From NCBI GenBank assembly GCA_021732995.1, contig JAKFWA010000119.1, positions 1-64,000 on the forward strand: a stretch of 64,000 nucleotides of DNA, written 5' to 3'. This DNA is from Planctomycetaceae bacterium (GTDB taxonomy: Bacteria > Planctomycetota > Planctomycetia > Planctomycetales > Planctomycetaceae). Both the position numbers and the translations under genes were made by a program. The notes under the pieces were generated by a model. The model was not told the origin of the DNA. It saw only the letters and a program-made list of their open reading frames with translations, and ran no database searches. Shown here piece after piece: positions 1-64,000 of the stretch (positions are counted from its first letter, which is position 1; each line of letters starts with the position of its first letter).

Positions 1-145
1 CCTTGGCCAGGCTGCGAGTCGACCACACCTCGCCCTTGCGCGGCTTCTCCAGAGTGGTCTTGCGGATGATCTCCGCTTCCAGCGCCGAGCGTACAGTCGG
101 CTTGCGACCACCACGCGGAGCATCCTGCTCGATACACGCAGCCGA
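1..145 (-). pseudogene. IS630-family transposase fragment (internal part, cut at both visible ends)
   Basis: Reading the minus strand, an open frame runs from about 145 to the window edge and gives a peptide containing [13 protein letters not shown], then a charged stretch, then WSTRSLAK. The DAPRxGR and W(S/T)(T/P)R(S/E)LA pattern is that of the helix-turn-helix region of IS630-family transposases. A TGA lies directly before the first codon of this stretch and there is no start codon, so the 5' part of the gene is missing. The rest of the protein, with the DDE residues, would lie left of position 1 and cannot be judged. The fragment abuts the truncated integrase reading frame, so the junction near 130-150 is probably a recombination or insertion scar. 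The family call rests on motif recall only. Confidence 0.6.
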
Positions 146-730
146 TCAATGCTAAGGCTGGCAAATGGATTCGCCGCATAAGGCGGAAGGTGTTGATGCT
201 TAGCCGCGTAGGCATACATCGAACGGCAAACGTCCAGGACATATCGCAGCCCTTTGTCTCTGAGCTTTCGACGAGGGGTATTGTCGTGACTATTGGGCAG
301 ACACTTCGCGCTGACGCAAGAACAACAGGAATGCTGTCACAGAAATCTCGTGAGACTTGTGATTTGGTGCCTGAGACTTCGCGTAGTCGACGAGATGCTG
401 AGTGGCCGCACGGTACCGACTGACGGTGGCCAGCGATGATTGCAGAAGCACCTCGTGGTGTTGCAGAAACCGGCTCCTCAGTTCGCTAACACTCAGGGGA
501 GAGAACGAGAACGTCGTCGGGGCGTTGATTGCGATTTGTCCATTGACGTCCGACGCCAACTTCTCGGCCATTCCGCTATCACTTCCGACCCGTCGCCGGA
601 CCTGCCGATCACCCTCGCGGTAATAAACCCACCACGAACCGTGATGCTCGTAGTTCGAGACCTTGCCCACTCGGAAGCGTGTGCACCGCCGCGACCGGCG
701 CTTGGTGCGAATCTGCTTTTGCTCTGCCAT
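140..730 (-). pseudogene. Tyrosine recombinase (phage-type integrase), frameshifted and 3'-truncated
   Basis: From the ATG at 730 (GGAAAG ten bases upstream) the frame gives a basic N-terminus, a WWVYYREGDRQ strand typical of integrase arm-binding regions, and a SAM-like core-binding domain (SRYRAATQHLVDYAK, FLLFLRQREVSA). It stops at 290-292. Shifting frame by one base at about 294-297 restores a continuation containing DKGLRYVLDVCRSMYAYAAK and PPYAANPFA, which is the expected next part of this recombinase family. One extra C in a GCCC context explains the break. Similarity ends near 140, where transposase sequence begins. The catalytic R-H-R-Y domain is absent, so the gene is dead. It lies just downstream of tRNA-Ser on the same strand, the usual place for the integrase of a tRNA-inserted element. 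Confidence 0.75.
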
Positions 731-745
731 TGTGCGAACTTTCCA

Positions 746-778
746 GTGCACAAGATGTGCACCAAACGTGCACCAAGC
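746..778. repeat. Three 11-bp phased direct repeats built on the palindrome GTGCAC
   Basis: GTGCAC occurs at 746-751, 757-762 and 768-773, exactly 11 bp apart, each followed by a similar AAGAT or CAA(A/G)C tail. The copies sit between the tRNA-Ser terminator and the recombinase start codon. Helically phased short repeats here could be arm-type sites for the recombinase, excisionase sites, or an autoregulatory operator. The spacing is seen directly; the role is inferred. Confidence 0.6.
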
Positions 779-793
779 TAGCAGTTCACAGGC

Positions 794-835
794 AAAGAAA
801 AAGCCGCAACCAATTGGTAATCAATCAGTTGCGGC
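794..835 (-). terminator. Intrinsic terminator after tRNA-Ser
   Basis: On the minus strand a 14-bp stem (arms 822-835 and 803-816, two G-T pairs) closes a 5-nt loop and is followed directly by TTTTTCTTT. This is a textbook Rho-independent terminator. It lies 20 bases past the tRNA 3' end and separates the tRNA from the recombinase remnant. Confidence 0.85.
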
Positions 836-854
836 AATTGCGAAAAGTAAAAAG

Positions 855-941
855 CGGAGAGGGAGAGATTCGAACTCTCGATACCGTTGCCGGTATTCCG
901 GTTTTCGAGACCGGCCCATTCAGCCGCTCTGGCACCTCTCC
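855..941 (-). tRNA. tRNA-Ser (anticodon CGA)
   Basis: The minus strand folds into a class II tRNA. It has a 7-bp acceptor stem GGAGAGG/CCTCTCC with discriminator G, an anticodon stem CCGGT/ACCGG with loop CTCGAAA (anticodon CGA, reads UCG), a long variable arm TACCG/CGGTA, and a T-arm GAGAG-TTCGAAT-CTCTC. The long variable arm and the G73 discriminator fit serine. CCA is not encoded; the genome continues CTTT. The 3' end faces a broken integrase, so this tRNA was probably the attachment site of a former element. Confidence 0.95.
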
Positions 942-1067
942 GGAGGGCAGGAGTTTAAGGGGCAGGTCTTCGTTCCGACAAGCCATGTCCGACTGAAAGA
1001 GCTTCAGCGGCGGGAAGGTTCGTCGGAACTATCGATTAATCTTGATGCGACAAGTATTCGAGTCCGA

Positions 1068-2606
1068 TCAGGCGGCTTTGGACCGCATGGCGTGATTCTG
1101 TCCGTCGAACGACAGCACCGTGGCCTTTTCTTCCATGATCGTCTCGATGTGCACTGGGCGGCACCAGAGTTTGGCCAAGTTCGACAACGTATCCCGGGCG
1201 TAATCCAGCTTGAGCGGCATACCTTGGAACTGGTGCATCAGGTATAGCTCGCCGCGGTTGGCATAGTTGCCGTCCACTACGCGGATGATCGGGCGGCTGT
1301 GGTTGGTCAAACTGTCGAGCAGTTGCGTTTTGATGGCTTTGAATTCGCGTGACGCGATTTCGTAGTTGTCATTAGCTTCGTTGTAGGCGAACGAGAACAG
1401 CTTGTGCTTCTGGCAGAACTCAGGCGTCAGGAACGTGTCCAGGAACGTGACGTCATTGTGGATGCGGCGGACTTCGAAGATTTTCTTGCGACCCAATCCG
1501 AGGTTCTTGTCCCAGTTGGCTTTCTCTCGCATATCGTCGCAGCGGTCCCACTCGGGACCGAACTGGCCTTTGTTCCAGCGCTCTTCGACGTCGCGATACA
1601 GTTCAATACCGATCTTGTAGGGGTTCAGGCGGTTCGGGCTCATGGCCATCGTGCCGGAATGGTGATCGGCGTAGTCGATCACTTCCGCGTCGGTCAGGCC
1701 GTAGCGCGTCATGATGGTGGAGTGCCAGTAGCTGGCCCAGCCCTCGTTCATGATCTTCGTTTGAGCCTGCGGGGCAAAGTAGTATGCCTCGTCACGGATG
1801 ATCTGCAGGATGTCGTGCTGCCAGGGTTTCAGCGGCGCGTGTTCGAGGATGAACAGCAGGACGTCTCGTTCGGGGCGTTCCGGGAATGAGCGGCTGGCTT
1901 CGCGGTCGCTTTGTTTTTTCCGCTTGTCTTCGGCTTGCTTCGCCAGCACGTCCGGTGGATTGATGAAGGTATCCATATAGTCGTGCTGTGACTGGAATCT
2001 GCCGCCGGTTGGTTCTTCATCCTGATCGCCCGTCTCGTCGGATTGCAGCGTGCCGCGTGCGGGAACGTGCTGCTCGTGCCGTTTGATGTGGACGGAATGC
2101 GGATCGATCAAGTCTTCCAGCGACAGGCAGGCATCAATGAATTCTTCGACGGGTTCGTGGCCGTGCCGGTCGATGTAGCGATTCACACGCGCGGCGTGGT
2201 TCGCCATCTGGTCCAGCATCTTGCGGTTGGTGGGAGCAAACCAGGCGTTGTTCTTGAAGAAGTCGCAGTGACCGTAGACGTGGGCGATGACCAGCTTCTG
2301 GTCGCCGGTCGAATTCGTATCCAGCAGATAGGCGTGACACGGGTCGGTGTTGATCACCATTTCGTAGATCTTCTGCAGACCGTACGAGTGGCCTTTGATC
2401 AGTTCGTCGTACTGAGCGCCGAATCTCCAGTGCGGATATCGCACGGGGAAGCCGGTGTACGCGGCGAACATGCTGAGCTCTTCAACGTCGACAAACTCGA
2501 AGTTGGTTTCGTAGAAGTCGAGTCCGTATTCGCGGGCATGGGCCTCCATGACCTTCTGGATCTCGGCAATCCCCTGCGGCAACGCCCGATGAATGCTGAG
2601 TGCCAT
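1068..2606 (-). CDS. SpoVR family protein
   Basis: A 512-residue protein that matches the SpoVR/YcgB family over its whole length; about 510 residues is usual. Recognisable stretches are the N-terminal YGLDFYETNFEFV, MFAAYTGFPVRYPHW, the conserved YEMVINTDPCHAYLL, and the histidine-containing VIAHVYGHCDFFKNN. The ATG at 2606 is chosen because GGAGACATTGTC precedes it and family similarity starts there; an in-frame extension to 2777 has no similarity. In other bacteria SpoVR is usually encoded with the PrkA-type kinase (YeaG) and a VWA protein (YeaH), a stress and stationary-phase module. Neither partner is beside it here: the tRNA lies downstream and recC upstream. The biochemical activity of SpoVR is not established. 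It is probably cytoplasmic. Confidence 0.9.
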   Translation of the reverse strand: MALSIHRALPQGIAEIQKVMEAHAREYGLDFYETNFEFVDVEELSMFAAYTGFPVRYPHWRFGAQYDELIKGHSYGLQKIYEMVINTDPCHAYLLDTNSTGDQKLVIAHVYGHCDFFKNNAWFAPTNRKMLDQMANHAARVNRYIDRHGHEPVEEFIDACLSLEDLIDPHSVHIKRHEQHVPARGTLQSDETGDQDEEPTGGRFQSQHDYMDTFINPPDVLAKQAEDKRKKQSDREASRSFPERPERDVLLFILEHAPLKPWQHDILQIIRDEAYYFAPQAQTKIMNEGWASYWHSTIMTRYGLTDAEVIDYADHHSGTMAMSPNRLNPYKIGIELYRDVEERWNKGQFGPEWDRCDDMREKANWDKNLGLGRKKIFEVRRIHNDVTFLDTFLTPEFCQKHKLFSFAYNEANDNYEIASREFKAIKTQLLDSLTNHSRPIIRVVDGNYANRGELYLMHQFQGMPLKLDYARDTLSNLAKLWCRPVHIETIMEEKATVLSFDGQNHAMRSKAA

Positions 2607-2722
2607 GACAATGTCTCCTGGCAAAGTACGGTGCGAATTCGAGCTACCAGAGACTACCCCACAGGCCACGATTCTGAGAACACGACTTCGTGAAAGTTGC
2701 CGCCAAAACTGCAGATACGGCA

Positions 2723-5700
2723 TTAATTGGTATCTACGCCGGAAGTGCCATCCGCCGTTTGGGTGATCTCCAGACATCGCATCAGCGGTTCGGCGATCCG
2801 TTGCGCGAGCACGATAAACTGCAAGGCGTCGTCACCTGCCAGTTCCGGAAGTTCTGCACAGGTGAGGTTCAACGGCGAGAGACCGGCGAAGGCCTGTCGA
2901 ATAGCGGGGTCATCCGCGAGGCTCGGCAGGGCACCAGCCTGATAGGAGGTTGCGAACTGGGTTCGCGCATGCTTCAAGATTTCTTGAACGCCCGCGTCGT
3001 CAAACGCCAGCTTTCGCTGGCACAACTTCTTAGTGTTGATGCACTCTGAGAAGAACGGCAGAGGAAGCCGCTGGGCGAGTTCGTAGATCTCCATCAACCG
3101 CGACAGTTCCGCGTAGGCGACGTCGACCGATGGGCTGCCGATGTTGATGGCTTGATCTCGGGTAATGAGTACCGCCGGGGCGACCTCACGGTTTAAGGTC
3201 ACTGCTGCGAGCAACTGATCGTACCAAAGCTCCAGGAGCTTCTTTGTGGACAGGCTCGACCAGGTTGCTCGGCGGATGCCCTGAGTAGTCCAGTCTTTCA
3301 CATGGCCGGTCAGCGTTCGTCCCGCGAGATCGATTCGCACGAGCAGCGGATCGGCGGCCGGATCGACTCCTGATTTCTTCGATTCCGCAATGACCCATTC
3401 TATGCCGTTGTTGATTCTTTCAGCTTCCGCTTGTCCCAACGCACCGCCGGGCAACATACCGGATCGTTCTAAGTGGCGGACGATGCTTTCCGTGGACGCC
3501 CCTTTGAGTCGCTGAGTCAGCCAGTGATCGCCGATCGACCAGCGATCGAGGCCCTGCAAAAGCAGCGGTTCGCGATCTTCGAGCTGAACTGCGTCGTCTC
3601 TTAGTGAGAGGTTCAAACGCTGCAGGAACAATTTCCAGGGACAGATCAGCGCCAGCCGCAGTTCGTCCGTTGAAACCTCGTTCTCGGCTTCGGCGACTTC
3701 AAGTGTCGTTTGCGAAAAGGGCGCTGGCAGTTCACGCGGTTTCAGGATGCCTGCGGCGGCTCGACAAAGCGATGCCTGATAACTGAAGAGTTGCGGATGG
3801 GATTCATCAAAGTAGCGCGGGCTGAAGGCTTGCAGTGGGTGCTCGATGACCAGCGCGTCTCGTAGATTGCTGTCAGCCCCTGATTGGTTCGTCTCCTGCT
3901 TGAGGACATCCAGCAACTCGTCAATGAGCACTGACGGCGGACGCGGTTTCTGGTCGCGAATCCCCTGCCCTTGATAGGTGATGATCAATTGCGATTTCGC
4001 GGCCAGAATCGCTTCAAGGAACAGATGGCGGTCTTCATGCCGGGGAGCGCGGTCACCCAATTGCGGAGATCGTGCCATGAGGTCAAATCGCACCGGACGT
4101 TCGGATCGCGGGAAGGCACCGTCATTGAGTCCCAGCAAGCCGACGACAGCGAACGGCAGGCTGCGCACGGAAGCCAGATCGCAGAAGGTGACGCCGCCAA
4201 TACGGAACCCGCCGGCGCCGGTCTGCTCATCGACTTCCTGCTCGATTTCCAGCGCGATGACTCGGAAGGGAAGCTGATGATCAAAGTCGTTCTTGGCGGC
4301 GAGTTTGGCGACATGATCGATCGCGTCGAACAGGATCTGCACTCCGACAGGATCGTCGTCTGTGTCGACGAACTCCTGGACGAGTCGAGTTAGTAACGGT
4401 TGCCAATCCGCGACGGAGTGTGTTTTCTGAATTCGATCGCGCCAGTTTGTGAGGCGGCGAATGAACGCCCAGAACAAGCCTAGCGTCGCGCCCTCCAGGC
4501 CTGAGGCGCGGTCGAGCGCCGCGACGTCGTCCACGAGCATCTCACCGCCCGGCGGCATTGCATAACCGAGCAACAGGCGATCGAGCCCGAACTCCCAAGT
4601 GTTCAAGTCCGTGGCTGGAAGCTCTTCCGTTTCCCGGTGTTCGGCGTCCACGCCCCAACGCACACCGCTTTGAATTGCCCACTGCGCAACATCGTCGATG
4701 CTGGCGGAGTTCAGCTTGGCCGCCTTGCCAATAACTTCGATATGCAGCAGATCGACCATCTCACTGATGGCGAAACGTCCTTGCAGGACAGCGAGCACTC
4801 GAAAGTAAGCTTCGATCGCTGGCCGCGTCTTACGATTGGAACGGCCAGCGATCTGAAACGGAATCTGCAAGTTGTCCGTGAAGCCATCCGCTCCAAAGAC
4901 CGCCTGGATGAACGGTGCGTAGGTTTCGAGATCCGGGCTCATGACGACGACGTCTTCGGGCCGCAATTGCTCATCTGCCTCGAACGCGGCGAGCAACTGG
5001 TCATGCAACACTTCCACTTCGCGCAACGGTGTATGGCAACTGTGAATCCGCAAGCTGGAATCGTTTGGCAAACGCGCAATGTCGTAAGGTTCGAAGGGTT
5101 CCTTGAGGATCTCCGGCATGTCCTCGTCGGTGTGCAGCTCACGACTCAATGGATCGATCGCGCGACGAACCGAGCGCTGCAGGCAGTTCAACAACGAGGC
5201 TGACGTGACGTCGAAAGGCTGCTCTTCCTCAGATGTGAGTTCCCAGTAGTGCCACGGCGGACCATCGCGATCCACCATCAGCATTTGCTGTTGGCGCGAC
5301 AATTCGCCGCACGATGCCAGCAGCGGATGTAGCAGATCAACGTGCTCCGTGACACAGAACTGCCGCAGCGAGATTTCTGCCGTGCGCAGTTTTCGCAGCA
5401 TGGTTCGGCGTCCCTGCATGTCACCCCAGTATTCCAGGGCGGGGACGAGGATAAATACGTTGATGTTGCTGAAACGACCGACCGCTTCGAAGAAATCGAG
5501 ATGTGACTGCGCCAGACCGCCAGCTACCCAAGCATTGACCCGCTCGGAGATATGAGTTGGATCCAGAGAAAGCTTATCGGCGACGTCGGCGGTCATGGCT
5601 TTGACCGACCGATAAGGGACGTCTTCCGTGATCTTCTGCCAGAGCTTTCTTTGCCAGCTTGCTGCTGTCGGCACATCCCCTGCCCTTTCAGGCCAGTCAC

Positions 5701-6163
5701 GCCCAGCCTGCCAGCCATCAATCAGTTCCGGGCGGTCCAGCAGGTAGCGATCAAACAGCCGCCCGATGCAGCGAGACAGATCGAGCAGGTTCTGCATGTC
5801 CAGCTTCCCACCATGAGCGAACAGGTAGTTGCGGACGTCCCCGAAGTCGGGATCAGAGATGAAGTCGCGCAGACGTCTGGCGATTGCCCAGGTTAGTGAG
5901 TCGAGTTCTCGTTCGGGGGCGAGTTCTTGGCCGAGGACTTTTTCCAGAACGACGGCGATCCAGTTGCCGAGTGGCAGAAACTCGAATTGAGCCCAGCATC
6001 CGGTTTGTGAGGCCAGTCGTCGACTGAGCACGCTGCTCCATCCCTTGCCCGGAACGACGATCGTTTCTTTGGCAAGGACCGACGATTGAGGCCGAGCGAT
6101 GACGCTTTGAAACTTGCTCCACAAGGTTTCGAAGTCAGTGGACTCGTAGACGTCGATCGGCAC
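2723..6163 (-). CDS. recC: RecC-like exodeoxyribonuclease V gamma subunit
   Basis: 1146 residues, close to E. coli RecC (about 1120). The N-terminus follows the RecC pattern: a strand-rich start (VYESTDFETLWSKF), IVVPGKGWSSVLSRRLA, then DLSRCIGRLFDRYLLDRPELIDGW, equivalent to the RecC region ending in FDQYLVYRP. Later parts include PFEPYDIARLPNDSSLRIHSCHTPLREVEVLHDQLL, DVVVMSPDLETYAPFI and GLLGLNDGAFPR, as in the inactive helicase core of RecC. It would act with RecB and RecD to process double-strand ends, with RecC scanning for Chi. Neither partner is in the window. The start is a GTG at 6163 with only a weak GAG upstream; it follows the previous gene by 21 bp, suggesting cotranscription. 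The gene name rests on motif-level similarity. Confidence 0.85.
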   Translation of the reverse strand: MPIDVYESTDFETLWSKFQSVIARPQSSVLAKETIVVPGKGWSSVLSRRLASQTGCWAQFEFLPLGNWIAVVLEKVLGQELAPERELDSLTWAIARRLRDFISDPDFGDVRNYLFAHGGKLDMQNLLDLSRCIGRLFDRYLLDRPELIDGWQAGRDWPERAGDVPTAASWQRKLWQKITEDVPYRSVKAMTADVADKLSLDPTHISERVNAWVAGGLAQSHLDFFEAVGRFSNINVFILVPALEYWGDMQGRRTMLRKLRTAEISLRQFCVTEHVDLLHPLLASCGELSRQQQMLMVDRDGPPWHYWELTSEEEQPFDVTSASLLNCLQRSVRRAIDPLSRELHTDEDMPEILKEPFEPYDIARLPNDSSLRIHSCHTPLREVEVLHDQLLAAFEADEQLRPEDVVVMSPDLETYAPFIQAVFGADGFTDNLQIPFQIAGRSNRKTRPAIEAYFRVLAVLQGRFAISEMVDLLHIEVIGKAAKLNSASIDDVAQWAIQSGVRWGVDAEHRETEELPATDLNTWEFGLDRLLLGYAMPPGGEMLVDDVAALDRASGLEGATLGLFWAFIRRLTNWRDRIQKTHSVADWQPLLTRLVQEFVDTDDDPVGVQILFDAIDHVAKLAAKNDFDHQLPFRVIALEIEQEVDEQTGAGGFRIGGVTFCDLASVRSLPFAVVGLLGLNDGAFPRSERPVRFDLMARSPQLGDRAPRHEDRHLFLEAILAAKSQLIITYQGQGIRDQKPRPPSVLIDELLDVLKQETNQSGADSNLRDALVIEHPLQAFSPRYFDESHPQLFSYQASLCRAAAGILKPRELPAPFSQTTLEVAEAENEVSTDELRLALICPWKLFLQRLNLSLRDDAVQLEDREPLLLQGLDRWSIGDHWLTQRLKGASTESIVRHLERSGMLPGGALGQAEAERINNGIEWVIAESKKSGVDPAADPLLVRIDLAGRTLTGHVKDWTTQGIRRATWSSLSTKKLLELWYDQLLAAVTLNREVAPAVLITRDQAINIGSPSVDVAYAELSRLMEIYELAQRLPLPFFSECINTKKLCQRKLAFDDAGVQEILKHARTQFATSYQAGALPSLADDPAIRQAFAGLSPLNLTCAELPELAGDDALQFIVLAQRIAEPLMRCLEITQTADGTSGVDTN

Positions 6164-6184
6164 GGATTGGCTCGAATTCAGAGT

Positions 6185-7897
6185 TCAGGATCGCGGCGGT
6201 TCAACGATGAGTTGTTCCAGTTCCGCGACCATTCTGTGAACTCGATCGAGCGGGTAAAGGCAAAACGAAAATTCGCGGCTCTTCAGCAGGCGATTCGCCG
6301 CCAGACGTTGTTCAACGGCGGTGAGTTTTTCTTGCAGCACTGCCTGTTGATTTGCGGTCTCCATGGAGAGCTGCTTGCGAATCGTTCTGAGTTCCTGATG
6401 TCGGGCATAACCAAGTCTGCGCCTAACGCCGCGCGTGACCACGACACTGGCAGACTCGGTGCGAACGCTCTGTGCCTCGGCCAGGAGTGAGTTTCGCCTT
6501 TGGGCGAGCGACTCAATTGCCTGCCGATCTGTACTCGTGAGATGGCGCTGCGGGTTCTGTTCCATGTCCCGGATTCTCTGTCGCAGGCGTTCCGCGTCTT
6601 GGCCCGTGTCGGGAAATGGTTGCGAGAACGGCAACCACGCGGTTGCTGACAACGTCAAATAGGCTGGTGCCGGGAGCTTGAGCCAGCGCGAGATCAGCCG
6701 ATCGGTGATCTCGTCATACTTCGCGCCGCCGATGCCATGAATGAAGAGGTCGCCGAGCAGCAATCTTGCGAACAAGGTAGTCGTCAAGGCGCGCGTTCGC
6801 AGTTTCCAGCCGCGTTGAGACAACTCCCGTAAAGCTGCGACAGCAGCAGAGTGATCCGCTGAGCTCAATGGGATCTCGCCCACGATTGCCTGGTCAGTCG
6901 GATGGGCTGCAAGCAGGAGTTCGCCGCCGTGTTGCTGAACGAACAGGCGACCGCGCGCTCGAGTACCCTGTTGCCAGATCCAGAACGGCGTCTCATGCCA
7001 TGAACCGACCGCTTCGAGATCCGGAACCGGATGCGCACGACTGCGAACTCGATTGATTCGTCGATACTCGGCGACTGCGGCATTGTGGGTGTCACGAAAG
7101 TGGGATGCGTCTGAAATCAGATGAGTGACGAATTCGCGGAAGGCGTCGGTTTCGCAGACTCGACTAAGCGGCAATTCGAGGTTGCCCCAACCGTTCTGCC
7201 ATTCAAAGTTGGCTCGACCAGCGGTCAGGCAATCCACCAGATGATTCGACTGCAGCGACTGTTTCAACGCATGCGGCCACAGGTCGCTTAAAAGTGGTGG
7301 TCCGTTTTGCCAGATCCATGCATCGCGTACCCGATCCGCAAACGATCCGAAGAGTTGCAGATCGAGGATCTCAGCATCTTCCCAAGGCTGATCCGCTCGC
7401 GGCTTGTCGAACGCAATCTCCATCTTAGTTGGCGCTTCGCGAGTCCCTGCCGGGACGCTGATGGAGGTCGAGTCACAAATGTCGTTGTCGACGATCAAGT
7501 TCAGGCCTACGCCTGAAGCGCGTTGCGCGAGGAGCGACGTCGCGATCTGCTTCACCCAGACTCCGGGATGGAAAATTTCCGGCTGATGCCCCGTCACGAT
7601 CAAGGGAACTGCTTCCAGTTGCTCGATGCCCGGCAAACGCGCATTGGATCCAAGTATCTCCCCCGTGTACTGGAGTGCCGAACGCAGAATCTCTGCGCTG
7701 GCCGCTTTTCGCACGTCGGCCAGTGGGCGGCCGAAGAGCAGTAACTCGGGGCGAGCGAACAGCTCTCGCTGTTCATGCAACAGTTTGGGCGCGGCCGACA
7801 ACGGGGGTATCGTGAGGAACGTGCCGTCTTCGCGCGGAACTGAGATTCGAGTGCGTTTCCAAACGGGCTCGCTCGTGATGGAGAACGAACCGCTCAC
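6185..7897 (-). CDS. Conserved protein of unknown function (VTGHQPEIFHPGVW motif)
   Basis: I cannot assign this about 570-residue protein. The proposed start is the GTG at 7897, two bases after the stop of the glycosyltransferase; the open frame extends to 8059 inside that gene, but the upstream part does not look like protein. Around residue 100 it has VTGHQPEIFHPGVWVKQ, then LNLIVDNDICDSTSISVPAG, and later FIHGIGGAKYDEITDRLISRW and PAYLTLSATAWLPF. A charged, probably coiled region near the C-terminus precedes FSFCLYPLDRVH. The TGxQP...VK and VDND pair faintly recalls the TGQQPG and EDHD motifs of BshC, the cysteine-adding enzyme of bacillithiol synthesis; this is a weak hint only. No signal peptide or membrane segment is visible. 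It is probably cotranscribed with the GT2 gene and recC. Confidence 0.6.
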   Translation of the reverse strand: MSGSFSITSEPVWKRTRISVPREDGTFLTIPPLSAAPKLLHEQRELFARPELLLFGRPLADVRKAASAEILRSALQYTGEILGSNARLPGIEQLEAVPLIVTGHQPEIFHPGVWVKQIATSLLAQRASGVGLNLIVDNDICDSTSISVPAGTREAPTKMEIAFDKPRADQPWEDAEILDLQLFGSFADRVRDAWIWQNGPPLLSDLWPHALKQSLQSNHLVDCLTAGRANFEWQNGWGNLELPLSRVCETDAFREFVTHLISDASHFRDTHNAAVAEYRRINRVRSRAHPVPDLEAVGSWHETPFWIWQQGTRARGRLFVQQHGGELLLAAHPTDQAIVGEIPLSSADHSAAVAALRELSQRGWKLRTRALTTTLFARLLLGDLFIHGIGGAKYDEITDRLISRWLKLPAPAYLTLSATAWLPFSQPFPDTGQDAERLRQRIRDMEQNPQRHLTSTDRQAIESLAQRRNSLLAEAQSVRTESASVVVTRGVRRRLGYARHQELRTIRKQLSMETANQQAVLQEKLTAVEQRLAANRLLKSREFSFCLYPLDRVHRMVAELEQLIVEPPRS

Positions 7898-7898
7898 A

Positions 7899-8630
7899 TC
7901 ACGTTCCGCAGGCCGACGGACAGCAGGCGGCTCGTTCGCGATCGAACACTTCACGGTAGTAGGCCATACGCTTTGCTGAATCGTCCAAGGCGCCACCGAA
8001 GGACCGCTTCTCGTCGAGGTACACGAGCGGAACCGGGAACTCTTGAATGCGGAAGCCATGACGCACGGCCTGCACCCAGAGCTGCAGCGGCATCGCGTAC
8101 CCCAGTTCTGTGATGCACAGGTTCTCGAGTGGCAGCGTTCGATACGCTTTGAAGCCGCAGAACGAGTCCGTCAGGTTCAAGCCCAACTCCTGGTTCAGCA
8201 GCTTCGTGACCTCGACGTTGACCTTGCGACGCTCCTCTGGAGGAACGCTGTCGCCGTCGAAACGCTTCAGATAGCGGCTGCCGGAAATGATGTCGTAAGG
8301 CTCGTCGTTCTCCGGAAAGACGGCCGCGGCGATGGTCGGAATGAGGCTTGGCTCATGCTGTCCGTCGCAGTCGATCGTGACGACCACATCGTACTTGTGC
8401 TCAATCGCGTAGTTGAACGCAGTTCGCAACGCCGCGCCGTAACCTTGGTTGGTGAGGTGGGTGGCGATCTGAATGCCGGGTATTGAGGAAAGAACCTTCG
8501 CCGTTCCGTCTTTGGAACCGTCATTCACGACGAGCACGTCGTCCGCGTAACGGCAGACTTCGGCGAGTACAGGCAGCAGGTGCGCTTCCTCGTTGTAGAC
8601 GGGAAGTGCAGTCAGGACTTTTGGTTGCAT
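7899..8630 (-). CDS. Family 2 glycosyltransferase, DPM1-like
   Basis: A 243-residue soluble GT-A enzyme. VLTALPVYNEEAHLLPVL and VLVVNDGSKDGT bind the nucleotide sugar, TIDCDGQHEPSLIP carries the metal-binding DxD-type motif, and ISGSRYLKRF and DSFCGFKAYRT follow in the usual order. This pattern fits transferases that load a polyprenyl phosphate or a lipid-linked acceptor. There is no C-terminal membrane anchor. Start ATG at 8630, with GGAT nine bases upstream. It is the first gene of a probable operon with the conserved hypothetical gene and recC. Donor and acceptor cannot be read from sequence. Confidence 0.88.
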   Translation of the reverse strand: MQPKVLTALPVYNEEAHLLPVLAEVCRYADDVLVVNDGSKDGTAKVLSSIPGIQIATHLTNQGYGAALRTAFNYAIEHKYDVVVTIDCDGQHEPSLIPTIAAAVFPENDEPYDIISGSRYLKRFDGDSVPPEERRKVNVEVTKLLNQELGLNLTDSFCGFKAYRTLPLENLCITELGYAMPLQLWVQAVRHGFRIQEFPVPLVYLDEKRSFGGALDDSAKRMAYYREVFDRERAACCPSACGT

Positions 8631-9016
8631 AGATCAATCCGTTGCGACCGGGGCCGCAATAAGTGAGTCGGCAAGCGAAACCATCATGAGGCGGTCGATA
8701 ATTGTGTTCAATGCAAGCGAACGGTCAGTTCTGCGGAATTGCCGAGTCGCTCAGTCGGCGGGCGTTAAAGTCTGTCGCTGCTGGCGAGCAGTCAGGCAGC
8801 GAATCCTCATCGCCGCGGCACGTCCTTGGCGTGTTGACGACAGAGGACACAAAGACTGGCCCTGATACGCCTGCCGATTCGGTAATATCGGAACGTTTTC
8901 CCTGATTCGCTGGCGCGGTCGAACCGACGCATTCTGTTCCCTGCCCTTCCATTCGCATCAGCTCTAACTTATGGCTGTTGATTCGAGAACGACCGATCGC
9001 CTCGACGGAGTTTCGC
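8631..9016. other. Intergenic region between divergent genes, with a possible repeat element
   Basis: 386 bp without a credible gene; it must hold the promoters of the GT2 gene (leftward) and the DUF1501 gene (rightward). At 8890-8936 it contains GGAACGTTTTCC, then GGCGCGGTCGAAC (8912-8924), then ACGCATTCTG (8927-8936). The last two words recur in the hairpin at 55937-55983. No promoter box could be placed with confidence. Confidence 0.5.
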
Positions 9017-10441
9017 ATGAGTAGTCTCGATCCGAATTTCCACGCACGTCGCCAATGGCTGGCTGCTGCTGGCGGCGGGTTTGGTGCGCTTGCCTTGTCC
9101 TGTTTGTTGGATGCCGACGCTGCCGAGTTGGTTTCAAAAGAGACGATTGTTGGCCGCGATCACACGCCCAAAGCCAAGCGAGTACTGCAACTGTTCATGA
9201 ACGGCGGCGTCTCGCAGATGGACACGTTCGACTATCGGCCCGAGTTGCAGAAGCGACATGGCCAGCAAGTCGATTTCGGTATCAAGGCCGCCGCGACCAG
9301 CACGCCCGGCGCGGTGATGAAGTCTCCGTTTGAATGGCGTCAGTACGGCGAATGCGGCCGCTGGGTCAGCAGTGTGTTCCCGCACGTGGCTCAGCACGTG
9401 GACGAACTGGCGTTCCTCATGGCGATGATGTCCAAGACGAACGTGCACGGCCCGGCCAGCTATTTGCAGAACACCGGATCGACTCAGCCGGGGCTGCCAT
9501 CGATGGGCGCCTGGCTGTCTTACGGATTGGGGCGACTGACGGACAACCTGCCGCAGTTTGTTGTCATCCCGGATCATCGCGGGCTGCCTTACAACAACGC
9601 GGGCAACTTCTCAGCGGGGTTTCTGCCGGCAGCTCATGCGGGAGTCATTCTGAAGCCGAACGCTCCGATTCCGATTGCCAACCTGCATCCACCAAAGTTC
9701 GCGACCGAGATCACAGCCGACAGCCAAACGGACGGTTTGCAGTTGCTGCAAACTCTTAACCAGAAGCACAAGGTTCAGCGCCCCGGTGATTCTCGACTGG
9801 ACGCGCGGATGCAGTCTTTTGAACTCGCCGCCCGCATGCAGATGAGTGCCCCCGATGTGCTGGATCTCGCCCAGGAGACACCAGAAACGCATCGACAGTA
9901 CGGGCTCGATGACGAAACGACGGCTCCATTCGGCAGGAACTGTCTGGTGGCTCGCCGTCTGATTGAACGAGGTGTCCGGTTCGTGCAGGTCTGGAGCGGC
10001 ATGGGCGGGCCGTCTCGCAATTGGGACAACCACACCGACATTCCGAATGAACTGCCCTTCATCGCACGATCAGCAGACAAGCCGATCGCGGGCTTGTTGA
10101 AGGACCTGCAGCAGCGCGGCCTACTGGAGGACACCATTGTCGTCTGGACGACGGAGTTCGGACGCATGCCGTTTACTCAAGGGGCCACCGGGCGCGATCA
10201 CAACGGTGGTTGCTTCGTCAGTTGGCTGGCCGGAGCCGGAGTCAAGGGCGGCGTGACTTACGGTCAGAGCGACGATTTCGGCTATCAGGCCGCCGAGAAC
10301 AAAACGACGGGTTACGACCTGCATGCGACGATTCTGCACCTGCTGGGGATCGAGCATACGCAGTTGACCTATCGACACAACGGTATCGACCGACGGCTGA
10401 CCGATGTGCATGGCCGAGTGATTCACGAGGTCCTCGCCTGA
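9017..10441 (+). CDS. DUF1501 family protein, probably Tat-exported
   Basis: A 474-residue DUF1501 protein, an alkaline-phosphatase/sulfatase-fold family greatly expanded in planctomycetes. The N-terminus RRQWLAAAGGGFGALALS is a twin-arginine-type leader. Family marks are RVLQLFMNGGVSQMDTFDYRPEL, HVDELAFLMAMMSKTNVHGPAS, TGSTQPGLPSMGAWLSYGLG, VVWTTEFGRMP and GRDHNGGCFVSWLAGAGVKGG. GGAG eight bases before the ATG at 9017 sets the start; an in-frame ATG at 8978 is less likely. Such genes usually pair with a DUF1549/DUF1553 gene; the only such gene here is 3.5 kb away on the opposite strand. Substrate unknown. Confidence 0.92.
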   Translation: MSSLDPNFHARRQWLAAAGGGFGALALSCLLDADAAELVSKETIVGRDHTPKAKRVLQLFMNGGVSQMDTFDYRPELQKRHGQQVDFGIKAAATSTPGAVMKSPFEWRQYGECGRWVSSVFPHVAQHVDELAFLMAMMSKTNVHGPASYLQNTGSTQPGLPSMGAWLSYGLGRLTDNLPQFVVIPDHRGLPYNNAGNFSAGFLPAAHAGVILKPNAPIPIANLHPPKFATEITADSQTDGLQLLQTLNQKHKVQRPGDSRLDARMQSFELAARMQMSAPDVLDLAQETPETHRQYGLDDETTAPFGRNCLVARRLIERGVRFVQVWSGMGGPSRNWDNHTDIPNELPFIARSADKPIAGLLKDLQQRGLLEDTIVVWTTEFGRMPFTQGATGRDHNGGCFVSWLAGAGVKGGVTYGQSDDFGYQAAENKTTGYDLHATILHLLGIEHTQLTYRHNGIDRRLTDVHGRVIHEVLA

Positions 10442-10559
10442 TTGGCACACCGCCGTGCTGCCAGATTTGGGGAAGAACGCGCTCGCCTTCATTTAGTCGC
10501 AAGCTCGTCCCGCGTAACATACGTGCGGAGTTTGTCCGCACAGCTTTGGGAGAAGCGGT

Positions 10560-11432
10560 ATGAGTTCAAGTTTTCGCGCGGTTGGCCTGTTGCTGTTGGT
10601 GATTGCCGTCGTTCTGCTGGATCAGTCTGCCTCGCGCGCGGACGTGTTCGACGATCACACGGCCTACTGGCTGAAGCAGGTCATCGAGAAGTCGCCGTCG
10701 ACGCCATCGCTGTCGATGAAGGATGGCGCGAAACTCAAACCGATCGGTCGCCGACTGTCTTCGCCCTGCATCGTCATCAAGACGGATGAAGACAATGTCG
10801 TGAAGGCGCTGGTCACATGGGGGCTGCGCAAAGGCAAAGATGGACCAACTCCGGTGGTTGTGATCGAGCGATTTGTCACCTACCGGGGAGACCGCCCGAA
10901 CATCACCGCAGCTAGCGGCAAGGACGTGATGCTGTTTCCCGGTTTTGCCTACAACTTCGATATCGGTCAGGTGGTCCCTGAGGGCCAGGGTGAAGACGTC
11001 AAATGCGTCGGCGAGGGAACGCTGGAGATCGTTGATCCCTCGAAGCTGTTCACTCTGAACGGCCCCGCCATCCCGACGGATGGCCCCGAGGCTCAAGCAA
11101 ATCCGACTTCTCACGAAGAGGTCCTCCCATCCGACTTTGCCGGTTCCTGGTCGGTCCGCATTGATGGTCGCTGGGAAGGTCGATGGGAACTGAAGGTCGA
11201 TGAGCGGCGAATCTACGGCAAGTTCATTTCCGGCGAAACGAAGAGCGAATATGAGGTCAATGGCCGCATCGCAGCGCTCGCTCACAACGCCCGGCTGGAT
11301 GTGGAACTGGCCAACACGTCCCAGGCGATCGACGCATTTCTGTGGACCAAAGACAAATCCGCCATGGCTGGAACCGTCGTCATTGCCGACCGCAAAGTTG
11401 GCTTCTACGCCACCCGCATCAAGCCGGAATAG
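10560..11432 (+). CDS. Secreted protein of unknown function
   Basis: 290 residues with a clear Sec signal peptide (VGLLLLVIAVVLLDQSASRA, cleavage likely after SRA) and GGGAGAAG just upstream of the ATG at 10560. The first half (DVFDDHTAYWLKQVIE to about residue 160) has no family I recognise. The second half, from SDFAGSWSVRIDGRWEGRWELKVDERRIYGKF, reads like a small lipocalin- or avidin-like beta-barrel of alternating strands, as in many planctomycete secreted proteins; this is a structural guess. It follows the DUF1501 gene by about 120 bp on the same strand and may share its transcript. Confidence 0.65.
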   Translation: MSSSFRAVGLLLLVIAVVLLDQSASRADVFDDHTAYWLKQVIEKSPSTPSLSMKDGAKLKPIGRRLSSPCIVIKTDEDNVVKALVTWGLRKGKDGPTPVVVIERFVTYRGDRPNITAASGKDVMLFPGFAYNFDIGQVVPEGQGEDVKCVGEGTLEIVDPSKLFTLNGPAIPTDGPEAQANPTSHEEVLPSDFAGSWSVRIDGRWEGRWELKVDERRIYGKFISGETKSEYEVNGRIAALAHNARLDVELANTSQAIDAFLWTKDKSAMAGTVVIADRKVGFYATRIKPE

Positions 11433-11449
11433 CTCTCGCTGTAGACTAT

Positions 11450-11484
11450 TATCCGTGTTCAATCAGTGTTTCATCCGTGGCTGA
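11450..11484. repeat. Degenerate 11-nt tandem repeat (ATCCGTGTTCA-like), about three copies
   Basis: Between convergent gene ends the sequence reads as three imperfect 11-mers: ATCCGTGTTCA, ATCAGTGTTTC, ATCCGTGGCTG. Similar phrases are familiar from intergenic DNA of planctomycetes and relatives. It may be a small dispersed element; no function is claimed. Confidence 0.45.
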
Positions 11485-11492
11485 TTCACTGC

Positions 11493-12773
11493 TTACTTCG
11501 GGGGATCAGATGACGGAGGCGGCGTCTGCAGTCGCCACTCCTTGTTGACGATCAGCCGCGCACCGCGGTGGAACGTGAGGTAAGACCACGCCCATTGCAG
11601 GACGACGAGCAACCGGTTCTTGAAGCCTGTCAGGTAGTAGATGTGGACGACCAGCCATATCAGCCAGGCGACGAAGCCGGCCATTTTCAGGCGGCCGATT
11701 TCGACAATCGCGCGGCTGCGGCCGATCGTGGCCATCTGCCCCTTATCCACGAACTTGAACGGTTGCCGAGCCTTGTTGGCTAACTCGTCGCGAATCAGTC
11801 GCGCGACGTAATGCCCCTGCTGCATCGCGACCGGAGCAGTTCCCGGCAGCGGCTTCCCGGTCTGATGAGTGAAGCATGCCTGATCGCCCAGCACAAACAC
11901 ATTGGGATGGCCCTTCACGCTGAGATCCGGCTCCACAACGACTCGCCCCTGTCGATCAACCTCCAGAGCAGTGGCTTTGCCGAGCGGAGACGCTTGAACT
12001 CCCGCAGCCCACAGGACCGTTGCCGCGCGAATGCGTTCGGCGCCGATCTCAACTCCATCGGCGTCAATCTTGGTGACCGCGCTGGAAGTCCAGACTTGAA
12101 CCCCGAGTTGTTCCAGATCGCGCGCGACCTTGGCGGCGGACTGCTCGCTAAACATCGGCAACATGCGCGGACCGGCTTCCAGCAGGATCACTCGCGCTTG
12201 AGTCGGATCGATGTTGCGAAAGTCTTTGGCCAGCGTGAAGCGACTCATTTCGCCGATTGCTCCTGCCAGCTCCACGCCTGTCGGGCCGCCACCGACGATC
12301 ACAAAGGTGAGATACCGCTTGCGGTCTTCGGCGGAGGTCGTGCGTTCGGCAGCCTCGTAGGCGGAGAGCACACGGCGACGGATCTCGGTTGCCTGTTCGA
12401 GGCTCTTCAAACCGGGAGCGTACTCTTCCCACTCATCATGCCCGAAGTAACTGTGCTTGGCTCCACAGGCGAGGATGAGATAGTCGAACGGGACCTCTCC
12501 GAACTCGGCCACCGCGACTTTACGGTTCAATTCCAGCGAGCGGATTTCGCCCTGCAGAACGCGGACATTTCGATACCCCGACAACATGCTGCGTATCGGC
12601 GCTGCAATGTCTGCGGGACTGAGTCCTGCCATCGCCACCTGGTACAGCAGCGGCTGGAAGAGGTGGTGGTTCGATCGATCCACCAGCGTCACCTCGACGT
12701 CTTTGACTCCACCCAACCCTTTGGCAGCGTTCATCCCTGCGAACCCGCCGCCCACAATCAATACACGCGTCAT
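11493..12773 (-). CDS. ndh: Type II NADH dehydrogenase (NDH-2)
   Basis: A 426-residue flavoprotein that oxidises NADH and reduces quinone without pumping protons. The FAD fold is RVLIVGGGFAGMNAAKGLG at the N-terminus, with HHLFQPLLYQVAMAGLSPADIA, the NAD fold is TFVIVGGGPTGVELAGAIGE near residue 165, and NVFVLGDQACF is the second FAD motif. The C-terminus has a hydrophobic stretch FVAWLIWLVVHIYYLTGF and an amphipathic segment for peripheral membrane binding. ATG at 12773 follows GGAG by six bases. The upstream gene ends only 15 bp before, so these two flavin reductases form one operon. Confidence 0.93.
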   Translation of the reverse strand: MTRVLIVGGGFAGMNAAKGLGGVKDVEVTLVDRSNHHLFQPLLYQVAMAGLSPADIAAPIRSMLSGYRNVRVLQGEIRSLELNRKVAVAEFGEVPFDYLILACGAKHSYFGHDEWEEYAPGLKSLEQATEIRRRVLSAYEAAERTTSAEDRKRYLTFVIVGGGPTGVELAGAIGEMSRFTLAKDFRNIDPTQARVILLEAGPRMLPMFSEQSAAKVARDLEQLGVQVWTSSAVTKIDADGVEIGAERIRAATVLWAAGVQASPLGKATALEVDRQGRVVVEPDLSVKGHPNVFVLGDQACFTHQTGKPLPGTAPVAMQQGHYVARLIRDELANKARQPFKFVDKGQMATIGRSRAIVEIGRLKMAGFVAWLIWLVVHIYYLTGFKNRLLVVLQWAWSYLTFHRGARLIVNKEWRLQTPPPSSDPPK

Positions 12774-12788
12774 ACAAACTCCGGTCTT

Positions 12789-13859
12789 CTACGCCTTTCT
12801 GACTGTTGCAGCGGCGCGAGCGATCTTTTCTCCAATGAGCGCGATCTTGTGGTCTTTTAGCCGTTTCTCGTTCAACCAGTAAGGACTGGTGATTTCCTTG
12901 AAGGCATGAATCGCGGCTTGAATGCCCTCGGCCCACGCCACTGCGATCAGCTTGATGTCGCCATGAACGTCGCCGACTGCGAAGATGCCTTTGCGGCTGG
13001 TTTCAAAGTAGGGATCGACCGCGATGCTGCCGTCTTCGTTGAGTACCAGTTCCAGTCGCTCGAAGGTTTCCTTAGCCGACAGAAACCCGATTTGCACGAT
13101 GGCTAGGGAACAGTTGAGCGAACTACCCGTGCTCAGCTGCATTTCGATCTTGTCGCCGACGAACTGAGCGGCCGTGATCTCGGTCAAGAGATGAACGCGT
13201 CCGCCAGCGTCGCGAATGCGATTAACGCTGTCGGGTTTGCCAGTCGGTTCCGCCGCGCGGACCAGAAGATCAACTTCGCCCCCGCGTGCCAGCACCATCA
13301 AAGCGGCATCCAGAGCCGAATCACCGCCTCCAATTACAGCGACGTGGCTGCCTTCGTAGTCACCAATCTTGGGAATCTTGTAATGCACGCTGCGCGATTG
13401 CAGTTGGTCGAGGACTGGTAGCTTGCGGGGATAGTGCAGCAGTCCGCAGGCCATGATCACCTTACGACATAGGTAACTTCCCTTGCTGGTGATGACTCGT
13501 TTCAGCTTATCTTCGTTCTCGATCTGGTCGGTGTCTGCGATCGTCACCAGTTCTTCGTTGAAGCGGAACTGCACGAGAGCCTCGGCCGCCTGCCGATACG
13601 TGCGTTGAGACAGCTCTTCACCCGTGATGCCATCCGGAAAGCCGGGAATGTCGACGATCCGTTTATCCGCATACAGAAACTGCGGCTGCCCTCCCGGTCG
13701 GTCTTTGGCCTCGATAACCAAAGTCGTGAGCGCCCGATGAGCCGTGGTCAGTCCCGCCGCCAATCCCGCGGGCCCTGCCCCGATGATGACGACGTCCCAA
13801 TACGGAAGTTGATCGAAATCCAGATCAGCTTTGAGTTGAGTAACTTTGAAATCGGACAT
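12789..13859 (-). CDS. Ferredoxin/flavodoxin-NADP reductase, thioredoxin-reductase-like type
   Basis: 356 residues with the TrxR/FNR2 fold: WDVVIIGAGPAGLAAGLTTA (FAD), YADKRIVDIPGFPDGITGEEL, and HVAVIGGGDSALDAALMVLA (NADP). The redox CxxC of true thioredoxin reductases, expected just after the NADP motif, is missing. The IVDIPGFP element fits ferredoxin-NADP reductases of the YumC type and YpdA-like relatives. GIFAVGDVHGD is the C-terminal FAD motif. ATG at 13859 is chosen because similarity begins just after it; an in-frame upstream start at 13925 is unlikely. It probably passes electrons between NADPH and ferredoxin or a low-molecular-weight thiol. First gene of the operon with NDH-2. Confidence 0.82.
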   Translation of the reverse strand: MSDFKVTQLKADLDFDQLPYWDVVIIGAGPAGLAAGLTTAHRALTTLVIEAKDRPGGQPQFLYADKRIVDIPGFPDGITGEELSQRTYRQAAEALVQFRFNEELVTIADTDQIENEDKLKRVITSKGSYLCRKVIMACGLLHYPRKLPVLDQLQSRSVHYKIPKIGDYEGSHVAVIGGGDSALDAALMVLARGGEVDLLVRAAEPTGKPDSVNRIRDAGGRVHLLTEITAAQFVGDKIEMQLSTGSSLNCSLAIVQIGFLSAKETFERLELVLNEDGSIAVDPYFETSRKGIFAVGDVHGDIKLIAVAWAEGIQAAIHAFKEITSPYWLNEKRLKDHKIALIGEKIARAAATVRKA

Positions 13860-14003
13860 GATATGTTGGCTTTTGTGTCGGCAGCACAGCGGCGATTGAT
13901 GGCGCGAATGTTGGAACCAAACCACTATCTCGCGACACCAGCGGCTGCTGTTTCCTCGTGATTGTCTTCATGCCCTGACACGCCATGTCGAGAACTGGTT
14001 GGC

Positions 14004-17000
14004 TCAATCTTTCACCACGAACTCGTCGACGTTGAGCAAGGCCCGGATTAATACGGTCCATGCTGCCTGATCCGCTGATGCAGTTGCATCGCTCGTGACG
14101 TCTGCGGCCTTAATACTCCCGTTTTCGAAACGGCCCTTCTGAGTTCTGAGAAAAACCGCGAGTTCGGCGAGTTCGTCTGCTTCCGGTGGTCGAGTGAAGC
14201 AACGCCGGAACAGCAGCGCAATCTTGCTTTCGGTCGTACCTTCAGCACGGTCGATTGCCTTACCAAGCGACTGGGCTGCTTCGTGAAACATGCCATCGTT
14301 GAGCAACGTCAACGCTTGCAGCGGTGTGTTCGAGACGTCGCGGCGGGCGATGCAGGCTTCGCCGCTGGGGCCGTCGAACGTCAGCGTCATGGCGAAGGGT
14401 GCGGTGCGCTTAGTGAAAGTGTAGAGGCTGCGACGGTAACGATCCTCGCCTGTGCTGGTGGTCCATGTGATCGCACCATAGGTGCCTTCAGTCGTCACGC
14501 TGGCGGGCTGTGGAGGAAACACGCTCGGCCCGCCTTGCTTCGAGGAGAGCAGGCCTGCAACTCGGAGAACTGAGTCGCGAATGATCTCGGACTCCAATCG
14601 GACCCTTGGACCCCGAGCTAGTATTTCTGCTGGCGCCACGCTTCCTTCCGGGCCATCGTGACGCAGTTGCGAAGTCTGCTGGTAGGTGGAGCTCATCACG
14701 ATCAGTTTGTGCAGACGCTTCAATGACCAGCCATCTTGTCTGAAGTGCACGGCGAGCCAGTCGAGCAATTCGGGATGCGTTGGCAGATCACCCTGCAAAC
14801 CAAAATCCTGTTGCGATCGCACCAGTCCATTTCCGAAGAATGCGGCCCACTGCCGATTGACCGTGACTCGAGCCGTTAAGGGGTTCTCTGCGGAAACCAG
14901 CCACCGCGCGAAGTCGAGGCGATTCCGTGGGACTTGTTTAGGCTGAGGCAAGAACGGCGGCAATCCGGGGTGCACTTGATCGCGAGGCTGCAGGAATTCC
15001 CCACGGTGCTGGCGGTATGTCGGTCGGGGATTCGCTGAGGGGCGTTCCTGCAGGACAAGTGTTGCCAGTCCTGCAGGCTTTTGTCGCAACTGCCGGATGC
15101 GGTCGGCCTGAGCTTTCAGTTCCGGTGCTCGCAGCAGGAACTCGGTCCGCAGTTGCTGGCGCTCATCAGCCGAGAGTTGAGTGTCGTCGCGTGCCAGTAG
15201 GCGTTCGATTTCGGGGCTGAAATCGCGAGCAACCGGATCGCGCTCGGCGTCGGTGGTGCTGAGTCGGAATCGCCCCAGCGAACTGGCGAAGTGACGCCCG
15301 AATGTCATCTTCAAGTGCAGCGGCTTCGCAGGTTCTACTGGAGTCTCAAGCACGAAGACGGCTGTATGCCGTTCGCCGATACGTCCATCAACGGACCAGC
15401 CGGTCTGCGGATCTCCATCGACTGCCAGTTGGGCAGTGACTGGATTGGCTCCAAAACGATTCTTTGAGTAGCTGTCTGTGGCCTTGCGAATCCGCACTGG
15501 CTTGCCATCAGCAGTGACGATGAACTCGCTGAGGAAGAAGTCGCCTTTTGTGCCTTCGTAGTAAGTCATGCCGGGACCATTGGCGGGCAGACGCTCGTCG
15601 GGCAAAGCTTCCAGGCGGATCGCCGCGATCTTGTGAGCGGTCGGCGGGAAGATGAGTTCGTAAGTGTCGTACTTCGTCGTGTCGCCGGATGCGAAGATGG
15701 AATCGTCTTCCTGCACTGTGAGGAGTGGCATGTTGGAAGTTGCCTTCGACGGCCGCAGCGGACGCCATGCGATCGTTTGTTGGCGCTCCCTGGCTAGCCA
15801 TTGGCTGAATCGAGTGTCGACGACCGACGGTTCATCGGGTTTCAGTGGCGGTAACGCTTTGCCGAGACTCAGTCGCACTCGGCCCAGTGTGTGCTGCGTG
15901 CCGTGATTCTGAGCCAGTTTCACGATCAAACGCGTACCTTCGGCGGCTGGAATCGGAGACTCGAAGTAGAACACTGCGGTTTTCGGAGTGTTCAACTCCT
16001 GCTTGGGGTCCTGTACGGCCCAGCCGGTTTCCGGCTTGCCGTCAAACGCATGCTCGATTGGAAACTTCTCTTGTTGAGCCGCAGCCTCGCCACGAACGAG
16101 CTTCACCGGCGCTGGTGGCTGATCACCCTGTTGAGCTGCCACTGAGATCTCAGAGAGCACAAAGTTGCCGTGCGGTGTTCGGCCGGGGCCTTTCTTGGGC
16201 AGAGAGGCGTCGGTGAGCGCTTCGAGTTTAAGGCGATCGACTATCTGCGAAGTTTCGATAATGAACTCGAATTCGTCACGATCCGGGCCGGGCATCGCGA
16301 ACAGAACCGAGCCGTCATCCTGCAGCTTCACATCTGGTGTTTCCTTGGCTGAGTACTTGCTCGGCTTGCTGACGGTCCAGTCAGCGTCAGGTCGGGGCCA
16401 ATGTTTCTCCAAGTCTGCGACCAGGCGATGAGCGGTTTCCAGATTACTGCGATAGGTGGTTTCCAACACGCTGTCTGGCAACTCAAGGTCGGGTTCATCG
16501 GCATTGTTCAGATAGGCCATGAACCGGTAGTAGTCATGATGTGAAAGCGGGTCGTACTTGTGGGAGTGACACTGAGCACACCCGAGTGTCAGGCCCAGCC
16601 ATGTTGTCCCTGTCGTCGCGACGCGGTCGGTCATGGCGTAGAAGCGGAACTCCAGAGGATCGATGCCGCCTTCTTCGTTGAGCATCGTGTTGCGATGAAA
16701 ACCGGTCGCGATGCGCTGCTGGGGAGTTGCGTTGGGCAGCATGTCGCCAGCCAGTTGCTCGATGGTGAATTGGTCGAACGGCATATCGGCATTCAGAGCT
16801 TTGATGACCCAGTCACGATACGGCCAGACCGTGCGGGCGCGGTCCTTTTCGTAGCCGTTCGTGTCGGCATAACGCGCGAGATCCAGCCAACGTCGTGCCC
16901 AGCGTTCGCCGTATTGAGGCGATGCGAGCAGGCGATCGATGAGCCGTTCATAAGCCCGATTCAAACCCTGCGAGTCGTCGCTGGCGGCGGATTCCTCTTT

Positions 17001-17606
17001 GACTTCCTTCAGGAACAGGTCCGCCTCTTCAATGGTTGGTGGCAAACCGATGAGATCGAGCGAGGCTCGCCGCAAGAGCGTGTAAGGATCGGCTTGCGGT
17101 GCTGGCTGCAGTCCTGCGGCTTCCAGCTTGGCAAGGACGAACCGATCGATTTCATTGCGCGGCCAGCTTCGCTGCTGAACCGCTGGCAATGGGCTGGCTT
17201 GGGGCAGGCGAAACGCCCAGTGATCCTGATACGGGGCGCCGGCTTCAATCCAACGTTTGAGTGTTGCCTTCTGAGTCGCTGTCAGCACCTTTTTCGTCGA
17301 GGGGGGCGGCATGACAGAATCGGAGTCAGTCGACTCGATTCGCTTCAGCAGTTCACTGTTCGCTGGTTGGTTCGGCACGATCGCTCGTTCGCCGGATTCG
17401 GCTGGCTTCAGTGCCGATTCGCGCAGATCAAGTCGCAGCCCGGCCTCGCGGCTGCCTTCGTCTGGTCCGTGACAACGGAAACAGAATTGCGACAGGATCG
17501 GCCGCACGTCGCGCGCGTAGTCAATCGGTTCGGCGGCGAAGCACGTAGCTATTCCGCAGGTGTTGATCAGCAACAGCCAGAAGCTCCGCTCGAAAAGTCG
17601 CTTCAT
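14004..17606 (-). CDS. PSCyt1/DUF1549/DUF1553 (PSD1) protein
   Basis: A 1200-residue exported protein of a family confined mainly to Planctomycetes and Verrucomicrobia. After a signal peptide (residues 1-25) comes a cytochrome-like PSCyt1 domain with FCFRCHGPDE (CxxCH). DUF1549 follows at about 145-375, with FVLAKLEAAGLQP, RRASLDLIGLPPT, RWARRWLDLARYADTNGYEKD and a second heme-type motif CAQCHSHKYDPLSHHDYY. Two inserted jelly-roll-like regions with matching openings (FVLSEISV and FFLSEFIV) occupy about 440-790. DUF1553 closes the protein with RVTVNRQWAAFFGNGLVRSQQDFG and SNTPLQALTLLND. Probably periplasmic; substrate unknown. Start ATG at 17606 has no strong ribosome site. Confidence 0.92.
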   Translation of the reverse strand: MKRLFERSFWLLLINTCGIATCFAAEPIDYARDVRPILSQFCFRCHGPDEGSREAGLRLDLRESALKPAESGERAIVPNQPANSELLKRIESTDSDSVMPPPSTKKVLTATQKATLKRWIEAGAPYQDHWAFRLPQASPLPAVQQRSWPRNEIDRFVLAKLEAAGLQPAPQADPYTLLRRASLDLIGLPPTIEEADLFLKEVKEESAASDDSQGLNRAYERLIDRLLASPQYGERWARRWLDLARYADTNGYEKDRARTVWPYRDWVIKALNADMPFDQFTIEQLAGDMLPNATPQQRIATGFHRNTMLNEEGGIDPLEFRFYAMTDRVATTGTTWLGLTLGCAQCHSHKYDPLSHHDYYRFMAYLNNADEPDLELPDSVLETTYRSNLETAHRLVADLEKHWPRPDADWTVSKPSKYSAKETPDVKLQDDGSVLFAMPGPDRDEFEFIIETSQIVDRLKLEALTDASLPKKGPGRTPHGNFVLSEISVAAQQGDQPPAPVKLVRGEAAAQQEKFPIEHAFDGKPETGWAVQDPKQELNTPKTAVFYFESPIPAAEGTRLIVKLAQNHGTQHTLGRVRLSLGKALPPLKPDEPSVVDTRFSQWLARERQQTIAWRPLRPSKATSNMPLLTVQEDDSIFASGDTTKYDTYELIFPPTAHKIAAIRLEALPDERLPANGPGMTYYEGTKGDFFLSEFIVTADGKPVRIRKATDSYSKNRFGANPVTAQLAVDGDPQTGWSVDGRIGERHTAVFVLETPVEPAKPLHLKMTFGRHFASSLGRFRLSTTDAERDPVARDFSPEIERLLARDDTQLSADERQQLRTEFLLRAPELKAQADRIRQLRQKPAGLATLVLQERPSANPRPTYRQHRGEFLQPRDQVHPGLPPFLPQPKQVPRNRLDFARWLVSAENPLTARVTVNRQWAAFFGNGLVRSQQDFGLQGDLPTHPELLDWLAVHFRQDGWSLKRLHKLIVMSSTYQQTSQLRHDGPEGSVAPAEILARGPRVRLESEIIRDSVLRVAGLLSSKQGGPSVFPPQPASVTTEGTYGAITWTTSTGEDRYRRSLYTFTKRTAPFAMTLTFDGPSGEACIARRDVSNTPLQALTLLNDGMFHEAAQSLGKAIDRAEGTTESKIALLFRRCFTRPPEADELAELAVFLRTQKGRFENGSIKAADVTSDATASADQAAWTVLIRALLNVDEFVVKD

Positions 17607-17795
17607 CGTGAATCTGAACTTTCATCACCGTGAGGTCGTGCCTGAAAACTGCGACAGAAGTCGGTATTTCATATTCGCTCGAAGAGCGAGTCGAAATGGA
17701 GCGAGCGAACTTCGTAGACTGGTTTCGCGTGGCGTCGGAGCTGCCCATACTGCTCTGCAGGATTTCATCAGGAATTGTCGTCGAGGAGAGTTGCC

Positions 17796-18347
17796 GTGTC
17801 GCACTCATTAGCAACGTTCGGTTCGGGGTGCTTCTGGTGTACGGAAGCAGTCTTTCAGCAGGTTGCGGGCGTAAAGTCCGTCGTTTCAGGTTATTCCGGC
17901 GGCCAGATGGCGAACCCGGATTATCGGTCGGTGTGCAACGGTAACACCGGTCACGCCGAATGCATCCAGATCGAATTTGATCCTGATGTCATCGCGTATT
18001 CAGACCTCGTTGGCATGTTCTTCAAGTCGCACGATCCGACAACGCTCAATCGCCAGGGGAACGATGCGGGGACGCAATACCGGTCTGTCATTTTCTATCA
18101 CAGCGACGAGCAGAAGCAGACCGCCGAGAAATGGATTAAGGAACTGGACGCGGCCAAGATCTTCCCGAGCCGCATTGTGACGCAAGTGGCTCCGGCAGTG
18201 ACGTTCTATCCTGCCGAGCAGTACCACCAGAACTACTACCAGTCGAACTCCGGACAGTCTTATTGCCACTTCGTCATCGCCCCGAAGCTGGCAAAGTTCC
18301 AGAAAGAATTTCGAGCCAAATTGAGGCCGGAAGTGATCGAGGAATGA
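17796..18347 (+). CDS. msrA: Peptide methionine (S)-S-oxide reductase MsrA
   Basis: 183 residues. Repairs methionine-S-sulfoxide in proteins using thioredoxin. GSGCFWCTEAVF holds the catalytic cysteine (residue 12) and the family tryptophan; YSGG, TGHAECIQIEFDP, QGNDAGTQYRSVIF and AEQYHQNYY are the standard MsrA blocks. I place the start at the GTG at 17796, preceded by AGGAGAG; an in-frame TTG at 17775 is poorer. The C-terminus lacks the paired resolving cysteines of E. coli MsrA, apart from one cysteine in SYCHF. Divergently transcribed from the PSD1 gene; single gene. Confidence 0.95.
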   Translation: MSHSLATFGSGCFWCTEAVFQQVAGVKSVVSGYSGGQMANPDYRSVCNGNTGHAECIQIEFDPDVIAYSDLVGMFFKSHDPTTLNRQGNDAGTQYRSVIFYHSDEQKQTAEKWIKELDAAKIFPSRIVTQVAPAVTFYPAEQYHQNYYQSNSGQSYCHFVIAPKLAKFQKEFRAKLRPEVIEE

Positions 18348-18671
18348 CGCGACTGTCGGAACGCTGCAGCGCGCCTGACGCAGATTTCTGCGGTCGTCAA
18401 GTGACGCTCTGGATCAAGCTGGCCTTCGGAACATGCATTCTCAGGGTGGGGCACAATTCGGGCTGGTGTTACTTGGCTCGATTAGCTCAGATTGTGAAGC
18501 TTCGATGCGTCGGACAACTGTTCCGATTCGAGGCAAGACACTTCAACGACTGGTTGTCTGTTAGCGCGAATAGATGAATCGCAGAAATTTCGGTTAACGC
18601 CGTGTCGAGTTCAGGCTGCGGGGAGCGGCCTCGCCGATCGGCGTCGAGTGAAACGCAGATTGGGAGTTCAA
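18348..18671. other. Intergenic region, nothing recognised
   Basis: 324 bp between msrA and the adenylate kinase gene. A stretch near 18473-18540 superficially recalls a tRNA but does not fold. I see no open frame with coding character and no terminator with a U-tract. Confidence 0.5.
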
Positions 18672-19310
18672 ATGGCCGGGAATCGCTATCAAACCGTGCT
18701 GCTGTTCGGCGCACCGGGTTCAGGTAAGGGAACGCAAGGCAAAATCATCGGCCGGATTCCCGGGTTCTTCCATCTTTCGTGCGGCGACGTGTTCCGGTCC
18801 CTCGATATCAACAGCACCGAAGGCAAGGTGATTTACGAGTACAGCTCGACGGGTCGACTAGTACCCGACGATGTCACGATTCGCGTCTGGAAGCGCCACC
18901 TCGACGCGCTCACCGTTCTGTCTCACTACAAGCCTTACGAAGACATCCTGATTCTGGACGGCATTCCGCGGAATCAGCATCAGGCGGAACTCGTGAAGGA
19001 GCACATTGACGTGCTGCAGATCGTGCATCTGGTCTGTCGCGATGAAGACGCAATGGTCCACCGTATCCGCCGCCGGGCAATTCGCGAGAACCGTGCTGAC
19101 GACGCCTCCGAGGACGTGATTCGTCGACGATTCCATGTCTACGAAGAGGAAACCCGGCCAGTCCTCGAGTGCTACCCGAAGGAGCTGATCTCTGAAGTTG
19201 ATGCGATCGGCCCGCCGTCTGACGTTCTCTTGAAAGTGCTGAATAACATTGTGCCCATGCAGAACACGCACTTTCAGACAAAGCTGAAGCAAAGCGCCGA
19301 AGGGGCTTGA
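18672..19310 (+). CDS. Adenylate kinase family protein, short-LID type
   Basis: 212 residues. The P-loop GAPGSGKGTQG is at the N-terminus, followed by FHLSCGDVFRS (NMP-binding), STGRLVPDDV, and ILDGIPRN in place of the usual DGFPRT. The LID arginines lie in RRRAIRENRADDASEDVIRRRF; this is the short LID without a zinc site. The protein should phosphorylate AMP or another NMP with ATP in the cytosol. The Phe-to-Ile and Thr-to-Asn changes in the DGFPRT element are unusual, so a paralogue with altered specificity is possible. GGGAG seven bases before the ATG at 18672 sets the start; an upstream in-frame codon at 18648 is not needed. Confidence 0.85.
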   Translation: MAGNRYQTVLLFGAPGSGKGTQGKIIGRIPGFFHLSCGDVFRSLDINSTEGKVIYEYSSTGRLVPDDVTIRVWKRHLDALTVLSHYKPYEDILILDGIPRNQHQAELVKEHIDVLQIVHLVCRDEDAMVHRIRRRAIRENRADDASEDVIRRRFHVYEEETRPVLECYPKELISEVDAIGPPSDVLLKVLNNIVPMQNTHFQTKLKQSAEGA

Positions 19311-19337
19311 GTTACGCCGATCAAGTTGCGCGAGGAT

Positions 19338-19712
19338 TCAATCCCTCAAATGCCAGCTCACGGCTTTCTCAAGCATTCCCACGGCTTGGGAAACGCTGTC
19401 CGTGTGACCTTTGACCCAAGCCTCGGGCCAGGGTTCCTGATCCTTTGGCAGCGGTGCTTCAATAAAGTACCAGCGAGTTTTGGCTTGCACGACTGCTAGC
19501 GCAGGTGCGCGCCGATCGTCTTTCTGCAAAAGCAGCAGGTCGGTTCCCACTGTCGCCGCCCAGACGAATTGCGAGGAGGTCTCTTCTTCAAGAGCCTGCA
19601 GCAGATTCAGCATCAGCCGACCAACGGGTTCCGATGCGGGTTGGTCGCGCACATCCTGATAGAACTCCACGAGCGATTGCGGGCATTGCGCGGTCACGCG
19701 GCGAAGGAGCAT
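19338..19712 (-). CDS. Small hypothetical protein
   Basis: 124 residues, no signal peptide, no family recognised. It is leucine-rich and slightly acidic, with SQFVWAATVGTDLLLLQ and TRWYFIEAPLPKD, and could be a small alpha/beta domain. An ATG at 19712 with AGGG eight bases upstream and a sensible codon pattern support a real gene. It lies downstream of a strong terminator, so it is transcribed on its own, and its stop is 27 bp from the stop of the convergent kinase gene. Confidence 0.6.
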   Translation of the reverse strand: MLLRRVTAQCPQSLVEFYQDVRDQPASEPVGRLMLNLLQALEEETSSQFVWAATVGTDLLLLQKDDRRAPALAVVQAKTRWYFIEAPLPKDQEPWPEAWVKGHTDSVSQAVGMLEKAVSWHLRD

Positions 19713-19736
19713 GGCTGGCCCTGAAGAGGAATGAGA

Positions 19737-19772
19737 AACAAAACGGCCTCGCGTTCATTGAACCGCGAGGCC
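19737..19772 (-). terminator. Intrinsic terminator of the TPR gene
   Basis: On the minus strand a perfect 9-bp stem GGCCTCGCG/CGCGAGGCC (19764-19772 and 19745-19753) with a 10-nt loop is followed by GTTTTGTTTC. It lies 20 bases after the stop of the TPR gene. Confidence 0.88.
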
Positions 19773-19791
19773 GTGAATCTTTTATGAATGG

Positions 19792-22700
19792 CTACTTCTT
19801 GGGAGCCGCAGCGGGGGCCGCCGGAGCAGCGGCAGGTTTGGGAGCGTTAGCCGCTGGCGGAGCCGCGTTCACCGGAGCCGGTGCGTTTGCCGCCGGGGCA
19901 TCCTTGGCTGGCTCGCCGCCTTCCTTCTTGGCCGCTCCCGCGTCGCCAGTGGCCTGATTCAGCAAGTCCGACTTGCGGGTGTAAGGCTTGTTGAGCCGAA
20001 TCGCGACGGATTCCTCAACCAACTCGTTGTACTTCGCGACCATGTCGGGACCGTTGAGCTGCGGAGCCAAGGCCAGCGTTGCCTTCAAGAGTTGCTCTGC
20101 CGTGAGTACTGCCGCCTTGTCTTTGGTGAGTTTGTACTTCTGCAAGATGCAGTCACAGAGGGCGTACGTTGCGTCGTAGTACTGCGGCGGCTTCTTCTGC
20201 ATCCTGGAGAGGCGATTGCGCAGTGCGGTCCATTCGTCGATCGCCTTGGTCCACGCGGCGACATCGGTTTTCGCCGTTTCAGCTTTGGCTTGAGCAAGAC
20301 GGCATTTCTCCACGAGGGGCTCCAGCGCCGGATTGTTCTTAGTGTCTTCGATCAGAGCCTCGATTTCCTTTAACGCTTCGTCAAACTTGCCTTCGTTTCG
20401 GAGTAGCCCAGCCAACTGTGAACGCACGCGAATCATGGCCTGCGTACCTGTCGGGCCTTGTGGCAGGAAGCCTGGCTCAGCTTTCCGCGCAACGATTCGC
20501 ACAAACTGGTCGCGAGCTTTCTCGTTCTGGCCGAGCGTCAGCAGGCTCTCGGCAACATAGACGCTACCAGCCAGTGACAACTGCTTGCGAGCGGCGAGAT
20601 TGCCGATCAGCGCGGTCCAACGCTCATCGAGATCGCTGCGCTTGCTTTCGGCGGCAACCTTCTTGTCGTTGAGCTTCTTGCGCTCGTCGTCGAGTTTCGC
20701 TTTCTCGGCGGTCTGCTTGTCCTTGTCTTCCTTCTTATTAGCCTTATCCGCCGCTTCGATCAGCTTCTCGACGTCTCCAATACGCTTGTCGATATCGGCG
20801 AGTCCCTTCTCTTCTTCAACGACCGCCAGCTTGGTTTCCTTCAACGCCTTGTCGAGCATCTTGGCGTAATCAACCAGAGCGCTGTTCACGAAGGCCGCGT
20901 CGGTGCCTTGCGCGTTCACGAGAACAGATGCGATGCCGATGATCTTGGGGAGACTGTCATCCTTGGCGAGGCTCAAGTGAGAACGCAGCGCACCGAAGAT
21001 TTGCCGCATCATCAGCGGATCCAGACTTGGCGGGTTCAATTTCACAACCGCATCCGCGAGCGGATCAAGGTAAACGAGCGCCGGTTCAAATTTGCCGGAT
21101 TCCAAGGCCATTTCGCCGAGAATTGTTTTGGCTTCCAAGAGAGACCGCGGTGGCTGCTCGCCGGCCTTTAACTGCTTTTCCTGGCCAGCAACGCTCTTGA
21201 CGAGTGCTTGCTCAGCCTTGGTGCGCGCGTCCGAGAGCACCTTTGGATCGGCCCCCTGCTTGTTGCGGTCGCCTAGATATCGACGCCAGTACGTCTGGCC
21301 TGCGTAATACAGAGCGATCGGATAACGGGCAGACTCAGGGTTGACGGACTCAAAAGTCATCAAAGCGGTGGGAACATCGCCGATAACCTGAGCGGCTTGT
21401 CCCTTGGCGATGCGCGCATCGTCGGCTTCGGGCCGAGTCGGCCAGCGTTTCATGGTGTCTTCGGCAAGATCATTCAATTGCTTGACCGCCGCCTGCGTTT
21501 TGGGCTGGTCAGTGCCGCGGCTGGCGTTGGCGTAGATCTGCAACGCGGCTTGAACGCTCAATGCCCCGGCTTCCGGAGAAAATGCTGCGTTCGCATTCTC
21601 CTTCACCAGCTCCTGCGAGGTCGTAATGCAGTCTTCCGGCTTGGCCCCCATCAACTGGGCATAAGCCAGTTGGAATCGCACCTTGCGGATCTTTTCGGCG
21701 TCTTTGGCCTTGTCAGCGAGTTCAATGGATTTGGTGTATGCGGCGATGGCATCACCCCATTGAGCACCCGCGACGGCCTCCTGGGCGACTGCCATGCCTT
21801 CATCGAAGCTGGCGATCTCGACGGCTGATTCGCCGCCCTTGACCTCACCCTGATACTGGCGGCGAAGCAGAATGGCTTCGTTCTTGTATTCACTCGGTAC
21901 CTTCGCGATTTCGGAGAGCGTCTTGAGGATCTTGCGGAAGGCATCTTCGCGCGGCTTCGCTGTCAGATCCTTCGTCAGCGAGATCTGGTGCTTTGTGAAC
22001 TCCAACGCGATGCCCTGATATCCGGGCATGTTCTTCATCTTCTGGTGCTTCTTGAGCCACTCCTCGGCCTGAGTCGCGAACTCGTTAGTAGCACCTTTCT
22101 TCTTCAGCAGCAGCAGGTAAGAGTTCTCAACCTGCAGAAATAATTCTTCCAGGCCTGGAGCCTCACCCGCGCCGGTTGCCGACAGGACTTCTTCGTAGAT
22201 GTCCAAGGCTTGCTTGACGTCGCCGAGTTCATCCACGCATCGACCGTGCCACATGTGCGAATACACGCCGACGACGGTGGCTTTATACCCCTGATAGATG
22301 TCATCGAATTTCTTGCCGGCGCCGGTCAACAGGTCGCGACGAGGTTTCGCTGCCGCGTCCGTGTAGGTCATGGCCTCGAAGTAGTCGAGCAGCGCCAGGT
22401 TCATGCGCGCCTCGTTCCATGCATCTTCGGCATCCTTCAACTCGTTTTCTTCTTCGGTTGGCTTGCTGCGAATTGTCTTGCGGATCACCGGAGGCTTCTT
22501 GACTCCCGGCTTGGCGCCGGTCTTCGGAGCGTCTTTCTGCTTTTGCTTTTCGCGGAGTTCAAAGAACAGCTTCTGAGCACGGTCGACGGTTTGAAGTTGG
22601 TGCTTTCGCGATTCGATGAGGTACTTGCGTGCTTCTTCGTACGCGGCCTTCTGTTTGGCAGGGTCCTTGATGACCTTGGCTTGTCGGATCCCGTAAGTAC

Positions 22701-23067
22701 CGCGATCGGAGAGCATGGAGCCAAACGCATCGATGGCCTCGGGCACGGCTTCGTGCTGCGGATTGGCCTTCAGGAAGGTGGCGAAATGCGCCGTAGCTTG
22801 ATCCAGACGCTGGTTAGCCTGCTCGGAGTTAAACGCCTCGGTGGCCGAAATGACGCGACTCAATGCCATTTCGAGTTCGAAGGAGGTCGCCAGTTCGTCT
22901 GGCAGTTTGCCTGCTTTGGCTTTTTCCAGATACAGGACGGCCATCTCGCCGTAGCCCTTGCTGCGCAACGCGCTCAGGTATTCGGAATAAGGCTCGGCAG
23001 CCGAAGTGATGACGGGAAGCGAGGACGCGCCAGCGAGAAACAGAAGTGAGAAGAGCTTGCGTTTCAT
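19792..23067 (-). CDS. Secreted TPR/coiled-coil protein of unknown function
   Basis: 1091 residues. ATG at 23067 starts a Sec signal peptide (LFSLLFLAGASSLPVITSAA). The body is all-helical with TPR-like units, for example GMAVAQEAVAGAQWGDAIAA followed by YTKSIELADKAKDAEKIRKV, and WRRYLGDRNK later. A strongly charged coiled coil lies near residues 750-815 (LADIDKRIGDVEKLIEAADK and following). The tail is Ala/Pro-rich with about 40 residues of low complexity ending in APKK, perhaps a wall- or membrane-facing linker. It is probably a periplasmic scaffold; no enzyme motif is visible. A monocistronic unit bounded by the terminator at 19737-19772. Confidence 0.75.
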   Translation of the reverse strand: MKRKLFSLLFLAGASSLPVITSAAEPYSEYLSALRSKGYGEMAVLYLEKAKAGKLPDELATSFELEMALSRVISATEAFNSEQANQRLDQATAHFATFLKANPQHEAVPEAIDAFGSMLSDRGTYGIRQAKVIKDPAKQKAAYEEARKYLIESRKHQLQTVDRAQKLFFELREKQKQKDAPKTGAKPGVKKPPVIRKTIRSKPTEEENELKDAEDAWNEARMNLALLDYFEAMTYTDAAAKPRRDLLTGAGKKFDDIYQGYKATVVGVYSHMWHGRCVDELGDVKQALDIYEEVLSATGAGEAPGLEELFLQVENSYLLLLKKKGATNEFATQAEEWLKKHQKMKNMPGYQGIALEFTKHQISLTKDLTAKPREDAFRKILKTLSEIAKVPSEYKNEAILLRRQYQGEVKGGESAVEIASFDEGMAVAQEAVAGAQWGDAIAAYTKSIELADKAKDAEKIRKVRFQLAYAQLMGAKPEDCITTSQELVKENANAAFSPEAGALSVQAALQIYANASRGTDQPKTQAAVKQLNDLAEDTMKRWPTRPEADDARIAKGQAAQVIGDVPTALMTFESVNPESARYPIALYYAGQTYWRRYLGDRNKQGADPKVLSDARTKAEQALVKSVAGQEKQLKAGEQPPRSLLEAKTILGEMALESGKFEPALVYLDPLADAVVKLNPPSLDPLMMRQIFGALRSHLSLAKDDSLPKIIGIASVLVNAQGTDAAFVNSALVDYAKMLDKALKETKLAVVEEEKGLADIDKRIGDVEKLIEAADKANKKEDKDKQTAEKAKLDDERKKLNDKKVAAESKRSDLDERWTALIGNLAARKQLSLAGSVYVAESLLTLGQNEKARDQFVRIVARKAEPGFLPQGPTGTQAMIRVRSQLAGLLRNEGKFDEALKEIEALIEDTKNNPALEPLVEKCRLAQAKAETAKTDVAAWTKAIDEWTALRNRLSRMQKKPPQYYDATYALCDCILQKYKLTKDKAAVLTAEQLLKATLALAPQLNGPDMVAKYNELVEESVAIRLNKPYTRKSDLLNQATGDAGAAKKEGGEPAKDAPAANAPAPVNAAPPAANAPKPAAAPAAPAAAPKK

Positions 23068-23294
23068 CAGTTCCATCCAAACAAGTTCGAAATCTGAAGA
23101 CACAGTCCGGAATTGCGACGCATTCTGACGGATCAACCGCCGGGACTTCATCCCGGCAGCCTCTCGTTATCAGAGCGTTCCTCACCGAGTGCAATGGCAC
23201 CACACGATGTTAGAGAGCGTCCGACATGGTTGCGATGCAAATGACCGTGCCCGTGGGTCGCATTTTCGCAAGATCGTCACGACCCGCTGAGAGG
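23068..23294. other. Intergenic region with a small hairpin and the word ACGCATTCTG
   Basis: 227 bp between two minus-strand genes. It contains ACGCATTCTG at 23118-23127, also present in the elements at 8927 and (inverted) 55955, and a 7-bp hairpin GCCGGGA/TCCCGGC at about 23139-23157. The promoter of the TPR gene must lie here. Confidence 0.45.
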
Positions 23295-26200
23295 CTACGA
23301 CTCCAGCCGCTGCCGGATTTCCTGATAGACGTCTTCGCAGTGCGTGCGCAGATCGGCGACGAGTTCCGCAATGGCGCTCAATTGGTCCGACTTCACGCAT
23401 TCCTCGACTCGTGCGGCGTGTTCCATCGGGATTTCGGCACAGATGGCTCGCATGTTTCCGAGAATCGTGTGAGCGGCTCGGCGAGCGGTCGCGGAATCCT
23501 TCTGCGCGAGTGCTCCATCCAGAGCCTGCATCAACACCGGACACTCCTGCAGCACGGCGTTCAGTACTTCATGCAGCAAGGCGATGTCGCCGCCAACGAC
23601 GTCGCTAGCGCGGTCCCAGTTGATGAATTTGGTGTTGGCTGCGGCGCGCGCGGCAGAGGTCGCTGGTGACTCTGCGGGCTGGTCGCTGCAGTTGATTCGT
23701 CCGTTGGCATCTTGAGAACTGCAGAAAGCCGCCAGCTTCTCGAACAGCAGCGGAGCACGAATGGGCTTCGTGACGTAGGCGTCCATACCAGCGTCTAGGC
23801 AACGTTCTTCGTCACCCTTTAGAGCGTGAGCAGTCAGGGCGATGATCGGCGTGCGGCGTGTTGAACCAGCCTCCAGTCGCCGGATCTGGCGGGTGGCTTC
23901 GAGACCGTCGAGGTCGGGCATCTGGACGTCCATCAGAATGACGTCGAAGGCGCGTTGCCCCCAGGTATCGACCGCCTGACGCCCGTTGTTCGCAATGGTG
24001 ACCTGATGGCCCCACTTTTCGAGCAGGGCGACGGCGAGCTTCTGGTTGACTCGACTGTCTTCGGCCAGCAGCACGTTCAGGCTGCGGGAATGCTGCGGCC
24101 GCCGTTCCGTTGGGGCGTGGTCCTCCTCAACGCGCTGTACTGCCAGCACATCCACGAGTGAGTCGAACAGTTCAGACTGCTTGACGGGCTTCGTCAGGTA
24201 CGCGGCTACTCGTAAGCCTCGGCGGCGGGCAATCTCCGTTGCATCCTGCCGGGAGGTCATCAGTATCACGGGGCTCGCGGCGTCACCGCTTGCCTGCAGG
24301 CGTTCTACCAACTCGAAGCCGTCGATCTCCGGCATATCGAGATCGCTGAGGATCAGGTCGAACGGACGGCCCAGTTCGCGTGCGGCTTCGAAGGATTGAA
24401 AGGCCGACATACCACCTTCCACGATGACCGGCACGATCGACCAGCTACGCAGCATCTCATCCATGATGAGTCGATTGGTCGCGTTGTCGTCGACGACCAG
24501 AATGCGCTTTCCGGTCAGGCAATCCGTTGAACGGTGGACTAACTGCGACGCGTCCTGCGGAATGCCGAAGACTGCGGTGAAGTGAAACGTGCTGCCGCGG
24601 CCGACAGTACTTTCCACCCAAGTCTTGCCGCCCATCAGTTCAACGAGACGCGTTGAGATCGCCAACCCGAGGCCGGTGCCCTCGAAACGGCGGGTCAATG
24701 ATGTATCGACCTGCTCGAATGCCTCGAAGATCTTGCTGAGCTTGTCCTCGGGAATGCCGATGCCGGTGTCACGTACGGCGAAGTGCAGCACGATCTGAGA
24801 ATCATCCGGCTGAAAGAGGGTGGGAGTTGTGTTGGTCCATCGTGAGACGTCCACCAGAACTTCGCCGACTTCCGTAAACTTGACCGCATTGCCGACGAGG
24901 TTCACGACAACCTGCCGCAGGCGGCCTGCGTCGCCGACCAGCAATTCTGGTACGTCGGGAGCAACGTGGCAGGCGAGTTCCAGCTTGCCGCGATGGGCCC
25001 GCACAGCCAGCGACTTCAGAGTGTCGCCGAGGCTTTCGCGTAACTGCAGCGGCTGCGGATCGAGTTCCAGTTTGCCAGCCTCGATCTTCGAGAAGTCCAG
25101 AATATCGTTGATGATTCCCAGCAGAGATTCGCCGGACTCTTTGACCAGTGTCAGATATTCACGCTGAGTTTCCGCGAGATTTGAGTCCAGGACTAACTCG
25201 GTCATTCCGATGATGGCATTCATCGGTGTGCGGATTTCATGGCTCATGTTGGCCAGAAAGTTGCTTTTTGCGGTGCTGGCAGCTTGAGCGGCGTCGCGGG
25301 CTTCCTGCATCGCCTGCTGAGCGTGCTTGTGGTCTGTAATGTTGTGAGACATCCCGAAACTGCCGGTGATAATTCCGTGTTCGTCGCGAATCGGCATGCG
25401 GGTAATTAGAAGCCAGCGTTCTTCACCGTCGGACCAGCGCACGAATTCTTCTTCGCCGATGATCGATTCTCCGGTCGAAGTGACGTGATGATCCAGTCTG
25501 CGAACGCGCTCGGCGTACTCAGCAGGAAAGTAGTCGTCGGCAAGACGACCAACCGCTTCGGATGGATCGGACAGCCCCAACCGCTCAGCCATCGCGCGAT
25601 TGATGCGGAGATAACGCCCTTCAACGTCCTTGAAAAAGATATTGTCCGGGATGTTGTCCATCAGCGACCGCAGCAGGAAGCGTTCGCGTTCCAGAGCCTC
25701 TTCGGTGCGTCTGCGAGGCGTCACGTCCCAGAAAATACCTTGCGTACCAACGAGGGCTCCGTTGGCGTCGTAGACGGGCGTCTTGAGCACGTGCGCGTAG
25801 CGTTTCTCCCCGTCCGGGGTCATATGCGACTCCGTCGCTTCGAACACCGTGCCGGTCCCCATAACTTCTGCGTCGTCGGCGGTGTATTTGTCAGCGAGTT
25901 CCTTCGGGAACAGGTCGTAATCGGTCTTGCCGAGGATGTTCTCGAACGTCGTGCTACGTGATTGCAGATAGCGCAGGTTGGCGTAGGTTACTCGCCCCTG
26001 CAGGTCTTTGCGGTACAGGTTCATCGGCAGGTTGTCGACGAGCGATTCATACAAGGCTTCCGAGTCACGCAGTTTCTGTTCGACCTCACGCCGCCGTTGC
26101 AGCTCGTCTTCGTGAAGTCGATTGGCTCGCGCCAAATCCTCGATTGTCGTGAGCAGAACATTCAGGAGCTCCTCGCGCGACGTCTGAACTTCGCCATACA

Positions 26201-26627
26201 GCGTCGACGGAGCAGGAGTTGCCTCCGAGTCGGGATCTGATGTTGTTGAGCCGTCGCGCGAATGACTGCGCGCCAGGCACTGATTGACGCGAGTCAGGAC
26301 GATGTCCAGCGGCATTTCTTCGGACAGGTACCCGTTTGCTCCGGCCGCCAGCACAGACATCACATTCGGCGGGGAAATCTGCATCGCGTTGAGCAGCACT
26401 GGAATCTGCTGGTGGCCCTGGTTGCGCAGCTCCCGGCAGAACGCGACGCCGGTGATCTGGGGAAGGTCCCAGTCTGCGACGATCAATTGCACCGGGAGCT
26501 GAGCTGCGGCGGCGAGGCCTTCTGTTGCAGAGGTGGCTCGCACCACCTCGTTGCCAGCGGCTCGCAGGGCGTCGGCGATGGCTTCGGTGCGAGTGGTCGG
26601 GTATCCGACGATCAGAATATGCGTCAT
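23295..26627 (-). CDS. Hybrid sensor histidine kinase (REC-PAS-PAS-HisKA-HATPase-REC-REC-HPt)
   Basis: 1110 residues, no membrane segment, so a cytosolic phosphorelay hub. Order: REC1 (1-120, Asp52 in VADWDLP), a short coil, PAS1 (190-310), PAS2 (315-440), HisKA with His463 in MSHEIRTPMNAIIGM, HATPase_c (565-690; N box NLVGNAVKFT, G1 DTGIGIP, G2 GTGLGLAI), REC2 (707-830, Asp762), REC3 (850-970, Asp900 in ILMDVQMPDLDG) and a C-terminal HPt (about 1015-1105, His1053). The HPt motif reads AHTILGNMRAI rather than the usual HxLKG, so its competence is worth testing. The REC1 domain implies an upstream kinase feeds in. No cognate DNA-binding regulator is adjacent. Divergent from the Hsp70 gene. Confidence 0.93.
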   Translation of the reverse strand: MTHILIVGYPTTRTEAIADALRAAGNEVVRATSATEGLAAAAQLPVQLIVADWDLPQITGVAFCRELRNQGHQQIPVLLNAMQISPPNVMSVLAAGANGYLSEEMPLDIVLTRVNQCLARSHSRDGSTTSDPDSEATPAPSTLYGEVQTSREELLNVLLTTIEDLARANRLHEDELQRRREVEQKLRDSEALYESLVDNLPMNLYRKDLQGRVTYANLRYLQSRSTTFENILGKTDYDLFPKELADKYTADDAEVMGTGTVFEATESHMTPDGEKRYAHVLKTPVYDANGALVGTQGIFWDVTPRRRTEEALERERFLLRSLMDNIPDNIFFKDVEGRYLRINRAMAERLGLSDPSEAVGRLADDYFPAEYAERVRRLDHHVTSTGESIIGEEEFVRWSDGEERWLLITRMPIRDEHGIITGSFGMSHNITDHKHAQQAMQEARDAAQAASTAKSNFLANMSHEIRTPMNAIIGMTELVLDSNLAETQREYLTLVKESGESLLGIINDILDFSKIEAGKLELDPQPLQLRESLGDTLKSLAVRAHRGKLELACHVAPDVPELLVGDAGRLRQVVVNLVGNAVKFTEVGEVLVDVSRWTNTTPTLFQPDDSQIVLHFAVRDTGIGIPEDKLSKIFEAFEQVDTSLTRRFEGTGLGLAISTRLVELMGGKTWVESTVGRGSTFHFTAVFGIPQDASQLVHRSTDCLTGKRILVVDDNATNRLIMDEMLRSWSIVPVIVEGGMSAFQSFEAARELGRPFDLILSDLDMPEIDGFELVERLQASGDAASPVILMTSRQDATEIARRRGLRVAAYLTKPVKQSELFDSLVDVLAVQRVEEDHAPTERRPQHSRSLNVLLAEDSRVNQKLAVALLEKWGHQVTIANNGRQAVDTWGQRAFDVILMDVQMPDLDGLEATRQIRRLEAGSTRRTPIIALTAHALKGDEERCLDAGMDAYVTKPIRAPLLFEKLAAFCSSQDANGRINCSDQPAESPATSAARAAANTKFINWDRASDVVGGDIALLHEVLNAVLQECPVLMQALDGALAQKDSATARRAAHTILGNMRAICAEIPMEHAARVEECVKSDQLSAIAELVADLRTHCEDVYQEIRQRLES

Positions 26628-26981
26628 GAATCAGTTCCGTCCGCGAATAACACGTGAATTATCGCAGTCAGACTGTGAGGGCACCGAGCGGGTTCCTCAA
26701 GTCGATTGATCCAGGCAGGCAGTCGAATGTCCGGGTCGCGATGCTGGGTCAGTTCTAATTGACCGGAGAATCGATCACGTCACGTTCCACGGCCGGTGAC
26801 GAAGTGACAGGCGGCGTCTGAACAGATGCGCGACTTGAACCCGATTGGATTAGCACTGCTTGATTCACCTTCACACCAGCGTCAGAATGGGCAGCCTCCA
26901 AAATCTGTGGAATCTCGCGTTTCGTCAAAAACACTTCCGATCCCGATTTCATCTCTGGGCAACATCTCAAAAGGGACGTCA
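26628..26981. other. Intergenic region between divergent kinase and Hsp70 genes
   Basis: 354 bp. It must hold both promoters. I looked for a CIRCE operator (TTAGCACTC-N9-GAGTGCTAA) before the Hsp70 gene; only a TTAGCACTG half-like word near 26849 is present, with no second half. Nothing else was recognised. Confidence 0.5.
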
Positions 26982-28562
26982 ATGAAGCTTCTTGCAGGCC
27001 AGACCGTCGGCATTGACTTGGGAACTACCTACTCATCAATCGCCCAAATTGGCGAGGACGGGTCGCCTCTGTGTATTGAGAATGCCGAGAAGAAGGTGAT
27101 TACGCCCTCGGTCGTGCTGCTTGCCGAAGACGGAAAAGTGATCGTCGGCCCAACTCCCGAACGAATCTCGGTTGAAAAGCCCGAGAACGTCGTCGAAGCC
27201 ATCAAACGCGAGATGGGCAATGCCGACTTCTACATTGTCTATCAGAACAAGAAGCTGACTCCGGAATTCATCTCGGCCCTGATTCTGAAGAAGCTGAAGC
27301 AGGACGCAGAGAAGCACATTGGCTCGATTACGAATGCCGTCATCACGGTGCCGTACTACTTCAACGACGTCCGCCGCAAGGCGAGTCAGGACGCCGGACG
27401 CATCGCTGGTTTGAACGTCATCGACATCATCAACGAACCGACGGCCGCCACGCTTGCTTACGCTTGGGAAAAGGGTGAACTCGGTCGCCCGGACATCTTC
27501 AAAGGCAACAAGACGATTCTGGTTTACGACCTCGGTGGTGGTACGTTCGACGTGACCGTCGTGCGTTACACGGCGACCGACTTCCGCGTGCTGGCCACCG
27601 ACGGTGACGTGATGCTGGGCGGTCTCGACTGGACGCGCCGCATTGTCGAGCACATCTCCGAGCAGTTCGCCAAGAAGCACGGCTCGAACCCGATGGAAGA
27701 TCCCGAGAGCCTGCAGGTGCTGTCGCAGGAGTGCGAAAAGGCCAAGCGTGAATTGAGCTCCCGCGCTCAGACGCCGGTGAATGTCTATCACAATGGTAAA
27801 TCGTTGACGTTGTCGCTCACTCGCGGCGATTTTGAACGCATGACCGCCGACTTGATGCAACGTACGCGAGACACGACGGAACTGGTGCTTCAGCAGGCCG
27901 GCATTCAGCCGAGTGACCTGGACGAAGTGGTGCTCGTCGGTGGTTCGACGTACATGCCCGTGGTCAAGCAGATGCTCAAGGAAGTCTGTCAGCGCGAACC
28001 CAACGGCAGCGTGGTGCCCCCGGAAGAAGCCGTGGCTCGCGGTGCGTGTATTCACGCCGCCATTCTGGAAGCACGACTCACTGGCGGCGAATCGCGACTC
28101 GCCAAGGCCGCAATCAATCGTCTCCGCTCGGTTTCGACGACAGACGTGAACTCGCACGCACTGGGTGTGAAGATCAGCGATCCGCAGGATCGTTCTCGCA
28201 AAATCAATCACATCATGATTCCGAAGAACACCGCCCTGCCCTTTTCGATCACGCAGCGGTTCGTGACGACTTCGGACAACCAGCAGCGAATTCACGTTTC
28301 CATTCTGCAGGGCGACGCGGTCGACCCGCTGGCTTGCGAGCAGATCGGCGACTTCCGCATCACTGGCCTGCCCGCGAATCTGCCCAAGAACAGCCCGGTC
28401 GAAGTGACCTATAGCTACGATTCCAGTGGTCGAATTCACGTGACCGCGCGGGAATTGACTGGTAACCGTGAGGCTTCTACCGAGATCGTTCGCGAGAAGA
28501 TGCAGACGGAAGAGAGCATCGACGTCATGACCGGCCTCGCAGCGGGTTATCACGTTGAATAG
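26982..28562 (+). CDS. Hsp70 family protein (DnaK paralogue without a full lid)
   Basis: 526 residues. The nucleotide-binding domain is complete: TVGIDLGTTYSSIAQIG, VITVPYYFNDVRRKASQDAG, INEPTAATLAYAW, ILVYDLGGGTFDVTVV, and EVVLVGGSTYMPVV. A substrate-binding beta domain follows (VNSHALGVKI, PKNTALPFSITQRFVTT, GRIHVTARELTGN). The protein ends about 100 residues earlier than DnaK, so the helical lid and the EEVD-type tail are largely lost. ATG at 26982 is preceded by AAGGGA. The next gene encodes a J-like membrane protein and the third a cNMP-domain kinase, so this is a specialised rather than housekeeping chaperone. No grpE or dnaJ is adjacent. Confidence 0.9.
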   Translation: MKLLAGQTVGIDLGTTYSSIAQIGEDGSPLCIENAEKKVITPSVVLLAEDGKVIVGPTPERISVEKPENVVEAIKREMGNADFYIVYQNKKLTPEFISALILKKLKQDAEKHIGSITNAVITVPYYFNDVRRKASQDAGRIAGLNVIDIINEPTAATLAYAWEKGELGRPDIFKGNKTILVYDLGGGTFDVTVVRYTATDFRVLATDGDVMLGGLDWTRRIVEHISEQFAKKHGSNPMEDPESLQVLSQECEKAKRELSSRAQTPVNVYHNGKSLTLSLTRGDFERMTADLMQRTRDTTELVLQQAGIQPSDLDEVVLVGGSTYMPVVKQMLKEVCQREPNGSVVPPEEAVARGACIHAAILEARLTGGESRLAKAAINRLRSVSTTDVNSHALGVKISDPQDRSRKINHIMIPKNTALPFSITQRFVTTSDNQQRIHVSILQGDAVDPLACEQIGDFRITGLPANLPKNSPVEVTYSYDSSGRIHVTARELTGNREASTEIVREKMQTEESIDVMTGLAAGYHVE

Positions 28563-28600
28563 ACAGTTGTTACTCTTGCCTGCAGGACATTGACGTTGAC

Positions 28601-28637
28601 GAAGCCCGGTTTCAGATTGGACCGGGCTTCTCTGCAT
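28601..28637 (+). terminator. Hairpin between the Hsp70 and J-like genes (terminator or attenuator)
   Basis: A perfect 10-bp stem GAAGCCCGGT/ACCGGGCTTC (28601-28610, 28621-28630) with a 10-nt loop is followed by only a weak TCTGCAT tail. It may lower rather than stop readthrough into the next gene. Confidence 0.6.
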
Positions 28638-28666
28638 AGGGCCTCGAAATCAGAAGGAGCCGTCCA

Positions 28667-29749
28667 GTGGAATTGGACGTCTATAAAGAGTGGCTTGGTA
28701 TCCCGGACGGGCCGCGACCGCCGGATCATTACACGCTCCTGCGCCTGGTTCAGTTTGAGGACAACGCCGAGAAGGTCCGTAACAACTACAAGAAGCTCAA
28801 CGGGCACGTCCGCAAGTACGCGTCTGGGCAGTACTCGGTGAAATCGCAGGCGTTGTTGAATGAGATCGCCAAAGCGATGCTCTGCCTGACCGATCCCGAG
28901 CGCAAACGCGAGTATGATGAAACGATGGGCCGTGAGTTCCCCGAGGATGCGGGAGCGACCGTGCCGATGGAACGCATCCTCGCGAAGCAGGGACACATCA
29001 CTCGCGATCAGATCAAGGAAGCAGAAGAGTTCGCTGATCGTCGCGGCCTGTCGATGCGCGACGCCGTCGTGCAGATGAAAATGGTGACGCAGGAGATTGC
29101 CACTCAAGCGCTGGCTGAAGAGCTGAAGCTGCCGTATGTAGACCTCGGTGACATGACTCCGGATGAGGAAGTCCTCGACCAGACGCCGAAAGTGCTGTGT
29201 TCGCGGAATTCGTTGCTGCCACTGTTCATCGACGACAACCGCCTGATGGTGGCCTGCGCGGATGAGCCGACTCATCAGTGCGAAGACGAATTGCGGTTGC
29301 GGTTCGGCGTGCCGATGCGGCGCGTGATGGCAACTCCGACTGCTGTAAACGCTGCCATTGCGAAGTTCTACGCGCCCGGACTGCGAGACGACGCTGGATC
29401 GAAACCGGCTGCCGCGAAGGCGACCAAGCCGCCGAAAGCCGAATCCAAGAAGGGGACAACCGAAAAGGAAGCTCCCGCAGAGGCTGCGAAACCTGCACCA
29501 GCTCCGGTGAAGAGCGTGCGGTTCAAAGATCTGCCACCCGATCAGCAGGCTCAGCGCAAGCAGATCGGCATGATTTTGATGATGTGGGCCTTCATCGGCG
29601 GCATGGTGATCGATTCGTTCTGGCTGTCGCCGCTGCTCATCAAACTGAAGTGGTCGCTGCTGGTGCCAATCGGCTTCCTGCCGTCGCTGCCGGCGATCAC
29701 TGTGATCGGTTTGGTGGTGATGTTTGTGCTGCTGATTTATTGGAAATAG
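28667..29749 (+). CDS. Membrane protein with J-like and GspE-N/MshEN-like domains
   Basis: 360 residues from a GTG at 28667 (AGAAGGAG upstream). Residues 15-85 are a planctomycete J-like domain: PPDHYTLLRLVQF, then AMLCLTDPERKREYDE. The HPD tripeptide needed to stimulate Hsp70 ATPase is replaced by a sequence around VRKYASGQ. Residues 105-235 resemble the N-domain of type II secretion or type IV pilus ATPases (ILAKQGHITRDQIKEAEEF, LAEELKLPYVDL, NRLMVACADPT-like), in which related MshEN domains can bind c-di-GMP. An Ala/Lys/Pro linker follows, then two transmembrane helices (IGMILMMWAFIGGMVIDSFW; SLPAITVIGLVVMFVLLIYW). No ATPase domain is present. It could tether the neighbouring Hsp70 to the membrane. 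Confidence 0.75.
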   Translation: MELDVYKEWLGIPDGPRPPDHYTLLRLVQFEDNAEKVRNNYKKLNGHVRKYASGQYSVKSQALLNEIAKAMLCLTDPERKREYDETMGREFPEDAGATVPMERILAKQGHITRDQIKEAEEFADRRGLSMRDAVVQMKMVTQEIATQALAEELKLPYVDLGDMTPDEEVLDQTPKVLCSRNSLLPLFIDDNRLMVACADEPTHQCEDELRLRFGVPMRRVMATPTAVNAAIAKFYAPGLRDDAGSKPAAAKATKPPKAESKKGTTEKEAPAEAAKPAPAPVKSVRFKDLPPDQQAQRKQIGMILMMWAFIGGMVIDSFWLSPLLIKLKWSLLVPIGFLPSLPAITVIGLVVMFVLLIYWK

Positions 29750-29907
29750 TGGAGGAATTCGCTGTAAGTCATTGGCGCCGGCGTCTTTTGATATGCACAC
29801 TCGTTGATCCTTTCCGTTCTGACGACGTGAACGGGGGAGTGTTCAGGAAGTGTTGACCGGCTGGCGCGCTTCAGGGCGCTGGCGACTACTCACCGGAACA
29901 TGTTGTT

Positions 29908-31722
29908 ATGAGCGGGCCACCAAACGAACTTTCGACCAGCAATGATCGAACTCCGCCGACGAATCTGTTCGCGGATCGTGAGCGTCCGTTGATGAAGTCG
30001 CCGGGCGTGCTGAGATTCATCGACTCGCAGAGTAACCGGACACCTCACGCGCCGATGGCCGCTTTGGAGTACGTCCGGCGGCAGGCTCAGATCTCGGTTG
30101 AGGATTGCGTGGGTATCTTCCTGCACGATCAGCAGGAACGCTGGGTGCGTGGTCTTGGCTTGCCGGCCGAGGTCTATTTGCGGGTGCTGTCCGAACGCGT
30201 CGCTGTGGTTCCTGAGAGCTGGTCCTGGGAGATTGTGGCGAATGAGTTCGCGTTGCGTCAGACCTGCGGGAACCTCGCTCCACCTCCGGAAGTAGAAGAG
30301 TTCGCTGCCCGGTTCCCTGGATTGCGGGATAAGTTGGAAACGGAATTTCCGGAAAGGATTTCGCTGTCGGATATGGACTCGACCAAGGATTTTGGCAAAC
30401 AGGGAGCGGCCGATCCCGTCATGGACACTTACATAACGCCGCATTCGGATCACGAAGTTACGACGATTGAGCTGGATGACGACAGCTCCATGCACATTCT
30501 GGATGGCGGCTACAAACAAGCTCAGCACTCGTTGCTGGGCCATACTCACCCGTTCTCCCTGTTGCCGCCGTCGCTGGTCAGCAAGATCGAAACCAGACTG
30601 GAATCGGTCTGCTTCCAGCCTGACGAGTATCTGATGCGGCAAGGCGATCCGGGGACAGGATTGTTCATCATCGAGAGCGGTGAAGCGGAGATTCATTCGG
30701 CCGATGACAACGGCCAGTCGCACCTGCTGGGGGTGAGCACGGCGAAAGAGATTCTCGGTGAGATGTCGCTGCTGACAGACGAGCCCCGTACCGCCGACGT
30801 GAAGGCTCGCGGTGTCGTGCAGACGAAGTTTCTGCCGGCGCGGGTGTTCGAAGAGATCGCGTCGAGTTATCCCGTCGTCAGTCGCGTCCTGACTCAACTG
30901 CTGGCTGATCGTCTCGGGCAGCGGGGACGTGATGCGCTTACTGGGAAGACGTTGAATGAATACCGCATCCTGAAGCGGCTCGGCCGAGGCGGCATGGCTA
31001 TCGTCTATCAGGCGGAAGATGTCCGCTCGGGACAGATCGTCGCGTTGAAGATGATGAGCCACCGACTGGTTTACGATGCGCAGGCACTGCGGCTGTTCCA
31101 ACGCGAGGCGCGGCTGATTGAGTCGTTTGACCATCCGAACATCGTGCGGATGCTAGGGCGTTTTCAGGCGTTCCGGTCATTTTTTATCGTCATGGAGTTC
31201 TGCTGCGGAACGAGTCTGGACGAGGTCCTGCGCTCGAAGGGGCCGCTCTCAGATGCCGAGTTCCGATCTGCGTTCGCTCAACTGGTGGATGGTCTGACTT
31301 ATGCGCACTCGCGACAGGTGGTGCATCGGGACATCAAGCCTTCGAATGTGATGCGGCTTTCGGACGGCACGATTCGGCTGATGGATTTTGGTCTGGCGAA
31401 TCCGATCGAGGACATGCCCGCGGGGCGTCAGGCCATTGCTGGAACGCCTGCCTACATGGCGCCGGAGCAGCTTCGCGGGCAGGTTGTGGATGAACGGGCA
31501 GATTTGTTCAGCCTGGGCTGCACTGCCTACCGCCTTTTGACTGGTAAACCGGCATTTCCGCAGACGACACTGGCTCGGATCCGCGCTGCACACGCACGCT
31601 GGGAGCCGCCGGAGTTGGCCGACGTTGCTCCTGATATCCGCGACTTCGTTCGTGGCTGTCTGCAACGCAATCCAGATGAGCGGCATATTGACCAGGATAT
31701 GATCGCTAGCTGGCACAGTTGA
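29908..31722 (+). CDS. Ser/Thr protein kinase with cyclic-nucleotide-binding-type domain
   Basis: 604 residues. The N-terminal 200 residues are unassigned. A cNMP/CRP-type beta barrel lies at about 216-335 (FQPDEYLMRQGDPGTGLFII, GEMSLLTDEPRTADVKA). A Hanks-type kinase fills 352-598: glycine loop LGRGGMAIVYQ, Lys381 in VALKMM, HRD loop VVHRDIKPSN with Asp475, DFG at 493, and GTPAYMAPEQL. The GEMSLLTDEPRTA phosphate-binding cassette looks intact, so it may bind a cyclic nucleotide; many such domains do not. Kinase at the C-terminus with no membrane helix is unlike most bacterial PknB-type receptors. It lies 160 bp downstream of the J-like gene on the same strand, and 28 bp before the helicase gene. 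Confidence 0.92.
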   Translation: MSGPPNELSTSNDRTPPTNLFADRERPLMKSPGVLRFIDSQSNRTPHAPMAALEYVRRQAQISVEDCVGIFLHDQQERWVRGLGLPAEVYLRVLSERVAVVPESWSWEIVANEFALRQTCGNLAPPPEVEEFAARFPGLRDKLETEFPERISLSDMDSTKDFGKQGAADPVMDTYITPHSDHEVTTIELDDDSSMHILDGGYKQAQHSLLGHTHPFSLLPPSLVSKIETRLESVCFQPDEYLMRQGDPGTGLFIIESGEAEIHSADDNGQSHLLGVSTAKEILGEMSLLTDEPRTADVKARGVVQTKFLPARVFEEIASSYPVVSRVLTQLLADRLGQRGRDALTGKTLNEYRILKRLGRGGMAIVYQAEDVRSGQIVALKMMSHRLVYDAQALRLFQREARLIESFDHPNIVRMLGRFQAFRSFFIVMEFCCGTSLDEVLRSKGPLSDAEFRSAFAQLVDGLTYAHSRQVVHRDIKPSNVMRLSDGTIRLMDFGLANPIEDMPAGRQAIAGTPAYMAPEQLRGQVVDERADLFSLGCTAYRLLTGKPAFPQTTLARIRAAHARWEPPELADVAPDIRDFVRGCLQRNPDERHIDQDMIASWHS

Positions 31723-31750
31723 CTTCGCTTTCAGGATACTGAGACCTCGC

Positions 31751-33871
31751 ATGGATGAGACTTCTTCTTCGTCGGATGCCGCCGACGAAGTACTGCTGCA
31801 ATCGCTGAACCCGCAGCAACGCGCGGCGGTCACTCACGGCATGACGCCGTTGCTGATCGTGGCGGGAGCGGGAACCGGCAAGACGACGACGCTGACTCAT
31901 CGAGTTGCCTGGCTCATCCATCAAGGCATCGATCCGCGGCGCATTTTGCTGCTGACCTTCACCCGGCGGGCCGCCGCTGAAATGCTCGGCCGAGTGGGTG
32001 CTTGCCTGCGGCAGATGGAGACCAATACGGCTCGCGGTGTTGCGAAGGCTCAACAGTCGGCGATTTGGGGAGGAACCTTTCACGCGGTTGCCGTGCAGTT
32101 ACTGCGGCACCATGGAAGGCTGATCGGGCTGGAACCGGATTTCAGCGTTGTCGATCGTGCGGACTCGGAAGACTTGCTCAATGTCGTGCGGCAAGAGCAA
32201 CTAAAGCCGGCCGAAGGCAAGCGGATGCCGCTGAAGGAGACGTGTCTTTCGATTTACAGCCGCTGCGTCAACTCACGCGATCCGCTGAAGCAGGTGCTGG
32301 CCGATCTGTTTCCGTGGTGCGTTGAATTCGAAGAGGAGCTGAAGGGCATCTTTCGCGGATACGTCGAACGTAAGGAACAACAGCACGTGCTGGACTACGA
32401 CGACTTGCTGTTGTTCTGGAACGCGCTCGTCGGCACAGAAGCCGGCGGCGCCGCGGTTCGCAAGCAGTTCGACTGCGTGCTAGTCGATGAGTACCAGGAC
32501 ACGAACGTGCTGCAGTCCGAGATTTTGCGGCACATTTGCCCCGATGGGCGTGGCCTGACAGTCGTCGGTGACGATGCGCAGTCGATCTATTCGTTTCGCG
32601 CGGCGACGGTGCGCAACATCCTCGACTTCCCCGAGCAGTTTCCCGGTACGACGGTTGCCAAGCTGGAAGAGAACTACCGCAGCACGCAGTTCATTCTCGA
32701 TGCCAGCAACCGCATCATCGCGGAATCAAAGGAGCGGCACGAAAAGAACCTGTTTTCGTCGCGGACCGGAGGACAGCGTCCGCAGGTCGTCGCCTGCATG
32801 GACGAGGACGAGCAGGCCGATTTCATTGTGCGCGAGGTTCTGGCTCATCGTGAGAAAGGAACGCCCCTTAAGCGACAGGCGGTGCTGTTCCGTGCTTCAC
32901 ATCACAGCCTGGGGCTGGAAGTGGTGCTCGCCGAGCAGAACATTCCGTTCCATAAGTACGGCGGCCTGAAGTTTGTCGAAGCGGCGCACATCAAGGACTT
33001 GATGGCGTTCCTGAGATTGGCCGAGAACCCGCTGGATATCGTTTCTGCGACTCGGGTGTTGTTGCTGTTACCGGGCATTGGCCAGAAACGCTCCGAACAA
33101 CTGATGTCGGCATTGCACGCGAACCAGGGAGACTTTGCTGCCTGGGAGTCGGTCTCCGTGCCGGCCGCAGCCAAGGAGTATTGGCCTGAGTTTGTTCACC
33201 TGTTGAAATACCTGGGACGGGCGAGCCGCAAACGAGGTCAGGCCAATCCGGTCGAGTCTTCGCTGCCCATTGAGATCGAAGCCGTTCGCAAGTTCTATGC
33301 TCCATTGCTGGAGTTGAAGTACGAGAACCCCGTGGTGCGCGGGAACGATTTGCAGCAACTCGCTCACATCTCGGCGCGATTCAAGGACCGAGCGGACTTT
33401 TTAACCTCGATCACGCTCGACCCGCCGTCATCGACTCAGGATCTGGCGAGTAATCCCGTTCTGGACGAAGACTATCTGGTGCTCAGCACGATCCATTCGG
33501 CCAAGGGGCTGGAATGGAACAACGTGTTCGTGATTCACGCGACTGACGGCAACATCCCCTCGGAAATGTCCACCAAAGACGAGGGGCAGATTGAGGAAGA
33601 GCGGCGGTTGTTCTACGTCGCTTTGACGCGAGCCAAGGACCATCTCTACGTCTGCCAGCCGCAACGGTACTATGCCCGCAATCGTTGGCGTGACGACTAC
33701 ACGCTGCCGCAGCTCACTCGGTTTCTGACTCGGAACGCTCGAGCAGCTTTTGACTGGCGGTTGCCGGATCAGGACGAGCCCATTGTTCCGCACGCGGCGG
33801 CGACTGCGGAAACGGTTCCGGTGACTCCTGCCATCAACGCTCATCAGCATTCGCGGTCATTGTGGCAGTGA
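31751..33871 (+). CDS. UvrD/PcrA-type superfamily 1 DNA helicase
   Basis: 706 residues with all SF1A motifs in order: Q motif NPQQRAAV, Walker A GAGTGKTTT, LTFTRRAAAEM, DYDDLLLFW, motif II VLVDEYQDTN, motif III VGDDAQSIYSFRAA, motif IV LEENYRST, motif V STIHSAKGLEWNNVF and motif VI RRLFYVALTRAKDHL. A 3'-5' helicase of repair or replication restart is expected; it is nearer to the shorter UvrD-like helicases than to RecB or AddA, and no nuclease domain is fused. Starts at the ATG at 31751 with a poor ribosome site, close behind the kinase gene, suggesting translational coupling. Confidence 0.93.
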   Translation: MDETSSSSDAADEVLLQSLNPQQRAAVTHGMTPLLIVAGAGTGKTTTLTHRVAWLIHQGIDPRRILLLTFTRRAAAEMLGRVGACLRQMETNTARGVAKAQQSAIWGGTFHAVAVQLLRHHGRLIGLEPDFSVVDRADSEDLLNVVRQEQLKPAEGKRMPLKETCLSIYSRCVNSRDPLKQVLADLFPWCVEFEEELKGIFRGYVERKEQQHVLDYDDLLLFWNALVGTEAGGAAVRKQFDCVLVDEYQDTNVLQSEILRHICPDGRGLTVVGDDAQSIYSFRAATVRNILDFPEQFPGTTVAKLEENYRSTQFILDASNRIIAESKERHEKNLFSSRTGGQRPQVVACMDEDEQADFIVREVLAHREKGTPLKRQAVLFRASHHSLGLEVVLAEQNIPFHKYGGLKFVEAAHIKDLMAFLRLAENPLDIVSATRVLLLLPGIGQKRSEQLMSALHANQGDFAAWESVSVPAAAKEYWPEFVHLLKYLGRASRKRGQANPVESSLPIEIEAVRKFYAPLLELKYENPVVRGNDLQQLAHISARFKDRADFLTSITLDPPSSTQDLASNPVLDEDYLVLSTIHSAKGLEWNNVFVIHATDGNIPSEMSTKDEGQIEEERRLFYVALTRAKDHLYVCQPQRYYARNRWRDDYTLPQLTRFLTRNARAAFDWRLPDQDEPIVPHAAATAETVPVTPAINAHQHSRSLWQ

Positions 33872-34016
33872 GTGCTGGCCGTCTTTGCTCAAGCGCTCCC
33901 TGCCCTTCTTTTGATCGCAGACTTTGGGCCGGAACGCCGGATCTCTATCATCGCCGCTGGCTGGAGCACTGCGCTGTAGCCAGTTTCCCTTTGCTAATGG
34001 ATGTAGGTCAGAGGTT

Positions 34017-35402
34017 ATGAGGATCACAACTCGCGCATTTTGCGGGATCGCGGCGCTGTTCATCGGGGCTGTCGTGTCGTTCGCTCAGGAGAAGACTGAG
34101 GAGCCAAAGGCTCCGGTTAAGAAGCCCGCTTCGGAGCTGAAGGTCACGACCGAAGAGGATAAGAAGCCTGATGAATCGCCTGAAGAGACCTGGAAGAAGG
34201 CGTCCGCGCGGAAGCTGGAGATCTTCAACAAGCTCCAGCAGTTGAAGAAGGATTTTACCAAGGCTGAAGGACGCGAAGCTCAGACGAAGCTGCGTAACGA
34301 GTTCGTTGAACTGCTGCGCGAGTTCGAAGTCGATATCTCTCCAAAGATGCTGGAACTGGCCGAAGGCATTTACAAAGCCGATCCTCAGAATCTGGACGCC
34401 GCGGAACTCGTGATGCAGAAGGCGTTCAACGAGAACCAGTACGAGAAATCCGACGAAATCTCGGCGAAGTTGCTGGCTGCGAATCGGAAGAGCAAGAACG
34501 TCGTGACGACGGCGGCCATCTCTGAGTACGCCGTGCACAAGTTTGAAGACGCGTCAGCTCTGCTGGCCGATGCCGAGCAACACAATAAACTCGATGTGAG
34601 CTACGGCCGCTATGTTGACGCGGCGAAGAGTTACATCGACTTCTGGAAGAAGGAACAGGAGATCCGCGCGAAGGAAGCGGCTCTGGAAGGCGACAAGGCT
34701 CTGCCGCAAGTTGCGTTTGAAACGACCAAGGGCAAGATCGTCTTTGAGCTCTTCGAAGATCAGGCACCGAACACCGTCGCGAATTTCATCAGCCTCGTTG
34801 AGGGCAAGAAGTACGATAACACGTCGTTCCATCGCGTGTTGCCTGGCTTCATGGCTCAGGGCGGCGATCCTTACACGCTGAATTCTGATCCGACGGACGA
34901 CGGTCAGGGCGGCCCGGGCTACCGCATCGCCTGCGAGTGCTATCGGCCAGATGCGCGCTTGCACTTCCGCGGGTCACTGAGCATGGCTCACGCGGGTAAG
35001 GACTCGGGCGGCTCGCAGTTCTTCATCACTCATCTGCCGACCCACTGGCTCAACCCGCGGACAACGCCGACTGAGGGCGGCCACACGGTGTTCGGCCGAG
35101 TGATTGAAGGCATGGATATCGCCGCTGCCATCAAGCGTGGCGACAAGATCACTGCTGCGACCGTCCTGCGTAAGCGGTCGCACGAGTACAAGCCGGAGAA
35201 GATCGCCGATCCGGACGAGCCGAAGACCGAAGCTGAAACCAACAAGACAGAAAAGAAGGACGATTCGAAGACTCCAGCCAAGGGCAAGGAAGAAAAGTCT
35301 AAAGACGAGGCCACGAAGTCGGACGCTCCTGCCGATTCCAAGAAGGAAGAGACGCCGAAGACAGAATCCAAGTCGGATGCTCCGGCGGACAAGAAGGAAT
35401 AG
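34017..35402 (+). CDS. Exported cyclophilin-type peptidyl-prolyl isomerase
   Basis: 461 residues. A signal peptide (FCGIAALFIGAVVSFAQ) leads to a helical N-domain (55-215) with TPR-like character, then a cyclophilin domain at about 232-385: VAFETTKGKIVFELFEDQAP, the catalytic FHRVLPGFMAQGGDP (Arg273), and GSLSMAHAGKDSGGSQFFIT. The C-terminal 60 residues are almost only Lys, Glu, Asp, Ser, Pro and Thr, a disordered tail. It should assist folding in the periplasm. ATG at 34017 follows CAGAGG. Ends at a strong terminator (35445-35478). Confidence 0.92.
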   Translation: MRITTRAFCGIAALFIGAVVSFAQEKTEEPKAPVKKPASELKVTTEEDKKPDESPEETWKKASARKLEIFNKLQQLKKDFTKAEGREAQTKLRNEFVELLREFEVDISPKMLELAEGIYKADPQNLDAAELVMQKAFNENQYEKSDEISAKLLAANRKSKNVVTTAAISEYAVHKFEDASALLADAEQHNKLDVSYGRYVDAAKSYIDFWKKEQEIRAKEAALEGDKALPQVAFETTKGKIVFELFEDQAPNTVANFISLVEGKKYDNTSFHRVLPGFMAQGGDPYTLNSDPTDDGQGGPGYRIACECYRPDARLHFRGSLSMAHAGKDSGGSQFFITHLPTHWLNPRTTPTEGGHTVFGRVIEGMDIAAAIKRGDKITAATVLRKRSHEYKPEKIADPDEPKTEAETNKTEKKDDSKTPAKGKEEKSKDEATKSDAPADSKKEETPKTESKSDAPADKKE

Positions 35403-35444
35403 TTCGCCGCTCGCGTTAACGAGTTCTTCAACGACAAAGCACAG

Positions 35445-35478
35445 ACAGCCTCGGAGTTTTCCGGGGCTGTTTCTTTCT
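35445..35478 (+). terminator. Intrinsic terminator after the cyclophilin gene
   Basis: An 11-bp stem ACAGCCTCGGA/TCCGGGGCTGT (one T-G pair) with a GTTT loop, followed by TTCTTTCT, 42 bases after the stop codon. Confidence 0.85.
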
Positions 35479-36517
35479 ACTCACGACTGGCTTCCAAACT
35501 ATCGAGTCGCTTTTCGAGCTGACTCAGCCGGCTTTTGAGACTGGCCACTTCATCCTGCAGCACCATTCCGAGTTTCTGGCCGACCTTCAATACCTCAGAT
35601 GGGTGTTGCGGCGCTGGTTGATCGGCGAATTGCACTTCGGTCAGCCACAGCAGGCCATCGCCAGCTTGAACGAGTGCTCCTCGTTCCGGGCATATCAACA
35701 AGACACGCCCCGCCACGCCGCGCCACGGCAGCTTCGTCTCAAGGTGGGCTTTCCAGACAAGCAGCTTGCGATCGCTCAGCCACGTGTAGGCGCCCGGATG
35801 AGGATCAGCGGACGCTCGGATCAACGAGTGGGTTTGCAGAGCGGAGTTGTTCCAATCGATCAATCCATCTTCCGGGCTGCGTCGTCCGTTGTAGGTGGCG
35901 AGGATTTCATCCTGCGGCTGCGGGTTCCATTCACCCGCCAGCAGGCGAGGAATCCAGCGATCCAGCGCTCGAACGGTCGCCGTATCCAGCTTGGCACCCA
36001 CATCACCAGCGTAGTCCTCTGCCGTTACAGTGAACGGCTCCTGCACGAACAACGGCCCCGAATCCGTGCCCTCATCCATCAGGAAGAAGTTTGCGGCGCC
36101 GGGAGTGTTGTCCAGCACCAGCCAGGCCAATGGGGCTCGTCCACGGCCGGCGGGCAGGAACGTGGGATGGAAGCCGACGCTGCCGAGTGTCGGTACCTGC
36201 AGCAGTTCTGCTCCAACGAGTTGTGACAGGCCGACGACAAACAAGAGGTCCGGCTGCCACTCACGGACGCGAGCGAGAACGGTTGCATCGTTGATGTTGC
36301 GGAACGTCAGGCAATCGACACCAGCAGGCTCCGCGATCTTGTCGAGGGCCTCAAATCCGGTGACCAGGTGAGACGATTCAGGACGGAGTTGAAGCACACC
36401 TACAACGGGAGCACCGTGACGCAGCAGTGCTTCCAGTGTAAGGCGGGTGCTGCTGGTCGCGCCCGCCACGACGATCCGCTGCGGTCCGCGCTTCAGTGCA
36501 GAGTTCTGAGTGGTCAT
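35477..36517 (-). CDS. Formyltransferase-fold protein related to methionyl-tRNA formyltransferase
   Basis: 346 residues. The N-terminal half has the formyltransferase fold: RIVVAGATSSTRLTLEALL, PDLLFVVGLSQLVGAELL, then VGFHPTFLPAGRGRAPLAWLVL, equivalent to the HPSLLPxxRGxxP catalytic block, and DEGTDSGPLFVQE. The C-domain opens with RSPEDGLIDWNNSALQTHSLIRA and PHPGAYTWL, as in Fmt and ArnA-like enzymes. The usual catalytic Asn of the NxHxS triad falls in a stretch reading VGFHP, so the Asn seems absent, and the last 30 residues are a coiled coil not found in Fmt. It may act on a nucleotide sugar or another amine rather than on Met-tRNA. ATG at 36517 lies 13 bp after the LptF/G stop. Confidence 0.75.
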   Translation of the reverse strand: MTTQNSALKRGPQRIVVAGATSSTRLTLEALLRHGAPVVGVLQLRPESSHLVTGFEALDKIAEPAGVDCLTFRNINDATVLARVREWQPDLLFVVGLSQLVGAELLQVPTLGSVGFHPTFLPAGRGRAPLAWLVLDNTPGAANFFLMDEGTDSGPLFVQEPFTVTAEDYAGDVGAKLDTATVRALDRWIPRLLAGEWNPQPQDEILATYNGRRSPEDGLIDWNNSALQTHSLIRASADPHPGAYTWLSDRKLLVWKAHLETKLPWRGVAGRVLLICPERGALVQAGDGLLWLTEVQFADQPAPQHPSEVLKVGQKLGMVLQDEVASLKSRLSQLEKRLDSLEASRE

Positions 36518-36530
36518 GGCGTGAAACGGC

Positions 36531-37667
36531 CTACGTTTGAACTCGGTTTGAGAACCAGGCACTCAAGCCGCCGGCGAGCACCACGGGAATCCACGCTCCC
36601 AGAGCGAGCGGATAGAAGTTCAACCGCCCGAGTTGCAGCGACGCCTGCGAGATAACAAACAGCACGCTCAGTACCACGCAGCACATGCCCATGCTTTCCA
36701 GCAAGCCGCGACTTTCCTTCTTCATCGTTAGGGGAATCGCGATGAGTGCCGCCAGGATGATGGCGAAGGGGCGTGTCAGGCGTTCGTGCAGATGCACGGT
36801 TTGCACTCGAATTGAGACCGCCCCCACCGCCGGATTGCGGATGCGCTGAACGAGGTCGGATGTGGACAGAAACTTGAAGCTGGTGCTGCGGCTATGCAAT
36901 TGATCGATCGTCACTTCAGTCGCGACGAAAATATCACCGCCCTTCACTGTCGGATCGTTGCTCTTCACCGCGAAGACGAGCGTTGTACCCTGCTCTGTCA
37001 GCTTCAGCTTGTCGAAAGTCGGGCTTGGATCCTTCAGCAGCCATCCGGCCGGATGTTCGCCTGGTTGAGGCGGGATATAGACCGCGCGCTTCGCTTTCAG
37101 AGTGGCCGGTTCCGCGACCACGCTGGGCACTGGAAGCAGGAACTCGGCCCGATCGATGGATCGCGATTCCAGGTCCAACCCGCTCCCCGTGATTTCGACA
37201 TTGGTCACGAAGTCGCGGCTGGTTTGCACATCGGAGATCATCGCCTTGTCGGTCCCTCGGGCGACCTGCAGACGCGGAGCGATCTCGGGCAGGATGAGTT
37301 CTTGATTCACCGTCATTAGCACCACGACGCTGAGAACCCCGACGAGAACCGGGAACGCGATGCGATACGTCGGCACGCCTGCGGACAAGACTGGGTAAAC
37401 TTCACGCTGTCGTTGCAGCATGGCAAACACGGCAATGACGGAGACAACCGCCAGCGTTGGTCCGAGCAGGTCCAGAAATCCGAACGACTGAAAGAAATAG
37501 TGCTGTGTCATACGCGCGAGCATGGCGGGTACGCCGCCTGAGCGGTCTTGAAACTCATCCGCGTTGGTGAAGGCGTCGAACACGACGAACAGGCCGAACG
37601 TGGCAAAGAAGCCAATGGCAAATACGTGCCAGAAGCGTCTCAGCAGATATCGATCGTAGATCGTCAT
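36531..37667 (-). CDS. LptF/LptG family permease
   Basis: 378 residues of the YjgP/YjgQ family, the inner-membrane half of the LPS transporter LptB2FG. It starts with the family signature MTIYDRYLLRRFWHVFAIGF, has three N-terminal membrane helices, a periplasmic beta-jellyroll of about 200 residues, and three C-terminal helices (LTRPFAIILAALIAIPLTMK; GMCCVVLSVLFVISQASLQL; FYPLALGAWIPVVLAGGLSA). ATG at 37667 was preferred over the in-frame codon at 37787 because the signature begins there. Only one of the F/G pair is present in the window. Planctomycetes do have an outer membrane, so a role in LPS or related lipid export is reasonable. Likely cotranscribed with the formyltransferase. Confidence 0.88.
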   Translation of the reverse strand: MTIYDRYLLRRFWHVFAIGFFATFGLFVVFDAFTNADEFQDRSGGVPAMLARMTQHYFFQSFGFLDLLGPTLAVVSVIAVFAMLQRQREVYPVLSAGVPTYRIAFPVLVGVLSVVVLMTVNQELILPEIAPRLQVARGTDKAMISDVQTSRDFVTNVEITGSGLDLESRSIDRAEFLLPVPSVVAEPATLKAKRAVYIPPQPGEHPAGWLLKDPSPTFDKLKLTEQGTTLVFAVKSNDPTVKGGDIFVATEVTIDQLHSRSTSFKFLSTSDLVQRIRNPAVGAVSIRVQTVHLHERLTRPFAIILAALIAIPLTMKKESRGLLESMGMCCVVLSVLFVISQASLQLGRLNFYPLALGAWIPVVLAGGLSAWFSNRVQT

Positions 37668-37791
37668 GAACTGGCCTAACGCGGGCTCCGCCCGCTGTCG
37701 TTCGACTGATTTCCCGCCCGTTTTCTCTCTTTGAGAGAAGAAGGCCATCCGATTACAGGACGTTTTCGACAATCGGGTCAATGCCACTTCT

Positions 37792-38640
37792 TCAGAGGGC
37801 GTCGCGACTCGTTTTGCCGTTCTGCAAGAGGTCTCTGAGTCGCTCAGCGTCGCCCTCTTGCAATGCTTTTTTGAAGCTCTGCAGCGAATCGGTCAGCTCG
37901 CTGAGGCCCGCCAGAACTGCTGCGGAGTTACCGAGCAAAATCGGCACCCAGATCTCGGGATCGCCCGAGGCAATTCGGGTGGTATCCCGGAACCCGGTGG
38001 CAGCGAGTTGACGCTGTTCGGGCTTCAGAATGGAGGCCACCGCAGCGGCCGCTACGTGCGGCACATGGCTGGTGGTCGCGACCGCGCGATCGTGAGCTTC
38101 CGCGTTCATCGTGACGACCAGCGAGCCCAATGATTCCCAAAACCGACGCACGGAATCGACCGCTGAGGCCTGTGTGTCGGTGTTCGGCGTAACGACGGTG
38201 ACTCGCCCCACGAATAGGTCGGCGCGCGATGCTTCATAACCGCGTTTCTCAGAGCCGGCCATCGGATGTGAGCCGACAAAGTGCACCTGCCCGTCTGGGA
38301 GGTGACCGACGTCGCGGCAGATCGGTGCTTTCACGCTGCCAACGTCGGTAATGATCGTTCCCGGACGGCTGACTGCGGCGATGCTTCGGACATCGGTCGC
38401 AATCTGGTCGACCGGCGTGCCCACGACGACGAAGTTCCAATCGGCCTCGCCAGTGCGAACGTCTGTCAGGTACGCATCGATAATCCCGGCGTCGACCGCT
38501 GACTTCAGCCGATCCGCGTTACGTCCTATACCGATGATGCGGCTGGCGACACCGCGCGCTCTGGCCGCAGCGGCGACGGAACCTCCCAGCAAGCCCACTC
38601 CCATAATCGCCAGGACTCGATCATGGGTTGGAGCGGACAT
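37792..38640 (-). CDS. tyrA: Prephenate dehydrogenase
   Basis: About 282 residues. Converts prephenate to 4-hydroxyphenylpyruvate for tyrosine synthesis. The NAD-binding fold is LAIMGVGLLGGSVAAAARARG; FVVVGTPVDQIATDV, TIITDVGSVKAPI and the substrate block HFVGSHPMAGSEKRGYEASRADLF are diagnostic, and ATTSHVPHVAAAAV carries the conserved HxPH. There is no ACT or chorismate mutase domain. Two starts are possible: a GTG at 38646, five bases after AGAGG, and the ATG at 38640; the GTG has better spacing. Same strand as the HtrA gene, 87 bp downstream of it. Confidence 0.92.
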   Translation of the reverse strand: MSAPTHDRVLAIMGVGLLGGSVAAAARARGVASRIIGIGRNADRLKSAVDAGIIDAYLTDVRTGEADWNFVVVGTPVDQIATDVRSIAAVSRPGTIITDVGSVKAPICRDVGHLPDGQVHFVGSHPMAGSEKRGYEASRADLFVGRVTVVTPNTDTQASAVDSVRRFWESLGSLVVTMNAEAHDRAVATTSHVPHVAAAAVASILKPEQRQLAATGFRDTTRIASGDPEIWVPILLGNSAAVLAGLSELTDSLQSFKKALQEGDAERLRDLLQNGKTSRDAL

Positions 38641-38727
38641 TGTCACTGGGGCCTCTGTGGGCTGAAACTGATGGTTGGAGAAGTTGACGAGTTAACGATA
38701 CGGTCGATGTGCTTGCCGGCTGAGCCA

Positions 38728-39891
38728 CTACTTTCCGGAACCTTGCTCCGGGGGACCTCCACCGAGCCGCATTCTGACTTCCATCTTGCGATCGCCACGC
38801 TTCAGGCTGAGCGTACAGATCTCTCCGGGCTTCTTGCTTTCGATGGCTTCGCGGAAGTCGGCGACAGTTTTCACGTCCTTGCTGTCGACGGCAATGATGA
38901 TGTCCGCAGTGCTGCGGTCCATACGCTCGACTGTAAACGGTCCGCGACGCTTCTTGACCAGCGTCGGACCGCGAATTCCCGCTTGCTCTGCAGGGCCACC
39001 AGGCGTCAGACGTTCCACGACGAGACCGTCTTCCGTTTCGAACACTCGCTGAATGCCGACTTCGGGCCGGTAGACTTTGCCGTGTGCAATCAGGTCCGGC
39101 ACGACACGCGATACCAGATTCACCGGGATCGCGAAGCCAACGCCGGAACTCTGTCCCGAGACGCTTGCAATCGCCGTGTTCATGCCGATCAGTTGACCGT
39201 GCAGATCGAGTAGTGGACCACCCGAGTTACCGGGGTTGATCGCTGCGTCGATCTGAATGATCGACTTGATCGTCCAGTCGTCCTGTACCTGCAGCGACCG
39301 ATTCAGGCTGGAAACTATACCGGTTGTCAGAGTGCGTTCGAGTTCAAACGGATTGCCGATCGCGAGCACCCGCATGCCGACTTTGAGCTTGCTCGAATCA
39401 CCCATCGGAATTGGATAGAGATCCGCCTCCGGGGCTTCGATCTTGATGATTGCGATGTCGTTTTGGGGGTCTATACCGATCACTTTGGCCTCGAAGACAT
39501 CGCCATTGAACAACGTCACCGAGACGTTCTGAGATTTGGCGATCACGTGATAGTTCGTGAGAATGTGGCCCGTCTTGTCGATGACGGAGCCCGAGCCCAT
39601 GCCTTCCGACTGGTGCTCGATCAGGAAGAGCGCGTCGGTACGGCTGCTCTTGGTGGTGATGTTCACGACACCTTTGTGTATCCGCTCATACACGGAGACG
39701 TTGATCAACTCTTCTGCGGTCAGGCCGTCCTGATTGAAGAAGCGTTCAACAGCGGTGGCTGAACGGCGAGCAACGGCTGCCGGGTCTTCTTCCTTGGCAA
39801 TCACTCGACTACCGGGCTCGTGTTGTACGAGCCACACGGTCAAGAAGCTTCCGAGCACTGCGGAGCACACACATCCAATGAAGTACCGCAT
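38728..39891 (-). CDS. HtrA/DegP-type serine protease with one PDZ domain
   Basis: 387 residues. An N-terminal membrane anchor or signal (MRYFIGCVCSAVLGSFLTVW) leads to the protease: MGSGSVIDKTGHILTNYHVI with His115, DPQNDIAIIKI with Asp145, and INPGNSGGPLL with Ser223. A PDZ domain follows at about 280-380 (LVVERLTPGGPAEQAGI, STADIIIAVDSKDV). It would degrade or sense misfolded envelope proteins. Only one PDZ is present, like DegS rather than DegP. ATG at 39891 with AGGATG upstream. A housekeeping-type envelope stress gene; no partner sigma system adjacent. Confidence 0.94.
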   Translation of the reverse strand: MRYFIGCVCSAVLGSFLTVWLVQHEPGSRVIAKEEDPAAVARRSATAVERFFNQDGLTAEELINVSVYERIHKGVVNITTKSSRTDALFLIEHQSEGMGSGSVIDKTGHILTNYHVIAKSQNVSVTLFNGDVFEAKVIGIDPQNDIAIIKIEAPEADLYPIPMGDSSKLKVGMRVLAIGNPFELERTLTTGIVSSLNRSLQVQDDWTIKSIIQIDAAINPGNSGGPLLDLHGQLIGMNTAIASVSGQSSGVGFAIPVNLVSRVVPDLIAHGKVYRPEVGIQRVFETEDGLVVERLTPGGPAEQAGIRGPTLVKKRRGPFTVERMDRSTADIIIAVDSKDVKTVADFREAIESKKPGEICTLSLKRGDRKMEVRMRLGGGPPEQGSGK

Positions 39892-39981
39892 GGCACATCC
39901 TGTTCGATTCAATGTCGGTTCGACGGGCTTCCTGCCCGGCCATCAAGTCCTGTCTTCAATGGCCCTATGCTGCGTTGCTGC

Positions 39982-40803
39982 TTATCGCCGCGAACTATAA
40001 CGCGGATCGCTGTCGACCCAATTGGTTGTCGTTAAACCCAGAGACGCCAGATCGCGTTTCGCCTGCTCCAGACCGCTCTTGACCCAGATCAGGTCGCAAC
40101 CGCAGGTTGTCCAGCGTGCTCCCATATCCAGCAACTGCTTGATTCGCTGCGGGCTGCCTGCCGGGGCACCCCATGCCTTGCCGTGCTTGTCGCAGGCCGA
40201 TTTCAGGCGGAGCAAGGCGTCATGAATCTTCGGGTGATCGAATTGCCCCGGTACGCCGCTGAGAATGCTGAAGTCGGCGGGGCCGAGCATGACCACATCT
40301 ACGCCGGGGACTGCAGCGATCTCTTCGACCTGCTCCAATGCTTGCGGGTCTTCGATCTGAATGACCAGCCAGCTCTCTTCATTGGAGCGGCGGATGTATT
40401 GCGCGAAGTCCATCGTGCAGTACGGCATGTCCGGATTTCCGCCGTCGAAACCACGCGTGCCTTGCGGAGCGAACTTCATCCAGCGGACGACTTCACGAGC
40501 CTCCGCGGCGGACTCACAGCGCGGATACATAATGCCGTGAGCACCTGCTTCAAGCATGCGGCTCATCTGCATGAACTCGCCCTTGGCCGGTCGACACATG
40601 ATGTCGACCGAGCCTACCCGCGCCGCACGCATCATCTGGCCAGCCGTCTCCATGCTGTAGAAATGGTGTTCCATATCCATCCAGATGAAGTCAAAGCCCA
40701 TCAAGCCGACCAGTTCGAAGACCTGCTGGTCCATCAGATGGCAGGCGACGCCGACCACTGGCTCCTGCCTGGCAAGCTTGGCTTTGACGATGCTCTTACG
40801 CAT
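39982..40803 (-). CDS. HpcH/HpaI family aldolase
   Basis: 273 residues, class II metal-dependent aldolase of the 2-keto-3-deoxy sugar/4-hydroxy-2-oxovalerate type. FDFIWMDMEHHFYS holds the catalytic histidine, IMCRPA the arginine, and VIQIEDPQAL and GPADFS the Glu and Asp metal ligands. It cleaves a 2-oxo-4-hydroxy acid to pyruvate and an aldehyde; the real substrate cannot be read. ATG at 40803 with AGAAGGGA nine bases upstream. The leader contains two overlapping perfect hairpins (40840-40891). Confidence 0.9.
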   Translation of the reverse strand: MRKSIVKAKLARQEPVVGVACHLMDQQVFELVGLMGFDFIWMDMEHHFYSMETAGQMMRAARVGSVDIMCRPAKGEFMQMSRMLEAGAHGIMYPRCESAAEAREVVRWMKFAPQGTRGFDGGNPDMPYCTMDFAQYIRRSNEESWLVIQIEDPQALEQVEEIAAVPGVDVVMLGPADFSILSGVPGQFDHPKIHDALLRLKSACDKHGKAWGAPAGSPQRIKQLLDMGARWTTCGCDLIWVKSGLEQAKRDLASLGLTTTNWVDSDPRYSSRR

Positions 40804-40839
40804 GAAGCGAATCCCTTCTGCTGTGCTGTGCGATGTCCT

Positions 40840-40891
40840 GAAGTCTGAGCGGCCTGCTCAGACTTCCGAAGTCTTAAGAACTTCGGAAGTC
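40840..40891 (-). promoter_or_regulatory. Two overlapping, mutually exclusive perfect hairpins upstream of the aldolase gene
   Basis: Hairpin 1 pairs 40840-40850 with 40856-40866 (GAAGTCTGAGC/GCTCAGACTTC, 5-nt loop). Hairpin 2 pairs 40861-40872 with 40880-40891 (GACTTCCGAAGT/ACTTCGGAAGTC, 7-nt loop). They share GACTTC at 40861-40866, so both cannot form at full length at once. On the minus strand they lie 37 to 88 bases before the aldolase ATG. There is no U-tract. It may be an attenuator-like switch or a palindromic repeat element. Confidence 0.6.
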
Positions 40892-40914
40892 TCCGCCAGC
40901 GATCGTGCGTGCAA

Positions 40915-42750
40915 TTACTCAACTGTAATCCGGAATGGCAACACCGTCAGGCGGCGTTCCGTGTTGAGCAACTGCATGACCGAGAGCGCTCCGGCGTCTT
41001 TGGCGAGCTGCGGGGAGATCTGACGCAGCGCGGCACCCAGAGCTTCCGCGGTGGCCGAAGGCACCGGTGCTCGGGCTTCGTCGAGATCGATTGGTCCGAG
41101 CAGCGACTCGAACGGATTCGCCGCCTTGGGCAGCATCATCCGGTCGACCTTGTCTTCGGCCTTCAGACCCGCAAGCTGCTTGGCATGAGCGACCGCGTCG
41201 TCCAGCGTGCCGAGCTTGTCGATCAACTTGAGCTTCAGGGCCTGCTGGCCAGTGTAGACGCGACCGCGAGCCAGCTTTTCGAGTTCTGCTTGAGGCATCT
41301 TGCGAGACTCAGCCGCCTTCGCCGTGAACTGATCGTAGATGTCCGCCATCAGCTTCTGCATGGCGGCTCGCTCGGTGTCGCTGAACGGAGCCAGTTCGCT
41401 CATGGCGCCACTGTTCTTGCCGCGAGAAATGACACTCGTCGTGATGCCAACTTTGTTATAGAGGCCGCCCAAGGCGATCTTGCCGCCGACGACGCCGATC
41501 GAACCCGTTAATGTTCCTGGCTCGGCGAAGATGGCATCGCAGCCCATCGAGACGTAGTAGCCACCGCTGGCCGCCGTATCACCCATGCTGGCGACGATGG
41601 GCTTGTTGCACTGCTTGATGGACCGCCACATCAGGTCGCTAGCCAGAGCACTTCCGCCGGGGCTGTCGACTCGCAGCACGATCGCTTTGACTTGTGAGTC
41701 GCCATCGGCCTTCTGGATCGCTTCGATGATGCTGTCGGAGCCAACCATTTCACCGCCGAACATATCCGCCGCACTCTTGCCAGGCATGATGACGCCGGTC
41801 ACGTGCACGATGGCGATCACGGGGTCTTTGCCTTTGGCCTTCTTCGGCTCAACGCCCATCATCAGATTCATCATCTTGACCATACCACCGAAGCCGCTGA
41901 AGTCGGTGTCGATCTTCTTCTTGCCGTACTTCGTGGCCAGCTTGTCGCCGCCGGGCTGGCGCTTCACGAGTTCCTTCACTTCGTCTTCGTACGCCAGCTT
42001 GTCGATGAGTCCCAGTTCGCGGGCGGCCTTGGCGGTATGCGGGCCGTTGTCGATGATCTCAATGACCTTCTCGCGCGGCAGCTTGCGGTCCTTCGCGACG
42101 GTGTCGACGATCTGGTCGTAGTAGTCGCCGATAACCGCTTCCATTTCTTCGCGGAAGGCGGGGCTCATTTCAGTGCGGGCATAAGGCTCAGCCGCGCCCT
42201 TGTACTCTCCGACCTGCATCATGTCGGCTTTGACGCCGACCAGATCGAACAGGTTTTTGTAGAAGGTGACTTCGGCTCGCAGGCCCAACATCATCACCGA
42301 TCCCGACTCGGGCATGATGATCTGATCGCACGCCGACGCTAGCATGTAGCCTTGCGTGTTGGCGTCATCCAGAACGGCGTAGACCTTCTTGCCCTTCTCG
42401 CGGACGGCGCTGATCGCCGTGCGGAATTCGTTGACCTTCGCCCATCCCAGTGAGGGGCTGTTGATCCTCAGCACGATGCCGCCGAGATTCTGGTCGTTTC
42501 CAGCTTGCTCCAGACGTCCCATGATGGTGCTCATGGTTTCGCTGGCAGCACCGAACAGGCCGGGCATGGAAGCACCTTCAGGGTAGCCGCCCTTCAGTTC
42601 GACATGAGCCCACTGATTTGGCACCTTTGCCAGAGGATTGGCGGGCTTATCTTGAGCGTGAACGAACGGAGCCAATCCATGAGTTGCTCCGGCCAGAGTG
42701 ACCAGAGTCGCGAGCGCGGTCTTCCAAAGAATTTTTGACGGACGCAGCAT
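40915..42750 (-). CDS. sppA: Signal peptide peptidase SppA, 67-kDa type
   Basis: 611 residues with tandem S49 protease domains, as in E. coli SppA. After a signal or anchor (ILWKTALATLVTLAGATHGLAPFVHAQ) the N-domain holds the catalytic lysine in VGEYKGAAEPYARTEMSPAF. The C-domain holds the serine in GDTAASGGYYVSMGCDAIFA, preceded by LRVDSPGGSALASDLMW. Conserved GTLTGSIGVVGGK and RVYTGQQALKLKLIDKLG also fit. It degrades leftover signal peptides in the inner membrane. ATG at 42750, GGAG eight bases upstream. Confidence 0.93.
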   Translation of the reverse strand: MLRPSKILWKTALATLVTLAGATHGLAPFVHAQDKPANPLAKVPNQWAHVELKGGYPEGASMPGLFGAASETMSTIMGRLEQAGNDQNLGGIVLRINSPSLGWAKVNEFRTAISAVREKGKKVYAVLDDANTQGYMLASACDQIIMPESGSVMMLGLRAEVTFYKNLFDLVGVKADMMQVGEYKGAAEPYARTEMSPAFREEMEAVIGDYYDQIVDTVAKDRKLPREKVIEIIDNGPHTAKAARELGLIDKLAYEDEVKELVKRQPGGDKLATKYGKKKIDTDFSGFGGMVKMMNLMMGVEPKKAKGKDPVIAIVHVTGVIMPGKSAADMFGGEMVGSDSIIEAIQKADGDSQVKAIVLRVDSPGGSALASDLMWRSIKQCNKPIVASMGDTAASGGYYVSMGCDAIFAEPGTLTGSIGVVGGKIALGGLYNKVGITTSVISRGKNSGAMSELAPFSDTERAAMQKLMADIYDQFTAKAAESRKMPQAELEKLARGRVYTGQQALKLKLIDKLGTLDDAVAHAKQLAGLKAEDKVDRMMLPKAANPFESLLGPIDLDEARAPVPSATAEALGAALRQISPQLAKDAGALSVMQLLNTERRLTVLPFRITVE

Positions 42751-42978
42751 GAGAGATCTCCACGAGAATTGAAGGTGCGAGAACTGGAGTCTAGGCCGCT
42801 AATTTCCCGAGGGTCAAGAAGGTGTTTGCTGTTGCGACAGTTCTGAAGCGCGTCGGCGATCAACCGCCAATTGCTTGTCCCGGATGGGCAGACCGATAAC
42901 CTTCGACCAGACGTGCTGAATCTGCCTTCAAGCCGCACTGGCGGCACGCGGATGAAATCGACTTAAGGACTCAACTGA

Positions 42979-44670
42979 ATGACCGCTCTGAATTGGAACA
43001 GCCGACAGCTCACTCGTGGATGGCAACGCGGCATTACCGCTTTTTATTACGGTCTCGGGATGACCGAAGCCGACTTCGACAAGCCTCAAATCGGTATCGG
43101 CGTACCGCTGCTCGAAGGGAATCTTTGCAATCTGCACGCCTACGAACTTGGTCAGGTTATCAAGCAAGGCTGCCAGGAAGCTGGTTTGCTGGGCTTTCCG
43201 TTCGGCACTCCCGGCGTCAGTGACAACATCACTCAGGGACAGGAAGGCGGCAACGCCAGCCTCGTTTCCCGCAACCTGATTGCGAATTCGGCAGAGTGTG
43301 TGGTCTCCGCGCACTGCTACGACGCGATGGTCGGTCTGCATAACTGCGACAAGAACGGCCCGGGCTTCGCGATGGCATTGGCCCGCATGAATTATCCCGG
43401 CCTGATCATCAGCGGCGGCAGCATTCAGCCCGGCTGCTACAAAGGCAAGGACGTCACGATTCTGGACGTCTATGACTCGCAGGCCGCGGCGTCAGTAGGA
43501 GCGATTCCACAATCTGAAGCTGACGAGATTCTGAAAGTTGCCTGTCCGGGCGCGGGCGGCTGCGGCATTGCGGCGTCCTTCAACACATGGGGCCTGGCGC
43601 TGGAGTCCATCGGACTGATGCCGCCGCAGAGCAGTTCCATCCCGGCGATTGATCCCGGCAAGAAAGCCGAGTGTCTCGGAGTTGGCCGACTCATCAAGAA
43701 CCTGCTTGAGATGCAGTTGCGGCCACGCGACATCTTGACTCGCAAAGCGTTTGAGAACTCGGCCGCGACGATTGCCGCTGCCGGTGGATCGACGAATGGC
43801 GTGCTGCACATGATGGCGCTGGCCCGTGAAGCGGAAGTAGACTTCACCCTGAAGGATCTGCAGGCGATCTTCAAACGCACGCCAGTGCTGTGCAGCTTTG
43901 CTCCACGCGGCACGAAGACGATGGTTGACCTGCATAAGATCGGCGGCACGTCGGTGCTGTTGAAGCATCTGATCCGAGCGGGCGTCATCGACGGTAACTG
44001 CATGACAGTGACTGGCAAGACGATCGCCGAGAATGTTGCCTCTGCGGGTGATCCGCCCGCTGGCCAGGAACTCATCGCGCCCGCCGATGCACCGTTCAAG
44101 CCGTTTGCGGACATCCAAATTTGCTTCGGTAATCTGGCGCCGGAAGGCATCGTCTTTAAGGTCTCCAGTCTGCAGGACCCGCGCTTCCGGGGCACCGCGA
44201 TGTGCTTCGAGAACGCGAAGGACGTCGCGGACGCCGTGGAACAGCATCGCATTAAGCCCGGCAGCGTGATCGTGCTGCGGAACCTCGGGCCGGTCGCTTC
44301 CGGCATGCCGGAAGTGCTCGTTGCTTCAGCGGCACTGTCGGTGCCTGAACTCAACGGGAAAGTGGCAATGGTTTCCGACACGCGAGTTTCGGGCGTGTCG
44401 CACGGGGCGATCGGAGTTCACTGTTCTCCCGAATCGGTGGTCGGTGGCCCGATTGCACTGGTCCGTGACGGCGATGAAATCACGTTCGATTTGATGAAGG
44501 GTGAGATCACACTGTGCGTCAGCAATGACGAACTTTCAGCGCGTCGCGCGATCTGGCGAGCCCCGAAGCTCACTTATCAACGCGGCTACCTGGCGGACTT
44601 CTCGGCCACTGTGGCTCAGGCCCATAACGGCTGCGTGAGTAAGGCTCTGTATCCTCGGCTGTCTGACTGA
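42979..44670 (+). CDS. ilvD: Dihydroxy-acid dehydratase
   Basis: 563 residues. Dehydrates 2,3-dihydroxy-isovalerate (and -methylvalerate) in valine and isoleucine synthesis. Three cluster cysteines stand at C50 (NLCNLHAYEL), C123 (HNCDKNGPG) and C195 (ACPGAGGCG), the arrangement of the plant-like [2Fe-2S] enzymes. GGSTNGVLHMMALAREAEV and GGPIALVRDGD are family blocks. Around C195 the sequence GIAASFNTWGLALE departs from the common GMYTANTM, so a sugar-acid dehydratase of the same family cannot be excluded. AAGGA nine bases before the ATG at 42979 fixes the start. Divergent from sppA. Confidence 0.88.
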   Translation: MTALNWNSRQLTRGWQRGITAFYYGLGMTEADFDKPQIGIGVPLLEGNLCNLHAYELGQVIKQGCQEAGLLGFPFGTPGVSDNITQGQEGGNASLVSRNLIANSAECVVSAHCYDAMVGLHNCDKNGPGFAMALARMNYPGLIISGGSIQPGCYKGKDVTILDVYDSQAAASVGAIPQSEADEILKVACPGAGGCGIAASFNTWGLALESIGLMPPQSSSIPAIDPGKKAECLGVGRLIKNLLEMQLRPRDILTRKAFENSAATIAAAGGSTNGVLHMMALAREAEVDFTLKDLQAIFKRTPVLCSFAPRGTKTMVDLHKIGGTSVLLKHLIRAGVIDGNCMTVTGKTIAENVASAGDPPAGQELIAPADAPFKPFADIQICFGNLAPEGIVFKVSSLQDPRFRGTAMCFENAKDVADAVEQHRIKPGSVIVLRNLGPVASGMPEVLVASAALSVPELNGKVAMVSDTRVSGVSHGAIGVHCSPESVVGGPIALVRDGDEITFDLMKGEITLCVSNDELSARRAIWRAPKLTYQRGYLADFSATVAQAHNGCVSKALYPRLSD

Positions 44671-44685
44671 AGGGATTTGCTTTTG

Positions 44686-44717
44686 CGTTGTGCGACCTGT
44701 CGAGTGATCGCACAACG
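44686..44717. other. Perfect 10-bp hairpin after ilvD
   Basis: CGTTGTGCGA/TCGCACAACG (44686-44695, 44708-44717) with a 12-nt loop, 16 bases after the ilvD stop. It has no U-tract on either strand. It may be a Rho-dependent 3' end or an mRNA-stability element. Confidence 0.5.
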
Positions 44718-44801
44718 TGACGGCATTCATCGTCGCTGGTGCCTTGCGGTTTCGGCGTCGGTTTCAGAATACGATTCGACTGGCTACGGCAACCTTCAAG
44801 C

Positions 44802-46976
44802 ATGGTGACTCAAACCAACAATCTGGTTGCTCAGTTGCGTCAGCGTTGGAAGCTGTGGACCGCTCTTGCATTGGTGCTTGCCGTCGGTGTGGCTGCGACT
44901 ATTACTACACAGCGAAGAGAAGTAGCCGCAACAAGACCGAGCGCCCCATCGTCTCCAAAGTTCTTGGCTGATCTGCCGCAGATTGACGAAGTCCGGATCG
45001 AGAATCCGGGCTTCGTCGGACCGCACGCCTGCGCGGAATGTCACGCCAAGCGGGTAGATGAGTTCCGGCAGACACGCCATTTTCAGGCGATGGCGGTGCC
45101 GGACGCGTCAGTGATGGCGAAGGCGTTTTCGTCGAAGGAAGGAACTTGGCAGTCGCCTGACCCGTCGCGTCGGTTTGAGATGCGTCAGACCGACGGCAAG
45201 TTCACGCAGACGGCGGTTTCAACCAGTGGGCGTGACGAGCAGTGGACGACGACTGAGATCGCGTTTCTGTACGGTGCCAATGCCGGTCTGGACGATGTCT
45301 ATTTCGGCTGGCGTGATGACAACCGGCTGTTTGAATTGCCTGTGTCGTGGCTGCACAACGAGACCCGCTGGGGGCAGTCACCCTTTGATCCGTCCCGCAG
45401 AGATCACTGTGCACGTGAAGCGACACCACGATGTCTTGAATGTCATGCGACGTGGTTTGAGCACATCCCCGGTTCGTTCAACCAGTACGTGCCTGAGTCT
45501 TTTCAACTCGGCGTGACCTGTGAGAAATGTCACGGGCCCGGGCGTGAGCACGTCGACTTCCATCGCGCGAATAAAGACGCCAAGACGGCTAAAGCCATCA
45601 CGCATCCGGGTAAGTTCTCGCGCGAACAATCGATGGATCTATGTGCTCAATGCCACAGCAATGCGATGAAGTATCGTCAGCCACCGCTGAGCTATCGTCC
45701 GGGCCAATCGTTGGATGACTACTTTCTGACGCTGCAGACGGCGCACCCGGAAGAGGATCATGTTGCCAATCAACAGTATGTTCGCGAGAGCAAGTGTTAT
45801 CAGCAGTCCGAGATGACCTGCGTCACCTGCCACAGTCCGCACCATGTGGAGACGCATCACGACACGCGCGAGCCGCATCCGTCCTGCGTGAAGTGCCACG
45901 AGCCATCAGCCTGTAAAGATCATCCGAACCTGCCGCGTGAAGTGCGGAACGACTGCATTGGCTGTCACATGCCACAGAAACGTAAGGTGCAGGTCTTCTT
46001 TCACACAGACAACGATTCGTATGTGGCGCCCGTGCGTCGGTGGGAACATCGCATTGCGGTGTATCCGGAAGCGAAGCTCGAGGTTCTGTGGAATTGGTAT
46101 CGTTCTCAAAACGCAGACGATTCCAAACAGCAAGCCGAAGAACTTGGTTCGCAGTTGGTAGAACATTGGGAGCATGAAGGCGACTCGCGGCTGGAATCTC
46201 GACGTCTGCTGGCCGCGATGGACGCCTACCGCAATGTGCTGAAGTATCGCGCGGTGCCAGAGGTGCAAACCAAGCTTAGGCAGACTATTCGGAGGGGTCT
46301 GAAGAAGGACGAGCTGTGGTATCAGGCCCTCGGGCTGATCGAGCAGAACCGATACAGCGAGGCTCTGCCCCTGCTCGAGCAATGTCGAGAGGACCGATCC
46401 GATGAAGCTCGCGTGCTGGTGAAGTTGGGAACGGTGCAGGCGGCCCGAGGCGACCGCGAGACGGCTGCCAAGCTGCTGAACGAAGCCCTGCGATATGATC
46501 CGAATGAAAGCGGTGGCGAGACCATGCTCGGCTGGCTCGCGTATCTGGACGGCAACAGCCAGGACGCGTTGCAGCACTTTAGAGCGGCAGAGGCACTTGA
46601 ACCGCGGCACGTGAAGCTCAACTACCAGATCGCACTCGCACTGACTCAAGGACAGCAGTTCGCCGAGGCGAAGCGTCAGTTTGAGTACGTGCTGACGCTA
46701 GCCCCAAATCTCGCTCAGGCGTATCAGGGACTGAGCGATCTGGAGCGGCGAACGAACGGTAAGGGCGCGATCCCGATGGCACAGAAGGCCGTTGCTCTGT
46801 CGAAGGCTCAGGATCCGTATCTGCTGATTACGCTGGCCGAGGCCTATTTGGCGGACCAGCAGCTTGATACCGCTCAGGAAGTTGCAGACTTCAGTCTGGC
46901 CATCGCGGAGTCGCGGTTCCCGGCGGCCGTTCCGCAGATCCGCGCGCTGCAGCGGTCGATCAGGAACGCTCGGTAG
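44802..46976 (+). CDS. Heptaheme c-type cytochrome with C-terminal TPR domain
   Basis: 724 residues. An N-terminal membrane anchor (LWTALALVLAVGVAATITT) is followed by seven CxxCH heme sites: CAECH, CLECH, CEKCH, CAQCH, CVTCH, CVKCH and CIGCH, the first in the context CAECHAKRVDEFRQTRHFQAM known from cytochrome c554-like proteins. The C-terminal third is TPR (EALPLLEQCRE, AKLLNEALRYDPNESGGETM, AEALEPRHVKLNYQIALALT). It should be a periplasmic electron carrier or a multiheme oxidoreductase on a scaffold. The start at 44802 lacks a clear ribosome site; an in-frame ATG at 44739 is the alternative. No oxidase or nitrogen-cycle partner is adjacent. Confidence 0.88.
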   Translation: MVTQTNNLVAQLRQRWKLWTALALVLAVGVAATITTQRREVAATRPSAPSSPKFLADLPQIDEVRIENPGFVGPHACAECHAKRVDEFRQTRHFQAMAVPDASVMAKAFSSKEGTWQSPDPSRRFEMRQTDGKFTQTAVSTSGRDEQWTTTEIAFLYGANAGLDDVYFGWRDDNRLFELPVSWLHNETRWGQSPFDPSRRDHCAREATPRCLECHATWFEHIPGSFNQYVPESFQLGVTCEKCHGPGREHVDFHRANKDAKTAKAITHPGKFSREQSMDLCAQCHSNAMKYRQPPLSYRPGQSLDDYFLTLQTAHPEEDHVANQQYVRESKCYQQSEMTCVTCHSPHHVETHHDTREPHPSCVKCHEPSACKDHPNLPREVRNDCIGCHMPQKRKVQVFFHTDNDSYVAPVRRWEHRIAVYPEAKLEVLWNWYRSQNADDSKQQAEELGSQLVEHWEHEGDSRLESRRLLAAMDAYRNVLKYRAVPEVQTKLRQTIRRGLKKDELWYQALGLIEQNRYSEALPLLEQCREDRSDEARVLVKLGTVQAARGDRETAAKLLNEALRYDPNESGGETMLGWLAYLDGNSQDALQHFRAAEALEPRHVKLNYQIALALTQGQQFAEAKRQFEYVLTLAPNLAQAYQGLSDLERRTNGKGAIPMAQKAVALSKAQDPYLLITLAEAYLADQQLDTAQEVADFSLAIAESRFPAAVPQIRALQRSIRNAR

Positions 46977-47064
46977 ACAACGCGACCTGCAGCCGAAAAG
47001 CTTCGACCGCGAATGGCTCTGCCGCTCAGTCACTCACTCATTCCTGCTGTGCCGAAGGATTGCT

Positions 47065-49221
47065 ATGCCCGCGCATCTGATGCGTCTGCTGCGAAGTTCC
47101 TGGAAGGGATTTGTCCTCTCGATCGCTTGGCTGGCGACAGTTGTGGTTGCTTATGCTCAAGAACCCACTGGCGAACTGGCGCAGAAGCTCAAGGACGTGA
47201 AGTTCGAGCACTACGCTCAAGCTCCCGGATATTCCGAAGGCCCGACGTGGCGCAAAGGCGAGGTCTTCTTTTGCAGCGGCGCCCTGTTGCGAGTGGACGC
47301 GCAGCGCCGCACTCACAAGTTTCTGGAGATCAACCCGGGTGGCACTGTGCTCAAGGCCGACGGGCACATGCTGATTGTGGACAACAAGCACAAGGCTGTG
47401 TTGAGCCTCTCACCTGACAACAAACTCAGCGTGATTGCCGAGCAAGTCGAAACATTTCCGCTGCGGGGGCTGAACGACCTCACGATTGATGCACGTGGAA
47501 ATGTCTATTGGTCCGATCCTGAGGGCTCGTCGGCAGCCAAGCCCGTGGGCGACGTTTATCGCGTTCGGCCTGATGGGCGAGTTGAACGCATCGGCGGCGG
47601 GCTGGCGTTTCCGAATGGGCTCGATGTCGATCCCGCGAGCCGGTTTCTGTACGTGGTGGAATCTCAGTCGAAGAAGATTTTGCGTTACGAGCTACCCGGC
47701 GATCAGGACCTGCTCGGCAAGCCGCACGTCTTTTACGACCTCGGTGGCTCAGGCGGCGATGGATGTGCGTTCGACGCTGCAGGCAACTTGTGGGTCACGG
47801 ACTTTCATCGACCGGAAACGGGTACTGGCCGCATCACGGTGCTGAGCCCGGATGCGAAGGTGCTGGCTTACCTGCCGCTGCCGAGCAAAGTCGTCAGCAA
47901 CATCGCCTTCGGCGGGGAGAATCACGACGAGATCTTCTGCACGACCGGTGATCCTCCAGGGGTGTTTCATGCCAAAGTCGGCGTGAAGGGATTTGCGGGC
48001 CATCCGGGCAAGCCGATGAAGGCGGTCCGCGAGTTAAACATCGTCGCGCTGAAACCGCACGCGGACTCCCCTGCCCTCGTGAAGCTGGCCTCCGTCGCCG
48101 CGAACGCGAAGCTGGAAGACAACCAGTTGGATGCAGTCTCGCGCCAGCAGATGAAGGATGCAGCGGCTTCGGTGGCAGATGCCCAACTACGGTCCGAGAT
48201 TGAGAAACTGCTACCCGCATGGGAGCAGGCGGCAGTTCGACATTTGCGAGACCTGCCGCTGCTGGCAGAGGTGAAACGGTTGAATGGCAAGGCCACTTTG
48301 GAAGTGGTGGCTCCCGACTGGCTGCGGGCGATTGTCAGCGACTCGGAACTCAGTTCGTTCTCGCGAATCGTCGAGCTGGATCTCAATGAACGTACCGATG
48401 GTCACAAGGAGCCAACGCCTAAGCCGCTATCCGATCGAGTGACCGACGACTGGCTGAAGCGGCTGGCCGACCAGACTGATCTCCGGAACCTGCAACTGTC
48501 CGGTACCGCCGTTACTAGCGCCGGGTTGATGCATCTGAAGCCGCTGGTGAACCTGGAACGTCTGAACGTCTGTTTGACGGCGGTCAGTGACGATGGCTTC
48601 GAGCATCTTTCTGGCATGACGAAAATGCGTCGTATGACGATCTGTGCCTCGAAGATCACGGGCTCGGGCTTCAAACATCTCGCCGGCATGAAGCAGTTGG
48701 AGTCAATCAATCTCCACTCGGCACCTGCCAGTGATGAGGGCCTCGCAGCCATTGGCAAACTTACGAGCCTGAAGCGTCTGGAGATCGTCCACACGCACGT
48801 GACGGACGCAGGACTGAAGCATCTCGCGAGCCTGACCAATTTGCGGCAGCTTCACATTCATGGCCCGGAAGCAACTGCAGCAGCGTTGCCCTTCATCGGG
48901 CAACTGCAGGAGTTGTATGAACTCGACGTCTACGACAAAGCCGCCAGTAATCAGACACTGGAGCAGATCGCGAAGTTGCCGAAGCTGCGGCTCTTGATGC
49001 TGCCAACCGGCAGCTTTGACGACGAGGGCGTGAAGCATCTGGCCAACATGACGACGTTGGAATCGGTCACGCTGGATTCGCCCAAAGTGACAGATGCCTC
49101 CATCGATCAGCTGGCCACGCTCAAGAACCTGCGAAAGCTGCACTTGGGGCGAGCCGCCTTGACGCCTGCGGGGAAAGAGCGGCTCAAGTCTCTGCTGCCG
49201 CGAACGACCATTACGCCATAG
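47065..49221 (+). CDS. SMP-30/gluconolactonase beta-propeller fused to leucine-rich repeats
   Basis: 718 residues. A signal peptide (FVLSIAWLATVVVAYAQ) leads to an SMP-30/gluconolactonase propeller at about 30-310: YSEGPTWRKGEVFF, LNDLTIDARGNVYWSDPEG, FPNGLDVDPASRFLYVVESQ and GDGCAFDAAGNLWVTDF keep the Glu, Asn and Asp metal ligands. After a linker come about nine leucine-rich repeats of roughly 24 residues (for example TDAGLKHLASLTNLRQLHI). Planctomycetes fuse LRRs to many exported proteins. It likely hydrolyses a lactone or similar ester in the periplasm, with LRRs for binding. GAAGGA before the ATG at 47065. 88 bp behind the cytochrome gene. Confidence 0.88.
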   Translation: MPAHLMRLLRSSWKGFVLSIAWLATVVVAYAQEPTGELAQKLKDVKFEHYAQAPGYSEGPTWRKGEVFFCSGALLRVDAQRRTHKFLEINPGGTVLKADGHMLIVDNKHKAVLSLSPDNKLSVIAEQVETFPLRGLNDLTIDARGNVYWSDPEGSSAAKPVGDVYRVRPDGRVERIGGGLAFPNGLDVDPASRFLYVVESQSKKILRYELPGDQDLLGKPHVFYDLGGSGGDGCAFDAAGNLWVTDFHRPETGTGRITVLSPDAKVLAYLPLPSKVVSNIAFGGENHDEIFCTTGDPPGVFHAKVGVKGFAGHPGKPMKAVRELNIVALKPHADSPALVKLASVAANAKLEDNQLDAVSRQQMKDAAASVADAQLRSEIEKLLPAWEQAAVRHLRDLPLLAEVKRLNGKATLEVVAPDWLRAIVSDSELSSFSRIVELDLNERTDGHKEPTPKPLSDRVTDDWLKRLADQTDLRNLQLSGTAVTSAGLMHLKPLVNLERLNVCLTAVSDDGFEHLSGMTKMRRMTICASKITGSGFKHLAGMKQLESINLHSAPASDEGLAAIGKLTSLKRLEIVHTHVTDAGLKHLASLTNLRQLHIHGPEATAAALPFIGQLQELYELDVYDKAASNQTLEQIAKLPKLRLLMLPTGSFDDEGVKHLANMTTLESVTLDSPKVTDASIDQLATLKNLRKLHLGRAALTPAGKERLKSLLPRTTITP

Positions 49222-49320
49222 ACGGGACGGGTCATCGCCTGACGACGCCAGCTGGTTTGAAATGGGCGTTAGTAGATCCGTTGATCTGAACTGGAAACGA
49301 TAGAATCAGAAGTTCGCGAA

Positions 49321-49355
49321 CGTCGCCGCGGCGCTTATCGGCGGCGACGGTTGCT
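49321..49355 (+). terminator. Possible terminator hairpin before gcvPB
   Basis: A perfect 9-bp stem CGTCGCCGC/GCGGCGACG (49321-49329, 49341-49349) is followed by GTTGCTATTCT, about 100 bases past the LRR gene stop. The tail is only partly T-rich. I saw no glycine riboswitch in this leader. Confidence 0.5.
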
Positions 49356-49465
49356 ATTCTTCGCGCCCTTTGCGAGCTTCTGTTAACGATCGGCTCGAAC
49401 CACTCGAAGTACGGTCATGCTTTGCAGCGCTCGACGGAACTTACGGACTGAGACACGGACGCCAC

Positions 49466-50920
<1,455 letters not shown>

Positions 50921-50976
50921 TCGGCGCTGACGAGAACGTCGAACTGACCTCAGGTCTGCTACGGGATCGTTGAGTT

Positions 50977-52359
50977 ATGACTACGACGCGCATTGAACGC
51001 ATTCACGCCCGCGAAGTTCTTGACAGTCGCGGGCGGCCCACGGTTGAGGTCGAAGTCACTTGCGCTGGGGCGCGACCCGGTCGAGCGATTGTGCCCAGCG
51101 GCGCGAGCACCGGAACTTTTGAGGCACTGGAACTGCGGGACGGCGGGGATCGTTACGACGGGTACGGAGTTCAAACGGCGGTGCGGCAGGCACTGGCGAT
51201 TGGTCCGCAGTTTGTGGGTCAAGATGCCAGTGAGCAGAGTCGCATCGACGCAACTTTGACGGAACTCACCAAGGCGTGGCCGACATCTCCGTACGCAAGC
51301 AACGCCGGCGAGCGGCTTGGTGCAAACGCGACTCTGGGCATCAGCCTGGCGGTGGCTTATGCGGCTGCCGAGGGGCAGTCGATCCCGCTGGTTGAGCACC
51401 TGCACCAACTCTGGCAGCAGGTCTTCAAAGCGGCGAATGCTGCGTTGCTCAATCAAGGCATGGCGACCTCCCTGCTGGGACGTAAGCCGTTTATGCCGCT
51501 GCCGATGGTCAACATGATCTCGGGCGGCAAGCATGCGGGGGGGAATCTGGACTTTCAGGATTACCTCATCATGCCGCTCGGTGCGAAGTCCTATCCGCAG
51601 GCGTTGGAATGGATCGTGCGGATCTATTGGCGGCTGGGAAAATTGTTGACGAAAGCCGGTTACGAAGGCGTGCTGGTTGGTGACGAAGGCGGCTACGGTC
51701 CGAAGCTGAAGTCGAACGAAGAGGCCTTGAACTTTGTTGTGGAAGCGATTTCGGCAGCCGGGCTGGCGCCGGGAAAAGACGTTGCGATTGCGCTGGACGT
51801 GGCGAGTTCGCATTTCTTCCGAGACGGCACTTACCGATTGGCTGCGACCGGCGATCAGCAGTTGCAGGCTGGCGATGTGATCGATCTGCTGGAAGGCTGG
51901 GTGGATCGCTATCCGATTCTGAGTATCGAAGATGGTCTGGCTGAGGACGATTGGCTGGGTTGGCAGAAGCTGACTCAGCGACTGGGTCATCGCGTGCAAT
52001 TGATCGGCGATGACCTGTTCGTCACCAATACGGAACGTTTGCGAGAAGGCGTTGAGAAGAAGGTGGCTAACAGCGTGCTGGTGAAGGTTAATCAGATCGG
52101 CACACTCAGTGGTGCGATGGACGCGATGCGACTCGCGCTGGAGTCCGACTATCGGCCGGTGATCTCGGCCCGGAGCGGCGAGACCGAAGACGCCACCATC
52201 GCCGATCTGGCTGTCGCGACGGGAGCGGGGCAGATCAAGATCGGCTCGATCGCCCGTAGCGAGCGGCTGGCGAAGTACAATCAGTTGTTGCGACTGGCTG
52301 AGAACTCTGAATTTCCGTATTACGGGCGCGCGATCTTTCGAGAAAGCAAGTTGTCTTAG
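50977..52359 (+). CDS. Enolase-like protein with altered active-site positions
   Basis: 460 residues, about 28 longer than typical enolase. Most of the fold and metal site is kept: VLDSRGRPTVEVEV, PSGASTGTFEALELRDG, VGDEGGYGP (Glu237), IALDVASS (Asp274), SIEDGL (Glu318), IGDDLFVTN (Asp345), VKVNQIGTL (catalytic Lys370) and QIKIGSIARSERLAKYNQLLR (Lys421). Two positions differ: ISGGKHAGGNLDFQDY has Asp195 where enolases have Glu in QEF, and VISARSGETED has Ala398 where enolases have His in SHRSG. An insertion of about 25 residues (WQQVFKAANAALLNQGMATS) precedes the histidine loop. It could be a slower enolase or a paralogue with another 2-hydroxy-acid substrate. Between gcvPB and tatD, all plus strand. 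Confidence 0.8.
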   Translation: MTTTRIERIHAREVLDSRGRPTVEVEVTCAGARPGRAIVPSGASTGTFEALELRDGGDRYDGYGVQTAVRQALAIGPQFVGQDASEQSRIDATLTELTKAWPTSPYASNAGERLGANATLGISLAVAYAAAEGQSIPLVEHLHQLWQQVFKAANAALLNQGMATSLLGRKPFMPLPMVNMISGGKHAGGNLDFQDYLIMPLGAKSYPQALEWIVRIYWRLGKLLTKAGYEGVLVGDEGGYGPKLKSNEEALNFVVEAISAAGLAPGKDVAIALDVASSHFFRDGTYRLAATGDQQLQAGDVIDLLEGWVDRYPILSIEDGLAEDDWLGWQKLTQRLGHRVQLIGDDLFVTNTERLREGVEKKVANSVLVKVNQIGTLSGAMDAMRLALESDYRPVISARSGETEDATIADLAVATGAGQIKIGSIARSERLAKYNQLLRLAENSEFPYYGRAIFRESKLS

Positions 52360-52414
52360 ATGCCTGCGAGCCTCATCGTGACGAGGCTGGTGCCCTGCCC
52401 TGCGGAGAGTTGGC

Positions 52415-53188
52415 GTGAAGTTGATTGATACGCACTGTCATCTGGATGAAGAGTCTTTCGGGCCGGATCTCGATCAGGTGATTCAAGCGGCGCGGGACGT
52501 GGGCGTGGTGGCGATGGTCACGATCGGCACCACGCTGGAAAGCAGCCGCAAGTCCATTGCTCTCGCCGAGAAGTATCCGGAAGTCTTCGCGGCTGTGGGC
52601 ATTCATCCGAACTATATCGCTGCCGCTCAACCCGGTGACTGGGAGCAGGTGGAAGAACTCGCCCTGCATCCGCGCGTCGTGGCTGTCGGGGAAACGGGTC
52701 TGGATCGCTACTGGAACTACTCCGATCCGGCTGACCAGCGAGAATACTTCACACGGCACATCGATCTTTCACGCCGCATCAATAAGCCCTTCATCGTGCA
52801 TTGTCGCGACGCCGATGAAGAAGTGCGCGAGATGCTGCGTGCGGCGGCTCAAGCAGGCCCGCTGAATGGCGTCATGCATTCGTTCTGCCAGTCGCTGGAG
52901 TCGGGGCGCGAGTGCATCGATCTGGGCCTGCATCTGTCGTTCACCGGGATGCTGACCTTCAAGAAGAATGACGAACTGCGAACAGTCGCGGCCGCTCTGC
53001 CCCGCGAGCGATTGATGGTCGAGACTGATGCGCCTTATCTCTCGCCGACCCCGCACCGTGGCAAACGTAACGAGCCCGGCTACGTGAAATACACGCTGGG
53101 CATGTTGGCCAAAGCGCATGGAGCGGAAGTGTCACAGATGGCGGAACTCACGAGCCAGACGGCCGCGCGCTTCTTCGGTTTGCCCTAA
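52415..53188 (+). CDS. tatD: TatD family metal-dependent hydrolase
   Basis: 257 residues, the usual length. Metal ligands are in DTHCHLDEESF, VGETGLDRYW, FIVHCRDADEEV, VMHSFCQSLE and VETDAPYLSP, and the order is typical of TatD/YcfH deoxyribonucleases. It should be a cytosolic 3'-5' DNase or general phosphodiesterase used in repair. Start is a GTG at 52415 with GGAGAG upstream. 55 bp after the enolase-like gene, perhaps in the same transcript. Confidence 0.93.
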   Translation: MKLIDTHCHLDEESFGPDLDQVIQAARDVGVVAMVTIGTTLESSRKSIALAEKYPEVFAAVGIHPNYIAAAQPGDWEQVEELALHPRVVAVGETGLDRYWNYSDPADQREYFTRHIDLSRRINKPFIVHCRDADEEVREMLRAAAQAGPLNGVMHSFCQSLESGRECIDLGLHLSFTGMLTFKKNDELRTVAAALPRERLMVETDAPYLSPTPHRGKRNEPGYVKYTLGMLAKAHGAEVSQMAELTSQTAARFFGLP

Positions 53189-53217
53189 GAAGCCGATCGG
53201 CCGGTGCGGTCAAGAAC

Positions 53218-53925
53218 TTACTTCGCGATGACGACCGCGTCGTCGATAGTGAAGAGTTCGCCTGGGGTCACCGACATGCCGATGTGGAAGACGCCCACAA
53301 CCTCGAAGGGGCGGTTCTCGATGTAGTCGGTGGTGTTGCCCTTGCGCATCATGGTGTCAATCAGATAGCAGACCTTCGGATTCGGTCCGAAGCAGCATGC
53401 AGACGTGTCGCGGCAGAGCGTGAAGATGCGGATGTCCGATTCTTGGAAAGCTGGACGCATGTAGCCGCGAATGCGAACTCGCTTGCCGTCCAGCGCCTTC
53501 AGCCAGTCGGGAAAGTGCTTGGGCACGTCCTTGGAGATGGTTTTGACATCGAGGACCTTTTCAAGGTCGATATCGTCGAAGTTGACCCGCAATGCATTGT
53601 CCGGGCCGACGACGGCGAACTCTTTCTCGGGAATCAACACCTTGACCGGTTCTTCGGTCTGCGGAACAGCTTCGGCTGGCTTCTCCGGTTCCGCTGGTGT
53701 CGTTGCTTGAACGGTCTCTGATGCGGCCGGGGCCTCTTGCGTGACGGTTTCTGTCGGTGTTTCGCTGGCAGCGGTCTTTGGTGCGGGCTTGTCCTCGCTC
53801 ACCGAGGCCTGTCCGGGGAGAGGCGTGATTTCGTGAAACTTGTCATTCGGAACCTGTCCGCAGCCGACCACGCCAGAAACCAATGTGGCGGCAACCATTG
53901 CGAACTGGACAAATTCACGTTTCAT
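53218..53925 (-). CDS. Lipoprotein with CRDxxACCFG motif, DUF3299-like (paralogue 1)
   Basis: 235 residues. The N-terminus ends in a lipobox, VVGC with lipidated Cys22. About 70 residues of Pro/Glu/Thr/Ala-rich linker follow. The folded part contains DGKRVRIRGYMRPAFQ, then FTLCRDTSACCFGPNPKVCYLI, and ends NRPFEVVGVFHIG...LFTIDDAVV. The GxxVxIxGYMxP and ACCFGxxP pattern fits an OB-like fold of the DUF3299 type. Cysteines in CRDxxACC could bind metal or form disulfides. ATG at 53925 follows AGGTG; it is 33 bp downstream of the related gene, so they form an operon. Confidence 0.72.
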   Translation of the reverse strand: MKREFVQFAMVAATLVSGVVGCGQVPNDKFHEITPLPGQASVSEDKPAPKTAASETPTETVTQEAPAASETVQATTPAEPEKPAEAVPQTEEPVKVLIPEKEFAVVGPDNALRVNFDDIDLEKVLDVKTISKDVPKHFPDWLKALDGKRVRIRGYMRPAFQESDIRIFTLCRDTSACCFGPNPKVCYLIDTMMRKGNTTDYIENRPFEVVGVFHIGMSVTPGELFTIDDAVVIAK

Positions 53926-53958
53926 CAAAGCACCTCGTACAGGCGATCCAGAGACGGG

Positions 53959-54654
53959 TTAGTAGATCTTCTTGGCTACGCCGACCTGAGTCGCTTCAAG
54001 TTCGTAAGCTGGCGAAAGATTGCCCACTTTACGCAGGTCTTTCAGATGGAAAACGCCGGCAACTGAAACCAGATTCGGGTAGTAGTTTGCTCCGCGAACG
54101 TCATCTTTAATGACAACTTCAATCATATCGGTCAGTTTGGGTTGTCCGCCGAAGCAGCAAGCACCGCTGTCGCGGCAAAGAATGAAGGATCGCAGCCCTT
54201 CCTGCTGGTCGGTTGGGTACATGTAACCTTTAATGAAGATTTTCTGGCCATCCAACTGCTTCACGTCTTCATGGAAGCTCTCGCGTCCGTTCTCGAACGG
54301 AAAGCCCTTCTTGGCGATGTCGTTCGTAAAGCTCACACGAGCGTGACCTTCGGGCACCTCGCCGACGTAAGTGTAGGCATGCAAGACAGATCCGCCGAGC
54401 AGTACGAACGCGCTCACCAGTAGTCCGCTTTGAGCCAGCCACTTGCCGCTGTATTCGCCGGCGTAACGCTTGAAGGTGTTCATCGCCAGGATGCCGAAAA
54501 CACAGCCCAGCACTGCCAGCGGGAGTGCGAACTCGGTGATCATGCCCGAAAGCGACAGGACAGCCGTAACGCCAGCCAGAACCGCCACCGGCGGCACCGG
54601 ATGGTAGTTGAACTCTTCTTTTCTGAGGTCGATTGACTCCAACGTTCCCGACAT
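53959..54654 (-). CDS. Membrane protein with CRDxxACCFG motif, DUF3299-like (paralogue 2)
   Basis: 231 residues. Three membrane helices come first (VAVLAGVTAVLSLSGMITEF; LPLAVLGCVFGILAMNTF; LLVSAFVLLGGSVLHAYTYV), then the same soluble domain as the next gene: DGQKIFIKGYMYPTDQ, FILCRDSGACCFGGQPKLTDMI and SVAGVFHLKD. The first part looks like a small DUF4190-type membrane unit. GAGGGG before the ATG at 54654 sets the start; an in-frame extension to 54795 is not credible. The pair probably sits on the outer face of the cytoplasmic membrane. Function unknown. Confidence 0.72.
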   Translation of the reverse strand: MSGTLESIDLRKEEFNYHPVPPVAVLAGVTAVLSLSGMITEFALPLAVLGCVFGILAMNTFKRYAGEYSGKWLAQSGLLVSAFVLLGGSVLHAYTYVGEVPEGHARVSFTNDIAKKGFPFENGRESFHEDVKQLDGQKIFIKGYMYPTDQQEGLRSFILCRDSGACCFGGQPKLTDMIEVVIKDDVRGANYYPNLVSVAGVFHLKDLRKVGNLSPAYELEATQVGVAKKIY

Positions 54655-55032
54655 GTGCCCCTCACTCAAACCTGAAACCACAAGCAGCCAACCGTGCTGA
54701 CAATTCCGATTGTGCCGCGAACGAAGTTTGATCAGCCTGAACCGATCTGTCACGCGGCCACAGCAAACATTCGCGCTAGCGCTGCTACGCTCCAATTGAT
54801 GATATCAATGGAATGATTTAATGCGACGGGAAGTTTGTGAGGAACCTGCGTGTTCGGCGGACAGCGGATGGATCACATCAAGGGTGACAGGCGATCACAT
54901 GGCGAGGACGCGGGACAAGGGGCCTCGATCCGGTCTTACGACAGAAACAACCTCGTCTTAGCGGTGCGGTTTGAAGTGTCGCGCGTTGATGCGAGCCGCA
55001 ACAACTTCGCGAAATTCGGGAGTGGTCAAACG
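54655..55032. other. Intergenic region, nothing recognised
   Basis: 378 bp between the anti-sigma gene and the membrane paralogue, all neighbours on the minus strand. It should carry the promoter of the CRDxxACCFG pair. An open frame on the plus strand through 54850-55329 is antisense to the anti-sigma gene and has no coding character. Confidence 0.5.
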
Positions 55033-55281
55033 TTAAGACTGGCCTTGGTTTCTGGATCGCAGGATGGCACTCACGAGACTTTCCGGGATTGGTTCAATCT
55101 TCGGAGCGTGAGATTCACAACACGCCTGCTTGGTGGCTTCGATCGCTGTCTTGAAGTTGTGCAGATAGTCACGGCATTCGGAGCAGAGCGTCAAATGCAG
55201 CTCGAACGCCACCCGTTGCCGCAGTGGCAACTGGCCGTCGAGATAGTCCGTCAGAAAGTCAATGAGTTCCTGGCAGGTCAT
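55033..55281 (-). CDS. Zinc-finger anti-sigma factor
   Basis: 82 residues. CQELIDFLTDYLDGQL and FELHLTLCSECRDYL give the HxxxCxxC zinc-binding anti-sigma (ZAS) signature. No membrane helix is present, so it is a soluble RsrA-like type. Its ATG overlaps the sigma gene stop as ATGA, so the two are translationally coupled. It should hold the ECF sigma inactive until a signal, perhaps redox, releases it; further cysteines (ACCESH) lie after the motif. Confidence 0.88.
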   Translation of the reverse strand: MTCQELIDFLTDYLDGQLPLRQRVAFELHLTLCSECRDYLHNFKTAIEATKQACCESHAPKIEPIPESLVSAILRSRNQGQS

Positions 55282-55892
55282 GGGCGAGCACCCCCGAACA
55301 ACGGGTCGAGCAATGTACGCAGCGCCTGACGCGCCCGATGCAACCGCACTTTTACCGTGGAGATGCTCACGTCGAGCATCTGGGCGACGGTTTCGGTATC
55401 GAACTCTTCGATATCGCGCAACAGCAACACGGTACGGTAGGACTCCGGTAACTTCTCAATTTGCTGGCGAATGACGGTCTGCGCTTCCGATCGTTCCGCT
55501 GCGGCACCGGCAGATTCTGTCCAGCGACCAGTAGGTGCTGGCTGATGACCGTCCGCTTTGAATGTTGGCAGCAGATCGTCGATGGGAGTTTCTGGATGAC
55601 GCTTCTTCGTTCGCAGCTTCATCAGAGCGGCATTCACCGTGATGCGATGCAGCCATGTTCCGATCTGAGCCCGGCCATCGAAGGTCGCGAGCGACTTGAA
55701 CGCACTCAAGAAGGCGTCCTGCACGGCGTCTTGAGCATCGCCCTCATCGGCTAACAGACGTCGGGCGACGGCCAGCATCCGCCCACCATGATGGCGCACC
55801 AACGTCTCAAATGCCGCATCGTCGCCAGCCCGCAATGCGGCGAGCAGCTCGGCTTCATCCTGAGCAGCGATGGTGCGATCGTCCAGATTCAT
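55278..55892 (-). CDS. ECF-type RNA polymerase sigma factor
   Basis: 204 residues. Region 2 is at about 25-95 (FETLVRHHGGRMLAVARRLL, DAQDAVQDAFLSAFKSLATF, IGTWLHRITVNAAL) and region 4 at about 135-195 (IEKLPESYRTVLLLRDIEEF, TETVAQMLDVSISTVKVRLH). Between them is a 35-residue linker rich in Pro and Glu. It directs transcription of an unknown regulon. ATG at 55892, no clear Shine-Dalgarno. It lies 45 bp downstream of an 18-bp perfect hairpin that separates it from the peroxiredoxin gene. Confidence 0.92.
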   Translation of the reverse strand: MNLDDRTIAAQDEAELLAALRAGDDAAFETLVRHHGGRMLAVARRLLADEGDAQDAVQDAFLSAFKSLATFDGRAQIGTWLHRITVNAALMKLRTKKRHPETPIDDLLPTFKADGHQPAPTGRWTESAGAAAERSEAQTVIRQQIEKLPESYRTVLLLRDIEEFDTETVAQMLDVSISTVKVRLHRARQALRTLLDPLFGGARP

Positions 55893-55936
55893 GCCATGAA
55901 ACTAAGGAGTGTTCCCGGTCGCGACAATTCAAACGC

Positions 55937-55983
55937 GGAAACGTTCGACCGCGCCAGAATGCGTAGCGCGGTCGAACGTTTCC
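55937..55983. terminator. Perfect 18-bp hairpin between the sigma and peroxiredoxin genes
   Basis: Arms GGAAACGTTCGACCGCGC (55937-55954) and its exact complement (55966-55983) flank an 11-nt loop. It begins 17 bases after the peroxiredoxin stop, so it probably ends that minus-strand transcript, though the tail GCGTTTGAATTG is only weakly T-rich. It could also act as an operator or repeat element for the sigma gene. Confidence 0.65.
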
Positions 55984-56000
55984 GGTGGGCATTCGCGGAC

Positions 56001-56600
56001 TCAATCCTGTTCTGCGCGTAGGACCTTGAGAACTTCGTCCGCAGAGACCCGGCCACCGTGAGTCATGCTGACCTTTGCAAACTTGATCTTGCGACTGGTG
56101 TCGATGACGAATGTCGACGGGTAGGCCGTCTCACGCGGAGCATCCCAGCGCAGGCCGTAGGACTTGGTGAACTCGTAATCGGGATCGAGCACGAGTTCCG
56201 CGTTCTTCGGGAATGATTTACCGCGAACAAAGTCCTCGGCGTGCCGTTTCAGATTCTCGGCAGGTCCCGGATAGACGAAGACCAGACGCGCCTTCGCAGC
56301 GTCAAACTTTTTGGCCTGACTCAGAAACTGCCCGGCTTGTTGTGTGCATAGTGGGCACTGATAACCCGGGTAACCTCGCAGCACGATCAGGATTACAGGT
56401 CCGTCCTGAACGAGCTTCGACAGCTTCACGCTTTGCTTCTCGATGCTCTGTAGTTCGAAGTCCGGAGCCTGATCTCCGACTTGTGGCCGTTTAGTCTTAT
56501 CCTCGGCAGTCAGAGGATGATTCATCCAGCCGGTGATGGTCAGGAGCACTGCCAGTGTGAGTGTTGTTCGTCTTGAGAACTCGGTTGTAGAAGACTGCAT
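56001..56600 (-). CDS. Exported peroxiredoxin/redoxin-domain protein
   Basis: 199 residues of the AhpC-TSA/redoxin family, with a signal peptide (TLTLAVLLTITGWMNHPLTA). VGDQAPDFELQSIEKQ is the family opening. The active site reads RGYPGYQCPLCTQQAGQF, with a CxxC rather than the single peroxidatic Cys of PxxxTxxC, so it may work as a thiol oxidoreductase as well as a peroxidase. ELVLDPDYEFTKSYGLRW and PSTFVIDTSRKIKF follow as expected. AGGAAA nine bases before the ATG at 56600. It is upstream of the ECF sigma pair and may belong to its regulon. Confidence 0.88.
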   Translation of the reverse strand: MQSSTTEFSRRTTLTLAVLLTITGWMNHPLTAEDKTKRPQVGDQAPDFELQSIEKQSVKLSKLVQDGPVILIVLRGYPGYQCPLCTQQAGQFLSQAKKFDAAKARLVFVYPGPAENLKRHAEDFVRGKSFPKNAELVLDPDYEFTKSYGLRWDAPRETAYPSTFVIDTSRKIKFAKVSMTHGGRVSADEVLKVLRAEQD

Positions 56601-57237
56601 GGAGTGTTTTCCTCTTTATTGATCAGGAGTAAGGCACCACTGGCGTGAGGTTGTGTCGCTCGCCTTGACGGGCTTTGGATGCTGAAGATTGAGCGGGGTT
56701 ACGGGTTCGCTCCGAAGTTGGGCTTGAAGGCGGAGAGTTGACAGTCGCGCGGCAACGCTTCTCAGAGGGCCGCGTCTGGATCGCTTCTGGTTGGGTTATC
56801 GCTCCGCGCATCCATCGAGCCGGCGATTCATCGGCTTGCCGTGTTGGACCGGAATCACCAGTTTCTGACAGGTGAGAAGTCAGAGTGCGTTCTGGAAACT
56901 CAACAAGGTGTTGTGAACGCTGTCAGGAAAACTTGGCGCCAATTCGGACTTTGGGACTCTGCGTGCCAAAGGCGAACGTCACGGCAAACCCATTCGCTGC
57001 GGCTTTCGTGTGGAACAGGGATGCGCACGTGGGACACGGAGGTCGGGTTGTAACGGTTGTAGCAATCAATCCGCTGAGTTCTGCCGGACCCAAGAGTTCA
57101 CTTAACAGACGTGACTTTCGCGCCAGGAATGGCAAGGTGTGTGCAATCTGACCGGTTTGGAGCTGCGCCTTGGGTGCGCCGTCGTGGCCTTTCGCTGCCT
57201 TCCAAAACTTGCGATCAAGCTGCTGGAGTCGGGTCAA
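56601..57237. other. Long leader region before the giant cadherin-repeat gene
   Basis: 637 bp without a credible gene, between divergent genes. It must hold the promoters of the peroxiredoxin (leftward) and the giant gene (rightward). Short frames on both strands, such as 56923-57237 on the minus strand, show no family and an irregular composition. I could not place a promoter or a riboswitch. Confidence 0.5.
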
Positions 57238-60200
57238 ATGCTGTTCTCAAACTGGCTGAAGTCTTTAAGCACAAACCGTCAACTGGCCCGCCGCATCAAG
57301 CGTTCTGGTGGGACGTCCTTCGGCCGCATGATGAGCTTGGACCATCGCGCCGAGTCGTTGGAAACGCGGCAGGTGCTGACGGTTCCCGTATTCACCAGCC
57401 CGAGTATGGTCGATGCCGCCGAGAACCAAACTGCGGTCGTGACGGTTGCCGCGAACGACGCGGCCTCATATTCGATTACCGGCGGCGATGACTCCGCACT
57501 GTTTGATATTGATGGCATGACGGGGGAATTGACGTTCCTCGTTGCTCCGAACTTCGAGGTACCTGGTGACCTCGATGGCGACAATGAGTACCTCGTCGAA
57601 GTGACCGCCGACGATGGTGGCGGTGACACCGAGATCCAGATGATTACCGTGACGGTCACTAATGTGCTGGAGACTCCTCCAGTCATCACCAGCGGCAGCG
57701 GAGATGTCGCGTTCGTGACGTTTGATGAGAATCAAACCTTCATTCACAAGTGGCAGGCAAGCGATGCCGATCCGGGTGATAAGGTCGCATTTTCGCTGAC
57801 CGGCAAGATCGACGACGCCCTCTTCACGATTGACCCCAGCACGGGTGAGTTGTCGTTTAAAGCGGCTCCAAATTTTGAAGCTCCGGCGGACGCAGGCGCC
57901 AACAATCAGTACCAGTTGCAGATTACGGTGACAGACCTCGACGGTTTGACCGATACGCAGAGCGTCACCATCACCGTTGCCGATGTGAATGAAGCGCCTG
58001 TCATTACTAGCGGCAGTGGTCCAACGGACAGCGTGTCGCATCCCGAGAATTTTTCGTCGGTCGTTGCTGTTACCGCTGATGATGAGGACGCCGGTGACAA
58101 GCTGACGTACTCTCTGTCCGGCGGTGCCGATCAAGGCAATTTCAGCATCGATCCGACGTCGGGATTGCTGAGCTTTGTGCCGGCGCCCAACTTTGAAGTT
58201 CCCACCGATGCGGACACGGATAATAAGTACGAAGTCCAGGTGACGGTGACCGACAGCAAGGGCCTGACGGACGTCCAAGATATCACTGTGACCGTCACGA
58301 ACACGCTTGAGAACGCTCCCACCATTACGAGCGATGGGGGTGGCGACTCCGCGAGTGTTTCAGCCGCAGAGAATCAGACGGTCGCGACGACCGTATCCGC
58401 CAGTGACGTTGATGCGGGCGATAAGCAAGCTTATTCCGTTTCGGGTGGCGCTGACGCGGCACTCTTCGATATCGACTCGAAGACCGGTGCTGTGACTTTC
58501 AAAGCGGCTCCGAACTTCGAAGCGCCGGGCGATGCGGACACCGACAACAAATACGAGGTCCAGGTGACGGTGACCGACCTGGACGGTCAGACCGACGTGC
58601 AGGACATCACTGTCACGGTGACGAACGTCATCGAGACCGCGCCTGAGATCACCAGCGATGGCGGTATCGCAACAGCCAGTGTTAACGCGGCAGAGAATCA
58701 AACGGCTGTGACGACCGTTACTGCCTCAGACGTCGACATCGCGGACGCTCAGGCATACTCGATTTCTGGTGGAGCGGACGCGGCCAAGTTCAGCATCGAC
58801 CCCGTGACTGGCGTGCTGACCTTCAAGGCATCTCCGAACTTCGAGATGCCGGGTGACGCGGACACCAACAATAAGTACGAAGTTCAGGTGACGGTGACGG
58901 ATCTGGACGGCCTGACGGACGTGCAAGACATCACCGTCACGGTGACCGACGTCAACGAAGCGCCGACCATCACCAGTGATGGAGCCGGGCTGACAGCTTC
59001 CAAGTCCGTTGCCGAGAACCAGACGGCGGTGACGACTGTTACTGCGTCGGACGTCGATGCCGGGGATAAGCAGGCCTTCTCCATCACAGGTGGAGCGGAT
59101 GCGGGGTTCTTCGATATCGATCCCGTGTCGGGCGTGTTGACCTTCAAGGTTGCTCCGAACTTCGAGGTGCCGGGTGACGCGGACACCAACAACAAATACG
59201 AAGTGCAGGTGACGGTCACTGATCTCGGCAGCTTGACCGACGTTCAAGACATCACGGTGACTGTGACGGACGTCAACGAAGCTCCCGAGATCACCAGCGA
59301 CGGTGGAGCGGCAACCGCTGCGGTCTCGGCGGCCGAGAATCAGACCGCTGTTACTACAGTCACTGCGACTGATGTTGACGCTGGTGACAAGCAGACGTTC
59401 TCAATCAGTGGCGGCGCCGACTCCAGCAAGTTCAGCATTGATCCGACGACTGGTGTGTTGACGTTCAAGGCCGCTCCCAACTTCGAAGTTCCAGCCGATG
59501 CGGACACGAACAACAAGTATGAGGTCCAGGTAACGGTCACGGATACCGGCCTGTTGACCGACGTGCAGGACATCACGGTCACTGTGACGGACGTTAACGA
59601 GGCTCCGACGATCACCAGCGATGGCGGAGCAGCGACGGCTTCGGTTTCGGCAGCCGAGAATCAGACCGCCGCTACGACTGTTACCGCGAGCGATGTCGAC
59701 GCGGGCGACAAGGTGTCGTTCTCGATCACGGGCGGTGCCGACGCTGGCAAGTTCGATATTGATCCGACTTCGGGAGCTTTGACCTTCAAAGCTGCTCCGA
59801 ACTTCGAAATTCCCACGGACGCGGACACCGACAACAAGTACGAAGTTCAGGTGACCGCTACGGATCTTGGCAGCCTCACCGACGTGCAAGACATCACCGT
59901 GACGGTCACGGACGTCAACGAAGCTCCAACGATTACCAGCGACGGCGCTGGTCCGACAGCGTCTGTACCTGCTGCCGAAAATCAAACGGCGGTGACGACG
60001 GTAACAGCGAGTGATGTTGATGCGGGCGACAAAGTGTCGTTCTCGATCACCGGCGGAGCCGACGCTGGCGAGTTCGACATTGACCCCTCGACCGGCGTGC
60101 TGACGTTCAAGGCGGCTCCGAACTTCGAAGCTCCGGGCGATGCTGATACGGACAACAAGTATGAAGTGCAGGTCACGGCTACGGATCTCGCCACTTTGAC

Positions 60201-63200
60201 GGACGTGCAGGACATCACCGTTACCGTGACAGACGCTGATGATGCGCCTGTCATCACCAGCGACGGTGGTAAGGCGACGGCATCGGTCTCGGCCGCAGAG
60301 AACCAGACCGCTGTCACGACGGTCACAGCGAGCGACGAAGACGCGGGTGATAAACAAGTCTTCTCGATTACAGGTGGCGGTGACGCGGGGTTGTTCGACA
60401 TTGATTCCACCACCGGCGTATTAACCTTCAAGGCGGCTCCGAACTTTGAAGCTCCGGGCGATGCCGATACGGACAACAAGTACGAAGTGCAGGTGACCGC
60501 CACGGACCTCGGTAGTCTCACCGACGTGCAAGACATCACTGTGACGGTGACGGACGAACCCGAAGTCGCAGCGACCATCGATGGCAAGGGTAACTTCACG
60601 CTCGCCGATGACTTGGGCGTCAACAACACCTTCCTGTTCTCTTTGTCTGGCGACGGTATGACGCTGTTCATCACGGACAAGAGTGGCAATCCGATGGATG
60701 TCTCGGGCATTCCGGGGGCAACCGGCTCCGGCACGAACTCCGTCAGTATTCCCTATGCGTTGATTACGGGCTCGCTGGCGGTTGAGGGTGGTCAGGGCGA
60801 CGACACTCTGTCGCTGGACTTCACCAATGGCGTGCTGATTCCCGCGGGCGGATTGGTCTTCAACGGCGGCATGGGTGGCAAAGATACGCTGGCTCTGCTG
60901 AACGTCAGCACCCAGTTCACCAGCGAAACATTCAACTACACCAACCCATCCGACGGCTCGATTGATTTTGGAGGCATGACGCCTCGGTCGCTCACCTACA
61001 GCGGGTTGGAACCCATCACCAACACCGGTACTCCGGCGGACATCACGTTCAACCTGCCAGCGACCGGCAACCCGGACGCCCAGTTGACGGACCTTGGTGG
61101 CGGCAAAGCTCGCTTGTCAGGCACGACGTTTGAACTGACGGACTTCGACGTTCCGGCAGCGGGTGGTTCAATCACCATCAATCTTGGCGCCGGGAATGAT
61201 GATCTCACCATCGCGTCTCTGGCATTGAATGCGACGACCAGTTCGACGATTGACGGTCAGGCCGGAACGGACGCCGTGCATTTCAACGCGACCGGCGGCT
61301 TGACCAACGTTGAGGACCTCACCGTATCCGCCGAGACGATCAATCAGGCAACCGCGATTACTGCGGCGGGCATCTCCACGTTCACGACCAAGAACGCCCT
61401 GACGTTAACTCTCGCCGCTAACGATTTCGACACCATCAACGCCACCAGCGAGGCTGGTGTGGCGGTTGTCGATGCGAATGATCTGACGGTTGATGAGGTC
61501 ACGGCTGTTGGAGTTTCGATCAGTGCCGATGACGCGCTGACGATGACGGGCAAGGTGGACGGTGGAACTGATCCAGTCAGCATTTCGGGCAACCTGGACG
61601 GCGCTGGTGCTGACGCTCTGACGATGCAGGCCGGTTCGTCGATCGTTACCACGAATGAATCAGCGACTGCAGTCAGCCTGACAAACAATACTCTGGGCGG
61701 CGGTACGGGGACTCTGACGCTGACATCTGTTTCTGCCGGTACGGCGAGCGGTATCGTCTCTGTCTCGGCTCATGACGGTGCGATCACTGACGGCAACGCG
61801 GCAACCAACAACATCACCGGCTTTGGTGCGGTGCTTACAGCCACTGCTGGCGTTGGTTCTTCCGCAGACCCGATCGAGACCACTGTTTCACGACTGGAAG
61901 GTGCCGGCGCTGCGGGTGGCTTTTTTGTCACGGACAGCGATGGTCTGTCGATTGGTGGGATTGGAATCACCGTCGGTGTTTCCACGACCACGGGAGATCT
62001 CGCTGTGCGAGCGAACGGCTCACTCACAGTCGAAGAGGACGTCGCCGCGTCTGGAGCAACCGGTTCCGTTCTGCTGAAGGCGAACGAAACTGCCGGAGTC
62101 GACAACCTGCTGGTGAATGCTGGCGTCGCTGTTTCGTCGAACGCGAGTAGTGTCACGCTGCAGGCCGGTGACGGCATCACGCTGGCTGCGACCTCTGTTA
62201 TCTCGGCCGGAACGACGATCAGCATCGACGGCGACAGCGGCGACTCGGACGCTGGCGGCTCGACCATCAACGTCGCCAGCCAGTTGCTCGCGCCAGGTGG
62301 CACGACCATCAGCGGCGGTAATGACAGCGACTCGTTCATCATCACGTATCCCGATTTGCCCGACACGAATAGCGGCATCGTGACAATCGCTGATGCAGGC
62401 GGTGCCAGCGATCTGGTCACGGTGGCGGGTTCCGCGGCGCCGGACACGCTGTACTTCACCTCGAAGGAGACTCCGGCGAGTGCCACAACGGATCAAGTGA
62501 CTCGCGGCGACGCGACTTCTGAACCGATCATCGTTCCCGCAGGAATCGAGGGGCTCACGCTGTTGGGCTTCGATGGCAACGACTTCTTCCACGTTGAGCC
62601 TTCACAGCTCTTCCCAGTGACTGTGAATGGTGGCAACCCGTTCTTTGGCGGGATGGGCGTACCCCCCGGCGACGTGCTGGACATCGACACGTTCGGCAAC
62701 ACGTTCAGCTTCGACTGCGACGTCTTCCAGGTGAACGGTGGCATGCCGGCCTATTTCCCGATTCATGTTCGCAACATCGAGTCGCTGCCCGTTCAGCCAA
62801 TCTCCCCGACTCCGGTTCAAAAGTATGACTTCAACTATCCGAACGCCGCGGCCATGAATGGTCAGACGGCGACTCAAACGGGCTTCACCGGATTGTTGCC
62901 GACCATGCTCTACTCGCCGGGTAGCTATGGCTGGACTCAAGCGGTAACCGGAGCTCGCAACGTCCCTGCCCTGACAGGACCATTGGCTGATCTGATCAAT
63001 GATGGAGCGACTTTCGCGGGTTTGACCAATCGCACATTCAAGGCGGACGTTGCCAACGGCTGGGTGATGGCAACGGTCACTTTTGGCAGCAGCCAGGAAG
63101 CGTTGAACGGTATCCGCATCTCGAATGGCGACGACAACGGCATTCTTGCGGATGGACTGGGAACTGCCCTCGGTGAATGGTCTCACAAGACCGTGTTCGT

Positions 63201-64000
63201 GAACGTGCTGGACGGCACGCTGGACCTGAAGTTCGAGGACATGACTGGCAACAATCGCCGAGTCACCGTTGCTGGCATCTCCATTGCCCCGCTCAATCTG
63301 ATCAGCATGGGATTCAATGCCGATCCGGGCACTCTGGACGCTGACGGTGTCACCGTTGATAGCTTCACGCTGGCGGATGCCCCGGCGAACTCGCTGGTAA
63401 CCGTGACGACAACGCTGGGCACGCTGGTTGGTACGGATGCAAGTTCGATCTTCCAGGGCTTCCAGGTTCTTACCAATGGCGCCGGACAGGCGACCGTCCA
63501 GCTTCGCCGTCCGTCAGCGGCTGGCGAGGCCTGTATCTCCTTCGCAACACCTGGTGATGCACGACTGGGTTGCTCGTCGATCGAGTACGTGCGGTTGGAT
63601 GCTTACAAATTTGATTTCAACTCGCCCGTCTCGCCGACATTCGATCCGATCTCGCCGATGAACCTGGATGGTTATCGTGGCGTGACGAATCAGGACGTCT
63701 ACTCGGTCGATAAGGGTTACGGTTGGCTGTCGCCGGTCCAGGCCTTTGATGGGGGCACCTTCGTTGCACCAAATGCGGACTTGATCAATGACGGCAATCG
63801 CGGCACGACGACCAGCACGTTCCGTGTCGATCTCGATAACGGTACCTATACCGTGCACCTCTACATGGGCGATCGCGCAGATCATCAGTCGATCTCTGTG
63901 ATGGCCAACGGCGCGACCGTCGTTAATCAGCAGGCCATTCCGCGAGCGACCATCTTCGAGACAACCTTTGACATCACGGTGGGCACTGGCGAACTCGACC
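57238..64000 (+). CDS. Giant extracellular protein with ten cadherin-type repeats (5' part, open at the window end)
   Basis: One frame is open from the ATG at 57238 (GGAG upstream) to the window edge: at least 2254 residues. The N-terminus (MLFSNWLKSL, RRIKR, SLETRQVLT at 41-48) matches the planctomycete extracellular motif LExRxLL. Ten cadherin-like repeats follow (about 60-1107), each with AENQTxVTTVTASDVDAGD, FDIDPxTGVLTFKAAPNFE and NKYEVQVTVTDxxxLTDVQD, and DVNEAPxITS at the joint. The DxDxGD and DxNEAP residues are calcium ligands in cadherins. From about 1110 to 1860 come beta-helix or calcium-binding-like strands (GGQGDDTLSLDF, GAGNDDLTI, GNDSDSFIITYPD). Two malectin/CBM-like units start near residues 1862 (KYDFNYP) and 2122 (YKFDFNSP), 260 residues apart. 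It should be a secreted adhesin or surface protein. Confidence 0.93.
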   Translation, partial: MLFSNWLKSLSTNRQLARRIKRSGGTSFGRMMSLDHRAESLETRQVLTVPVFTSPSMVDAAENQTAVVTVAANDAASYSITGGDDSALFDIDGMTGELTFLVAPNFEVPGDLDGDNEYLVEVTADDGGGDTEIQMITVTVTNVLETPPVITSGSGDVAFVTFDENQTFIHKWQASDADPGDKVAFSLTGKIDDALFTIDPSTGELSFKAAPNFEAPADAGANNQYQLQITVTDLDGLTDTQSVTITVADVNEAPVITSGSGPTDSVSHPENFSSVVAVTADDEDAGDKLTYSLSGGADQGNFSIDPTSGLLSFVPAPNFEVPTDADTDNKYEVQVTVTDSKGLTDVQDITVTVTNTLENAPTITSDGGGDSASVSAAENQTVATTVSASDVDAGDKQAYSVSGGADAALFDIDSKTGAVTFKAAPNFEAPGDADTDNKYEVQVTVTDLDGQTDVQDITVTVTNVIETAPEITSDGGIATASVNAAENQTAVTTVTASDVDIADAQAYSISGGADAAKFSIDPVTGVLTFKASPNFEMPGDADTNNKYEVQVTVTDLDGLTDVQDITVTVTDVNEAPTITSDGAGLTASKSVAENQTAVTTVTASDVDAGDKQAFSITGGADAGFFDIDPVSGVLTFKVAPNFEVPGDADTNNKYEVQVTVTDLGSLTDVQDITVTVTDVNEAPEITSDGGAATAAVSAAENQTAVTTVTATDVDAGDKQTFSISGGADSSKFSIDPTTGVLTFKAAPNFEVPADADTNNKYEVQVTVTDTGLLTDVQDITVTVTDVNEAPTITSDGGAATASVSAAENQTAATTVTASDVDAGDKVSFSITGGADAGKFDIDPTSGALTFKAAPNFEIPTDADTDNKYEVQVTATDLGSLTDVQDITVTVTDVNEAPTITSDGAGPTASVPAAENQTAVTTVTASDVDAGDKVSFSITGGADAGEFDIDPSTGVLTFKAAPNFEAPGDADTDNKYEVQVTATDLATLTDVQDITVTVTDADDAPVITSDGGKATASVSAAENQTAVTTVTASDEDAGDKQVFSITGGGDAGLFDIDSTTGVLTFKAAPNFEAPGDADTDNKYEVQVTATDLGSLTDVQDITVTVTDEPEVAATIDGKGNFTLADDLGVNNTFLFSLSGDGMTLFITDKSGNPMDVSGIPGATGSGTNSVSIPYALITGSLAVEGGQGDDTLSLDFTNGVLIPAGGLVFNGGMGGKDTLALLNVSTQFTSETFNYTNPSDGSIDFGGMTPRSLTYSGLEPITNTGTPADITFNLPATGNPDAQLTDLGGGKARLSGTTFELTDFDVPAAGGSITINLGAGNDDLTIASLALNATTSSTIDGQAGTDAVHFNATGGLTNVEDLTVSAETINQATAITAAGISTFTTKNALTLTLAANDFDTINATSEAGVAVVDANDLTVDEVTAVGVSISADDALTMTGKVDGGTDPVSISGNLDGAGADALTMQAGSSIVTTNESATAVSLTNNTLGGGTGTLTLTSVSAGTASGIVSVSAHDGAITDGNAATNNITGFGAVLTATAGVGSSADPIETTVSRLEGAGAAGGFFVTDSDGLSIGGIGITVGVSTTTGDLAVRANGSLTVEEDVAASGATGSVLLKANETAGVDNLLVNAGVAVSSNASSVTLQAGDGITLAATSVISAGTTISIDGDSGDSDAGGSTINVASQLLAPGGTTISGGNDSDSFIITYPDLPDTNSGIVTIADAGGASDLVTVAGSAAPDTLYFTSKETPASATTDQVTRGDATSEPIIVPAGIEGLTLLGFDGNDFFHVEPSQLFPVTVNGGNPFFGGMGVPPGDVLDIDTFGNTFSFDCDVFQVNGGMPAYFPIHVRNIESLPVQPISPTPVQKYDFNYPNAAAMNGQTATQTGFTGLLPTMLYSPGSYGWTQAVTGARNVPALTGPLADLINDGATFAGLTNRTFKADVANGWVMATVTFGSSQEALNGIRISNGDDNGILADGLGTALGEWSHKTVFVNVLDGTLDLKFEDMTGNNRRVTVAGISIAPLNLISMGFNADPGTLDADGVTVDSFTLADAPANSLVTVTTTLGTLVGTDASSIFQGFQVLTNGAGQATVQLRRPSAAGEACISFATPGDARLGCSSIEYVRLDAYKFDFNSPVSPTFDPISPMNLDGYRGVTNQDVYSVDKGYGWLSPVQAFDGGTFVAPNADLINDGNRGTTTSTFRVDLDNGTYTVHLYMGDRADHQSISVMANGATVVNQQAIPRATIFETTFDITVGTGELD
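57421..60557 (+). repeat. Array of ten cadherin-type coding repeats, six at exactly 321 bp
   Basis: Measured at the Glu codon of each (A/P/D)EN motif, repeats start at 57421, 57727, 58045, 58369, 58693, 59014, 59335, 59656, 59977 and 60298. Steps are 306, 318, 324, 324, 321, 321, 321, 321, 321 bp. The even length of the last six and their close sequence similarity point to recent tandem duplication or homogenisation. Confidence 0.9.

Follow-up and report, generated by a model that had tools for sequence, protein, structure and literature searches.

A planctomycete Hsp70 with a replaced J-docking site, encoded next to an HPD-less J-like membrane protein

Three consecutive genes are considered here, and conservation as a unit extends to the first two alone: the gene of an Hsp70 and that of a membrane protein combining a J-like and an MshEN domain, for which we use the working name jmsh. 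They lie in the window, the 64,000-nucleotide stretch of DNA from a Planctomycetaceae bacterium that was analysed. The strongest feature of the locus, missed by the preliminary description of this DNA, is that the Hsp70 has lost its docking site for J proteins. The row of three plus-strand genes given in that description was confirmed when the open reading frames were checked, and the features are as follows.

26982..28562, plus strand: lidless Hsp70, 526 aa (open reading frame and Pfam)
28601..28630, plus strand: GC-rich stem-loop between the Hsp70 and jmsh genes (sequence and fold)
28667..29749, plus strand: jmsh, J-like/MshEN/two-helix membrane protein, 360 aa, GTG start (open reading frame, Pfam and model)
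28667..28933, plus strand: J-like domain of jmsh, residues 1-89, with R49-K50-Y51 in place of HPD (alignment and model)
28967..29371, plus strand: MshEN (GspE-N type) domain of jmsh, residues 101-235, without the c-di-GMP motif (Pfam and model)
29537..29740, plus strand: C-terminal helices of jmsh, residues 291-326 and 341-358 (secondary structure of the model)
29908..31722, plus strand: Ser/Thr kinase with a cyclic-nucleotide barrel, 604 aa (Pfam), a lineage-specific neighbour outside the conserved pair

Gene order across relatives upholds the pair and not the triplet that had been proposed as one system; a lack of conserved order, named beforehand as grounds for refutation, holds for the three genes and not for the two. 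The Hsp70 gene stands directly upstream of jmsh, on the same strand, in 31 of 36 relatives, and directly upstream in 68 of the 80 contigs taken as the best of 214 jmsh relatives, counts that are not independent because the two sets overlap (e.g. L183, L187 and L213). Among the other 12 contigs, 1 has no room and 11 have at least 1.2 kb upstream yet no Hsp70 there. Since each of the 5 unlinked relatives encodes a 65-69% Hsp70 orthologue elsewhere in its genome, all 36 same-family genomes that carry jmsh also carry the Hsp70; that no same-family genome is without a match is taken from the sort order of the matches, the genomes without a match being listed in part. After removal of loci with identical membrane proteins (116 to 95), the Hsp70 recurred in 79 of the 95 distinct loci, and no other gene was kept beside the pair in more than 16, the figure for the next neighbour family once antisense frames of the two paired genes, which had formed clusters too, were excluded. 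In the distant genome G412 a jmsh homologue stands without an Hsp70 beside it, and a search at E <= 1e-60 found none of the paired type in that genome.

The kinase, by comparison, comes next after the pair in 2 of the 36 relatives, or 2 of the 31 that have at least 2.5 kb downstream. Of the contigs, 66 offer that much room and 6 have the kinase there, the 2 relatives included, and in the same-genus genome G001 a 50% relative of it lies ~15 kb off on the same contig (24 of the 37 genomes behind this search are in the same family). On these counts the kinase was rejected as a core member of the system. Its naming as a Ser/Thr kinase with a cyclic-nucleotide barrel was correct, as both Pkinase (9.9e-59) and cNMP_binding (PF00027, 3.7e-20) are matched in Pfam. 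GE...RTA is the motif of the cNMP phosphate-binding cassette, and both GE and RTA are kept in 7 of 7 aligned kinases; judged from the sequence, the kinase by itself may bind a cyclic nucleotide.

The first gene of the pair clearly encodes an Hsp70 (PF00012, E 7.8e-123 for the window's protein), with ATPase residues K70, E171, D194, T199 and D201 (E. coli DnaK numbering, used for all Hsp70 positions but D148) kept in 32 of 32 orthologues and D8 and T11 in all 31 that have a residue there. It scores far below the cut-offs of the DnaK models (401.3 bits vs 822.55 for the equivalog TIGR02350; 417.8 vs 648 for NF001413), and no HscC model appears among the curated-model matches listed for it. The same genome also encodes a canonical DnaK (L076) and two HPD-bearing J proteins. 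The earlier observation that most of the lid is lost is borne out: 18 residues follow position 507, vs 131 in E. coli DnaK, and 18-19 do so in 16 orthologues of the Hsp70 tree, the alpha-helical lid being absent. The alignments reduced 100 Hsp70s to 81 distinct ones and 117 membrane proteins to 96, the window's jmsh among the latter. All but 3 shortened members of the 81 are 523-528 aa long, and a C-terminal end of the form Y-x-[VI]-[DE] (YHVE in the window) is present in 81 of 81 and was not found in the other Hsp70 paralogues listed. One of the 5 unlinked orthologues ends in YDVR, not Y-x-V-E.

The contact of HPD with R167 is regarded as the key trigger of the Hsp70 ATPase. In the orthologues of the paired Hsp70, R167 is replaced by D and Q378 by H in 80 of 80 readable sequences each (one of the 81, a fragment of 108 residues, was scored as a gap), loop 212-215 is missing from 81 of 81, E217 has become R or K in 78 of 80 (E217R in the window) and E206 basic in 74 of 80. 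P396S and L397H are each found in 80 of 80, and positions 390-392 of the linker, which in DnaK are hydrophobic, hold mostly polar or small residues, so that the jmsh-paired Hsp70 has none of the marks of a J-responsive Hsp70, namely R167, Q378 and the linker VLLLD, for which the window's protein reads VSTTDVNSH. The equivalent laboratory change, R167D in E. coli DnaK, raises the basal ATPase and leaves no effective stimulation by DnaJ with substrate, and simulated DnaK R167D resembles the J-bound state (PMC7289447).

This loss did not arise together with the pair, because it is wider than jmsh: a tree built from E. coli DnaK, 61 further Hsp70s and 11 of the 32 orthologues shows it as the mark of a wider group of planctomycete Hsp70s, beyond the jmsh-paired members. 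Among 73 Hsp70s, R167 and Q378 are kept jointly in 34 and lost jointly in 39. The part of the tree with D or E at 167 is modestly supported (0.69), with a different residue at that position in 3 of its tips, and the subclade holding the paired orthologues has support 1.0, with 3 in-family paralogues inside. No J-like genes were found near other Hsp70s of the group in 20 fetched neighbourhoods (L114-L133).

On the partner's side, Pfam DnaJ matches the window's jmsh at E 0.0096 and 16.5 bits, below the 27.8-bit cut-off. The J part was modelled alone because the Foldseek and VIA lists of full-length jmsh were filled mainly by MshEN. The resulting model (pLDDT 93.6) superposes on the J-domain 6rzy with Z 9.8 (2.0 Å over 68 residues) and on 5nro_B with Z 8.3 (1.8 Å over 62), values to be read with the caution that for helical bundles a Z below ~13 may reflect a common arrangement, the rows for the J part of jmsh being mostly J-domains. 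Foldseek titles point the same way, 26 of the 33 best rows naming a J-domain, Hsp40 or HscB, at E 0.026 and weaker with none at 0.001. We accordingly class the N-terminal domain, as predicted, as a J fold without HPD, and jmsh as a J-like protein; it is not a J-domain protein of types I-III, and the absence of HPD remarked upon earlier extends to the whole length of all 96 unique jmsh sequences. A basic-x-aromatic triplet occupies the HPD site in 96 of 96, including two with long N-terminal extensions that were read separately and are both R-K-Y.

The segment around this site (41-54) is the most conserved part of the jmsh J-like domain and shows the biggest entropy gap of seven segments, with a mean of 0.36 bits vs 1.81 in 22 other J-like domains, although comparing one orthologous family with 22 mixed domains inflates all gaps. 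The idea that the arginine at the HPD site is special to the pair was rejected, as 13 of the 22 other J-like domains share R49. The J-like domain is in fact a common module in these genomes, in some cases fused to kinase, FHA, FGE-sulfatase or other domains (10 proteins scanned), and many such proteins were not found near Hsp70s of this kind.

The domain that follows was earlier called GspE-N-like and of a type able to bind c-di-GMP. The type stands: PF05157 (MshEN) matches residues 153-239 at E 2.3e-16, and the model superposes on 5htl with Z 17.2 (2.1 Å over 135 residues). Control by c-di-GMP is not supported, because the published tandem motif, (R/K/L)LGxx(LVI)(LVI)xxG(LVI)(LVI)xxxxLxxxLxxQ as given in PMC5013675 and PMC11731258, is absent from 96 of 96 jmsh in its strict form, as it is with a relaxed first half, and the NCBIfam model of the motif reaches 20.1 bits vs a cut-off of 38. 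As far as sequence can tell, binding of c-di-GMP by this domain through that motif is rejected. The description of jmsh as a two-helix membrane protein agrees with the model, which has C-terminal helices at 291-326 and 341-358; we take these two predicted helices as a membrane hairpin, insertion being suggested by their hydrophobic sequence.

The spacer between the two genes in the window is 104 nt long and holds a stem-loop without a T run (whole-spacer z -1.4), possibly an attenuator or an mRNA-stabilising element. Across 80 distinct spacers the median is 113 nt (range 3-497), and 29 of 78 have z < -2, a statistic that is not decisive because the shuffles preserve base composition alone. Promoter and terminator scans gave 0 hits vs 1.5 expected and 5 vs 4.4 expected, respectively. 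Given the long spacers and the stem-loops, the pair may or may not be co-transcribed.

To account for these features we lean, at a little under an even chance, towards a dedicated pair in which a J-uncoupled Hsp70 is held at the membrane by the HPD-less jmsh, an interaction that we infer. The Hsp70 would be a natural R167D mutant, presumably without the clamping of SBD-beta to the ATPase domain that R167 provides, and its hydrolysis would need no HPD trigger. The J-like domain of jmsh would then serve as a tether holding the Hsp70 at the membrane, with the conserved K-L-N-x-H-V-R-K-Y segment binding the Hsp70 or its Y-x-V-E tail, perhaps by R49/K50 set against Hsp70 D148 in a swap of charge, a detail that is weak because R49 is so common in other J-like domains; the MshEN domain might dock a partner protein at the membrane. 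Deprived of lid and linker coupling, such an Hsp70 might cycle fast with a loose grip on its clients, acting locally as a holdase or in assembly and not as a refolding machine. The turn of E206 and E217 to basic residues, with helix II of the J-like domain still basic, argues against the canonical J-Hsp70 pose. Several observations count against the pair model: the jmsh of G412 without such an Hsp70, the docking loss extending beyond jmsh, the presence of the J-like domain in numerous proteins with no such Hsp70 found nearby, the YDVR end of an unlinked orthologue, the long spacers with their stem-loops and the plant J-like membrane protein CJD1, for which yeast two-hybrid gave no Hsp70 binding (PMC3196505).

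Alternatively, the trigger may have been rewired, with the R-K-Y loop replacing HPD and acting on D148 and on the histidine at the Q378 position, the canonical logic written in swapped letters. The canonical contact is altered on both sides with the new residues fixed on both, conservation within the jmsh J-like domain is highest in this loop, and a re-matched contact has precedent in the suppression of DnaJ D35N by DnaK R167H (PMC5519331, PMC7289447). We nevertheless consider rewiring unlikely in view of the mostly polar or small linker at 390-392, the formerly acidic groove that is now basic and faces a still-basic helix II, and the R49 shared with other J-like domains. Of similarly low probability is a scaffold role in which jmsh recruits other J-like proteins (kinases, FHA, FGE-sulfatase), much as Tim16 pairs with Tim14, while the Hsp70 is co-regulated and binds clients independently. 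This would leave unexplained both the Hsp70 adjacency in most contigs and the fixed HPD-site segment of jmsh, variable in other J-like domains, although it would suit the wide use of the J-like module in fusions, the jmsh of G412 and the pairing of J-like with J or J-like domains reported in PMC3196505.

That the genes are mere neighbours with shared expression needs and no functional partnership seems to us distinctly improbable: every other neighbour is limited to 16 of 95 loci at most and both genes are in all 36 same-family genomes with jmsh, even if the spacers are long for an operon, some with stem-loops, and the two are unlinked in 5 of 36 relatives and, where a contig has room, in 11 of 79. 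The preliminary description had suggested a three-gene chaperone complex under second-messenger control, c-di-GMP acting via MshEN and a cyclic nucleotide via the kinase. The clear MshEN fold, the cassette kept in all 7 kinase barrels and the adjoining of kinase and pair in one sublineage speak for it, but with the c-di-GMP motif in 0 of 96 sequences and the kinase so rarely beside the pair where room exists, we hold it to be very improbable.

Returning to the dedicated pair, a broader reading, possible but doubtful, is that a branch of Hsp70s independent of J proteins evolved in planctomycetes (natural R167D/E, partly lidless), and that one of them is operated by a J-like membrane protein without HPD by way of a new contact, the HPD-arginine trigger having been discarded on both sides and both folds kept. 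A substitution that breaks the trigger in the laboratory has here become fixed in nature throughout a bacterial family, and the adjoining J-fold protein has lost HPD. The pair offers a natural experiment on the capabilities of Hsp70s and J folds that lack the trigger. Among the open-licence papers listed as matches, no description of this gene set was found, and the main text of a TraDIS essentiality study of Planctopirus limnophila (PMC10632474) mentions none of DnaK, DnaJ and Hsp70. A Thalassoglobus neptunius strain among the contigs makes the pair a two-gene target in a cultured relative.

Compared with DnaK-DnaJ, the pair retains an Hsp70 with its ATPase residues and a predicted J fold, whereas jmsh lacks HPD and the window's Hsp70 lacks R167, Q378, the hydrophobic linker and the lid. 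DjlB and DjlC are membrane-anchored. Together with them HscC resembles the present case, being a specialised Hsp70 that has J proteins of its own and is suspected of a task at the membrane, but it has 550-580 aa and a lid (PMC8215388), in contrast to the lidless 526 aa here. HPD-less J-like domains in a membrane setting are likewise found in plastid CJD1 (PMC3196505) and, at membranes, in Tim16/Pam16 and CPP1, although the accessible portions of the sources on Tim16/Pam16 and CJD1/CPP1 mention neither an MshEN domain nor an adjacent Hsp70 gene. With the MshEN (GSPII) domains of MshE, PilB and PilF, jmsh shares fold and profile, but it has neither their attached ATPase nor the c-di-GMP motif. 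Lastly, the plant truncated Hsp70s (Hsp70T) are also C-terminally shortened lineages; they are defined in PMC10687569 by the loss of a C-terminal motif, whereas the planctomycete protein has lost its lid and retains a new end, Y-x-V-E.

Three plus-strand open frames claimed for the window are present and bear the domains named for them (open-frame and Pfam scan); the genome that holds them is 9.39 Mb in size. The features considered here are:

23295-26627, minus strand: hybrid histidine kinase frame, divergent, 5' of the Hsp70 gene
26982-28562, plus strand: Hsp70, with AGGGA a few bases 5' of its start and a C-terminus 18 residues past E. coli DnaK position 507
28601-28630: long stem-loop in the spacer between Hsp70 and jmsh
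28667-29749, plus strand: J-like/MshEN membrane protein (jmsh), with a GTG start codon, as in many of its relatives
29908-31722, plus strand: Ser/Thr kinase with a cyclic-nucleotide barrel

Long stem-loops also occupy this spacer at five related loci; those of L038, L184 and L185 are similar to one another, and those of L037, L040 and the window have different sequences.

The preliminary description proposed that the three genes could act together as one system; gene order is conserved for Hsp70 and jmsh but not for the kinase. Of 36 relatives, 31 have Hsp70 as the gene directly upstream of jmsh on the same strand, and so do 68 of the 80 named contigs (the best 80 of 214 jmsh relatives), two sets that overlap; among the other 12 contigs, one leaves no room and 11 have at least 1.2 kb upstream yet no Hsp70. 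Since Hsp70 recurs in 79 of 95 distinct jmsh loci and the next neighbour family in 16 (antisense frames of the pair excluded), the linkage does not reflect general synteny, and all five unlinked relatives have an Hsp70 orthologue at 65-69% identity elsewhere in the genome. The kinase adjoins the pair in 2/36 relatives (2/31 where the contig continues for 2.5 kb or more downstream) and in 6 of the 66 named contigs (among the best 80 of 214) with the same room. In a genome of the same genus (G001) a kinase relative at 50% lies on the same contig, ~15 kb off. The kinase is thus most readily explained as an adjacent gene that a single sublineage acquired or retained.

A jmsh relative with both J-like and MshEN parts was found in 36 of 37 same-family genomes examined, the window genome included, and also in G045, which belongs to a different family. 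The one family member lacking it (G012) has a matching Hsp70 fragment (residues 1-107) that runs into a contig end, so the absence there probably reflects an assembly gap. When 392 genomes of the phylum were searched by profile (E <= 1e-30), jmsh was returned in 30: 28 belong to the same family, and the others are G045 and G412, the latter with a distant copy. The G412 protein as query returned the same 30 (E <= 1e-18); jmsh is therefore mainly a trait of one planctomycete family. The best 80 of the 214 named-contig relatives are all planctomycete-titled save one titled only 'bacterium'. Two contigs titled Candidatus Kuenenia stuttgartiensis (L195, L206), with jmsh at 51-53% and Hsp70 adjoining, are probably mistitled. 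In the G412 homologue (L263:8491-9471) both parts are retained and the C-terminus is hydrophobic; no Hsp70 was seen next to its gene.

The jmsh model, built with relatives, shows a J-like domain, an MshEN domain and, at the C-terminus, two long helices. Its MshEN domain is well supported as a predicted fold (Z 17.2 to 5htl), and to this extent the proposed GspE-N-like domain stands; the MshEN c-di-GMP motif is found in 0/96 distinct jmsh sequences, and control by this messenger is not supported. Together with the invariance of G127, D132 and Q136 (96/96), this suggests another ligand or a protein partner. Modelled alone, the J part (pLDDT 93.6) best matches J-domains: J-domain, Hsp40 or HscB titles account for 26 of the top 33 Foldseek hits (E 0.026 and weaker), and in VIA the Z scores are 9.8 to 6rzy and 8.3 to DnaK-bound J-domain 5nro_B. 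The HPD site is basic-x-aromatic in 96/96 sequences (R-K-Y in 88), and its segment is more conserved than in other J-like domains, with an entropy gap of 1.45 against 0.74 for the next segment; the sets are unequal in breadth, which inflates all gaps, and the HPD-site segment still stands out.

J-like domains of this HPD-less kind (F-D-x-Y-x-K-W-L-G-I-P...Y-D-x-x-L) occur commonly as a module in planctomycete proteins (loci L073, L074 and L135-L153, e.g. L139:6475-8148 and L142:3549-6137). Of 10 such proteins scanned, some combine the module with Ser/Thr kinase, FHA, FGE-sulfatase, 3-keto-disaccharide hydrolase or PD40 domains; among the best stretches listed, their J-like part was covered by no Pfam model at E <= 0.01.

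PMC8215388 describes D35 of HPD as contacting DnaK R167 and Q378, H33 the L391 backbone, P34 P419, and K48 D477; in PMC7289447, R167 forms interdomain pairs with D393 and D481, and D35 of the J-domain displaces both pairs. Aligned to E. coli DnaK, the paired Hsp70 orthologues retain the ATPase-site residues, P419 (81/81) and D393 (78/80), and their J-domain-contacting residues are mostly lost: D replaces R167 and H replaces Q378 in 80/80, E206 and E217 are R or K in 74/80 and 78/80, loop 212-215 is deleted in 81/81, small or polar residues predominate at 390-392, P396 is S and L397 is H in 80/80, and N, S or A takes the place of D481 in 76/81. The R167D mutant is described (PMC7289447) as having somewhat raised basal ATPase that DnaJ with substrate does not effectively stimulate, and as resembling the J-bound state in simulation. 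With D at this position throughout, the Hsp70 paired with jmsh is, as judged from its residues, built like this mutant. Its C-terminus reads Y-x-[VI]-[DE] in 81/81, an end not found in the other Hsp70 paralogues compared; one of the five unlinked orthologues ends YDVR.

In a tree of 73 Hsp70s, the 34 with R167 all have Q378 and the 39 without it all lack Q378. The latter, with altered linkers and variable C-termini, cluster (support 0.69 for the part holding all D/E167 tips), and within them the paired orthologues form a subclade (support 1.0), joined there by three in-family paralogues (L079, L097, L110). A canonical DnaK (L076) is encoded in the window genome together with one further R167 Hsp70 (L077), three more D167-type Hsp70s (L079, L080, L081) and two HPD-bearing J proteins. 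The larger planctomycete paralogue group with R167 replaced by D or E and Q378 also lost comprises these three, L090-L092, L097-L101, L108, L265, L266, L269, L278 and L279; some members lack a lid and some have long extensions at the C-terminus. L077 itself lies a few kb from a J-type protein with K-P-E replacing HPD (L314; G000:C5, about 62.0-65.8 kb), and Hsp70 genes within ~3 kb of each other occur in three other planctomycete genomes (L265/L278, G402:C48; L271/L288, G046:C1; L270 and a neighbour, G058:C53).

Canonical J-docking on the paired Hsp70 seems unlikely, because its acidic groove is now basic and helix II of the J-like domain is basic too. We favour an Hsp70 that would act independently of the HPD trigger and be anchored to the membrane through the J-like domain as a tether; the contact and its site are inferred, and segment K-L-N-x-H-V-R-K-Y might engage either the site where a J-domain once docked or the Y-x-V-E tail. 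There are two main rivals to this tether. The J-like domain may still trigger the altered Hsp70 through a rewired contact, or it may bind other J-like domains as a scaffold, as would suit its wide use in planctomycete proteins, the finding that plant CJD1 did not bind Hsp70 (PMC3196505) and the presence in G412 of a jmsh homologue without an Hsp70 of the paired kind.

Among the matches listed from the open-licence literature, we found neither a natural Hsp70 clade with an acidic residue replacing R167 nor a J-like/MshEN protein paired with such an Hsp70. The pair is like DnaK/DnaJ in its parts, but its Hsp70 does not qualify as a DnaK, nor jmsh as a J-domain protein. HPD-less J-like membrane proteins are already known in CJD1 (PMC3196505) and Pam16, which jmsh resembles in this respect, and so are specialised Hsp70s with J proteins of their own, such as HscC (PMC8215388).
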